The notes under the pieces: model-generated
Databases searched by the model: none
What the model was told of the DNA's origin: nothing
Seen by the model: the letters and a program-made list of their open reading frames with translations, nothing else
Part shown: piece after piece, positions 1 through 44,329 of the stretch
Layout of the letters: every line of letters starts with the position of its first letter
How positions within the stretch are numbered: position 1 is the first letter of the stretch
Origin: Natronococcus sp. A-GB1
GTDB taxonomy: Archaea; Halobacteriota; Halobacteria; Halobacteriales; Natrialbaceae
Length of the DNA stretch: 44,329 nt
Direction: 5' to 3'
Assembly: GCF_029688845.1 (NCBI RefSeq)
Contig: NZ_JARUKW010000026.1
Span: 1-44,329 of the forward strand
Program-made: the position numbers and the translations under genes

Positions 1-309
1 CTGGGTGCCTTTCCGTACCTCGTTCTCGTCGCGGTCCCACTCGACGAAACCGTAGGTGTCGAGTTTGGGAAGGTCCTTGTGGTACAGGCGAACGGCTGTT
101 TTGTCTACTCCGTCGATCTCCAGCGAGCGTGCCAGATGCTCGTCGGCTATCCCGGTGTTCATCTCCGAAACGCTCTCGGAGGCCGACGACAGCTGGTCAA
201 TGGTTTGTGGATTGTGATCTAACAGGCTAATCAGTATCCGGCGACGGTGAACGTCCGATAGCGCGTCGAAAATCTCGTCAGTTGGCGGTTGATGCGGGAG
301 TTCTCTCAT
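1..309 (-). CDS. DUF7344-type winged-helix regulator, C-terminus outside window
   Basis: The first 103 codons of a gene that runs off the left edge. The protein opens MRELPHQPPTDEIFDALSDV and continues with HRRRILISLLDHNP, the typical first helix pair of the short haloarchaeal winged-helix proteins called DUF7344. A later segment (YHKDLPKLDTYGFVEWDRDE) forms the recognition helix and wing. Such proteins are thought to act as soluble transcription regulators; no target can be read from the sequence. The ATG at 309 is preceded by a GGAG-like ribosome site. A 20-base element 56 bases upstream is shared with two other genes of this type in the window. The family call is from pattern memory. Confidence 0.75.
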   Translation of the reverse strand, partial: MRELPHQPPTDEIFDALSDVHRRRILISLLDHNPQTIDQLSSASESVSEMNTGIADEHLARSLEIDGVDKTAVRLYHKDLPKLDTYGFVEWDRDENEVRKGTQ

Positions 310-364
310 CTCCTACAGTATAGTCCCCCAAACGGTTAAATCGGACATATTTTCATAGTTCTTT

Positions 365-384
365 GAGTTTTGATTAACTGAGTG
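365..384 (-). promoter_or_regulatory. Shared upstream element, copy 1
   Basis: The plus-strand sequence GAGTTTTGATTAACTGAGTG lies 56 bases before the start of the regulator gene at 309. It is identical over 20 bases to 838-857 and similar to 7369-7387. All three precede DUF7344-type genes at 54-56 bases from the start codon. It could be an activator site or an autoregulatory operator; which one is inference. Confidence 0.55.
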
Positions 385-484
385 AATCAAAGTCCAGGCG
401 TTCAGTACACAGACCCACATATCGGTTAATTCACCGATCCATGGGGTGAAGCCAATTCTTGAGAAGAGTTCTATGACACCTTCG

Positions 485-784
485 CTACTCAATGGAAAGT
501 TCTTCTTCGTCGTCCAGACGTTCTAACAGTGGCTTCAGTTCGTCAAACCGTGGTCCCTTCGTGATTTCGTACTGACTCACATCCCAATTGATGAACCGGA
601 GCTTGTCCAACAGTGGAAGGTGAACGCTCACCATTTCGCGACTCTGGAGATGCCGTTCGATATGACTGTCTGGCGGGTTGACGAGGTAAATCGGCAATTC
701 ATCTTGAGGATTCGACACCAGCAACGCGAGTAACTTTCGGCGTCGTTGTCTGTGTGATAGCGCTCTAGAAACATCATTGCCCAT
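485..784 (-). CDS. Small winged-helix regulator, DUF7344 type
   Basis: A 99-residue protein. The start is the ATG at 784 (MGNDVSRALSHRQRRRKLLA), because a strong purine-rich ribosome site with seven G lies just upstream; the open frame continues past it but has no good start. The N-terminal HRQRRRKLLALL matches the HRRR helix of the DUF7344 winged-helix proteins. Residues about 45-75 (REMVSVHLPLLDKLRFINWD) correspond to the recognition helix and wing. A short acidic tail follows. It is probably a DNA-binding regulator, and its neighbour at 1-309 is the same type in the same direction. It carries the shared element 54 bases before its start. Confidence 0.7.
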   Translation of the reverse strand: MGNDVSRALSHRQRRRKLLALLVSNPQDELPIYLVNPPDSHIERHLQSREMVSVHLPLLDKLRFINWDVSQYEITKGPRFDELKPLLERLDDEEELSIE

Positions 785-837
785 AATCCTCTTTCCTCTC
801 CCCCCCTCTTTAATACACTGTGTTTTAATTGAAAACT

Positions 838-857
838 GAGTTTTGATTAACTGAGTG
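838..857 (-). promoter_or_regulatory. Shared upstream element, copy 2
   Basis: GAGTTTTGATTAACTGAGTG on the plus strand, identical to 365-384 and 54 bases before the start at 784. Including the adjacent bases, AACTGAGT occurs twice here in direct orientation, 15 bases apart, which looks like two half-sites on one face of the DNA. Confidence 0.55.
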
Positions 858-969
858 TCTCGAAATCGCCGTTCAGTTCGCACATCTATGTAACGGCCCT
901 TCCAGTGAAGGCTCGCTGAAACGAAGTAGCGAAGCGAATGCCGATCCAGATGCATTGAGGAACGCAGTC

Positions 970-1330
970 TCAACTACTGCTTCTGCGAACCCGTTGCGAT
1001 CGTTCGAAAGACATCGCGTCGGGAAGCTGGCGTCGAGGCCATTGGGCGAACGCTTCTAACTCGAAGCGCTCGATTTCATCCATGTCGACAAAAACGAATA
1101 TCGTCTGGCGTTGTCGTTCCAAACGGCTACCGAACGCCGCAACCCTGTTGTTCCGACCGTCCTCGAGAAGAATCAGACGCTCCTTGGCGTAGCTGACGCA
1201 CTTCTCAAGACCATTCTCTCACCAGATCGATATGGCGATTCCGACGACCCGCTCGCTAGTGTGCTGTTTTGGCCACCGGATCCGTTGCAATTATTCGAAC
1301 ATCCTCTGGGTTCTTGGCTGCGAACCGCAG
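970..1330 (-). pseudogene. Multiply frameshifted remnant of an unidentified gene
   Basis: From 1218 down to the stop at 970-972 the minus strand has an open frame of 82 codons with normal haloarchaeal codon use (for example FVFVDMDEIERFELEAFAQW) but no start codon. A TGA sits at 1219-1221. Upstream the same kind of coding appears in shifted frames (SERVVGIAISIW, then NPEDVRIIATDPVAKTA), so the gene has at least two lesions. Bases 1252-1298 resemble 2013-2060 on the other side of the CBS gene. I do not recognise the family. An overlapping plus-strand frame at 1111-1377 looks like a shadow. Confidence 0.35.
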
Positions 1331-1508
1331 TAGTACTCATAGTGACAGACGTTACGAGGACTAATCAGGTCATGTAAATAGGGCCATCACTCGAACAGCA
1401 AGCGCTCTTTTATACAATTCCATAGGATTTAGACCCCTTCTAGTCTCTGTCTTCTCTTTCTTTGGCCAGATAGTAGCGGCAGTGGCAGTTCCTGATGTGA
1501 TAATTGGA

Positions 1509-1946
1509 TTATGGTCCGTCTGGACTGCTAAGTTCGTTCCGAGATCGGAGAATGTTCCTACGAAGCCGGGGCAAATAGTGTGCTAAATCAGTTGTTGTCA
1601 CAATCCCTACGAGCTCATCGGTATCCACGACTGGGAGGTGTTGGATTGAATGCTCTCTCATTAGTGTGGCCGCTTCACGGATCGATTTGTCGCTCGTGAC
1701 TGTGACGATCGGTGTCGACATAAACGAACCTACGGTGAGAGACGAGAGATCTGCATCAACAGCGACCTGGTGCATAATATCAGACTTAGTAATAATACCT
1801 AGGATATCTTTTGTCTCTGAGGAAGTCACGACTACGGATCCGATATCGTCTGCCGCGAACCTTCTCGCAATGGCGCTAGCCGTCGTGTCTCTGGTGGTAG
1901 TTCGCACAGTTTGTGTCATTACGGATGCTATGGTTTGTTCTATCAT
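1509..1946 (-). CDS. CBS-domain pair protein
   Basis: 145 residues made of two CBS repeats. The first, about residues 6-60, contains VMTQTVRTTT and DILGIITKSDIMHQV. The second, about 72-128, contains FMSTPIVTVTSDKSIREA and ELVGIVTTTDLAHYL. Stand-alone CBS pairs bind adenine nucleotides such as AMP, ATP or SAM and act as energy-state sensors or as subunits of other enzymes. No partner domain is present. The ATG at 1946 overlaps the stop of a degraded 67-codon frame just upstream (ATGA), so it may once have been second in an operon. The C-terminus is short and charged. The family is clear; the ligand is unknown. Confidence 0.9.
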   Translation of the reverse strand: MIEQTIASVMTQTVRTTTRDTTASAIARRFAADDIGSVVVTSSETKDILGIITKSDIMHQVAVDADLSSLTVGSFMSTPIVTVTSDKSIREAATLMREHSIQHLPVVDTDELVGIVTTTDLAHYLPRLRRNILRSRNELSSPDGP

Positions 1947-2146
1947 GGGAAAGGTACAGCCCAGAGGTGGTTAACTCCTTGCTCAAGAGCCGTAAAAATG
2001 GAAATTCGGCTTCTCACTAATGTGTTATTCTGGCCGCTGAATCCCTCGAGAATTACTCGACCATTCGGCGGTCGGACCCTAGCTCCGAGCAGTAGCTGCC
2101 TCACAGCAACAGATACTTTTTCGAGGTCGTCGCTGCCATGGATCAC
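1943..2146 (-). pseudogene. Short degraded frame coupled to the CBS gene
   Basis: A 67-codon open frame starting MIHGSDDLEKVSVAVRQLLL and ending at a TGA that overlaps the CBS start codon. The opening resembles the first strand and helix of DsrE-family sulfur-relay proteins, but only weakly, and the frame is little more than half their usual length. DNA in 2013-2060 aligns with 1252-1298 near the decayed gene on the other side of the CBS gene. I read it as a second diverged copy of the same ancestral gene. It may be non-functional. Confidence 0.3.
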
Positions 2147-2708
2147 TTGATACTCTTGGAGTCGCTCTCAATCTCCCACCACAAATCATAGAAATGAGCC
2201 GCTCCTGGTCGACAGTTCGCCATGAAGACACTGTACTACGTGTAATCAGTACTCTCAGCGTTTTTTTGTCGTCTATAGATCAGTGTCGTCTCATGCCACT
2301 CGTTCTTTCCTAAGTGGAGTTTGCGGTGAGTGATATAGCAATCTTAATCCCACCGAAGTAGACGCTTTACTTGAACTCGTTCACTCGTGTGCATCCGCTT
2401 TGAAACAACATACCCGAGGCCGCGTTGATCGATTACGAGGATCGGCCCACGACTGGGAAGTTGAGGTCATCGAACTTGCACGACATTTCAACGACGAAGA
2501 TGAAGTCAACCTTCCCGGTTCAAAATCATCAACAGTCAAGGGTTTAGTTCATACCGTCAACTACCAGAATACTCCGGTACGCTTGTGACCTCATAAAATG
2601 CTGTAACTACGGTTAGAGCGCAACCAATCAAATTCCAGATGTGAATGCATCTTTTACACTTCGTCGAACGGAAGTACTGACTAACCAGACAGCCGTACTG
2701 AATACTGA
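2147..2708. other. Gap with one unassigned open frame
   Basis: There is no clear gene. On the plus strand, 2334-2588 is open for 84 codons (NPTEVDALLELVHSCASALK, then GSAHDWEVEVIELARHF) with gene-like composition. It has no ATG; the only early start is TTG at 2400. It may be the 3' end of a lost gene. A T7 run lies at about 2261-2267. Confidence 0.25.
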
Positions 2709-3320
2709 TTAGTGATACTGTTGTTCTAACTGTATTGCTCTGGCGACGGCTGTCTCGAATTTCTCCAGGACATCCTCGCTGAACTCTTTGACGTGTTGAT
2801 CTTGGTTCACGAGCTGGAGTGACTCCCAATCCCCCGGTTCAGTCGCAGAATACAATTGGATGAATTTTTGACCGTTATTTCCGTATGCAGTAACGATCAC
2901 GTGGGGACTGACTTCGTCATCTTGGTCATCAGCATGAGACCTTCCCAGCCCCGTCGTTTCACTCACGCTTACTCGGTCGAAGTCAGTTAATTTGACACTG
3001 AATCCGCCGGTACCAAGGCGCTGGATTAACCACTCCCGATCCCATTCTTGGGCCTCTCCTGTGTCAACGTCTACTCCTGTGACGGTATCTGTTGTTATAC
3101 TATCAATTCGCCACTTCGAGAGTGTTTGCGAGTCCATCGTCTGGCTTGTCTGTGTACGCACATCTCCTTCCTGTACCTGATCACCTTCCTGAACACGAAT
3201 ATAGCGCGGCGTATTTGCCGGGAGATCCAGAAAGAGTTCACCAGGATCGAGATTGATGAGCGCTTCAACCCCATCAATTGTCTGAAACGTGTGTTTCCGA
3301 GTTGGGTTGTGATCGTCCAT
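2709..3320 (-). CDS. Hypothetical acidic protein, 203 residues
   Basis: I do not recognise a family. The protein starts MDDHNPTRKHTFQTIDGVEA, has no signal peptide or membrane segment, and is acidic throughout. Residues about 20-105 are strand-rich and may form a small beta domain (LFLDLPANTPRYIRVQEGDQ). The C-terminal third (WESLQLVNQDQHVKEFSEDV) is more helical and ends in a glutamine-rich helix. The ATG at 3320 is followed by an uninterrupted frame with normal codon use, so it is very probably a real cytoplasmic protein. It could pair with the 53-residue gene just upstream in the same direction. Confidence 0.65.
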   Translation of the reverse strand: MDDHNPTRKHTFQTIDGVEALINLDPGELFLDLPANTPRYIRVQEGDQVQEGDVRTQTSQTMDSQTLSKWRIDSITTDTVTGVDVDTGEAQEWDREWLIQRLGTGGFSVKLTDFDRVSVSETTGLGRSHADDQDDEVSPHVIVTAYGNNGQKFIQLYSATEPGDWESLQLVNQDQHVKEFSEDVLEKFETAVARAIQLEQQYH

Positions 3321-3427
3321 AGGGTTAACAGGTGTGGGAGACGGTTGATGTTGTTGTACGGCTTTCGGTGACTTTCTGTCCAGATGATAGATAGGGAGAA
3401 TTAATTGGGGTGGCGCATTTGTTCGGG

Positions 3428-3589
3428 CTATTCTTTCAAGATGTCAATTGAACGATATATTTCCGATCGAAATTCAGATGCTCGCTCTTCTCCGATTATG
3501 TTACCGTTCTCAAGCTCGTCAATGATCCCTACTATTGTATCGCAGAGCTTTTCAGGATGGTTGATGCGAGTGTCTGAGTTGTCTTCCAT
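3428..3589 (-). CDS. Small hypothetical protein, 53 residues
   Basis: An open frame of 53 codons from the ATG at 3589, or from another in-frame ATG at 3598. The protein reads MEDNSDTRINHPEKLCDTIV, then GIIDELENGN, and ends RSEIYRSIDILKE. It is predicted to be mostly helical, acidic and soluble. It lies 107 bases before the 203-residue gene on the same strand. The codon choice is plausible but AT-richer than that of neighbouring genes. The function is unknown. Confidence 0.45.
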   Translation of the reverse strand: MEDNSDTRINHPEKLCDTIVGIIDELENGNIIGEERASEFRSEIYRSIDILKE

Positions 3590-3830
3590 ACAGTGCATTC
3601 TACACCACGGGTAGTCAAGAAGAGGAGGTGTAAAAGTTACCCAGACCGATATTACTCTTGTCTGATAAAATCACCAGTGTTTAATTCAGATTTACATATT
3701 ATATATTCTGAATATAATTTCTGGAACATGCTCCTAGAGGTCTGTCAAGATTCCTGTAAGCTTGATCAAGATATCCGACTCGCAGCTTTACTCAATCCAC
3801 CGATCAGGTTTCCAATGGGAAGGTCAAGAA

Positions 3831-4160
3831 TTAGTCTTCCGTCCAATACATAATATTTTCTTTTTCTGTGCCGCAATTCGGACAAGATTCGGGGAATCCC
3901 TCCTCAATTTCTCCCATTTCGCCACACTCGTTACACCTCCACATGAGTTCGGCCTCGCCAAAACTCTGTCCCGACCGAACGTGCTCAATGCTCAGACGTT
4001 CTACTCCTTCTCGAGATGTCACGAAGAATCCTCCTTCTTCGATACCGCGAACCTCTCCGAGTAGTTCTCCACCGGCATTATAGACCTTCTCGCCTAGCTT
4101 AACTGCATCCGCTGTTGTTTCGTCGCTTTCTTCTTTGGGGAGGTTATCATGGTTGTTCAT
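3831..4160 (-). CDS. DUF7130-like protein with C-terminal zinc ribbon
   Basis: 109 residues in two parts. Residues about 20-65 form a small beta barrel-like segment (LGEKVYNAGGELLGEVRGIE, SREGVERLSIEHVRSG), similar to the PRC-barrel-like core of haloarchaeal DUF7130 proteins. Residues 76-96 hold a rubredoxin-like knuckle pair, CNEC (76-79) and CPNC (93-96), which should bind one zinc or iron ion. It is soluble, without a signal peptide. The ATG at 4160 is the only good start. It is transcribed alone. Its role, perhaps redox or protein interaction, is not known. Confidence 0.75.
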   Translation of the reverse strand: MNNHDNLPKEESDETTADAVKLGEKVYNAGGELLGEVRGIEEGGFFVTSREGVERLSIEHVRSGQSFGEAELMWRCNECGEMGEIEEGFPESCPNCGTEKENIMYWTED

Positions 4161-4452
4161 GATTTGCTAAATGCTCCCAATGCATTTCAAGTCTCGTGTG
4201 TACCTGCTCGAATTTGTGAAACGATGGTGGTGATCGTCGTATCGTACGTAGGAGGATAGATATTGGTGAACAAGATAACGAACTAGTGAAAACATTTGTC
4301 TACTTCTATAAAAGTCGTGATGACTACAACGATTGGCACAGCAAGTCGGGACCTTCAAAAACGCTGTTCTCGGTTGAGATCGGTATCGGGCCGTTTTTGA
4401 TTATTTGGGTTAAAATCTTACGAGTTTTTATCCGTGAGCCCTAACTAGTCGT
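4161..4452. other. Intergenic region, no gene seen
   Basis: AT-rich divergent spacer between the zinc-ribbon gene and the HalOD1 gene. It should hold both promoters. Short minus-strand frames here have poor codon use and were not called. Confidence 0.4.
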
Positions 4453-4755
4453 ATGGAATATGAGGTCGGAGTGAACGAATCGGTGACTACCGCTATCGTC
4501 CGTGCAGTGAGCGCCGTAGAGGGACGTCAGCCTACGTCAATGCCGCCACTAACCCATGTCATCAATCCGGACGCGCTAGATGCACTCTTCGACTCGCGGT
4601 CTAACGGTGAACCGCGAATCGGTGGTCGTCTCTCGTTCATCTATAACCGCTGTCGTGTCACTGTCGACAATGGCGAATATCTTACCATTCAACTTCTCGA
4701 CGACTGTCCGCGGGTCACTGACGATCGAGAGCGAGACCGGACTAAATTGCAGTGA
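4453..4755 (+). CDS. HalOD1 output-domain protein
   Basis: A 100-residue protein consisting of one HalOD1 domain, a haloarchaeal module of unknown mechanism that often sits at the end of two-component response regulators. The typical pattern is visible: SVTTAIVRAVSAVEG (residues about 10-24), PLTHVINPDALDALFDSRSN (32-51), and a strand pair FIYNRCRVTVDNGEYLTIQL (62-81). No receiver or other domain is attached, so it is a free-standing version. It converges on the TrmB-like gene with 28 bases between stops. The start ATG at 4453 follows an AT-rich promoter region. Confidence 0.8.
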   Translation: MEYEVGVNESVTTAIVRAVSAVEGRQPTSMPPLTHVINPDALDALFDSRSNGEPRIGGRLSFIYNRCRVTVDNGEYLTIQLLDDCPRVTDDRERDRTKLQ

Positions 4756-4783
4756 CAGCTGAACCAACAGTCGTTCTGTGGGA

Positions 4784-5590
4784 TTACTGTCCAGGGTCGT
4801 GAGCAGGCACCAGTCCTTGGGCCATGAGTCGACGAGCGAGCACAACAAGTCCGTTCCCGAACCCTTCGCCAAATATCGCCTGTTCCTCCTTCGAGCCAGG
4901 CGTGATCGAACTCACTAGAATCGTCGATCGATCGATCAGCAATAATCGACCAATGGCCGTCTCGTCTTCGGTTGCGTTTTCGCTGCGTAGCCACTCTAGG
5001 CCCGTGATGAACGTTGTGGCGTCCGGCACCTTCGTTTGAATCTGGTCTTCTAACGACTCCGTCAGCGCACCAATGATCAGAGTGACGCCGTTACTGACCA
5101 CCTCATTGAGGGAGTCGACGAGATCCTCTGTCAAGAGCGACTCGTCGCCAATGACAAGCACGACCTCGTCGGTCGCTTCCTCGATGAGTTGATCCGTTCG
5201 GTTTTCGATCCCACTCTGACCGGACAGAGCCCACACTTGTTGGATGGGGGTATCATCGCCTTCGTCGACGATGTCGACTGAGCCGAGCGTGTTCTCGAGG
5301 CGCTCGACGCGCGCTTCGTACTGGTCACGAAGCGTTTCGGTCGCCTCCTCGAGGGAGACGGCTCGAAACTCCTGTGGGCTCGAGTGCTGGACTTCGACAA
5401 GACCCTGGGACTCCAGCACTCGGACCGCATCGTACACCCGTGTTCTGGGAACCTCGGTCATCTCGCTGAGTTTCTTTGCTGTTCCCGAATGCAAACGGGA
5501 GAGACCGACGAAGCACCGCGCCTCGTATTCTTTCAACCCGAGTTGTTGGAGGACCTCGATCGCTTCCTCCATGTTTTCGTTTGTATCCAT
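4784..5590 (-). CDS. TrmB-family transcription regulator 1
   Basis: A TrmB-like regulator, 268 residues from the ATG at 5590 (MDTNENMEEAIEVLQQLGLK). The open frame continues 27 codons further up, but the family usually begins close to this ATG. Residues about 10-75 form the winged helix, with the diagnostic VPRTRVYDAVRVLESQGLVE. A coiled-coil linker covers about 85-105. The remaining C-terminal domain (SLLTEDLVDSLNEVVSNGVT) is of the phospholipase-D-like sensor type. In the family, TrmB proteins sense sugars or other metabolites and repress or activate metabolic genes. A homologous regulator at 5978 is divergently oriented, so they may share control of the 387-base spacer. Confidence 0.85.
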   Translation of the reverse strand: MDTNENMEEAIEVLQQLGLKEYEARCFVGLSRLHSGTAKKLSEMTEVPRTRVYDAVRVLESQGLVEVQHSSPQEFRAVSLEEATETLRDQYEARVERLENTLGSVDIVDEGDDTPIQQVWALSGQSGIENRTDQLIEEATDEVVLVIGDESLLTEDLVDSLNEVVSNGVTLIIGALTESLEDQIQTKVPDATTFITGLEWLRSENATEDETAIGRLLLIDRSTILVSSITPGSKEEQAIFGEGFGNGLVVLARRLMAQGLVPAHDPGQ

Positions 5591-5977
5591 GTGTCCCAAC
5601 CTTCCGGGAAGCCCCGGAAACTTACCCGGCTGTTGGGTCCCAGAACGGATAGGCATTGTCACTCCAGTCATGACGGCTCATACCAATAGACCGTGAAACG
5701 GTCGCTAACCGGGTGAATACGCGGCAGCTCACACCCCGTTCGTTTTGTTGTAACTATCTCAGTGACTACAGTCAGATACGGCAATTCGAGAGAGGGCACT
5801 CGAAGAAAATATGAAATTGAGAAGTCACCCGATTAATCACAAAAAGGATATACGGCATGGCGGCTAACTTCTAGACCGGTACGCAGTCCAGTGCTGTGTC
5901 CCAACCACCTTACTGCTGCGTGCCGGTCCGGCCACCTTGCGTGGCCGGATTCGTACTGATCCAGAGCTGGTATCTCG
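5591..5977. promoter_or_regulatory. Divergent spacer between the two TrmB-like genes
   Basis: 387 bases without a gene, containing promoters for both regulators. The most visible structure is the hairpin at 5927-5949. An AT-rich block (AAAAAGGATATACGGCATGG region, about 5840-5860) is a possible TATA element for the plus-strand gene, which would then have a leader of roughly 100 bases carrying the hairpin. Confidence 0.4.
5927..5949. other. Hairpin in the leader of TrmB-like gene 2
   Basis: A perfect 9-bp inverted repeat, TCCGGCCAC and GTGGCCGGA, with a 5-base loop, ending 28 bases before the start codon at 5978. In RNA this would be a very stable GC stem. As DNA it could be an operator for one of the two TrmB-like proteins. 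Confidence 0.5.
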
Positions 5978-6775
5978 ATGAGTAGTAATCCATCCAAAGA
6001 GCCGGAGACCGCCGCGACCGAGCAACTCGAACGGTTCGGGCTGAGTACCTACGCCGCGCGGACGTTCGTCGCGCTCGCCAGCCTCGGCACGGGGACGGCC
6101 AGAGACGTGAGTCAGGTGTCGGAGGTACCACGCACTCGTGTGTACGATGCAGTCGACGAGCTACACGAGTGGGGACTCGTCGATGTCCAGCAATCCTCTC
6201 CCAAGGAGTTCTGGGTGATCTCCACCGAAACCGCTTGTCGACGGTTCGAACGGGATTTTCAGCATCGAGCGGATACCCTCCGGACAGCACTGGGCGAACT
6301 CGAGCCGGCCGAACAGCAAGCTGAGCAACGGGGAGTGTGGACGGTCAATGGACGGGCGGCGGTCACGGATCGTACTCTGGAGTTCTTCACCACCGCCGAG
6401 GAGGAAATCGTCTACATGACTATCGAGAATCTCCTCACCGAGGACCTGATCGACGCGTTAAGCGAGGCCGACGAACGGGGTGTTTCGATTAAACTCGCGG
6501 GAGTCTCGTCGGACGTCCAGGAGCAGATTCAAGAGGAGATCCCGGGTGCGACGATGTTCGAGTCGCTGTGGGTCTGGTCAGACACGTCGGCAGGCCGGCT
6601 CATGATGATTGACGGACGGAAAACGCTCGTAAGCGCGCTCGTGAACGGTGAGGGGGCGAGCGTCTCCGATCCACGTTCGGAGACTGCCATCTGGGGCGAA
6701 GGTGAGACGAACAGTCTTGTCGTGGTGCTGAAAGCAATTTTCACCTGGCAACTTGACAGCGCTGAATGGGACTAA
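5978..6775 (+). CDS. TrmB-family transcription regulator 2
   Basis: 265 residues, the same architecture as the regulator at 4784-5590 and clearly homologous to it. The winged helix covers residues about 15-85 and shows VPRTRVYDAVDELHEWGLVD. A helical linker (about 88-112) joins the sensor-type C-terminal domain (NLLTEDLIDALSEADERGVS). The end pattern IWGEGETNSLVVVLKAIF matches the IFGEGFGNGLVVLARRLM ending of the first. The two are likely an old divergent duplication. The target genes and ligand cannot be deduced; no sugar genes lie nearby. The start ATG at 5978 follows the hairpin at 5927-5949. Confidence 0.85.
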   Translation: MSSNPSKEPETAATEQLERFGLSTYAARTFVALASLGTGTARDVSQVSEVPRTRVYDAVDELHEWGLVDVQQSSPKEFWVISTETACRRFERDFQHRADTLRTALGELEPAEQQAEQRGVWTVNGRAAVTDRTLEFFTTAEEEIVYMTIENLLTEDLIDALSEADERGVSIKLAGVSSDVQEQIQEEIPGATMFESLWVWSDTSAGRLMMIDGRKTLVSALVNGEGASVSDPRSETAIWGEGETNSLVVVLKAIFTWQLDSAEWD

Positions 6776-6978
6776 TCGAGAGCAATGGGACGTGGCTGAG
6801 ACGGGGAAGACCACCTCATTCACAGTCGGCGGGATTGATGAAGCGGGTCACGGTAGCGGTGCAGTCGTCGTTCATCCCTCCTCGTCAAAGTAGACACGCC
6901 GTCCAGCGGTGGGACTCAGAGTGTCAGGGTACTCAGTCGGCAACAACGGTTTGATCAACAGGAAGAGGGAGCTGCGTT

Positions 6979-7314
6979 TCAGGGATTCGGCTGTGGTATG
7001 TTCTCCGGGAGCGAGTCTAATACCGCCTCGACTTGTTCGTCGGACTGGTACCGGACGGTTTTGGCGTCCGAATCGATTTCGACGACGCCGTGGTCAGCGA
7101 GTTTCGGCAAGTGCGTATGGGCCAGTTGGAGTGAGAGCTGGCTTCGGTCGAGACCCCGATCAGTGACGGTGGGCGAGTTACTCCCGTGGAGGTGATCGAC
7201 GAGGTCTTCAACCGTCGTCTTGTCGGTGGATTTCTCCCGTAGTCGCTGGATAACTCTTCGACGATGAGTATCTGACACGAGTTTAAGACACTCGTCGAGC
7301 TTCTTTTCAACCAT
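6979..7314 (-). CDS. DUF7344-type winged-helix regulator
   Basis: 111 residues from the ATG at 7314 (MVEKKLDECLKLVSDTHRRR). An alternative ATG at 7341 adds nine residues, but the start at 7314 puts the shared upstream element at 55 bases, as for the other two copies. The protein carries the full pattern of the family: SDTHRRRVIQRLRE, then QLSLQLAHTHLPKLADHGVV with the wing VEIDSDAKTVRYQ, and a helical C-terminus. It is a probable DNA-binding regulator. The long insert after TVEDLVDHLHGSNSPTVTD is usual for the family. Confidence 0.75.
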   Translation of the reverse strand: MVEKKLDECLKLVSDTHRRRVIQRLREKSTDKTTVEDLVDHLHGSNSPTVTDRGLDRSQLSLQLAHTHLPKLADHGVVEIDSDAKTVRYQSDEQVEAVLDSLPENIPQPNP

Positions 7315-7368
7315 ATAACATTCCAACACCGACAGCTCCATCAAAGGACGACATTTTCACACGCCCTT

Positions 7369-7387
7369 GCGTTTTGATTAAGTGAGT
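7369..7387 (-). promoter_or_regulatory. Shared upstream element, copy 3
   Basis: GCGTTTTGATTAAGTGAGT differs at only two positions from the copies at 365 and 838 over the aligned 19 bases. It lies 55 bases before the ATG at 7314. The constant distance in three places argues for function and helps to fix the start of this gene. Confidence 0.5.
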
Positions 7388-7431
7388 AACATATCTGGCA
7401 GTCCGGTATGAGTCGTATGAACAGTCACTGA

Positions 7432-7445
7432 ACAGGAATTCCTGT
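7432..7445. promoter_or_regulatory. 14-bp perfect palindrome
   Basis: ACAGGAATTCCTGT in the spacer between a winged-helix regulator and a small zinc protein. It may be a dimer-binding operator. No second copy was noticed. Confidence 0.3.
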
Positions 7446-7654
7446 AACACTAATTCTTAGCGAGATATTCACATCTCCACGTAACGCGACCAGGTCTTTA
7501 AAAGCAAGCTCGAGATGTCATAGAACAATTTGTATACCCTCTCTATGACTCCCAACAAACGCTAAGTGCAGATGCTATAGTGACCGCGAATCTATCGAGT
7601 AGAGGCAGGTGTCATTCATTGTCACTCGTGCCGTAGAGTACATGATCAGTTCTG

Positions 7655-7828
7655 ATGCAAGTACCAGAAACTCGCGAAGTGGCGTGTCCGAAATGTGGAG
7701 AGAACAGTAGCATACCAGTCCCGGAACAGGACGTAAAAATGAAAGTCAGCCCGTACGTTGCCGCGTTCGGTGATCACACGGAGCTCAAATGTTCGAACGA
7801 ACACACCTTCTGGGTCTACTACTGCTAA
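7655..7828 (+). CDS. Small zinc-finger protein, 57 residues
   Basis: An open frame from the ATG at 7655 to the TAA at 7826-7828; an in-frame TGA lies just upstream, so the start is limited to this ATG. The protein begins MQVPETREVACPKCGENSSI. C11 and C14 form one knuckle. The second half-site is C46-S-N-E-H50, with a final C57 after HTFWVYYC. This fits the small zinc-binding proteins that are abundant in haloarchaea. It is probably soluble. The function is unknown. The codon use is normal. Confidence 0.6.
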   Translation: MQVPETREVACPKCGENSSIPVPEQDVKMKVSPYVAAFGDHTELKCSNEHTFWVYYC

Positions 7829-7869
7829 CCATACTCTCTTTCTACCGATCGCCCAGTTCGCAGGTCTAC

Positions 7870-8195
7870 TTAGCGGAGTTCGTCGTACCGCTCGCGATTG
7901 TTCACAACTCGAGAGACGGTCGACCGGCTTGGATCAACTTGATTAGCGATTACCCGATAGGAGCAACCGGTGTCTCGAAGCTCGAGGGTCGACTGGCGAC
8001 GTCGTACTGCTCTCCAGGAACGAGCGTTTCGCCGTCCCCGTCGAATGAGAGACCGAACGGTGGCCGACCATGACAAATCCCGGCCTCGAGGCGCCGGTCT
8101 ACCTCTCGCTTTGCCCGTTCAATCTCCTTTCGCTTCCCGATGTCGTCACTCAAAGCATGCTGAACGCGAAGTTCGCCTCTTGAGACACCCGTCTG
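7870..8195 (-). pseudogene. Truncated and frameshifted serine recombinase
   Basis: The minus strand encodes the C-terminal half of a resolvase/invertase-type recombinase in two frames. The upstream part reads RVQHALSDDIGKRKEIERAK, then CHGRPPFGLSFDGDGETLVP. After a frameshift near 8000 it continues LELRDTGCSYRVIANQVDPS and RSTVSRVVNNRERYDELR, the typical helix-turn-helix end, with the TAA at 7870-7872. The catalytic N-terminal domain with the active serine is missing. It marks an old integration or transposition event. A 9-bp hairpin lies just upstream at 8219-8246. Confidence 0.75.
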
Positions 8196-8218
8196 GTGTA
8201 GTGATTGCGTAGTGAGAA

Positions 8219-8246
8219 ATGCTCGGGAAGAGCATGACCCGAGCAT
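8219..8246. repeat. Hairpin next to the recombinase remnant
   Basis: A perfect 9-bp inverted repeat, ATGCTCGGG and CCCGAGCAT, around a 10-base loop. Its place beside the recombinase remnant suggests a mobile-element end, but a transcription terminator-like role is equally possible. Confidence 0.4.
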
Positions 8247-8380
8247 AGCAGGTGGTAGTTGGACAGGAAACTACTAATTTCCATACTACTCAATGGGAAT
8301 CATGGTCAAATTAGAGAGGTGACGGAACAAGTCCCTCTCTTTTGGATTCCCACTTGATAGGAAGTATCGCTTCTGTCTAA

Positions 8381-8848
8381 AGCTGCTGCTTACGTAAGAA
8401 AGCTATTTTGACGTATAGAAATTTCGGATATCGAGAGGTCAGGAAGCGCTTTGTCGACGAACGAAACGAGCAAAACACGTACCGAGCGTTACTCGTCGCG
8501 AAACGCTGGGACGAATTTGCGACCAAGCGAACGACTGGTGATGGTGTGTTCTTTACCCGTGAGGACGTGTGCTAGGCCCTGACAGCAATCATGGGCGAAC
8601 AGCCCCATTGGACGACTATTACGCGTGTCTGGGATTCGATGGTAGAGCTTGGTGGAGGAGATCTCAAGGAACGGACGCGGCAAGTGAGTCCAAAGCAGCC
8701 AGTGAAGGAGATCTTGGCGATGGACCTCGAGACCGCGACTGGGTTGCTTGAGGATCGGTACTGTCATCTGGATCTGCTCGAGGAGGGGGCAGTGAGTGCT
8801 GGCGGTGTCACCCCCGTTGTGACCAAGCCAACAGCCGGAACCGCGTGA
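8381..8848 (+). pseudogene. Unidentified gene with in-frame stop
   Basis: The frame is open from 8381, contains one TAG at 8573-8575 and then runs to 8848. Coding quality is the same on both sides: RFVDERNEQNTYRALLVAKR and TREDVC before, ALTAIMGEQPHWTTITRVWD, SPKQPVKEILAMDLETATGL and LEEGAVSAGG after. A single CAG-to-TAG change would explain it. The part after the stop could still be made from the ATG at 8591 (85 residues). The helical, DNA-binding-like composition suits a plasmid or provirus protein, but I do not recognise the family. It lies next to a recombinase remnant. Confidence 0.5.
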
Positions 8849-9065
8849 AAACAACGAGAAAGATCTACGTAAGATAGAAACATAGACACGAATGGACTTG
8901 GTTGTCGGCTTTCCGGTCGACGTCGCTGTCTATACTAGTGGCAACTCTGAAAAGAAGTCCTCCGGCTCAGTAGTAGTAGCAGTAAGGATAACGCAGATTC
9001 GGTGGTTGGGCCTGCATCCAGACCCACAACGGGTGTGACTTGTCCCGACTGTTCTAATCGTGGAT

Positions 9066-9479
9066 TTACTGATCAGTCGGACGCGGCGCGTTCTCATACT
9101 TGACCATCTTGTCGGGCTTGTCGGAGATCGTCTCGTAGATCCGCTGGAGTGTCTCTTCAGCTTTGAGGAGGTTGTGTTCTTCGAGGAACTCGCGTCCGTC
9201 GTCGGTGAGACCGTAGAACTTCCAGGGGTATCCCTGTCGACGCTCATTGTTATCGAGCGCGACCTCCTTGACGATCCCGGCGTCGATGAGTTTCTGTGTA
9301 TGCTTGTAGACCGTGGCCTCGCTGACGCTCGGATTCAATTCCTCGAGTTCGTACATCGACGGGAGTTGCTCGGGATGTTGAAGGATATTGCTGAGGAGCG
9401 CAAACCGCGTCTGCTGAGTGACGAAATGAACCAGTTCCCGATTTTGCTGTCCCTCAATCGTCCCGAGATCGGTGCTCAT
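9066..9479 (-). CDS. Winged-helix regulator (PadR/ArsR-like)
   Basis: 137 residues. The N-terminal half is a winged helix: ELVHFVTQQTRFALLSNILQ (about 15-34), ELNPSVSEATVYKHTQKLID with the recognition helix (about 47-66), and the wing VALDNNERRQGYPWKFYGLT. A C-terminal helix (EEHNLLKAEETLQRIYETIS) may form the dimer interface. It is divergent from the gene at 9609. Three copies of a 15-base repeat lie between them, one over its own start codon, so autoregulation is likely. Such pairs are common on haloarchaeal plasmids and proviruses. ATG at 9479. Confidence 0.8.
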   Translation of the reverse strand: MSTDLGTIEGQQNRELVHFVTQQTRFALLSNILQHPEQLPSMYELEELNPSVSEATVYKHTQKLIDAGIVKEVALDNNERRQGYPWKFYGLTDDGREFLEEHNLLKAEETLQRIYETISDKPDKMVKYENAPRPTDQ

Positions 9480-9540
9480 ACTCTACAGTACAAGACGCGG
9501 AGACAAGTAGTTTACTCTACGGTGATTTACCCTATAGTGA
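9477..9540. promoter_or_regulatory. Three operator-like repeats in a divergent promoter
   Basis: TTTACTCTACGGTGA (9511-9525) and TTTACCCTATAGTGA (9526-9540) are directly adjacent and share 12 of 15 bases. A third, looser copy, CATACTCTACAGTAC (9477-9491), covers the start codon of the regulator at 9479. The first repeat overlaps the likely TATA region of that regulator, about 30 bases before its start. Binding there would block transcription. Confidence 0.55.
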
Positions 9541-9608
9541 ACTGATGGGTGTTTGAAGAGGTAAATCACTCCAGAACCTATATCCGCGCTCTCTTAGACG
9601 CATTCGAC

Positions 9609-10157
9609 ATGTCCGACGAAGAGCCGTCCGTACCAGACGAGATTCTTAGGAGTGCCACGGAACAACTCGAGGAGGAAGAACCCTCCCTGGCGGACAACGA
9701 GGAGATACTCCACGCCTTGAGCGAGCTGACGCCAATCTATGAGAACGAGCGGTCGTATTTTGTCCTTGGAAACTACGACAGGGAACCGATCCGCCGGTTG
9801 AACCTCGTGGTCGATCGATTAAACCGACGAACAGACGCGTACGCGTTCCGAATGGTCGACATCCGTGGCGAGTGGGACAATAGTATCCAGAAGTTCTGTC
9901 TGATCGCCGATATCGTCACCCACCTCGTCGGAGTCGCAGAAAAAGAACCCAGTGATTTCCTCGTCGAACAGGGACTTCTTGTTGGCACGACCGAGTATTT
10001 TTCGAAGAGCCACGTTCTCAAACGCGAGTACGAGGATGAAGAGCATCCGTTCGGCTGGATGCAGGACGGTGTTTTCGACTTGTTCGAACGGGAAGGTCGT
10101 CTACACTACTGGCGGACTGAGGAGGACCTTGTCGACGCAACTGGAGAACTGCCGTGA
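9609..10157 (+). CDS. Hypothetical acidic protein paired with a regulator
   Basis: 182 residues from the ATG at 9609 (MSDEEPSVPDEILRSATEQL). The frame is open further up (GTG at 9549), but a TATA-like CCTATATCC at 9577-9585 lies 24-32 bases before 9609, which fits a leaderless mRNA. The protein has no signal peptide or membrane helix. The middle is well structured (YFVLGNYDREPIRRLNLVVD, then IADIVTHLVGVAEKEPSDFL) and the end is acidic (DLVDATGELP). I do not recognise the family. It stands opposite the winged-helix gene at 9066 and probably shares its control region. A T5 run follows the stop. Confidence 0.65.
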   Translation: MSDEEPSVPDEILRSATEQLEEEEPSLADNEEILHALSELTPIYENERSYFVLGNYDREPIRRLNLVVDRLNRRTDAYAFRMVDIRGEWDNSIQKFCLIADIVTHLVGVAEKEPSDFLVEQGLLVGTTEYFSKSHVLKREYEDEEHPFGWMQDGVFDLFEREGRLHYWRTEEDLVDATGELP

Positions 10158-10421
10158 CTTTTTGCCTCTGCGAGTCTGGACTCCAGCCCTCCAGAATCCT
10201 CCGCAAAAACAAGAAGATAAGTTCGACGTCGCTGTGGATTACAGTAACACCGTCGACGTGACTGGAAACAGCAACACGCCGAAGTCCTCTTTTCTGACTA
10301 ACCGTCGAGTGCTGTTCCGACTTGTCGACGATCGGAGATTTCTTTATCGAGTGCCTCGAGAAAGAACAGTCAGACCTTGCGGAGTACAATGAAAGTGACA
10401 CGGAAAATAACTGGAGCGGAG

Positions 10422-11615
10422 TTAGGCGAACAGGGAACTGAGTTGGCCGAGGAAGCCACCCATAATCGAGTTCGTTCCATCACCCTCGTAAGATTCCTCG
10501 AGAGCAACGTCTCCATTGCCGTCCTCAACGATGACTGTGTCACCTTCCTGGCTCCAGACCTCGTTCTGAATCCCCCAGTAGAGGACGTCATCGCTGTTGT
10601 CACTCTCGCTACCACCAGTGTAGACCTGGACCTGAGCGCCTGCTTCGAGTGTGAACCCGCTCGGGAATGAGTATGCAGAAGCACCGCCTGGAGTGTCTAC
10701 TATCCCCTCGTCACGGCGGTCTTGCATGGTCCATCCCGTGAAGTCGATAGTTGCGTCACCCTCGTTCTGGAGTGTCACGTACTCGTCGTCTGGTTCAACG
10801 TTCTCGCCGACGTTGATCTCGCCTAATGTGAGCGTTGCGTCGCCCGCTGTAGTGACTGTTTCTGGTTCCTCTTCCTCTTCTTCCTCGTCATCAGCTGTCT
10901 CCTCCTCTTCCTCTTCTTCGTCGTTTGGTTCCTCATCCTCCTCGTCCGTTTCTTCCTCCTCTTCCGGCTCCTCCTCTTCTTCGTCCGCCTCTTCCTCATC
11001 CTCTGGTTTCTCTTCTTCCTCCTCCTCGTCGTCCTCTTCCTCCTCGTCTACTTCTTCCTCTTCTTCGGAATCGTCAGGAGTCGGTGGGGCTTCGCCGGGG
11101 ACGACCTGGCCACGGAGCTCGCCTTCTGGATAGCTCTCTGTATGAATGTTGACGTACGCTCCTTCTTCGGCCAGCTTTTGGGCAATGGCCTTGAAGCCTT
11201 TGTCTGCGAACTTGCCCTCGAAATCGTCGGTCGTAAGCGTTCCCTCAGCAAGCGTTCCGTCGAACCGCCCTTCGATCAGTTTCGACTCACTCCCATCCTC
11301 GGGGTAGAGTTGAGCGACGACCGGCCCGTCTTCTCCCTCACTTCCGTAATGGATGTGCGCCTGCGTTGCATCGCAGAGCCACTCCACGTCGATCGTATAG
11401 TGGATCTCGCAAGCCTCAAAATCAGCTTCGAAGGTCGCGACACCGCTGGCATTCGTCTTGACCTCGTGCGTCTCTGCGCCCCCCGTTAGCTCGACAGAAT
11501 ACGACTCTGGAATCTCGTGGTCGTCTGCGCTCGCTGTTCCGATCAGAACGCTGCTCCCAACTGCAACACCTGTTACTTGAAGAACCCGCCGTCTGGAATG
11601 AAGGCTGTTGGACAT
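10422..11615 (-). CDS. Tat-exported CHRD and lamin-tail domain protein
   Basis: 397 residues, predicted to act outside the cell. Residues 1-30 are a twin-arginine signal (SRRRVLQVTGVAVG, cut near ASA). Residues about 36-174 form a CHRD domain with its usual features: HIHYGSEGEDGPVVAQLYPE and the closing GAYVNIHTESYPEGELRGQV. Residues 183-251 are almost only Asp and Glu. Residues about 255-380 match a lamin-tail (LTD) domain: GDATLTLGEINVG, EYVTLQNEGDATIDFTGWTM and the strand YSFPSGFTLEAGAQVQVYTG. The C-terminus is hydrophobic (GGFLGQLSSLFA). Both domains are beta-sandwiches found in secreted proteins; a structural or adhesive role is likely. ATG at 11615. Confidence 0.85.
   Translation of the reverse strand: MSNSLHSRRRVLQVTGVAVGSSVLIGTASADDHEIPESYSVELTGGAETHEVKTNASGVATFEADFEACEIHYTIDVEWLCDATQAHIHYGSEGEDGPVVAQLYPEDGSESKLIEGRFDGTLAEGTLTTDDFEGKFADKGFKAIAQKLAEEGAYVNIHTESYPEGELRGQVVPGEAPPTPDDSEEEEEVDEEEEDDEEEEEEKPEDEEEADEEEEEPEEEEETDEEDEEPNDEEEEEEETADDEEEEEEEPETVTTAGDATLTLGEINVGENVEPDDEYVTLQNEGDATIDFTGWTMQDRRDEGIVDTPGGASAYSFPSGFTLEAGAQVQVYTGGSESDNSDDVLYWGIQNEVWSQEGDTVIVEDGNGDVALEESYEGDGTNSIMGGFLGQLSSLFA
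10860..11070 (-). repeat. Low-complexity triplet tract coding for poly-acidic linker
   Basis: TCC/TTC-type triplets, GAG/GAA on the coding strand, encode the 69-residue Asp/Glu linker of the CHRD protein. Such tracts change length by slippage, so strain variation is expected here. Confidence 0.7.
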
Positions 11616-11743
11616 TGTTGTTGGTATCTTCCGCAGTCAGTAATTCTACTATCCAACAATAAATCTGGTGGACATACCAATCAGATCTAAATTGTGTTTT
11701 GAACAAATCGGTGAGGAACTAAGTTCGGAAAGAGCACATAAGG
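11616..11743. other. Promoter region of the CHRD gene
   Basis: An AT-rich spacer. TTTATT on the minus strand at about 11655-11662 is a plausible TATA box for the CHRD gene starting at 11615. Confidence 0.4.
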
Positions 11744-11912
11744 AGACGATACAGCAGTCGGGGACTACGTGATCGTTGCGGCGTTAAGCCGGTTGAGTTG
11801 CGAGTTTGAGAATATCTATCCGGAAATGAGACGGACGGCATGGAATCTGGCCATTACGATCACCCGTGAGCATGGGTTCGTGCTGGGTGACTCTGTTCGA
11901 CTGCTCGAATAG
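11744..11912 (+). pseudogene. Remnant of a short repeated gene, copy 1
   Basis: The frame reads GDYVIVAALSRLSCEFENIY, PEMRRTAWNLAITITREHGF and ends SVRLLE before the TAG at 11910-11912. It has no start codon. Its DNA matches 20894-21065, where the same protein begins MQTTAFEDYVTVATLSRLSY but carries a two-base insertion. The ancestral protein had about 58 residues; I do not recognise it. The homology stops at the TAG and resumes at 13916, past the beta-propeller gene. Confidence 0.55.
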
Positions 11913-12140
11913 GTCCGCGGACACAGTTCTACCCTTCCCTCGTCAACACCTACCTGACGGTCACAACGACGTTGAGGTCGAGTTTGGACCACGTGTACTA
12001 CAGAGCCGAGCTTCGACGTTGTAGTGACTTAGGCTGTTATCAAGAAGGGCGCTCTTGATCGTAGATTTGGCCCTTTGCCCATAGAACTGCTGAGTCGTTT
12101 GGAGACTCGAGATCAGGAAGGCTTCCGAGCCACGTGTACT

Positions 12141-13805
12141 CTACGACTCGTCTCTGTAGATCTCTACTTCTCCGGACTGATTGTCGTTATCCTGAATGCT
12201 GATACTCCAAGTCGAACCATCACCAGAGATTGCTCCGACGGCAGGACCGATATCGTATGAATTCTCCCAGATGAGCTCACCATTGTCGACAACGGCTATC
12301 TCGCCGTTGCCTCGATCTGCAACGAGCACACGGTCTCCATTGTCACTAACGCTTACATCCTCAGCACCCCAGAAACCAACCGATGCTGTCCATTGTTCAT
12401 CGCCGGTTTCAGCGTCGACAGCATAGAGGGTTCCATCAGCCTCTGACGTGACGATCGTACTGCCGTCCGACGAAAGGAAAACCCATCCACCGTACGAATC
12501 AGTTTCCCAGATGACGTCGCCCTCGAGGTCGAGAACGATCGTCTTGCCATCGTCAGTTCCGGCGACAACCAGTTCACGTTCGCTATTGATATTGACCGAA
12601 ATCCCATCCTCGTCGGTTTCGTGGGTCCATTGCTTGGCGCCAGTACTGTCGTAGAGTTTGACGCCAGCGGATCCATAGCGCTCGATACCATCACCTGAAT
12701 AACGACCGGCACCGACAGCCACGTAGTCTCCGTCATCCGTGATAGCAACAGTCTGTCCAGCAGATTCGCTCAGGTCTGTTTCCCACTGGATCTCGCCATT
12801 CGCTGAAGCAGCGACAGTCCCGGGACCAGTGACTGGTGAAGAAACAGACGCAATCGTTGTACCATCTGCGGTGGCGTCAAGATCCCATAGCTCGGGGTGC
12901 TGGAGAGCCGGTCCGTCGTCCTCGGCCAGGTCGAGTGAGCCGTACATATCAGCATCCATCCAGCCAACGGTACCTGTGGTTCCATCTTCGGACACTTGAA
13001 GATGAGAGACGCTGCGATCAGCTCCGAGATTGATGACGTCACCGTCTCTCTGTTCGTCGTATACCATCACGTTCCCATCACCGAATCCAAAGAGGACGGT
13101 CTCACCGTCGGGTGAGAGGCCGGTGACGAGGCCCGAGGTGCTATACGTCTCGCTAGCGTGCTGCTCGATGCCCGAGCTCGAGTCATCTTCAGAACTGTCA
13201 TCGGCTTCTGTGGGCTCTGGTTCGGGTTCCGGCTCAAGCGTGATAGTCACTTCATCATCGCTCTCGATTTCCATATCTGTACTTCCGCTTTCGTAGCCGT
13301 CGGACTCAGCACTGGCTGTAATTGATCCACCTTCTGTCTCGAACGTTGCCTGGCCGTCCTCGTTCGTCTGCTGTTCATCACGAGTGTTGAAGATTATCGC
13401 ATCGTCGTGGACGAACTCTACATCGGCACTTTCGATCGGGTCGCTGTCCTCATCAACAACTGTCACAACAACGGTATGGTTGCCTGCTGCTTCGCCGCTG
13501 GCTTCAGCGCCATTTGCCGAGGATTGTGTCTCTCCACCTCCACTCGCTGCCATGAACACTCCCCAGAGGACGATTCCATAGAGACCTGCAACAGCACCTG
13601 CTTTCACTCCACCGCCGGCGGCTATCCCTGGTAGCGCTGTTAGGTTGTCGGCAGTTCCCCGCCAGTTCGTGCCGACAATGATGCCAAGCACGATCGGGAA
13701 GAAGACGAGCGCAAATAGTCCCACGATCAGATACCCCACTCCCACTGCAACGTTTCTCCCGGTCTTGTTTGGCTTCATGCCCGGGAGGTTATCCGTAATT
13801 GCCAC
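12141..13805 (-). CDS. Membrane-anchored beta-propeller (PQQ/WD-like repeat) protein
   Basis: 554 residues. Two membrane helices near the N-terminus (about 20-45 and 64-87) anchor it. Residues about 109-192 form an Ig-like, carboxypeptidase-regulatory-like fold (VVVTVVDEDSDPIESADVEF). A PEPEPEPTE and Ser/Asp-rich spacer follows. Residues about 220-550 are a propeller of repeated blades such as GLSPDGETVLFGFGDG, AITDDGDYVAVGAG and LYAVDAETGDEQWTASVGFW; the last is a PQQ-like motif. It may be a receptor or assembly scaffold at the cell surface. The start is GTG at 13805, about 27 bases after a TATA-like CTTATCC; the ATG at 13778 is the alternative. The gene sits between the halves of a split repeat, so it was probably inserted. 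Confidence 0.8.
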   Translation of the reverse strand: MAITDNLPGMKPNKTGRNVAVGVGYLIVGLFALVFFPIVLGIIVGTNWRGTADNLTALPGIAAGGGVKAGAVAGLYGIVLWGVFMAASGGGETQSSANGAEASGEAAGNHTVVVTVVDEDSDPIESADVEFVHDDAIIFNTRDEQQTNEDGQATFETEGGSITASAESDGYESGSTDMEIESDDEVTITLEPEPEPEPTEADDSSEDDSSSGIEQHASETYSTSGLVTGLSPDGETVLFGFGDGNVMVYDEQRDGDVINLGADRSVSHLQVSEDGTTGTVGWMDADMYGSLDLAEDDGPALQHPELWDLDATADGTTIASVSSPVTGPGTVAASANGEIQWETDLSESAGQTVAITDDGDYVAVGAGRYSGDGIERYGSAGVKLYDSTGAKQWTHETDEDGISVNINSERELVVAGTDDGKTIVLDLEGDVIWETDSYGGWVFLSSDGSTIVTSEADGTLYAVDAETGDEQWTASVGFWGAEDVSVSDNGDRVLVADRGNGEIAVVDNGELIWENSYDIGPAVGAISGDGSTWSISIQDNDNQSGEVEIYRDES

Positions 13806-13896
13806 AGGCTAAGACTGATGTCTGAGGGGATAAGATTGCTGAAGCGAAAGTCAATGTTGATAATGTGTATCAAGAGGTCGATTCAAGTGGATACTA

Positions 13897-13974
13897 CAGT
13901 TGGATTGAGAGAAGGTAGTCGGTAGTCGCTGTCGCTTGTATGTTATGGAAGCTTCGGTACACTCAATCCAACTG
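13897..13974. repeat. 13-bp inverted repeat with 52-base loop
   Basis: CAGTTGGATTGAG (13897-13909) and CTCAATCCAACTG (13962-13974) are perfect complements. The left arm lies in the apparently inserted DNA; the right arm is inside the repeat segment 13916-14022. The related copy at 21063 lacks the matching arm. Confidence 0.5.
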
Positions 13975-14022
13975 AATCGACAGTCTCGATACTGACTGCT
14001 CGAGCAGGGTATCCAATAGAGG
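13916..14022. repeat. Second half of the split repeat, copy 1
   Basis: Bases from TAGTCGGTAGTC onward are similar (roughly 70 percent by eye) to 21063-21172, including the block AAGCTTCGG and AGTCTCGA. In the 21-kb copy this directly continues the short-gene remnant; here 2 kb with the beta-propeller gene separates them. The rest of 14023-14245 shows no gene. Confidence 0.55.
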
Positions 14023-14245
14023 GGATGATGGTCGATGAGCGGCCAAATTGGTATAATGAGCAGTACTGGGTAGGTCTGGCGCGTCGATAACAATAGGATT
14101 GGATATAGTCGTATTGGTCATCGCTTTGTCTCAGACCAGTTCTTTGCAATATCAGTTAGACTCCCGTTTTTTCCTGCCGTGACCTTCTCTATAGTGGATA
14201 TAGAACAAGAAACCCGGAAAGAGTCTTTTTTACTAGGACATCGAG

Positions 14246-16234
14246 TTAGTCATCATCGTCAGCAGCACCTGCTTCATCCATTTCGCATGCTGTTGGTTCT
14301 GGGGGAACGTCGATTGCAGGGTTCTCATCGAAGAATCCCTCCGGCTCGAGCTCGAAACTGGCAATCTCGACAGGAAGCACGGGCCAGTCTTCTGGACGCG
14401 TTCTGTGGTTCACACCGAGCGTGTACCAGACCACCAGATCCTCCTCAACGAGGTCACGATCGGCTGCTGTCCACTCTCGGAGACCATGTGGGTTGTCGTT
14501 CTGATTGGGGTAGTCGCCATCAGCATACAGCTCATCGTCCTCGTATGGTGTTACCCAGAAATTGTTCTCGATGAACCCAGCACGCCGCTGGCTCGGCGAC
14601 CCTGGTTGCATCGGCGACTCGACGTTTGTTCCCGGATGGAGCGTGTACGCCGTTGGGTACCCATACGAGTTGGTCTCGTTTGGATTGGCAATCTTCCAGT
14701 AGCGAGCTTTCAGAGGATCGATATCCATTCGAGCGTCTTGCTCCGTTTCGAGCAGTGTCTCATCGGCAAACCATCCTTGTCCAGCTGGGTTATCGGAGTC
14801 CTCGTGGTTCCACGCAACCTCGTCGACTGGCTGGTTATGTACCTCGTAAGCGCAGTTCTCTCCCCCGTCGACCTCGAAATCGAGTCGGAAGTTGAAATGA
14901 TGCTGGTGGATCGACGTCTTCACTTGGGGCGCAACGATCTCGTAGAAGCCGTCAGTATCCTCGGCCGTTGTTCCCTCTGGAACGACACCGTTCGAGTCGA
15001 TTCCTGTGAGTCGCACTTCGGCCTCGATACGCCCGTCCTGGTAGAAGTACCAGTAGAAGGCGTAATCGTAGTTGTAGACGGTCGCAATTTGCGAGACGAC
15101 CAGTCGCCGGCGCCGACGAACCTCGGTTTCGTCTTCCTTTCGCCACTCGGTGTGTTTCCACATCAACCCGTCATCTTCTTCGTGCATACAGATCGCGTTC
15201 GGAACGTGGAGCGTGCCACCGTCGCGATCGTTAGTGACAGCATCGAAATAGTGCATCACCCCGAGGCAGTCACAGCCCTCGGTCAGCGAGTTGACCATCC
15301 GACCGACATTGAACTCGCTGATGTCGAAGGCGTTCTTCCAGTTGTGATTCGGGTCAGTGTCTCCATATGGGACCGCCATTGCCGAAACCGACGCGCGGTG
15401 AAGCACCTTTCGCCGATCGCCGTCGTCATTATAGTTGATATCGTGGAAAACCAGTCCTTCACGGTCCGTCCATCCAACTCGGAACTCCCACCCTTGCCAA
15501 CTGACCTTCCGACCATCGACCTCGAAACTGACGCCATCGGGTTGAATCACGTCGAGGTGTTTGCGGTCGTCCCGCGTTTCGATCAGGTCCGGTTTGTAGT
15601 TGGCACTCTCCGGCGGAAGCGGACTGTCCTCATCGACGACGCCGTTGTCGACGACTTCGAGAACTTCCATGTCGTCGAGATCAACGAAGGCGTGTACGCC
15701 TTCGATCGGCCGAGCATACGCGTTGTCTTCTTCCGATTCAGCGATCCAGGTTAGCCCTCGAGCGAGCCGTCGATCCTCCAGCCCTTCAGGGACGAACTCC
15801 ATACTGTTGACCGGCCACGGGTCAACGATCACAAGGTCAAAGTTTTCGACGCCGCGCTTGCGGGCCGCGTCACGAAATTCTTCACTCTCTTTGACCGCCT
15901 GTTCTGCATCGAGTACGTCCTGTCCGATAATGTGGGGTTCAGCATCTGGAACGTGCTCCCAGGAACTGACCTCGTTTTCGGTGAGCGAGACGATTGCCTC
16001 GTATGTTTTTCGCTCGTGAAGATCTCGGAGCACGGCGAATACTTCTCGGTCAATCTCTCCATCGTCCTCCCGGTCGGCGAGCTCACTCTTTGGTGGCTCG
16101 ACAGGCTGATAACTGTAAAATCCGAAGCCTTCGAGATCTCTATCGTCCTCGAGGATTTCAGTTGTCTGCTCGATTTCTTCGGCTGTTAGTGGGTCAAGTG
16201 GGTGGTCAACTGCAGGGGTTTCAATTTGCGCCAT
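14246..16234 (-). CDS. Copper amine oxidase 1
   Basis: 662 residues, a full-length topaquinone copper amine oxidase: RCH2NH2 + O2 + H2O gives aldehyde, NH3 and H2O2. The cofactor motif is NYDY at 388-391, so Tyr389 becomes topaquinone. The catalytic base is Asp304 in AFDISEFNVGR, 85 residues earlier as in Arthrobacter enzymes. The copper ligands are His443 and His445 (IHQHHFNFRLDFEV) and His610 (TLGVNHRTRPEDWP). The GCDCLGVMHYFDAV and NAICMHEEDDG blocks are also typical. No signal peptide is present, so it is cytoplasmic. The ATG at 16234 has a TATA-like AATATT about 30 bases before it. It is divergent from the paralogue at 16436. The substrate is unknown. Confidence 0.95.
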   Translation of the reverse strand: MAQIETPAVDHPLDPLTAEEIEQTTEILEDDRDLEGFGFYSYQPVEPPKSELADREDDGEIDREVFAVLRDLHERKTYEAIVSLTENEVSSWEHVPDAEPHIIGQDVLDAEQAVKESEEFRDAARKRGVENFDLVIVDPWPVNSMEFVPEGLEDRRLARGLTWIAESEEDNAYARPIEGVHAFVDLDDMEVLEVVDNGVVDEDSPLPPESANYKPDLIETRDDRKHLDVIQPDGVSFEVDGRKVSWQGWEFRVGWTDREGLVFHDINYNDDGDRRKVLHRASVSAMAVPYGDTDPNHNWKNAFDISEFNVGRMVNSLTEGCDCLGVMHYFDAVTNDRDGGTLHVPNAICMHEEDDGLMWKHTEWRKEDETEVRRRRRLVVSQIATVYNYDYAFYWYFYQDGRIEAEVRLTGIDSNGVVPEGTTAEDTDGFYEIVAPQVKTSIHQHHFNFRLDFEVDGGENCAYEVHNQPVDEVAWNHEDSDNPAGQGWFADETLLETEQDARMDIDPLKARYWKIANPNETNSYGYPTAYTLHPGTNVESPMQPGSPSQRRAGFIENNFWVTPYEDDELYADGDYPNQNDNPHGLREWTAADRDLVEEDLVVWYTLGVNHRTRPEDWPVLPVEIASFELEPEGFFDENPAIDVPPEPTACEMDEAGAADDDD

Positions 16235-16262
16235 ACGTTACCGCCTCACACGACTTTGGACA

Positions 16263-16412
16263 TCAATATTTTGACCAGTTCTTTTGTATTTCTCTTGTCA
16301 TTACACATCAGATGATTAGAGTGAATTCTATTAGCACTCTACGAACTATCACTGTATACTCCCACTATCAACTGACTGGACCGGATCTGCGAAATCCACC
16401 CAAACTATATAT
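16263..16412. promoter_or_regulatory. Back-to-back promoters of the two amine oxidases
   Basis: Within the 201-base spacer, AATATTTTGA near 16263-16275 serves the minus-strand gene. AACTATATAT at 16403-16412 lies 24-33 bases before the plus-strand ATG at 16436. Both imply leaderless mRNAs. The close pairing suggests common regulation. Confidence 0.6.
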
Positions 16413-16435
16413 CATGTTGCGTGGTGTCAACCCAC

Positions 16436-18481
16436 ATGGCAACGGAAGCCACAACAAAGGTAGACCATCCGTACGATCCATTGACGGCCGAAGAGATCCA
16501 ACAGGCGAGGGAAATACTCGAAGAGGAACAAACAATCGATGAGGGGTATCGATATATAAAGATCGTACTCAAGGAGCCATCAAAACGTGAGATCAAAGAA
16601 TTCGAAAAAAATGATGCGCAAATAGAACGAAAAGCGTTCGTAATCCTTCGAGACAGCAATGAGAAAACCAACTACGAAGCCGTCGTTTCGCTTAACGATA
16701 AAGGACTCACTTCGATAGAGGAGCGGCCTGATGTTCAACCCTCTATCACGCTCGCGGAGTTCGACGAGTGCGAGAAGGCGGTCAAAACTAACGAAGAGTG
16801 GCGAGAAGCGGCGAGCAAACGAGGCGTCGAGAATTTCGACCTCGCAATCATCGACCCGTGGTCGGTCGGTCACCATCTTATTCCCGAGGATATCGACCGA
16901 AACCGTCGGCTCGCCCATGCAATGTCGTGGATCCGAACCAGCGAAGAAGACAACGGGTATGCGCGACCTCTAGATGGGCTACACGCGTGGGTGGATCTCG
17001 ACGAAATGGAAGTCGTGAAAGTTCTCGACCGGGGCACGAAAGTAGACGATGTCGTCTCCGACCTCGAGGACGCACCGTACCGTGAGGAGGACCGTGATCT
17101 CCGCGATGATCTGCGGCCATACAACGTTGACCAACCGGAAGGGCCGAGCTGGGAGATTGAAGGGCGAAAGATCGAGTGGCAAAACTGGCATCTCCGTGTT
17201 GGCTGGACACAGCGCGAGGGGCTCGTTCTCTACAACATCGGCTACGAGGATGACAACGAGGTCAGGCCAATTATCCACCGTGCATCGGCCGCAGAGATGA
17301 ACGTTCCGTACGGTGACCCAGATCCGAATCACAACTGGAAGAACGCTGGGGACATCGGCGAGTACAATATCGGGAGACTGGCGAACTCGCTGACCGAGGG
17401 CTGTGACTGTCTCGGGCATATGCACTATTTCGACGCAGTGATGAACGACGTCGATGGCGAGGTAAACGTCGTCCCGAACGCCATCTGTGTCCACGAGGAG
17501 GATTATGGTACCCTCTGGAAACATACGAACTGGCGAACCGAAAATTCCGAGGTCAGGCGAAACAGGCGCCTTGTCGTCTCGTTTGTCGCTACCGTGGGAA
17601 ATTATGACTACGAATTCAACTGGTACTTCTACCAGGACGGCTCGATCGAGCCACAGGTTCGGTTAACGGGGATCAACAGCAACGGTCTCGTTGGTTCGAA
17701 TGAGGACCCCACGCCGGGTTATTACGAGATGATGGCACCGCATATCAAGGGAATGGTCCATCAACACTTCTTCAACTTCCGGATTGATATGGAGGTCGGC
17801 GGCGAGGAAAACCGTCTGTACAGACGGCAAAACCAGCCAGTCCCGAAGGGACCGAACAAACAGATCCAGTGGGACGGTGAGGAGGAGGTCGACGACCTCA
17901 ACCCAACAGGGGCTGCCTTCTATGCCGATAAAACACCGCTCGAAACCGAGAAAGAAGCACGAGAGCTAATTAATTCGCTGAAAGGTCGATACTGGCAGGT
18001 CGAGCACGTTGAGAAAACGAATCGCCTCGACCAGCCCGTCGGCTACAAACTCGTTCCTGGGGAGAACGTCGAAGCGGCGGCTCAACAACAGTCCAGCGTT
18101 ATGGAGCGGGCTGGCTATATCGCCTATCACCTTTGGGCAACGCCACACCAAGACGACGAGCGGTTCCCGGCGGGAGAGTATCCGAATCAGAACCCTGGTG
18201 GTGACGGACTCCCGAAGTGGACACAACAGGACCGCTCGCTCGATGGTGAGGATATCGTGCTATGGTACACCCTTGGTGTCAACCACGTCGACCGACCCGA
18301 GGACTGGCCGGTCTTGCCCGTCCATCCGGCGAGTTTCAAGCTGGAACCAGTGAACTTCTTCGGTGAGAATCCGGCTATCGATGTTCCACCCGAACACGCG
18401 ATCAAAGACATTCATGCTCGTCGCGAGCAGAAGTACGACGATCCAGACACTGTTGCCAGATCCGAATCAGATGATGACTGA
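16436..18481 (+). CDS. Copper amine oxidase 2
   Basis: 681 residues from the ATG at 16436; a GTG five codons earlier is less likely because the TATA box at 16403-16412 fits a leaderless start at 16436. It is homologous over its full length to the divergent oxidase 1. The active-site set is complete: Asp306 (GDIGEYNIGR), Tyr390 in NYDY (389-392) as topaquinone precursor, copper ligands His442 and His444 (VHQHFFNFRIDMEV), and His617 (TLGVNHVDRPEDWP). It is cytoplasmic, with no signal. The two enzymes differ mostly in the N-terminal 60 residues and in the region 200-240, so they may have different amine preference. The last codons overlap a Cys-rich small gene, which suggests coupled translation. 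Confidence 0.95.
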   Translation: MATEATTKVDHPYDPLTAEEIQQAREILEEEQTIDEGYRYIKIVLKEPSKREIKEFEKNDAQIERKAFVILRDSNEKTNYEAVVSLNDKGLTSIEERPDVQPSITLAEFDECEKAVKTNEEWREAASKRGVENFDLAIIDPWSVGHHLIPEDIDRNRRLAHAMSWIRTSEEDNGYARPLDGLHAWVDLDEMEVVKVLDRGTKVDDVVSDLEDAPYREEDRDLRDDLRPYNVDQPEGPSWEIEGRKIEWQNWHLRVGWTQREGLVLYNIGYEDDNEVRPIIHRASAAEMNVPYGDPDPNHNWKNAGDIGEYNIGRLANSLTEGCDCLGHMHYFDAVMNDVDGEVNVVPNAICVHEEDYGTLWKHTNWRTENSEVRRNRRLVVSFVATVGNYDYEFNWYFYQDGSIEPQVRLTGINSNGLVGSNEDPTPGYYEMMAPHIKGMVHQHFFNFRIDMEVGGEENRLYRRQNQPVPKGPNKQIQWDGEEEVDDLNPTGAAFYADKTPLETEKEARELINSLKGRYWQVEHVEKTNRLDQPVGYKLVPGENVEAAAQQQSSVMERAGYIAYHLWATPHQDDERFPAGEYPNQNPGGDGLPKWTQQDRSLDGEDIVLWYTLGVNHVDRPEDWPVLPVHPASFKLEPVNFFGENPAIDVPPEHAIKDIHARREQKYDDPDTVARSESDDD

Positions 18482-18602
18482 AGCATGCACCCATTGTGGG
18501 CTGCCAGTGGGTGGTTCGACAGTTACCGACTCCGACATTGATGGGCGCTTTTGCTGCCAAGGTTGTCTCAAAACCCATCAGATTGTCATAGATATCGAAT
18601 AG
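18471..18602 (+). CDS. 43-residue Cys-rich metal-binding peptide
   Basis: It starts inside the end of amine oxidase 2 (ATGATGACTGA; ATG at 18471 or 18474) and ends at the TAG at 18600-18602. The protein has CTHCGLPVGG near the start and FCCQGCLKTH near the end, that is a CxxC and a CCxxC motif. This arrangement matches the N-terminal metal-binding segment found on haloarchaeal heavy-metal P-type ATPases, here as a free peptide. Overlap with a copper enzyme makes copper delivery or zinc/copper sensing an attractive guess, but that is inference. It could also be a fragment left from a lost ATPase gene. A T7 run follows 14 bases later. Confidence 0.65.
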   Translation: MMTEACTHCGLPVGGSTVTDSDIDGRFCCQGCLKTHQIVIDIE

Positions 18603-18615
18603 GATTCCATATTAC

Positions 18616-18622
18616 TTTTTTT
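18616..18622 (+). terminator. T7 terminator after amine oxidase 2
   Basis: A run of seven T lies 13 bases after the stop of the Cys-rich peptide, as expected for an archaeal oligo-T terminator. It would end the oxidase-peptide transcript. Confidence 0.55.
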
Positions 18623-18639
18623 ATGCTCAAGAGCAAGGT

Positions 18640-18769
18640 TGTAGTGCTTAGTTCAGTCTTGCTGGCTGGCATTCGTCCATTGAGCGATTGGTACAGTCCT
18701 AAGGGGTAGTAACGCACGAACTGTTCGACACGCTCATATGTTTTCGTCTGACTGGTCACGAATTGTGGA
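18640..18769 (-). pseudogene. End fragment of an integrase-type transposase
   Basis: The minus strand reads TSQTKTYERVEQFVRYY, then LYQSLNGRMPASKTE. This resembles the C-terminal end of rve-type transposases (IS3/IS481 groups), where FVxYYN...RPHQSLxGxTPAE is usual. The central RPH is altered and no other part of the element is present. The fragment begins next to the repeat at 18773. Confidence 0.45.
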
Positions 18770-18772
18770 TAC

Positions 18773-18890
18773 TAACCAACACGCAGGAAGAGAAAACCGG
18801 TCTTTGTTGGTTAAGTCACGAAACCCCTCGAGGCTGTCCTCGGCTCGGTTAGTTAATCGCTACATGAGCCGCGTCTCTGTGACGATTCTC
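18773..18890. repeat. AACCAACA-type repeat, copy 1
   Basis: The arms TAACCAACA (18773-18781) and TGTTGGTTA (18805-18813) enclose 23 bases, followed by about 75 bases similar to the copy at 20616. Shared words after the stem include GGTCTTTGTTGGTTAAG and GACGATT. Copies 1 and 2 are in the same orientation and flank the deacetylase gene. Confidence 0.6.
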
Positions 18891-19223
18891 AGGCTTATCT
18901 CTTTCTAGATGATCGAGCATAGTCGGGGAAAGTGCTGAATTCACCGAGTGACCTGACAAGTACCAACGCGATGAGTGGCTGGATACGGAAATCGGACGAC
19001 AGCCTCGACGTGATTGGAACGGGACCAAGGATACGGGCGACGAATAATCGATTACTCGAACTCGTCGAAAGGGACAATCAAATCGTGGAGTTAGAGAAGC
19101 GACTCACCGCCATAGACTCATAGGTCGGTTCCGCCGAGATGATTTTTATGGAAGATCAAACCGTTGAGATGTAGAGGTAGTACCATACTCATACCCGAAG
19201 GATGGAAAAGTGGAGTTCAAATA
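18891..19223. other. Spacer with an unassigned short frame
   Basis: Open from 18971 (ATG) to 19123 for 50 codons (MSGWIRKSDDSLDVIGTGPR, then LLELVERDNQIVELEKRLTA). The end looks like a coiled coil. It is not recognised and could be the tail of a lost gene. Confidence 0.25.
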
Positions 19224-20333
19224 TCAGTTATCGACTAAAGCAATGTTCAAATTCTCGGCAGCAGCGTCAATAACATCTTTTTGATGAGGTTGCAGATCTT
19301 GATAGCCAAATTCTGTTAGGGTATCGAGGAACGGATCCTCGACATCACTCGATTTTCCAGACATTTCTTCAATAGTTGCGAGCCCTGCGAATGGAACGTA
19401 TGCTGTCGAATATCCTCCTTCGTGGGTTGCAACTAGACGACCGTCACAGTGGTCGTCAGCCGAATCGAGAAGAATCTGAGTTAGCCGACGATAGCCCTCC
19501 GAATGAAGCATCATTCGACCGAGTGGATCAAGCGCGCTTCCATCGAAACCAGAGGCCAAATAAATGAGGTCCGGGTCAAATGCTGACAGTGCCGGCTGGA
19601 CAAGCTGCTCAAATGCTTCTTCGTAGGCACCTACTCCTGATCCTGGCGGTAATGGCAGGTTCAGCGTATATCCCCGTCCATCTCCTTCACCGACATCTTC
19701 TACTTTCCCTTCACCAGCCGGATAGAAATTATCCTGATGAATTGATATCGTGAGAACGTTCGAATCATCAATAAATGCCTTTTCAGTACCATTTCCGTGA
19801 TGAACATCGAAGTCAACCACAGCAATTCGGTCTACTGAACGCTCTTGTCGGGCGTGCATCGCTGCTAACGCAACATTGCTAAAGATACAGAACCCTCGTC
19901 CTTCGTCTGCCTCAGCGTGGTGACCTGGTGGCCGGACAAGTGCATATGCGTTGTCAACCGTTCCGTTGAGAACGGCATCAGTTGCTTCAATAATACCACC
20001 AGCCGCCAGTTTCGCAATCTCGAAACTCCCTGGCCCGAATGGAGTCAATTCCCCAGCATCGCCACCACTTTCCTCGCTCATTTCACGGATTTCATCGATA
20101 TATTCAGATGTGTGATACCGGCGTAATTCTTCTTGAGTTGCAGCTCGTGCATCGATCGATTCGAGTTCCTCAAGAAGCCCACTCACCTCCAAGATATTCC
20201 GTAACCGACGTTTTGTCTGTGGATTTTCTGCATGTGTATCGGGTTGAATAGGTCCTCTAGCCGGAAGGAATGCGGCAGCACTCCCAGTATCGTGCCACAT
20301 GAACGATTCCTCCCAGACGAATCCAGTTTTCAT
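19224..20333 (-). CDS. HDAC-family deacetylase (acetylpolyamine amidohydrolase-like)
   Basis: 369 residues, the full length of a class II-like arginase/deacetylase fold. The signatures are RPPGHHAEADEGRGF (134-148; His138 and His139 are the catalytic pair), DFDVHHGNGTE (174-184; Asp176 and His178 are zinc ligands), SGFDGSALDPLGRM (261-274; Asp264 is the third ligand) and HEGGYS (304-309; Tyr308). All zinc and catalytic residues are present, so it should be active. Such enzymes remove acetyl or other acyl groups from lysines, polyamines or small amides. The nearby amine oxidases make a small acyl-amine a good candidate substrate. It is cytoplasmic. ATG at 20333. Direct repeats at 18773 and 20616 bracket it. 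Confidence 0.9.
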   Translation of the reverse strand: MKTGFVWEESFMWHDTGSAAAFLPARGPIQPDTHAENPQTKRRLRNILEVSGLLEELESIDARAATQEELRRYHTSEYIDEIREMSEESGGDAGELTPFGPGSFEIAKLAAGGIIEATDAVLNGTVDNAYALVRPPGHHAEADEGRGFCIFSNVALAAMHARQERSVDRIAVVDFDVHHGNGTEKAFIDDSNVLTISIHQDNFYPAGEGKVEDVGEGDGRGYTLNLPLPPGSGVGAYEEAFEQLVQPALSAFDPDLIYLASGFDGSALDPLGRMMLHSEGYRRLTQILLDSADDHCDGRLVATHEGGYSTAYVPFAGLATIEEMSGKSSDVEDPFLDTLTEFGYQDLQPHQKDVIDAAAENLNIALVDN

Positions 20334-20615
20334 TTGCTACCACCCTGTTGTGTGATAGAATTCGGATATTCTGGTTCGAACATCACATGTGTTAGTCTTT
20401 GTCATAGTACATAATGCTACTGAGTCTTTTCAGACATTATTACCTTGACTGTGTCTACAGACGCAAGAGAACCCATCAATTGGTGGCTTGTTCGACGCTG
20501 GAGACTACAGTAGCAAGCAATTTCACGGAACTGGCAGTGTCACAACATACTCCGGACTCGAGCTGTCTGAGTAGGTCCTGCCCCAGGCTTCGGCATCGTT
20601 CTTGAGTCTCTCCGT
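20334..20615. other. Upstream region of the deacetylase
   Basis: It carries the deacetylase promoter and AT-rich DNA. No gene with normal codon use was seen. Confidence 0.35.
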
Positions 20616-20735
20616 TAACCAACATCTGCGAAAGAAAGCAGGTCTTTGTTGGTTAAGGCACGGGACCCTTGAGGACGCGAGATTGGTCAGCCGATCGCTA
20701 TCCAAGCACCGCCTCTATGACGATTTGCAAAACGA
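20616..20735. repeat. AACCAACA-type repeat, copy 2
   Basis: The arms TAACCAACA (20616-20624) and TGTTGGTTA (20647-20655) enclose 22 bases. The homology with copy 1 extends to about ATGACGATT at 20717-20725. A third copy of the stem is at 35443-35480. Confidence 0.6.
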
Positions 20736-20755
20736 GACCGGTCTTTCAACAGTTT

Positions 20756-20834
20756 TGTCTTTAAGTAGTTCTGGCCACAAGGTAGAGCTATGACGGGAAG
20801 TCGTTTTCTCGCAATTCTCAACTGGGTAGCGTAG
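20756..20834 (+). repeat. 79-bp inverted repeat, left copy
   Basis: The complement of 28261-28339 with roughly 75 percent identity by eye. The longest common words are TTCTGGCCACAA and ATGACGGGAAG. Both copies can encode a 14-residue frame starting MTGSR and ending A-stop. The pair brackets the AddB/AddA-like operon in opposite orientation. Confidence 0.6.
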
Positions 20835-20893
20835 ACTGTCGCTGGTGTGTGAGGTCGTAGGTTTATATCCGAAGCCGCGGCCATCGCTGGGTG

Positions 20894-21065
20894 ATGCAGA
20901 CGACAGCATTCGAGGACTACGTGACTGTCGCGACGTTGAGTCGGTTGAGTTACGAGTTTGAGGACATCGATCCGGAAGTGAGTCCGAGTAGCATGGGACT
21001 TGGCTGTCGCGATCGCCGGTGAATATAGGCTCGCCCCGAGTGAGGCTGTTCGATTGCTCGAGTAG
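20894..21065 (+). pseudogene. Remnant of the short repeated gene, copy 2
   Basis: ATG at 20894: MQTTAFEDYVTVATLSRLSY, EFEDIDPEVS, then a two-base insertion. After correction it continues RVAWDLAVAIAGEYRLAPSE and AVRLLE to the TAG at 21063-21065. It is homologous to 11744-11912. Here the start is intact but the frame is broken; in copy 1 the frame is intact but the start is lost. Confidence 0.55.
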
Positions 21066-21172
21066 TCGGTAGTCACTGTCCCCTGTACACTCCGAAAGCT
21101 TCGGTGCACTGGGTCCCAACCGAATCAGCAGTCTCGAGACTGGCTGCTTGAGTCCTGCGGGCAATCTATTGA
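21063..21172. repeat. Second half of the split repeat, contiguous copy
   Basis: It begins at the TAG that ends the short-gene remnant and matches 13916-14022. This is the uninterrupted arrangement, against which the copy around the beta-propeller gene looks split. Confidence 0.55.
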
Positions 21173-21397
21173 GCCGTGGTGAGGCACATACTGGAACTCG
21201 AGTTGTGACAAGGTGCGAATGATCAGGAAACGTTCGAGCAGTTGCGACCGCTGTTTGAATCGGAGGCAACGTTGTGTTCCATGCTAATCGGGCGTATGAC
21301 GAAGATTTACTACCGGCACTTGAGTAGAGAGTTGAATCTACTATCAGCAAAAGTGAAGTACTGCCCCAAATATCAGAGTAGATATCCAATGAATAGG

Positions 21398-24300
21398 ATG
21401 CTTTTCTCTGGATCTCAGCATCACCATCTAGAAACACAAGCGTTTCAGACCGCTGAGCAGATCGCTGAAGACTCTATTGGGAGTGTTCTCTACCTTACGC
21501 GGAACGACGCGAGACGGAGCCATGTTGCGGACAAGTGGGCTGAAGAGTACAAATCACTCCAACTCCGCACCGAAACACTCGATAGCATTGTTCGGGAATG
21601 GTACGAGAAACTCGAGGGACCAGTCGACCGCCCACCTGGACAGCTCGATCGACGACTTACCGAATACGCACTCGATAGGGCAACCGCAAACGAAGAGAGC
21701 ATACTCGCTTGTGAATCGGCCTCGGCGTCACTTGCAGATGCGTTCAGCAGTCGCTTTTCGCTGTTTGATGACGCCGGCGTTGTGACTGCATCTGCACTCG
21801 AGACGGAGTTCAACGGATCGGAACTCGAGGAACGCATTGCAACAGCCACAGTCGATGTCTATCGCCAGTATCGCTCACTCCAAGACGAACTCCTCGAGGA
21901 GTGGATACTGACTCGGGGCGAAATCTTCGAAACCGTAGCGACAGCCGATGTTCCATTATCAGAATTGACCCCAGGAATCGATGTTGTCATCCTCTCTGGC
22001 TACTACGAATTTCGGCCGCTCGAGCGAGCACTTCTCCAGCGAATCGTCGATTCGTTCGATGCAATCGCAATATTGCCTCTTCACCAAGCTGGTACGGGTG
22101 GCGTCGACAACATCGCAACTGATGCACTCGAGCTGTATCGGACGCTGGACTTTGAGCGACAAGAGACCGGACCGACAACGGATCTAACTGCCATTACGAG
22201 TGCATTGTATCAGCCAGATCCCGATCCGGTGCCCAACACAGATGCCCTACAGTGGCGGGAGCTTCCGACACCCGAACGCGAGGTGCGGTATGTTGCCCGC
22301 GAACTTCGGAACGAATTGACCACCGGGCGTGATCCAGACGATCTCGCGGTTATCGTTCCAGGTCTTCGATCCTATGCTGAGTACATTTCAGATACGTTCG
22401 AGACGTTTGAGATTCCATACGTTACGACGGCGACAGCCCAGCTCGATCGAACGTACACTGGAAACGTGATTCATGATCTTCTGGCCCTTGCTGAACCGAA
22501 TCCGCGAGCTGAGGATCTTACATCGCTGCTGGCAAACCCACTTGTTGATCTCATCTCACCTGAGCAGATAGCCTCCATTACAGCGACAACGCGCCGCCGG
22601 GATACTGCATCTCTTCATCCGCTTCTCGAGACCCTCGACGGCGAGACAACGGTGCGTATCAATGAACTCCTCGAGCAACTCGAAACCATTCGAACCGGAA
22701 ATCTCGATACAGCTATCGAGACGCTTCAGGGGATTCTCGATGAGCAACTTGAGATCGACGATACGGTCGAGACCTATGCCGGTGGCACCGATCAGGAACT
22801 CGAGAAGCGAGCGTACGCCCTCACTGAGGAGGTTCTCGAATCGTTTGAAACGATGACAGCCACGTCGAGTCGGCTCTCGCCATTGGCGTTGTTCACTCGC
22901 GCGTTTGATGGTGTGCCTGTTCGTGCTCCACAGAGTAGTGCGGATGGCCGAGTCGAAGTATTAGGGATGCTGGATGCTCGGATGCGCTCTTTCGACAAGG
23001 TGTTCATCGTCGGACTAACGACGGAGCATTTCCCGACGACGCCAGAGCGACCGGCGTTTTTCGACGAGATGACGGACGCCCATCCGCGATTCGATACTGG
23101 TGACGAGCGCCTTCGAGGGCGATATCTCTTTGCGACGCTGCTTGCAAACGTTACGGAAGCAACGCTAACGACACCGAAGACGGGCAACGACGATTCTGCC
23201 GTCATTCGCTCACCCATACTAGATGAACTACAGCGGGTCACGGGTATCGAACCCGTTGAGGGTGTTGATGATCGCGTGGGGTCCCGCGAGGATCTCCAGC
23301 GACACATCGCCAATTGCCCCGACAAACGAGTGGCTGTTGATCATGCCGGCAATCACGGCGATTTCTCTCCTTCACAGACAAAGCGAACCGATCGGGGCCT
23401 AGTCTGTGCTGACCGACGGGCCAGTACAGAGCTCACCTCGTATGATGGCGTTCTCGATGCCGAGACCGTGAACGAGGTCTATCCATCGTCGGAACGGGAA
23501 CCGTACAGTGCCAGCCGTCTCGAGCGGTATGCCGAGTGTGGGTTCAAATTCTACGCTGAGAACGTTCTTGATATTGAAGATCCGGACGACGTCGAAGTGA
23601 CGCCCACGCCACTGGAAACAGGATCGTACGTGCATGACGTGCTCGAGCGGTTCTACGTGGATCTCCAGCCTTCGGACGATGAGATCGATCTTGCTGAGTA
23701 CGATCGAAGTGAGCTCGAACAGCATCTTCTCGATGTCGCACTCGAGGAGCTTGCCGACGCTGACTTCGCGTATGACGGCTTGTTCTACGAACGGTGGGCA
23801 GCCAAGCTGTTCGCCGGTCTCGGGGATGTGGAGTCAAACCCATACACCACTACCGATGTTCCACATGATGCGCCCGAGCGCGGCTTGTTCGTGGCGTTTC
23901 TCGAGGAAGAGCTCTCGCGAGAGGGTGGTGATCGTCCATCGTTGTTCGAAGCGCCGTTCGGTAGCGGCCTTCCAGACTCGGAGAGTGGGCCGTTCGAAGT
24001 TGACTGCGGGGATGGATCGACAGTCTCGATTCGTGGCTACATCGATCGCCTCGACGTAGCTAACTCGGAGGATCGATCGAAGCTCACACTGTACGATTAC
24101 AAGACTGGCCGTACACCGGCCATGACGAAAACTACGGGTGGGACAAAGTTCCAGCTCCCGATTTACCTGCTCGCCGCCGATCATATCGTCGACGGCGACA
24201 GACTCGCGAACGCTGATCTGGCAGCGACGTACTATCGGGTACGCCCGCCAAACGACATCCACGTTCCACGTGGGATCGAATCAAAGTTCGATTCACAGAC

Positions 24301-24562
24301 CGAACTCCGCCAGTTCCTCGATACGGCTGTTCCATCGTGGTTGGGACAACTCGACGATGCGATCGCGAACGGACGGTTCCACACGACGCTGTTGGACTCA
24401 CGTGACGCGAGCTGCAAGTACTGTGAGTATCGCCGATCCTGTGACGTTCGCCACCACCGGAAACGCGAGCATCTCGAGACAGCGCGAGAGGATGAGCGTG
24501 CATACGTTCCGTTGCGGGCACAAGATGATGGTGACCTCGAGGAGGTGATGGCCGATGACTGA
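21398..24562 (+). CDS. addB: AddB-like nuclease with iron-sulfur cluster motif
   Basis: 1054 residues from the ATG at 21398; ATG 21389 is also possible, and a TATA-like CAAATATCAG at 21366-21375 favours 21398. The N-terminal region (SGSQHHHLETQAFQTAEQIA) takes the place of a helicase motor but lacks a proper P-loop, as expected for AddB-type subunits. The C-terminal part is a RecB-type PD-(D/E)XK nuclease with LTLYDYKTGRTP (Asp900). Cys714 (RYAECGFKFYAENVL) and the cluster Cys1006, Cys1009, Cys1015 (CKYCEYRRSC) form the four-Cys Fe-S motif of AddB. It works with the next gene in processing double-strand DNA ends. The overlap of 8 bases with that gene indicates coupling. Confidence 0.85.
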   Translation: MLFSGSQHHHLETQAFQTAEQIAEDSIGSVLYLTRNDARRSHVADKWAEEYKSLQLRTETLDSIVREWYEKLEGPVDRPPGQLDRRLTEYALDRATANEESILACESASASLADAFSSRFSLFDDAGVVTASALETEFNGSELEERIATATVDVYRQYRSLQDELLEEWILTRGEIFETVATADVPLSELTPGIDVVILSGYYEFRPLERALLQRIVDSFDAIAILPLHQAGTGGVDNIATDALELYRTLDFERQETGPTTDLTAITSALYQPDPDPVPNTDALQWRELPTPEREVRYVARELRNELTTGRDPDDLAVIVPGLRSYAEYISDTFETFEIPYVTTATAQLDRTYTGNVIHDLLALAEPNPRAEDLTSLLANPLVDLISPEQIASITATTRRRDTASLHPLLETLDGETTVRINELLEQLETIRTGNLDTAIETLQGILDEQLEIDDTVETYAGGTDQELEKRAYALTEEVLESFETMTATSSRLSPLALFTRAFDGVPVRAPQSSADGRVEVLGMLDARMRSFDKVFIVGLTTEHFPTTPERPAFFDEMTDAHPRFDTGDERLRGRYLFATLLANVTEATLTTPKTGNDDSAVIRSPILDELQRVTGIEPVEGVDDRVGSREDLQRHIANCPDKRVAVDHAGNHGDFSPSQTKRTDRGLVCADRRASTELTSYDGVLDAETVNEVYPSSEREPYSASRLERYAECGFKFYAENVLDIEDPDDVEVTPTPLETGSYVHDVLERFYVDLQPSDDEIDLAEYDRSELEQHLLDVALEELADADFAYDGLFYERWAAKLFAGLGDVESNPYTTTDVPHDAPERGLFVAFLEEELSREGGDRPSLFEAPFGSGLPDSESGPFEVDCGDGSTVSIRGYIDRLDVANSEDRSKLTLYDYKTGRTPAMTKTTGGTKFQLPIYLLAADHIVDGDRLANADLAATYYRVRPPNDIHVPRGIESKFDSQTELRQFLDTAVPSWLGQLDDAIANGRFHTTLLDSRDASCKYCEYRRSCDVRHHRKREHLETAREDERAYVPLRAQDDGDLEEVMADD

Positions 24563-27500
24563 CGAGAGTGATGAGATCACGCTAACCAGCGAACAGCAAG
24601 ACGCGCTTCTCCTCGATCGAAACATTGCGATCACCGCCGGCGCCGGCACTGGGAAGACGACAACCCTGACCGAACGGTACGTGAAACTTCTGGCGGAGAA
24701 TCCGGAGCTGACGCCCGAAAATATCGTTACGATAACCTTCACCCGGAAAGCCGCCGCTGAGTTGACCGAGAGAGTTCGTGAGGAACTGTACGAGAGGCTT
24801 GCGGCTGTCGAGTCGCCTGAGGAATACCATCGATGGCGCAACGTGCTCGACGAACTCGAGGACGGGTACGTCCATACGATCCACGCATTTTGTACGCGGC
24901 TACTGCGTGAGTATGCCGTCGAAGCACCCGTTCCGCTCGGCTTTGACGTCCTCGAGGAGGACGGTGCAGCGGTACTGCAGCGCGAGGTTGTCACGGAGTT
25001 CCTCGATCAGAATCAAACCGACGAGGACGTGAGGTTACTCGCTCAGCTCTGGGGACGCGGCCAGCTCGTCGAGATTCTCACCGGCTTACTCGATGACCGG
25101 CCGCAAAGTGAAACGGTTCTCGAACACTGGAAGGATGCAGACGCCGATGACTACGTTAACGTCCTCTGGGATGTCTGTGACCTGGATTCCGATCAGGCCC
25201 GTGAAACGCTGTACGATGGCGGTGTTCTGGAGGACCTTCGCGACCTTCAGGGGCGACTTCCTGCCGACCATGCAGTCGAAGATGCTGACGGGTTACAGGC
25301 ACTCGAGACGCTTACTGCTGTAGCCGAGCGCTTCCCTCGCCACTCCACCGACAGCGATCCTCGAGTGTGTCAGAACGCGATCCCCGAACTGTACGAAGTC
25401 TGTGAAAAGAAAAACGGTGGACTCTACAGCAGCTCGGGCTACATCGTCGGGAGCAGTGATGAGTGGGGCGAGCACGCCGATCTCTACGAGGATCTGAAAG
25501 CGACGCTCAATACGCTAATCGACGCAGTCGAACCATACGGAGACGCCGTCGAAACGACACCCGGCCAACTCGAGCGGAATAGTGCACACTATGCGCTGGC
25601 ACTGCTCCGAGTCTTTGCGGACGTACTGGAGCACTACAACCTCGAGAAGGACCGTCGAGATGCACTCGACTTCCCGGATCTGATCGAGACGGCGATTTCG
25701 TTCCTCCAGAATCACGACGACGTTAGAGAGCGGTTGCAAGCCAAGTTTGCAGCCGTGATGGTTGATGAGTTTCAGGACACCGATCCGCGGCAGTGGCTGC
25801 TAGTGAAACTGCTTACCGGTCTCAACGACGGGACAGCGACTAACGCTTTCCTCGTGGGTGACGAAAAGCAGAGTATCTACGCCTTCCGTGGTGCCGACGT
25901 GACGACCTTCAGCGATGCTCGTGGTGAGTTGCAGTCGGCGAATGCAGCACTCGGCCTCGATATGGTTCCCGAAAGCGACGCCGAAAGCCCGACCGAGCTC
26001 GAGCTGTCGGGCAACTTCCGAACACTCGAGGGACCACTGACGTTCCTGAACGAACTCTTTGCGTCTGTGTTTCGGGCAGAAGGTGACGACCATGCTCCGT
26101 TCGAGGCATCGCCTCAGGAGCTTACTGCGGAACGAGATCGACTCGAGGACGTCGATAGTCTCGAAGGTGACGTCGAGTACCTGCTCGTCCCTGACGACGA
26201 CGAGACGGCAGCCTCGCTCATGGGTGAGGATCACCCCGTTGCAAAGGGTGCTCTCGAGCATACGATCGAAGCTGAAGCACAGGCGCTTGCTGCCCGGCTC
26301 ACACATCTGTTTGCGGATCCACCACTCGTCCAGGATCCAGACTCGAACGATCACCGGCCAGTGCGACCTGCTGACGTCGCTATTCTTCTCCGCCGGCGAA
26401 CGCATCTCGATCGATACCAGCGTGCTCTCGAGGACGTCGAGATTCCCTATACGACTGTTGGTGGCTCCGGGTTCTACGATACCCCGGAAGTGCAGGCGTT
26501 GACGAATCTCCTTCGAGTGCTCGGCGACCCAACTGACGACGTTTCCCTCTACGGCGTGCTTCGGTCACCGCTGTTTGGGTTCACGGACGATCGACTCGCC
26601 ACGAAAATTGCTGACGCGGAGTCGGTGTGGGATGGGCTTGCTACGACGGCAGATCCACAGCTCGCTGATGCCTACGACCTCCTGACTACGTGGCGAACGC
26701 TCAGCGGCTGTGCGACGCCGACTGAATCGGGAACGCTTCCCTGGAACCGTGTTCTCTCACGCGTTATCGACGACACTGGCTACCTCGCCAGTGTGAGTGC
26801 TGATGAACGAGGGAAGCAAGCGGTCGCGAACGTCGAAAAATTCCGCGATCAGATTCGATCCTGGAGCGAAAACGGCGTTCATACGGCCGCAGGATTGCTC
26901 CATCGAATCGATCAACAGGCCGAAGTCAACCCACGAGAGGGTGAAGCCGACATCCCGGGTGATACGGAGGGAGTTCGGCTCATGACGATTCACGCCGCGA
27001 AAGGGCTTGAGTTCCCCATCGTTACTGTTCCGGACCTCGGGACGTCGCTTACATTCGGCCGGAGTATCGATGATCACGGGTACGTGCGTTTGGTCGATGG
27101 TTCTGAGGATATCCCACCGTTGCCTGCTGTCGGTGGTCCGGATCCGGACGACGCATTCTCGGTCGAGAAGACTGCCGCCCACGAGTACGCAGATCGTATC
27201 TCACGTCCACAGGACCGAGCCGAAGCGAAGCGGCTTCTCTACGTTGCGTGTACGAGAGCTCGAGATCGGTTACTACTGTGTGGGACTCACGATATTGAAC
27301 TCGAGGAAGAGGATGGTATCACGCTTGGTGAACCGGAGGCGTTCGACGAGGCAGGCCGATGGCGGGATTGGTTGCAGCCCGTGCTCTTTGATGACGATCT
27401 GGCTACGGCTGCGTTTCGGGATGGGAATGCAACCGGTCAAATCGGAGATGCAACGTACACGGTTCGATCTCCGTCACGTCCCGTCGAGTGGAGACAGAAC

Positions 27501-28193
27501 GAGTCTTCGGACGACTCGATGCCGTCGATATCGATGCCGGCGCCGTCTGTACAGGAGCCAGCGACTCGAGTGGCTGCAACGACACTCGTCAATGCGCTAG
27601 CCGACAAGCGTGAGGAAAGTGGAGGGATGGATTTCTCGGCAGAATCACGGGAGACCAGGTTGCAACCGACTACGTTTGGGACTGTCGTTCATCGACTCGC
27701 CGAACTTCGACCGCCACGAGACGACTGGGAGTCGTTTATTGAGCGAGTGAGTCGAATGGCGGATGATGAACCGACTGCAGCGGACGTTGAGTCAGTAGTG
27801 GCTCACGCTGACGATGCGATCTCATTCGTGAAGTCTGTTGAGCGGTCGGTGACAATCGAGGAAGCACACGACGAGTATTCAGTGATCGCACGGCTCGACG
27901 GACATCGGATCGTTGGTGATATCGACCGACTGCTAGTCACTCCAGATACCTACTGGATTATCGATTACAAGACGAACAGTCTCTCAAGGACGACGTCGTC
28001 GAACTTGCTTGAGCACTATCGTCCGCAGTTGCTCTCGTATGCGCTGGCGCTGTTGCAACACGATTCCCAGCGTGACGTTCGTGCGTCGCTTCGGTTTACT
28101 GACGCCGGCGTCGAGGAGTCTCTTGAGTGGACTAGTGAACAGATGTGTGAGATCGAGTCAGAGCTTCGGTCGATGGTGGACTCACTCGAGTAG
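24555..28193 (+). CDS. addA: AddA-like UvrD-family helicase-nuclease
   Basis: 1212 residues. The superfamily 1A helicase motifs are in order: the Q-like TSEQQDALLL, Walker A GAGTGKT (29-35), motif Ia TFTRKAAAELTERVREELYE, Walker B VDEFQDTDPRQW (403 on), VGDEKQSIYAFRGADV, MTIHAAKGLEFPIV, and LLYVACTRARDRL near the end of the motor. The C-terminal RecB-like nuclease has YWIIDYKTNSLS (Asp1137, Lys1139). Together with the AddB-like subunit this forms a bacterial-type end-resection complex; archaea usually use HerA-NurA with Mre11-Rad50. The last 29 codons are found again, diverged, at 35328. ATG at 24555 inside the end of the previous gene. Confidence 0.9.
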   Translation: MTDESDEITLTSEQQDALLLDRNIAITAGAGTGKTTTLTERYVKLLAENPELTPENIVTITFTRKAAAELTERVREELYERLAAVESPEEYHRWRNVLDELEDGYVHTIHAFCTRLLREYAVEAPVPLGFDVLEEDGAAVLQREVVTEFLDQNQTDEDVRLLAQLWGRGQLVEILTGLLDDRPQSETVLEHWKDADADDYVNVLWDVCDLDSDQARETLYDGGVLEDLRDLQGRLPADHAVEDADGLQALETLTAVAERFPRHSTDSDPRVCQNAIPELYEVCEKKNGGLYSSSGYIVGSSDEWGEHADLYEDLKATLNTLIDAVEPYGDAVETTPGQLERNSAHYALALLRVFADVLEHYNLEKDRRDALDFPDLIETAISFLQNHDDVRERLQAKFAAVMVDEFQDTDPRQWLLVKLLTGLNDGTATNAFLVGDEKQSIYAFRGADVTTFSDARGELQSANAALGLDMVPESDAESPTELELSGNFRTLEGPLTFLNELFASVFRAEGDDHAPFEASPQELTAERDRLEDVDSLEGDVEYLLVPDDDETAASLMGEDHPVAKGALEHTIEAEAQALAARLTHLFADPPLVQDPDSNDHRPVRPADVAILLRRRTHLDRYQRALEDVEIPYTTVGGSGFYDTPEVQALTNLLRVLGDPTDDVSLYGVLRSPLFGFTDDRLATKIADAESVWDGLATTADPQLADAYDLLTTWRTLSGCATPTESGTLPWNRVLSRVIDDTGYLASVSADERGKQAVANVEKFRDQIRSWSENGVHTAAGLLHRIDQQAEVNPREGEADIPGDTEGVRLMTIHAAKGLEFPIVTVPDLGTSLTFGRSIDDHGYVRLVDGSEDIPPLPAVGGPDPDDAFSVEKTAAHEYADRISRPQDRAEAKRLLYVACTRARDRLLLCGTHDIELEEEDGITLGEPEAFDEAGRWRDWLQPVLFDDDLATAAFRDGNATGQIGDATYTVRSPSRPVEWRQNESSDDSMPSISMPAPSVQEPATRVAATTLVNALADKREESGGMDFSAESRETRLQPTTFGTVVHRLAELRPPRDDWESFIERVSRMADDEPTAADVESVVAHADDAISFVKSVERSVTIEEAHDEYSVIARLDGHRIVGDIDRLLVTPDTYWIIDYKTNSLSRTTSSNLLEHYRPQLLSYALALLQHDSQRDVRASLRFTDAGVEESLEWTSEQMCEIESELRSMVDSLE

Positions 28194-28260
28194 TCTCAAC
28201 CCCTACTCGGGAGCAGTCGTCGAACTTGCCTTCGTACGCTCCCAAATTATGGCTGCGAGG
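28194..28260. other. Trailer of the AddA-like gene
   Basis: 67 bases between the stop and the inverted repeat. No clear terminator T-run is seen. Confidence 0.3.
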
Positions 28261-28339
28261 CTACGCTATTGAGTGTGAGACTGTAGGAGAACGGCTTCCC
28301 GTCATATCTCTACTTTGTGGCCAGAATCACTTAAAGAAC
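28261..28339 (-). repeat. 79-bp inverted repeat, right copy
   Basis: The complement of 20756-20834, 67 bases after the AddA-like gene. Read on the minus strand it keeps TTCTGGCCACAA and ATGACGGGAAG, and ends TAGCGTAG like the left copy. Confidence 0.6.
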
Positions 28340-28944
28340 GAACCGGCGAGACGGGTTCACCGGGAGGTCGTCGCACACCAAACGGGTACGGATGTCTCGT
28401 TGGAGAGGATGGTTCTCCGATAGAAAATTGGTTTGCGGCGGCTGTGCAAAAGGAGTTGACAAAGCAGATGACGAGTATCCTAGCTGTAGGGCCCTCCTCA
28501 AGTGAAACTCTATCTTGAGAGCACCCAGTGGGCCAGAACCGTCTATTGAATAGTCGGTCTTACTCCCCGGATGAGAGGAACGGGCGTATCTCGGTGGGAC
28601 AGAACGTTTACCAATCGATTGTGGTGTCACGAAACGATATTTGATAGCGACACGCTGTTTTCGGGCGCAGCTCTCATCAAGATGGACCTGTCTGAATTCT
28701 ATCAGAGACAGCGTGCCACATGCAGAGCTTAGAGGGCGACTCAACTTTTCGATCCGGTGGGACGATTATTTGCCGGTGTATTTCAGCAATGGCCAGCAAG
28801 CGTCAGGGTCGCTCGATTACGCAACGGGGCCCTACAACAATTGACCCATCTCAACCGGTCACTCGTCGGAAACACACCAGCAGAGGGGATCTGGAGGTGG
28901 CTGTCGTTGCAGGATTATTAATTCTAGTCTTTTATTTAGCAACC
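28340..28944. other. Long spacer before transporter 1, no sure gene
   Basis: About 600 bases with scattered short frames. The only notable one is 28789-28983 (64 codons): it starts MASKRQGRSITQRGPTTIDP and has one membrane helix (VAVVAGLLILVFYLATFI). It runs through the promoter of the next gene and overlaps its start by seven bases. The helix is encoded by AT-rich promoter DNA, so I regard it as probably accidental. Confidence 0.3.
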
Positions 28945-28950
28945 TTTATT
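28945..28950 (+). promoter_or_regulatory. TATA box of transporter operon 1
   Basis: TTTATT, 27-32 bases before the ATG at 28977. This is the spacing for a leaderless haloarchaeal mRNA. Confidence 0.5.
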
Positions 28951-28976
28951 AGGTGGTGGTTTTACTTTGACAATCA

Positions 28977-30497
28977 ATGGTAGATGTCTCACGCAGAACG
29001 CTCGTCAAGGCAACAGCTGCTGGGAGCGTAGTCAGCCTGGCCGGCTGTATCGGAGGCGCCGAAGAAGACGAAGAATCGCTGGTAATTGGGCTGAATGCGG
29101 ACCCAACGGACGAACAGTGGGATGACTTCGGGGGTGTCATGGGATATTTTCTGGATGTCACAGAACCCCTCGTGGGCGCAAGCACGGAGATGGAGACCGA
29201 GCCCCAGCTCGCCGAGAGTTGGGAGCAGCTCGACGAGACGACGTGGCGGTTCGAGTTAAGAGATGTCGAGTTCCACAACGGTGAGGCGCTCACCGCCGAC
29301 GACGTCGTTTGGACGTTCAGGGACGTACTCGATCGCGAGGCGTGGACGAGTGACTGGCTTAGCCTCGATGCCGACGGGATGGAGACACCCGACGACACGA
29401 CAGTTGTCTTCGAGAACACCGAACCCATGGCGTCGTTTCCGGGTCTGATAAACCACGACTACTTCGGAATCCGGAACCCCAACGAATCAGGTCCTGACGC
29501 TGGAACCGGGCCGTTCGAACTCAGTGAGAGGGGTGACGGCGAAGTTATCCTCGAACCGTTCGAGGACTACCGCGGTGACGTTCCGAATGCCGGCGTCACG
29601 TTCCGGTACATCCAGGATCCAGCGACGCGCTCTCTCTCGTTGCAGAACCAAGAGGTCGATGTCATCTTCAACCCGCCGCTCAACGACGTCTCGGAGCTCG
29701 AGGAGTCGTCAGAGACAGACATACACACACAGCTCGCGACGAGTGCGACCCTCGGTGCGGTGAACCTGTATGAATCGCCGACGGATGACGAAACGCTGCG
29801 CCGGGCGCTCAACTACGCCGTCGATCAAGAGGAGATCGTTGAGAACATCATCGACGGTGTCGGCGTGCCCGCTCGCGGCCCGTTCTCGAACGCGATCCCG
29901 TGGGTGATCCACGACGATCTCCCCGAGTACGGTCCCGACCACGATAGGGCGCGTGAACTCGTCGAGGAATCCGACTACGGCGGCGAGGAACTGGTTCTCA
30001 TGGTCGACAGCGCGGAGGATGAACACGCCACCATCGCGGAACATCTGCAATCGAACTTCGAAGACATCGGAGTCACCACGAGTATCCGGATGGTCGAGAC
30101 CGGCGCGTTCTACGATACGTTCACCGACGGCGAAGCGAACCTCACGATCGTCGCCTTTGGGTCAAACAGTGTCGCCTCTGACTACCTCATTCGGACGATG
30201 TTCCACTCGCAGGGGTCCGACAACCGCCAACTCTACGAGGCGGAGGGAACCGGTGTTTACAATCCCGGATCGGAGATAGACGAGATGATCGAAACTGGCT
30301 ACCACACGTTCGACGAGGACGAACGGTTCGAGAAGTACGCCGAGGTGCAACGAGAGATACGCCAGACAGGAGCGGTTGTCCCGCTGTTCTACAACGAGGA
30401 CGTGCTTGCCTACCGGTCGGGTGTCGACGGATTCGAACCCCATCCGATAGATAAAAAGTACGACTGGACAGCTGTGACGGTCGGCAGGCTGGATTGA
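28977..30497 (+). CDS. ABC transporter 1, substrate-binding lipoprotein (family 5)
   Basis: 506 residues. The N-terminus is a Tat lipoprotein signal: SRRTLVKATAAG with Arg6-Arg7 and the lipobox LAGC, Cys24 being the anchor. The mature protein shows the family 5 (DppA/OppA-type) pattern: EPLVGASTEMETEPQLAESW, the signature VEFHNGEALTADDVVWTFRD, and LRRALNYAVDQEEIVENIID. It captures dipeptides, oligopeptides or similar cationic solutes outside the membrane and hands them to the permeases that follow. The nearby amine genes make amines or acyl-amines possible. It is the first gene of a five-gene operon in the same direction. ATG at 28977, probably leaderless. Confidence 0.9.
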   Translation: MVDVSRRTLVKATAAGSVVSLAGCIGGAEEDEESLVIGLNADPTDEQWDDFGGVMGYFLDVTEPLVGASTEMETEPQLAESWEQLDETTWRFELRDVEFHNGEALTADDVVWTFRDVLDREAWTSDWLSLDADGMETPDDTTVVFENTEPMASFPGLINHDYFGIRNPNESGPDAGTGPFELSERGDGEVILEPFEDYRGDVPNAGVTFRYIQDPATRSLSLQNQEVDVIFNPPLNDVSELEESSETDIHTQLATSATLGAVNLYESPTDDETLRRALNYAVDQEEIVENIIDGVGVPARGPFSNAIPWVIHDDLPEYGPDHDRARELVEESDYGGEELVLMVDSAEDEHATIAEHLQSNFEDIGVTTSIRMVETGAFYDTFTDGEANLTIVAFGSNSVASDYLIRTMFHSQGSDNRQLYEAEGTGVYNPGSEIDEMIETGYHTFDEDERFEKYAEVQREIRQTGAVVPLFYNEDVLAYRSGVDGFEPHPIDKKYDWTAVTVGRLD

Positions 30498-30512
30498 ATT
30501 CGTCCAAATACC

Positions 30513-31454
30513 GTGTCATACGTACTCTACCGACTCGCAACGGCAGTCGTTGTCCTCTTCGGTGTCTCGCTTGTGACCTTCGGCTTCGTGCACGCGACGC
30601 CCGGTGATCCAGCTGAGACGATACTCATAGAGCAGACGGGACAGCAACCCTCGTCTGAAGCTGTCGAGGAGTTCCGTGAAGCGGAGGGAATGAACGATCC
30701 CGTTCACCACCAGTACGTCGACTGGGTAACCGGCGCAGTTCATGGTGACCTGGGCCAGTCGTACTTCTCGGACGCCGAGGTGTCGTCTCTCATCCTCGAC
30801 GACCTTTATAATACGCTCGAGCTCGCCGTTGCGTCGATCCTGGTCGCACTCGTCATCGCCGTACCGACCGGCATCGCCAGCGCCATCCACCAGGGCCAGC
30901 CGATTGACGTCACCAGTCAGATCGGTGCGCTGATCGGCGTCTCGATGCCGAACTTCTGGCTCGGTTATCTGTTGATCATCGTGTTCGCACTCAACCTAAA
31001 CATGTTCCCGGTTGCCGGAAGCGGTGGGCTCGAACACCTCATCCTGCCGGCCATCGCGCTCGGGACAGGCATGGCAGCCATCGTCACCCGGCTGGTTCGG
31101 ACGTCGATGCTCGAGGTGATCGATCAGGAGTACATCGACACGGCACGCTCGAAGGGGCTGAAAGAGCGAATCGTCGTCTACAAGCATGCCCTTCGGAACG
31201 CGCTGATTCCGGTGGTAACAGTCGTCGGACTCCAGCTCGGCTTCGTGCTGAACGGGGCGGTCGTCATCGAAATCGTGTTCCAGCGGCCTGGGTTGGGTAA
31301 TCTCCTCGTGGACGCGATCTTCGCGCGCAATTACCCCGTCGTTCAGGGCGTCGTACTGGTCGCTGCGGTCACCTTCGTCGTATCGAACTTGCTCGTCGAC
31401 CTCTCGTACCGGTATCTCGACCCTCGAATCAAACTCGGTGAGTCACAGCAATGA
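30513..31454 (+). CDS. ABC transporter 1, permease (DppB type)
   Basis: 313 residues from GTG 30513, 15 bases after the previous stop. The usual layout is present: TM1 near residues 8-28 (LATAVVVLFGVSLVTFGFVH), the typical TPGDPAE after it, an outer segment with VHGDLGQSYF, and five further helices. The cytoplasmic EAA loop reads DTARSKGLKERIVVYKHALR followed by NALIPVV, which docks onto an ATPase subunit. The ending VSNLLVDLSYRYLDPRIKL is standard for DppB. It forms the channel with the DppC-type partner. The stop overlaps the next ATG (ATGA). Confidence 0.9.
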   Translation: MSYVLYRLATAVVVLFGVSLVTFGFVHATPGDPAETILIEQTGQQPSSEAVEEFREAEGMNDPVHHQYVDWVTGAVHGDLGQSYFSDAEVSSLILDDLYNTLELAVASILVALVIAVPTGIASAIHQGQPIDVTSQIGALIGVSMPNFWLGYLLIIVFALNLNMFPVAGSGGLEHLILPAIALGTGMAAIVTRLVRTSMLEVIDQEYIDTARSKGLKERIVVYKHALRNALIPVVTVVGLQLGFVLNGAVVIEIVFQRPGLGNLLVDAIFARNYPVVQGVVLVAAVTFVVSNLLVDLSYRYLDPRIKLGESQQ

Positions 31455-32353
31455 GCGGAACGAACGCCGATACCGAAACGGAAGCGTCGGTCTCGACACA
31501 GTCGACGTGGCGTGACTTCCTCGACGAGATCAGGTACAACCCGCTCACACTGGCCGGGACGCTCATCGTCGCGTTCCTCTTTGCGGTCGCGATCGTCGGC
31601 CCCGTCCTGACGCCGTACGACCCGACGTCACAGGATCTCGCCAACGGGCTCCAGCCGCCCTCGTTGGCACACCCGTTCGGCACCGATCAACTCGGTCGAG
31701 ATATGCTCACCCGAATCGTGTACGGGGCCCGCTTCTCGCTCGGAATCGCCATTGCCGTGACGAGCATCAGAGTCGTTCTGGGAACGACCGTCGGTCTCGT
31801 CGCCGGCTACGTCGGCGGCTGGGTCGACGAGTTCCTGATGCGGCTGGTCGACATCCAACTCGCGTTTCCGGGGCTGATTCTGGCGCTTGTTATCGCCGGC
31901 GTCCTCGGGCCGAGTCTGCGGAACGTGATGATCGCACTGGCCATCGTCGGGTGGGCGACGTACGCCCGGGTCGTCCGGGGGAACGTTCTTTCGGTCAAGG
32001 AGCGGGATTACGTGGCGGCATCGCGACTCCTCGGGACACCGCCGCGGCGAATCACGAAACGCCACCTCCTCCCGAACGCGATCAACCCGGTCATCGTTCT
32101 GGCGACGCTGAATCTGGGAACGGTAGTGCTCGCGACGGCTGGGCTATCGTTTCTCGGACTCGGTGCACAGCCACCCACTCCCGAGTGGGGAACGATGCTC
32201 GCAAGCGGGCGCAACCACCTCAGAGACGCCTGGTGGATCGTCAACATCCCGGGCGTTGCCATCATGCTAACCGTCCTCGGGTTCAACCTGCTCGGAGACG
32301 GACTCCGTGATACCCTCGATCCCAAACAGCAATCCAGACTGGAGGAGATCTAA
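31451..32353 (+). CDS. ABC transporter 1, permease (DppC type)
   Basis: 300 residues starting at the ATG that overlaps the previous stop. It has a cytoplasmic N-terminal tail of about 35 residues (WRDFLDEIRYNPLTLAGTLI begins the first helix), then HPFGTDQLGRDMLTRIVYGA, a hallmark of DppC. Six membrane helices are apparent. The EAA loop is AASRLLGTPPRRITKRHLLP followed by NAINPVI. The end NLLGDGLRDTLDPKQQ is also canonical. It pairs with the preceding permease. Confidence 0.9.
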   Translation: MSGTNADTETEASVSTQSTWRDFLDEIRYNPLTLAGTLIVAFLFAVAIVGPVLTPYDPTSQDLANGLQPPSLAHPFGTDQLGRDMLTRIVYGARFSLGIAIAVTSIRVVLGTTVGLVAGYVGGWVDEFLMRLVDIQLAFPGLILALVIAGVLGPSLRNVMIALAIVGWATYARVVRGNVLSVKERDYVAASRLLGTPPRRITKRHLLPNAINPVIVLATLNLGTVVLATAGLSFLGLGAQPPTPEWGTMLASGRNHLRDAWWIVNIPGVAIMLTVLGFNLLGDGLRDTLDPKQQSRLEEI

Positions 32354-32355
32354 CC

Positions 32356-34578
32356 ATGTCAGATCCACTTCTCTCCGTCGAGAATCTCCACACGCAGTTC
32401 CGCACTCCCGAGGGGCCCGTCAACGCCGTCAACGGCGCCACATTCACCGTCGAGGCGGGCGAGATCGTCGGGCTGGTCGGCGAAAGCGGAAGCGGAAAGT
32501 CAGTGACCGCACGGTCGATCATGGGGCTCGAGTCGCCCGGCGAGATCGTCGAGGGCGACATCGTCTTTGATTCGGTTGACCTGACGGAGGCCCCGGAGGC
32601 GACCCGACGACGAGCGCGGGGGACGTCGATGTCGATGGTGTTCCAGGACCCCAACACGTCGCTGAATCCGGTGTTCGACGTCGGTGAGCAGATTGCCGAG
32701 TCGTTGAAGATCCACGAGTCGCCGGACAGCCAGTCGCTGCTCGATTATCTGCACGTCCCGCTCGTGAGCGACCGGCGAGAGTGGCAGGAACACCGCAAGC
32801 GGGCGATCGAACTGATGGAGCAGGTCGGTATCGCGGACGCGGACGACCGCGTTGGCCACTATCCACACGAGTTCTCAGGTGGCATGCGCCAGCGTGCGAT
32901 GCTGGCGATCGCACTCGCGGCACAGCCGGAGCTACTGATCGCCGACGAGCCGACGACGGCACTGGACACGACGACACAGGCCCGAATCCTCGACCGGATC
33001 CGCGATCTTCGTGACGCGTTCGATACCGCAGTCCTTCTCATTACGCACGATCTCGGCGTTGTCGCGGAGACGTGTGACCGTGTCGTGGTCCTGTACGGTG
33101 GTGAAGTGATGGAATCGGGGCCAGTCGAACGGGTTCTGAGCGACCCGCAGCATCCGTATACCCAAGGGTTACTCGACTGTCTCCCCCGACGAAGTGACCG
33201 AGGGTCGCCGCTACCGGCTATCGAGGGGTCAGTGCTCGACAGCGGAAATTCCACACCGGGGTGTCCGTTCGCATCGCGTTGTGAGTATGCGACCGAAGCA
33301 TGTCGGGTCAGCGACCCGCCCACGATCCGTCCGGAGCGATCCCGCCGCGTGGTGTGCGGAGAGCTTGATACCGTTCGACAGGACGCCGAGTCGGAACGCA
33401 ACGCGGCTCAGCCGAGAGTCGATGGCGGTGATCGTTCGATAGAGCGTGCCTCACAAGAGCGCCACGAGGCGGACGTTCAGACGTCGGGCACGATCGGCAA
33501 GGATGGAACGGGACGCGCTTCCGGATGGGAGAATCCCGAATCGCGCTCGGACGACACGACGGTGGAATCCGAGACGCCGTTGCTCGAGATCGATGGCGTC
33601 TCGAAAACCTTCGACGTGACCGGTTCGCGACTTGAACGGGTATTCGGCCAGCGCCAACTTCTCGGTGCCGTCGACGAGATCAGCTTTCGCATTGATGCCG
33701 GTGAGACTGTTGGACTGGTCGGCGAGAGCGGCAGCGGAAAGTCGACGCTTGCCAGCGTTATCGCTGGACTCGAGAGCCCGACTGAGGGTGAAGTACGGTT
33801 CGACGGGGCGACTGTTGGGACCGTCGAGGAACGGACACCCGAACAGCTCTCGGAATTCGGCTTTGTCTTCCAGAACCCGACCGAGAGCCTCAATCCACGG
33901 ATGACGGTGCGGGAAACACTCGCCGAACCGCTCCGTGAACGCAACTGGGAGACTGAGCAGCAGGATCGACGCATCGCGGAACTGCTCGAACTCGTCGGCC
34001 TCTCCTCGAAGCACGCTGCACGGCGGCCACACGAACTGTCGGGTGGGCAACTCCAGCGGGTGGCCATCGCTCGGGCCATTGCGCTGGAACCGAGCGTCGT
34101 CATTCTGGATGAACCGGTCAGTGCGCTCGACGTTTCGATCCAGGCCAAAATACTCAATCTCTTACTCGAGCTCCAGGAACGACTCGGGCTGACGTATCTC
34201 GTTATTTCACACGACCTCGAAGTCGTGCACCATATCGCCGACCGGGTCCTCGTCATGTACCTGGGGAAGGTGATGGAACGGGGACCGGCAAACGCACTGT
34301 TCGAGTCCCCGGCACACCCCTACACGGAGGCACTCTTCGAGGCGATCCCGACCCTGGAGGACGACGGAACTGCACAGCCGCTGTCGGGTGCTATTCCGAG
34401 TCCGGTCGACCCACCGGATGGCTGTGTGTTTCACACGCGCTGTCCGATGGCCGAGGAGCAATGTCGCCGCGAGGAACCGTCGTTCGAAACGATCGCTGGA
34501 TCCCACTCGCGCTGTCACTTTGCCGAGGACGTGACCGAGGAGCCAGCCGAACCGACCATCGAACCTGACAATCCATGA
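32356..34578 (+). CDS. ABC transporter 1, fused DppD-DppF ATPase
   Basis: 740 residues carrying two complete ATPase units. The first (about 5-335) has Walker A GESGSGKS (42-49), FSGGMRQRAMLA, LLIADEPTTALD and a C-terminal Cys motif (GCPFASRCEYATEAC). A hydrophilic, probably disordered linker of about 65 residues follows. The second (from about 405) has [33 protein letters not shown] and the closing CVFHTRCPMAEEQC. In most bacteria these are two genes, so the fusion guarantees one copy of each per transporter. Both sites look catalytically intact. The start is two bases after the previous stop. Confidence 0.9.
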   Translation: MSDPLLSVENLHTQFRTPEGPVNAVNGATFTVEAGEIVGLVGESGSGKSVTARSIMGLESPGEIVEGDIVFDSVDLTEAPEATRRRARGTSMSMVFQDPNTSLNPVFDVGEQIAESLKIHESPDSQSLLDYLHVPLVSDRREWQEHRKRAIELMEQVGIADADDRVGHYPHEFSGGMRQRAMLAIALAAQPELLIADEPTTALDTTTQARILDRIRDLRDAFDTAVLLITHDLGVVAETCDRVVVLYGGEVMESGPVERVLSDPQHPYTQGLLDCLPRRSDRGSPLPAIEGSVLDSGNSTPGCPFASRCEYATEACRVSDPPTIRPERSRRVVCGELDTVRQDAESERNAAQPRVDGGDRSIERASQERHEADVQTSGTIGKDGTGRASGWENPESRSDDTTVESETPLLEIDGVSKTFDVTGSRLERVFGQRQLLGAVDEISFRIDAGETVGLVGESGSGKSTLASVIAGLESPTEGEVRFDGATVGTVEERTPEQLSEFGFVFQNPTESLNPRMTVRETLAEPLRERNWETEQQDRRIAELLELVGLSSKHAARRPHELSGGQLQRVAIARAIALEPSVVILDEPVSALDVSIQAKILNLLLELQERLGLTYLVISHDLEVVHHIADRVLVMYLGKVMERGPANALFESPAHPYTEALFEAIPTLEDDGTAQPLSGAIPSPVDPPDGCVFHTRCPMAEEQCRREEPSFETIAGSHSRCHFAEDVTEEPAEPTIEPDNP

Positions 34579-35309
34579 ACTCGAACACTCGTCACAACAC
34601 AGACCGTACGGAACCCGACGAAAACAGCCCCCAGGAGTACGACGTGGTGATCGTCGGCTCCGGGCCCGCAGGCGCTGCGGCGGCGCTTTTTTGTGCTCGG
34701 GCCGAACTCGAAACACTGCTCGTCGCAAACGGCAGGTCGACACTGCAGAAGTGTGCCTACGTCGAGAACTACCTCGGTTTCCCTGCCGGGATCGAACCCC
34801 AGTCGTTGCTCGATCTGGCGCGGGCACACGTCGAACAGACCGACTGTACAGTCCGAACCGAAACCGTCGACGGTGTCACCCAACAGGACGACACGTTGGT
34901 CGTCGACTGCGACGGTGAGGCGGTCACCACCGAGGAGTTGCTCGCTGCCTCCTGGTCGAAGAGCGAGTATCTCGACGGTCTCGGTGTCGAGAAAGAACAA
35001 GAGGAAGACGGTCCGGTCGACGAGATCGTGACCGACGAGGACGGCCGCACGAACGTCCCGGGTGTCTGGGCTGCCGGACGGATTACTGGTACTCACCACC
35101 AGGCGCTGGTCAACGCCGGCGACGGTGCCCGTGTCGCGCTGAACCTGATCGAGACGTTCCGGCCAAGCTACTACAACGATTGGGTCGTCCCCGATGGTTA
35201 TTACGCCAGCTTCGACAGGGAGATTCCCACCGGCGTCGAAGAGATCGACCACGAGGAGCGACAGCGGCGCGCAAACGCGGGTCAAAAATGGATGCGGGAG
35301 TTTTTCTAG
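34575..35309 (+). CDS. Minimal FAD-binding protein of the thioredoxin-reductase type
   Basis: 244 residues overlapping the ATPase stop (ATGA). The FAD-binding loop is VVIVGSGPAGAAAALFCARA (about 26-45), followed by KCAYVENYLGFPAGIEPQSL, and the second FAD motif NVPGVWAAGRITGTHHQALV with GDGARVALNLI. This matches thioredoxin-reductase-like flavoproteins, but the NADPH-binding domain is absent: after VDCDGEAVTTEELLAASWSK the chain goes directly to the C-terminal FAD motif. The redox CxxC is also missing. It may be a flavin sensor, an FAD-dependent oxidase or a chaperone-like protein. Membership of the transporter operon suggests processing of the imported compound. The C-terminus (about 195-244) is a charged extension. 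Confidence 0.8.
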   Translation: MNSNTRHNTDRTEPDENSPQEYDVVIVGSGPAGAAAALFCARAELETLLVANGRSTLQKCAYVENYLGFPAGIEPQSLLDLARAHVEQTDCTVRTETVDGVTQQDDTLVVDCDGEAVTTEELLAASWSKSEYLDGLGVEKEQEEDGPVDEIVTDEDGRTNVPGVWAAGRITGTHHQALVNAGDGARVALNLIETFRPSYYNDWVVPDGYYASFDREIPTGVEEIDHEERQRRANAGQKWMREFF

Positions 35310-35327
35310 GAGTAGCTGTCACCGGTA

Positions 35328-35424
35328 GCCGGCGTCGAGGAATCTCTCGAGTGGAGTGGTGGACAGGTGAGTGAGGTCGAGTCAGAGCTTCGATCGATGG
35401 TGGGTTCACTCGAGTAGGTCTCAA
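35328..35424 (+). pseudogene. Diverged copy of the 3' end of the AddA-like gene
   Basis: It matches 28104-28199 with about 11 mismatches in 96 bases. The frame is kept for 29 codons: AGVEESLEW, then VESELRSM and SLE-stop, against AGVEESLEW...IESELRSMVDSLE in the real gene. The match even includes the TCTCAA after the stop. No upstream part of the gene is present. It starts 19 bases after the stop of the FAD gene. The 7.2-kb segment between the two copies holds the whole first transporter operon. Confidence 0.8.
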
Positions 35425-35442
35425 TAACCACTCTGGATTAAT

Positions 35443-35480
35443 TAACCAACACTGGTACACCGCACCAACTTTGTTGGTTA
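35443..35480. repeat. AACCAACA-type repeat, copy 3
   Basis: TAACCAACA (35443-35451) and TGTTGGTTA (35472-35480) enclose 20 bases, 19 bases after the AddA-like remnant. The flanks differ from copies 1 and 2, except for the AAG after the right arm. Confidence 0.55.
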
Positions 35481-36148
35481 AGGACCGACTTCGATCCGTC
35501 TTCTAAAATAATATCAGCCAGTCGATATACCTAATTCCAAGTTGCTTGTTGAGAGCGTTTTACGCCGATCAGGTGAAGAACCGCTTATATTTACCGAACG
35601 AACACCAAGTTGCGTGAAGACGGACGGCGAACACCTGGTGGGCATCGCCGTCTGCTCCCGGTTCAAGATTCATCAATTCCGCTGTGTAGCACTCGCTGAG
35701 CAGGTCTGCGAGCATAATTCCAAACTAACTCTACGAGCTGCTCATTCCTCAAACCGCGCTAACTAGTCGGTGCCAGATGTTTCAGTGTGCAACTCAAGCA
35801 GCTGATATTTTGTAATGTGATTGGCAATAATGAGGTACATATAAAAAATATAGAATTACCATATTTAGATGGGATAATAATTTGAGGAGATAGAAGTTTC
35901 TTTTCCACCCTAACCGAAAATATGAGATGTCTTTGTCATATCCCTGATTATAAATATGAAGTTCTTCCTTACCCTTCCTGCTGGATATAATACCTGATTA
36001 GAGCCGCGAATAATATCAATAGTATTACTTTTCATTACTTCTTCCGGACCGAATATTAGTGTTTTCTATTGTTCATAAATTTGTATACATGACAGGGAAG
36101 CCCACAAATGATATTTATACGGTCACATTACTTTTCTAAGAGAGGCAT
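35481..36148. other. AT-rich spacer before transporter 2, no gene seen
   Basis: The first part has no recognisable frame; a 74-codon frame at 35542-35766 has atypical codon use. From 35770 on the DNA is strikingly AT-rich for a haloarchaeon. TTTATA at 36114-36119 is the likely TATA box for the gene at 36149. Confidence 0.45.
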
Positions 36149-37741
36149 ATGGGTGACAAACACAAACGAAACCATCACAGTATATCGAGGCGTGGCCTCA
36201 TAGGGGGAATCGGTCTGGCTACGTCAGTATCGATTGCTGGATGTGTTGGTGGAGAGGATGAAGAGAACGACGAAACGGGCGATCTCGAAGAGGGTCATCT
36301 AATACTGACACTTGCAACCGAACCGCAGGGTCTTGATCCACACGATCACGAACATACGGAGACAGACATCGCTGCTCGACACTCTTACGAGAAGATTCTT
36401 GATAGGGATCCCTCAGGAGAAATAATAGGTGGTATCGCTGAGGACTGGGAACGGATCGAGCCGGGACATGTCCGCTTCCACCTTCGTGATGAGACAATAA
36501 CGTTCCACGATGGGAGCGAACTCACCGCCGAAGACGTAGCGTTCAGTCTCAACAGAATTGTTGACGACGATGTCGATATCGCGAGTCCACAGCGAACGTT
36601 CATCAGCGGCGTCGAATCAGCTGAAGTTGCTGAAGACGGCGCTGCGGTTGATGCTTTCTCGCCAGACCTGAACCCTGCAGTCTTCGATAATATCGCTGCT
36701 GTCGGTGGACAGGTCGTGCAGAGAGAGTGGATCGAAACGAACGACAGAGAAGTAATCAATACTGAAGCAAACGGGACAGGACCGTATGAAGTCGTAGAAT
36801 ATACCGAGGACGTCGATATCGAGCTTACGGCTTACGAAGACTATTGGGGAGAACAGCCCGATGCACAGAGTCTACGAATTACGTGGACCGAGGAGGCGAG
36901 TTCACGAGTCAGCCAACTTCTCAACGAGGAAACCGACATCGCGGTCAACGTTCCGCCGGAGGACGTTCCCCGTGTTGAAGACTCAGATGTAGCTCGGATC
37001 GAAACAGTTCCAAGCCAACGGGCGATTTTCTGCCCGATGGATACAACTACCGAGCCGTTCTCAAGCACGGAGTTTCGGCAGGCGATAAACTACGCCTTCG
37101 ATCAAGAGGGGATGATTGACGACGTACTCAGTGGGTTTGGAAATCCGGTTAGCCAGCCGTCGCTAGAGGGTGCAGTTGGCTACAACCCTGACACTGATCC
37201 CTACCCTTACGATCAAGATCGCGCAGAGGAACTCGTCGAGGAGAGTGGTCATACTGATGTCGATATTACGCTTCATACGCCAGTTGATCGATATCTACGC
37301 GATGTTGAGATTGGGCAGGCTATGGTCAATGACATTGATTCCCTCTCGAACGTCAACTGTGACCTCGAACAGCGGGACTTCGGTGCACTAGTCGACGAGG
37401 CATTCGATGGGGATCCTGAAACGGCCCCGGACTTCTGGATGATCGGCTGGGGGAACACCGCGTTCCACCCGACGTTTATTATCGAACCCTATCTGACGCC
37501 GGAAGGAATTACGGGCCAGTACGTCGATGACGACGAAGGGAACGAACTCTTCCAAGAGGCCCGAACCGAACCTGACGACGAAACACGCGAGGAACTCTTC
37601 CAGGAACTCAACCAGTACTACCATGACCAGGCTCCATGGCTATTCTCTCATCAGCAATACAGCATCTACGGGATGAATAACCGTGTCGAGTGGGAAGCGC
37701 GAGCTGACGAGGTTGTTCCGGCTCAAGAAATGAATCTCTAA
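36149..37741 (+). CDS. ABC transporter 2, substrate-binding lipoprotein (family 5)
   Basis: 530 residues. The Tat lipoprotein signal has SRRGLIGGIGLATS with Arg14-Arg15 and the lipobox IAGC with Cys32. The mature part follows the DppA/OppA pattern: LTLATEPQGLDPHDHEHTET, the signature FHDGSELTAEDVAFSLNRIV, and FRQAINYAFDQEGMIDDVLS. It is only distantly similar to the binding protein of transporter 1, so a different ligand is likely. The C-terminus contains WMIGWGNTAFHPTFIIEPYL, usual for peptide/nickel-type binding proteins. ATG at 36149, about 30 bases after the TATA box. It heads an operon of five genes. Confidence 0.9.
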   Translation: MGDKHKRNHHSISRRGLIGGIGLATSVSIAGCVGGEDEENDETGDLEEGHLILTLATEPQGLDPHDHEHTETDIAARHSYEKILDRDPSGEIIGGIAEDWERIEPGHVRFHLRDETITFHDGSELTAEDVAFSLNRIVDDDVDIASPQRTFISGVESAEVAEDGAAVDAFSPDLNPAVFDNIAAVGGQVVQREWIETNDREVINTEANGTGPYEVVEYTEDVDIELTAYEDYWGEQPDAQSLRITWTEEASSRVSQLLNEETDIAVNVPPEDVPRVEDSDVARIETVPSQRAIFCPMDTTTEPFSSTEFRQAINYAFDQEGMIDDVLSGFGNPVSQPSLEGAVGYNPDTDPYPYDQDRAEELVEESGHTDVDITLHTPVDRYLRDVEIGQAMVNDIDSLSNVNCDLEQRDFGALVDEAFDGDPETAPDFWMIGWGNTAFHPTFIIEPYLTPEGITGQYVDDDEGNELFQEARTEPDDETREELFQELNQYYHDQAPWLFSHQQYSIYGMNNRVEWEARADEVVPAQEMNL

Positions 37742-37752
37742 GACGAGTACGA

Positions 37753-38742
37753 ATGGGTATTTATAAATTTTTGTTAAAACGCGTACTACAGGGATTGTTC
37801 GTTATCTGGGGAATCGTAACGGTCGTTTTTCTCCTTCGTTTCATGACTCCAGGCGATCCGGTGTCATTCGTTGCGCCACTTGATGCGCCACCTGCTCTCC
37901 GAGCGCAGATCGCAGAGGATCTTGGACTCAATCAACCACTGCACATCCAGTATGCTGAGTACCTCATCGGACTGGTGCAAGGGGATATGGGGTATTCGTA
38001 TATCTCCAACACAGACGCCGGGAGTCGCATTTTTGCCCGGTTACCAGCTACCCTCGAGCTTGCACTGATGGCGACCTTGATTGCAATTATCATTTCGATC
38101 CCGCTCGGCATCATTAGCGCGGCGAATCGCCACGAACCATCCGACTACGCTGCAACCAGTTTTTCGCTGATCGGGATCAGTACTCCAAACTTCTGGCTTG
38201 GTATCATGCTCATCTTGGTCTTTGCAGAGACGCTCGGGGTTCTTCCATCCGGTCAGCAGGCGATCGGACTCGTTGGAGCGTTACAGATGCTCATATTCGA
38301 GCAGAATGTGAGTGGATTGCGAGCGTGGGGTGCACATATTATTCTACCAGCGATCACGCTTGGCACGTACTTTACAGCGCTTATTATGCGACTCACAAGA
38401 AATGGAATGTTAGAAGAACTCGGAAAAACATACATCAGAGCCCTCAGAGCGAAAGGACTTCCAGAGACACTTGTTCGATACAAGCACGCTCTTCGGAACA
38501 CCCTGATACCGATTATCACGATTCTCGGCCTTCAGTTGGGAACGCTGATTGGTGGTGCCGTTGTGACTGAAACGGTCTTCGCATGGCCCGGTCTCGGCCG
38601 TCTTGTCATCACAAGCGTTCTCAACCGTGACTGGCCGTTGATCCAGGGAACGCTGATCGTCATCGGTGTTGGATTCGTCGTAATAAACATCGTCGTCGAC
38701 TCGCTGTACGCGTATGTGAATCCAAAGGTGGGATACGAATGA
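37753..38742 (+). CDS. ABC transporter 2, permease (DppB type)
   Basis: 329 residues, 11 bases after the previous stop. TM1 is LQGLFVIWGIVTVVFLLRFM, followed by TPGDPVSFV. The outer loop has VQGDMGYSYI. An extra stretch of about 15 residues (LVGALQMLIFEQNVSGLRAW) lies before the fourth helix, compared with transporter 1. The EAA loop is RALRAKGLPETLVRYKHALR followed by NTLIPII. The end VVDSLYAYVNPKVGYE is canonical. It overlaps the next gene by ATGA. Confidence 0.9.
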   Translation: MGIYKFLLKRVLQGLFVIWGIVTVVFLLRFMTPGDPVSFVAPLDAPPALRAQIAEDLGLNQPLHIQYAEYLIGLVQGDMGYSYISNTDAGSRIFARLPATLELALMATLIAIIISIPLGIISAANRHEPSDYAATSFSLIGISTPNFWLGIMLILVFAETLGVLPSGQQAIGLVGALQMLIFEQNVSGLRAWGAHIILPAITLGTYFTALIMRLTRNGMLEELGKTYIRALRAKGLPETLVRYKHALRNTLIPIITILGLQLGTLIGGAVVTETVFAWPGLGRLVITSVLNRDWPLIQGTLIVIGVGFVVINIVVDSLYAYVNPKVGYE

Positions 38743-39761
38743 TTTCACCACGAACAGTTCGGAACCTCCGGAGTGAATTCCGTCACAGCTTGATGGCTAA
38801 AATCGGTGTTGTGTTACTCATCAGTATTCTCCTTGCATCGATTTTCGCACCGTTTCTCGCACTACACGATCCGACACATCAGTACTCGGGCGAGAGCAAC
38901 AACCCACCAATTGGGTTTGGCGGCGAAACTGAAACTGCAACGACAGAAGTTGTTGACGGCGAAGTACAGACAACCGTCGAGACCGTCGAACAGAGTCCAA
39001 CGATGGAACATCCGCTCGGAACGGATGCACTCGGTCGTGATATGTTCTCACGACTATTATTCGGTGCTCGAACATCGATATTAGTCGGTCTTACTGCAAC
39101 GACACTCGCTGCAACCGCAGGCGTTGTGTACGGCCTCACTGCTGGCTACTACGGGGGTCGCATTGATGACGGGATGATGCGCCTTGCAGACATCATGTTG
39201 GCGTTTCCATCGCTGGTGTTAGCGGTCACACTCATCGGGCTGTATGGGACCGGATCGATACGTATTCCGGATCCATGGGTAGGGCTCGGTCTCGTTGATG
39301 GGATGCCGGAGTCTTTCGTTTTCCCAGGAACGATTACCGTCGTGATCGCTTTGGTGAGCTGGGTCTGGTTTGCTCGAGTCGCGCGTGGCGAAGCGCTCTC
39401 GCTTCGAGACGAGGATTATGTGAGGGCGGCGCGAACCGCTGGTGCAAGTGATTGGTATCTCCTTCGCAAACATTTGCTACCGAACTGCCTCACACCGATT
39501 ATCGTCCTCGCAACAGTTCAGGTTGCGGTCGTTATCCTCTTAGAGAGTGCACTTGCGTTCCTCGGATTTTCGGGAACACAGCTATCCTGGGGATTCGACG
39601 TTGCACAGGGTCGAGACTACCTCGCAACCTCGTGGTGGATTACAACGTTGCCCGGAATGGCAATCTTGCTCACGGTCGTTGCGATAAACCTAATTGGCGA
39701 CTGGTTCCGGGACGCACTCGATCCGGATATCAGCGGAGAGGAGGGTGGTACTGGTGCCTAG
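38739..39761 (+). CDS. ABC transporter 2, permease (DppC type)
   Basis: 340 residues. After the first helix (IGVVLLISILLASIFAPFLA) it carries a longer outer loop than transporter 1, rich in Glu and Thr (GGETETATTEVVDGEVQTTV), before the DppC hallmark HPLGTDALGRDMFSRLLFGA. The EAA loop reads RAARTAGASDWYLLRKHLLP followed by NCLTPII. The end NLIGDWFRDALDPDI is typical. The longer loop may touch the binding protein. The stop lies inside the start region of the ATPase gene. Confidence 0.9.
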   Translation: MISPRTVRNLRSEFRHSLMAKIGVVLLISILLASIFAPFLALHDPTHQYSGESNNPPIGFGGETETATTEVVDGEVQTTVETVEQSPTMEHPLGTDALGRDMFSRLLFGARTSILVGLTATTLAATAGVVYGLTAGYYGGRIDDGMMRLADIMLAFPSLVLAVTLIGLYGTGSIRIPDPWVGLGLVDGMPESFVFPGTITVVIALVSWVWFARVARGEALSLRDEDYVRAARTAGASDWYLLRKHLLPNCLTPIIVLATVQVAVVILLESALAFLGFSGTQLSWGFDVAQGRDYLATSWWITTLPGMAILLTVVAINLIGDWFRDALDPDISGEEGGTGA

Positions 39762-41010
39762 AGAATCCGATAGCGCGGATCTTATTCGCGTTCGGGACCT
39801 AACGACTCGCTTCTATACTGAAGAGGGACAGATCAATGCAGTCGAATCAATCAATTTCACGATCCAAAAGGGCGAGATATTCGGTATCGTCGGTGAGAGT
39901 GGGAGTGGAAAAAGCGTTGCCGCCCTCTCTCTCATTGATCTGATCGAAGAGCCTGGCCGCATCGTTGGCGGCGAAATCTGGTATCGAAATCCTGACCTCG
40001 CCGAGATGGTCGCCGATGCGACTCCCGATGCAGTCGATGGAGCATACGTCGACATACTGCAACTGTCAGAGGGGGGACGGCACGCCCTGCGTGGTTCGAC
40101 GTTTAGTATGATCTTCCAAGACCCGATGAGTAGCTTCAATCCGAGTGTCACGGTTGGTGAACAGATTGCTGAAGCGGTCGAGGTCCAGCGCCGAGCGTCT
40201 GCAAATCCACGGTCGACACGTGCTCGTACCGAGGACTTCAGTCTCGTTTCATTCTTGCTCTCGAGTGCCCTTCCGTCGCGACAGTTCGTTACACCAGATA
40301 GCAAAGATCGGGCAATCGAACTCCTCGAACAAGTCGGCATTCCCGACCCCGCAAAGCGTGCTGAGGAGTATCCATATGAGTACTCCGGCGGGATGCTCCA
40401 GCGAGCGATGATCGCACAAGCACTTGCTGGCGAGCCAGAAATTTTGATTGCTGACGAGCCAACAACAGCACTTGACGTAACCATTCAGTCACAGATCCTT
40501 CAACTCCTCAGCGAGTTGCAAGACGAAACCGGACTAAGTATCGTGTTGATCTCCCATAATCTCGGAGTAATCTCACGGATCTGTGACCGGGTCGGGGTCA
40601 TGTATGCCGGTGAACTCATTGAGAAGGGAGACCTCTCGGACATTCACCAGTCATCGGTACATCCCTATACACAGGGTCTTCTCGACAGTATTCCGGACTT
40701 CGAACATCCAGAATCGTCCCTACAACCGATCCCTGGAAATGTTCCGAGTCTTCTCGACTCGGAGATGGGTGATGGGTGTTACTTCGCCGATCGGTGTCCG
40801 AAGGCGATGACGACCTGTCGTGAGAAGCCACCAGAGTTCACAGTCGACGGTGACGACGATCACACTGTTCAGTGCTATCTCGCTCGAGAGGCGTACGATC
40901 CAGCAAAGGCTCTTGAGGATAATATCGACTCAGAGGAACCAGACGCAACAGCATCGACGATGAACCGAGAGCAGCTCGAACACAGCCCGGTGGAATTCGA
41001 TAATGAGTGA
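39754..41010 (+). CDS. ABC transporter 2, ATPase (DppD type)
   Basis: 418 residues from GTG 39754, chosen because GGAGAGGAGGGTGG just before it is a strong ribosome site; the frame is open upstream into the permease gene but without a site. Walker A is GESGSGKS, the signature is YSGGMLQRAMIA and Walker B is ILIADEPTTALD. Two inserts enlarge it: about 30 residues after LIEEPGRIVGGEIW, and about 45 residues (ANPRSTRARTEDFSLVSFLL) before the helix that ends in ELLEQVGIPDPAKRAEEYPY. The Cys motif GCYFADRCPKAMTTC is at the C-terminus, followed by a Glu/Asp-rich tail. It powers the permease pair with the next ATPase. Confidence 0.9.
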   Translation: MPRESDSADLIRVRDLTTRFYTEEGQINAVESINFTIQKGEIFGIVGESGSGKSVAALSLIDLIEEPGRIVGGEIWYRNPDLAEMVADATPDAVDGAYVDILQLSEGGRHALRGSTFSMIFQDPMSSFNPSVTVGEQIAEAVEVQRRASANPRSTRARTEDFSLVSFLLSSALPSRQFVTPDSKDRAIELLEQVGIPDPAKRAEEYPYEYSGGMLQRAMIAQALAGEPEILIADEPTTALDVTIQSQILQLLSELQDETGLSIVLISHNLGVISRICDRVGVMYAGELIEKGDLSDIHQSSVHPYTQGLLDSIPDFEHPESSLQPIPGNVPSLLDSEMGDGCYFADRCPKAMTTCREKPPEFTVDGDDDHTVQCYLAREAYDPAKALEDNIDSEEPDATASTMNREQLEHSPVEFDNE

Positions 41011-42274
41011 ACCGCTTGTTCACGTATCTGACCTGAAGAAACACTACTACGAACAGGATACCCTTCTCGATCGTGCCCTCGGGAACGATCCAGTCGCCGT
41101 TCGTGCAGTCGATGGCGTCTCCTTCGATATCCATGAGGGGGAAACACTTGGCCTCGTAGGAGAGTCCGGCTGTGGGAAGTCGACACTCGGTGAAGCCCTC
41201 GTCAATCTCGAGACGCCAACCACTGGTGACGTGACGTTTGACAATCTCCCAGTTTACGACCTCGACGAGGATCAGGAACGGGAGTTCCGTCGTAGAGTCC
41301 AGGTTGTTTTCCAGGACCCATACTCAAGTCTCAATCCGCGAATGACTGTCGGTGAGACGATCCGCGAACCGATGGCTCTCCACGATATGGGAACAAAGGC
41401 TGAACGTAAGGAGACAGCCCGTGAACTCCTCGAGCAGGTGGGACTTGACGCTGATCATACCGAGCGGTATCCTCACGAATTTTCGGGGGGGCAGCGGCAA
41501 CGAATCGGTATTGCACGCGCCCTCGGAGTTGAGCCGGACTTTATCGTTCTAGACGAACCCGTCAGTGCACTCGATGTCAGCGTTCAAGCTCAAATCCTTA
41601 CACTGCTTAATGATCTGCAGGCAGAGTACGATCTCACGTATCTGCTTATCACACACGATCTGAGCATCGTTCGGCGTATCAGTGATCGAATCGCCGTGAT
41701 GTATCTCGGTAAGTTCGCTGAAATCGGACCAACAGAGGAGATCTTTGAGAACCCACAGCATCCCTACACGGAAGGGCTTCTCGAGAACGTTCCTCGGGCC
41801 AACGTTGAAGAACAATATCGAGACATTCAGATCATCGCTGGAGACGTGCCATCCCCACGGGATCCACCCAGTGGCTGTCGGTTCAGAACCCGCTGTCCCG
41901 AGATTATCCAACCAGCGGCATTCGATCTCAACCAAGACCACTGGCGAGCAATCGTTGATCTGAAGACGCAACTCGAGAACGGATCGCTGAGCACCGACTG
42001 GCTCGTTTCACGAGCGGCTAATAAACGAGACGATCAGTCGCTTGAACAGCAGCTTAGGGAGCATTTTGAGCTGCCGTCGACGCTCGGAAATGACACAGCA
42101 GACGCTGTTCTCAATCGTGTGTTGTCGGCTCTTACGGACGAACGTCCCGATGACGCACTTGGCATTCTCGAGACCGAGTTTGAGTCACTTTGTGAACGAG
42201 AATCACCAGCGCTTGAGGAAACTGAGCCGAACCGTTGTACTGCCTGTCATCTTTACCAGGAAGATTCTGATTGA
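41003..42274 (+). CDS. ABC transporter 2, ATPase (DppF type) with C-terminal insert
   Basis: 423 residues, overlapping the previous gene by eight bases. Walker A is GESGCGKS (53-60), the signature is [12 protein letters not shown], and Walker B is [12 protein letters not shown]. The usual terminal Cys pattern is split: [17 protein letters not shown] is followed by about 95 extra residues ([20 protein letters not shown], then [20 protein letters not shown]) before [20 protein letters not shown] resumes it. The insert is helical and soluble. Its role could be regulatory. A family member without it would have about 330 residues. No terminator is evident after the stop. Confidence 0.9.
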
Positions 42275-42525
42275 CAATAATTGATGGGCAGTCCTTCTCA
42301 CTAGCGGCTTACCATTTCCTGGATAGTCATTCTTGCTTACGGAGAACGGATTCGTGAGCCTCTAATGGCGGAGACTCGGGAGCTTTCTCATGACGAGACT
42401 GTCGGTTGTCCCTGATGAGGTTTCAGGCACGAATTGAACAAGAGGCAGCGGCAACGATAGGAGAACTAGAGATAGACAGTCAGGTTTGCCAAAAGTTCAT
42501 TTAGTGAGAGTTCACTGTTGCTCCC
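42275..42525. other. Spacer before the DUF262 gene
   Basis: 251 bases, no gene seen. TTCATTTAGTG at 42496-42506 is a TATA-like site 20-30 bases before the ATG at 42526. Confidence 0.4.
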
Positions 42526-44329
42526 ATGCAGACACGGACTGAGCACGTTGAATCGCTTCTTCTCGATGGCGTGTTCGACATCCCGGAATACCAACGGAGC
42601 TACTCATGGGAAGGACGCCAGCTAGACGAACTCATAGATGATCTTCGCTATCTACCGGAGGACCGCACGCACTTCTTCGGAAATATCATCCTTGACAAGA
42701 GGGATGAGCCCTACGAAACGGCATCAGGTAGACGGCTGAACGTCTATCAGGTTGTAGATGGCCAACAACGGTTGACGTCTACTTTGATTCTCTTGGATGT
42801 CATTAGTGAGCTGGATCAAGCAGTTCAGGAATCAGTACAGGAAGGTAATGTCATCCACGTTCCGAACGGCCGTCCTCGTCTCCTGCCACAAAATCAGGAT
42901 CAAGAGTTCTTCCGAGATCGTATCTTAGGGGATATCTCCCTCTCGGCGGATGTACCATCCCAACATCGCCTCAAGCAGGCTCGAGAATTTTTGTATGACC
43001 GACTAAGTGAACTCCAAGACGAGATCGCTCTTTCGACGCTTGCGACGCGGTTGCTCTATGACTTTGAGATCAACGTTGTCGAGGTCGATGACGATTCCGA
43101 GGCAGCATCTATTTTCGAGAGTATCAATGATCGCGGGAAGCCTCTCTCCTCGCTCGAGAAGACGAAAAGCTTCCTCATGTATATGGATGATCGAGCGAAC
43201 GCTGAGAAGTCGCTTCAAACTCAGATCAACGATCGGTTCGGCGGAATCTATCAAGAGCTGTTCGTCTTAGAGGAGGGACACAGTCGTGTCGATGATTTCG
43301 ATGAAGATAGTCTCCAGCAAGCCCATTGGGGACTATACGATGGCTATGATTCCGATGAGTACTTCAACAGTCTCGATACGCTGAAGTCACGAATCTACGA
43401 GACCTATCGAAGTGGCAAGTACGACCACGTCGAATCGATTATCGATGAGTACACCAGCAGTCTCCGTGAGGTATCGATCGCGTTCGCAGCTATCTTCGAT
43501 CCAGCTTCGTACTCGTCGGACCACGTTCAAGACCGTCTCACTCGATTGCTTGAACTCGGCCGTGTCGCGAACGTCCTCCCGATCCTGATGGCTGCACAGT
43601 TAGAGTATGGTGAGGGCGCACCGGATCGGTTCGCGGATATCATTGAGAAATGCGAGACGTTCGTGTTTCGAGTTTATGCTATCGATCGACGCCGGTCGGA
43701 TACAGCGAGGGGACAGCTGGTTCGGCTGGCACATAGGATGTATACTGATCCGGATCACGGATTCGAGGATACAATCCGTCGGCTCGAGGAAATCACCCGG
43801 CGATATACGAACGACGATCGGTTCGAGCGTGAGCTTCGCGATCCGGATTTCTACAATACCGTTTCGAGTCGTGACGTTCGGTACCTACTCTATCAGTATG
43901 ACCAGCAACTCGAGGCAGAGACAGAAGAGTTCGTCCGCCATGATCTCCACCAGATTCTGTCGTCGGACTTCCAAGTCGAGCATATTCTCGCCCAACAGCT
44001 CGATAAGGAATACATTCCCACAGAGACCAGAGGCGAGTATCAAGAGCACGTGCACCGGCTCGGTAATTTGACGATCGCGGGTCGATACTGGAACAGTACA
44101 TATGGAGCGCTGCCCTTCGAGGAGAAAAAGCAGCTTCCGATGGGAGCGGAGAGTAGTCGAGAAAAAGCATACGAGAGTTCGAGCTTGAAAGTGCAGCAGG
44201 TCCTCGCTTCGATAGAGAACTTCGATCTCGATGCTATTGACACTCGTGAGGAACGGATCGTTGGGTTTGCACTTGAGGAGTGGGCGCTCGAGTCGGCTCC
44301 AGCTGACGCCATTGATGTAGAGGATATCT
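42526..44329 (+). CDS. GmrSD-like DUF262/DUF1524 protein, C-terminus outside window
   Basis: 601 codons are visible and the frame is open at the window edge. The N-terminal DUF262 domain is a ParB/Srx-like NTPase fold with IPEYQRSYSWEG (19-30) and VVDGQQRLTSTLIL (77-90). The motif FESINDRGKPLSSLEKTKSF is also typical. The C-terminal DUF1524 domain is an HNH-type nuclease: VEHILAQQL with His486, then HRLGNLTIAG with Asn514, and WNSTYG with Asn523, so the catalytic set is present. GmrSD-type enzymes cut DNA with modified (glucosylated) cytosines and act in phage defence. The gene has its own TATA-like site and is not part of the transporter operon. Specificity in this organism is unknown. Confidence 0.85.
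   Translation, partial: MQTRTEHVESLLLDGVFDIPEYQRSYSWEGRQLDELIDDLRYLPEDRTHFFGNIILDKRDEPYETASGRRLNVYQVVDGQQRLTSTLILLDVISELDQAVQESVQEGNVIHVPNGRPRLLPQNQDQEFFRDRILGDISLSADVPSQHRLKQAREFLYDRLSELQDEIALSTLATRLLYDFEINVVEVDDDSEAASIFESINDRGKPLSSLEKTKSFLMYMDDRANAEKSLQTQINDRFGGIYQELFVLEEGHSRVDDFDEDSLQQAHWGLYDGYDSDEYFNSLDTLKSRIYETYRSGKYDHVESIIDEYTSSLREVSIAFAAIFDPASYSSDHVQDRLTRLLELGRVANVLPILMAAQLEYGEGAPDRFADIIEKCETFVFRVYAIDRRRSDTARGQLVRLAHRMYTDPDHGFEDTIRRLEEITRRYTNDDRFERELRDPDFYNTVSSRDVRYLLYQYDQQLEAETEEFVRHDLHQILSSDFQVEHILAQQLDKEYIPTETRGEYQEHVHRLGNLTIAGRYWNSTYGALPFEEKKQLPMGAESSREKAYESSSLKVQQVLASIENFDLDAIDTREERIVGFALEEWALESAPADAIDVEDI

Follow-up and report, generated by a model that had tools for sequence, protein, structure and literature searches.

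The closest described counterparts of the small protein analyzed here are the PF12156 domains at the N-terminus of copper P1B-ATPases, both the haloarchaeal SafE-linked ones and others of the CopA type. These domains share with it the CxxC...FCCxGC pattern at ~40–56% identity and are often preceded by SafE, by which we mean a gene for a DsbD_2 membrane protein (PF13386), usually annotated as TauE/SafE. In contrast, the free peptides comprise 40–49 residues, lack the HMA, membrane, and ATP-binding parts, and are encoded behind an amine oxidase gene. C(P)XCG zinc-finger micro-proteins such as HVO_0758, HVO_2753, and Brz are also Cys-rich, shorter than 70 residues (42 for the peptide), and predicted to hold a single metal site, whereas the peptide has only one CxxCG, carries CCxxC as its second motif, is homologous to an ATPase domain, and lies in an operon with a copper amine oxidase (AOC). 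TRASH/YHS domains, including L24e, the MYM zinc fingers, and the YHS copper-sensor module of M. phlei (PMC4626032), may resemble it in fold, which is predicted to be treble-clef-like, but the peptide is of a distinct Pfam family and its match to the TRASH profile is not significant. Finally, the Atx1/CopZ copper chaperones of the HMA fold and the metallochaperones of Halobacterium (PMC3551603) offer a parallel for the proposed cytosolic carriage of Cu(I) to a client, whereas the peptide has neither an HMA domain nor MxCxxC, its fold is different, and its client would be an amine oxidase. Each part of the arrangement is known; the papers searched describe neither a free domain encoded behind an amine oxidase nor an operon of the order AOC-SafE-peptide. 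The same search yielded no copper donor dedicated to a prokaryotic amine oxidase, no experimental paper on the function of PF12156, and nothing on point for TauE/SafE with CcoI. To our knowledge, it is not settled how copper is supplied to cytosolic amine oxidases in cells that hold free copper to a minimum. In vitro, amine oxidases are able to acquire copper and to generate topaquinone without help.

The locus lies in a stretch of 44,329 nucleotides from Natronococcus sp. A-GB1 (contig NZ_JARUKW010000026.1), hereafter the window, with the following features.

14246–16234, minus strand: AOC1, a second copper amine oxidase, of another clade than AOC2; no peptide or SafE downstream.
16436–18481, plus strand: AOC2, a copper amine oxidase (PF01179) of 681 aa that starts at ATG 16436; in the list of open reading frames, it opens at GTG 16421.
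18474–18602, plus strand: Cys-rich mini-protein gene, free PF12156-type, with a predicted TRASH-like fold; 42 aa, MTEACTHCGLPVGGSTVTDSDIDGRFCCQGCLKTHQIVIDIE; placed by its open reading frame, its PF12156 match, and a start kept in three genomes.
18474–18481, plus strand: overlap of 8 nt (ATGACTGA) between the peptide start and the AOC2 stop codon, TGA 18479–18481.
18616–18622, plus strand: T7 run seen within 18596–18640, a candidate archaeal terminator that would end transcription of the AOC2-peptide unit.

The motifs of AOC2 were intact, namely the TPQ motif NYDY and the copper-binding His motifs HQH and NH..R.EDWP. No signal peptide was apparent in the AOC2 sequence, so its copper would have to be acquired in the cytosol. 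The first-pass annotation had described a 43-codon frame that opens inside the last AOC2 codons, and such a frame was indeed found at 18471–18602, reading MMTEACTHCGLPVGGSTVTDSDIDGRFCCQGCLKTHQIVIDIE followed by a stop codon. Its start needed correction. ATG 18471 is an alternative and less conserved start, which is ACG in the nearest relative (G089), while ATG 18474 is common to all three Natronococcus genomes (G000, G089, and G088), and the gene is therefore better placed at 18474–18602. The pattern CxxC-(8–25)-CCxxC occurred once in the six-frame translation of the window and never in 100 mononucleotide shuffles. A chance frame was thus ruled out by this absence together with the PF12156 match and the coding constraint. 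For the three pairs among the Natronococcus genomes, the peptide had dN/dS values of 0.15, 0.18, and 0.10 and an excess of synonymous changes (Fisher p of 4e-4, 3e-4, and 2e-7, respectively). DNA identity among these genomes dropped to background right after the peptide stop codon, and the DNA downstream contained no true ATPase homology, the weak extensions running through stops. Judged by these comparisons, the frame is a genuine gene under purifying selection, and it is neither attached to an ATPase nor followed by the residue of one. The annotation had described the peptide as free and had named two findings that would go against its reading, a lack of selection and an ATPase residue; neither was observed.

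The annotation had also likened the peptide to the N-termini of heavy-metal ATPases, and this was borne out. A Pfam scan matched it to PF12156, the "putative metal-binding domain of cation transport ATPase," at E 2.1e-5 and 25.6 bits, which does not reach the gathering score of 27, so "PF12156-type" denotes homology and not formal membership of the Pfam family. The N-termini of two ATPase-length frames of the same genome (838 and 825 aa) showed 54% and 50% identity to the peptide, which is itself a 42-aa open reading frame and not the N-terminal part of an ATPase. C5, C8, C27, C28, and C31 (CxxC, FCCxxC) were invariant in 25 free and ATPase-borne domain sequences. No HMA domain was matched in the Pfam scan, no significant sequence match to a TRASH/YHS profile was obtained for the window peptide (PF24273 at E 0.29 only), and no solved structure was convincingly related to it by sequence. 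The relative in G270 matched the zf-FCS profile at 1.5e-4. An AlphaFold2 model of the single chain, built from a 22-row alignment, showed a beta hairpin followed by a helix at a mean pLDDT of 89. The second Foldseek match of this model was the TRASH domain 2das, at a probability of 0.98 and a TMq of 0.67 but with an E of 0.17; the matches also included archaeal L24e. No match fell below 0.001; since no Foldseek match is statistically strong at 42 residues, "TRASH-like" is to be taken as a lead and not as a test. The fold is given here as predicted TRASH/treble-clef-like. A treble clef with four Cys commonly binds structural zinc.

Recurrence beside other amine oxidases, which the annotation had asked about, gave a mixed picture. 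AOC matches to the query were present in 30 of the 125 genomes of the family. The listed matches favor close relatives of the query; among them, the peptide lay behind the AOC2 orthologue in Natronococcus G000 and G089, with 88% peptide identity in G089. In Natronorubrum bangense (G101), the single genome of this kind, it followed AOC2 after 114 nt without overlap. An order-level search added two genomes of other families, G180 (f6) and G270 (f12), in which a gene of the AOC2 clade is followed by a DsbD_2 gene and then by the peptide. A Halarchaeum plasmid carries AOC followed in turn by an ammonium transporter (amt), a P-II regulator (glnB), SafE, and the peptide, the last (WP_255494150.1) being annotated as a hypothetical protein. 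In an AOC tree built by a quick method, the oxidases of the window, G089, N. bangense, G180, and G270 fell in one clade of 10 members (SH-aLRT 100), five of which have no peptide, and the Halarchaeum oxidase fell in a different clade. Members of the AOC2 clade from three families therefore have the frame, as does one oxidase of a second clade, while the majority of the haloarchaeal AOC clades examined have neither peptide nor SafE nearby. A universal partnership with AOC is thereby ruled out. The peptide is not generally required by amine oxidases, because most of them, half of the AOC2 clade among them, have none nearby.

Nor do all copies share one origin. Although the domain tree, of 42 columns, is poorly resolved, it grouped the peptides of Natronococcus, G270, and Halarchaeum together (90/83) and placed the N. 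bangense copy among the SafE-linked ATPases (100/99). A single clade of all AOC-linked peptides was rejected (p-AU 8e-5), and one that leaves out N. bangense was not (p 0.27). The N. bangense copy therefore stems from a different ATPase class, indicating that the domain reached its place behind an AOC gene at least twice. In pairwise comparison with the ATPases, dN of this copy (0.09–0.17) was below dS (0.5–3.2), a weak sign of constraint, since the ATPase side accounts for much of the divergence.

SafE was a further recurrent neighbor, one that the annotation could not have seen and that connects the peptide with the SafE-ATPase gene pair of copper pumps. On the same strand, it stood directly upstream of the free peptide in three AOC loci (G180, G270, and Halarchaeum) and of the ATPase gene in 15 of 34 PF12156-ATPase loci, one of which (L156) is in the window's own genome. 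SafE and the domain thus form a recurrent couple in ATPase loci, and the AOC loci hold the couple of a copper pump without the pump. Eight further AOC loci contained SafE and no peptide. Free copies also occurred apart from oxidases: in G396, one follows SafE with no AOC, and a divergent halocyanin-type gene (PF00127) adjoins it; in G055, a lone short copy has no recognized copper gene beside it.

The spacing of the genes suggests how the peptide may be produced. Counted from the upstream stop, its start lies at −8 nt in the window, at −4 in both G270 and Halarchaeum, and at +1 in G180. In Haloferax volcanii, the −8 nt overlap is common (62 pairs), start-to-stop spacings of such range are tied to coupled translation, and gene pairs with such spacings are 8.1-fold enriched in heteromeric complexes (PMC10666635). 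The four spacings fall in this coupling range, and termination-reinitiation coupling would thus be expected; for AOC2 and the peptide, the 8-nt overlap makes it plausible. We propose that the peptide is a copper-handling accessory of the cytosolic amine oxidase, either donor or safe-keeper, translated in step with it, and assign this reading a probability of about one half. Termination-reinitiation would produce the peptide as soon as the oxidase, or SafE in the relatives, has been translated, and would thus yield it in proportion. Its five conserved cysteines (CxxC, CCxxC) would hold Cu(I) in the cytosol, and this Cu(I) would be passed to the new oxidase, filling the copper site and allowing topaquinone to form; alternatively, the peptide might hold spare copper safely. 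The context, namely SafE and the halocyanin gene beside another free copy, strengthens the putative role as donor or guard of copper that the annotation had suggested. In a fuller version, the upstream DsbD_2/SafE membrane protein probably supplies or reduces the metal. We advance more tentatively, and with doubt prevailing, the view that the whole forms a dedicated copper-loading module of the cytosolic amine oxidase, in which a freed pump front domain of ~40 residues is co-translated with the enzyme, SafE/DsbD_2 supplies or reduces copper where it is present, and the domain was recruited more than once. N. jeotgali DSM 18795 (G088) counts against an accessory role: the peptide is intact (76% identity) beside an AOC2 that is a truncated pseudogene with a stop.

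The main rival is that the peptide is a small zinc-finger micro-protein that regulates its operon or another gene, with a structural zinc and with copper irrelevant. H. volcanii has dozens of C(P)XCG micro-proteins, most of the tested ones binding zinc (PMC11241148), and Brz, encoded adjacent to bop, regulates bop (PMC2253796); the TRASH and L24e-like folds are themselves zinc fingers. However, as the type is defined in PMC11241148, only the first motif of the peptide, CTHCG, is of the C(P)XCG type, the second cluster being CCQGC-L. The homology is to ATPase N-termini, the context of SafE, AOC, and halocyanin points to copper, and we consider the zinc-finger explanation unlikely.

Equally unlikely in our judgment is that the peptide serves as a copper buffer, or as a trans-acting sensor or regulatory domain for a copper ATPase or SafE, and never touches the oxidase, being placed in the AOC operon because expression of the latter demands copper. 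The peptide copies the N-terminal domain of SafE-linked ATPases, one free copy stands with SafE and halocyanin and without AOC, CcoI has metal sites at its N-terminus that regulate this pump or accept copper (PMC8475189), and in N. jeotgali the peptide persists after the decay of AOC2. All of this is consistent with such a role, but the loci of the window and N. bangense have no SafE, the peptide there follows AOC2 itself, and overlaps of this kind favor partners within one complex (PMC10666635). The last alternative, in which the peptide is a functionless leftover of a SafE-ATPase pair once downstream of the oxidase, is very improbable: SafE is downstream of AOC in many loci, other peptide copies are patchily distributed, and such remnants exist, as in G144 (L153, 4937–5334), where a decayed ATPase N-terminus has its HMA domain in another frame, but this is what a real remnant looks like, whereas the peptide shows dN/dS of 0.10–0.18 across considerable divergence, retention of all five Cys, similarity that ends at the stop, no ATPase homology downstream, and clean start/stop overlaps in several families.

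Should the accessory role hold, a 42-residue protein made in step with its enzyme would be close to the simplest conceivable metallochaperone, and one testable in haloarchaeal laboratory strains. The locus is also relevant to what PF12156, an ATPase domain of wide occurrence, does and to the genes annotated as "sulfite exporter TauE/SafE" next to copper pumps, and it suggests a route by which a pump domain is reused as a free carrier.

Several further observations were made. Of the N. jeotgali AOC2, about the last 114 codons are left (L079, contig 99, 318–659); they carry a stop and are joined to unrelated DNA, while the peptide frame there stays open. The decayed ATPase of G144 lies close to a multicopper-oxidase-type gene (PF07732/PF07731). 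A recurrent haloarchaeal cluster (L085, 3714–8341; L134, L135, L136, L137, L139, and L143) combines genes for an ammonium transporter, a P-II regulator, a copper amine oxidase, and SafE, which suggests that amines serve as a source of nitrogen and that a copper-related membrane protein accompanies their use. Short Cys/His-rich C-terminal tails were present on several other haloarchaeal AOC clades (L037–L061, e.g., GQDVPGHGHGGCEADADDD; HTEYDITSPDGDCSSGDGCSSADD) and absent from the AOC2 clade; such tails are possibly a built-in metal site replacing the free peptide. The window's genome holds at least five AOC genes, of which AOC1 (14246–16234, minus strand) and AOC2 (16436–18481, plus strand) are divergently oriented and of different clades. 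Near both, at 19224–20333 on the minus strand, a histone-deacetylase-family protein (PF00850) is encoded, which may deacetylate acetylpolyamines as part of the same amine catabolism. At 10422–11615, also on the minus strand, the window encodes a secreted-looking protein in which a very long linker rich in Glu and Asp separates two apparent domains.
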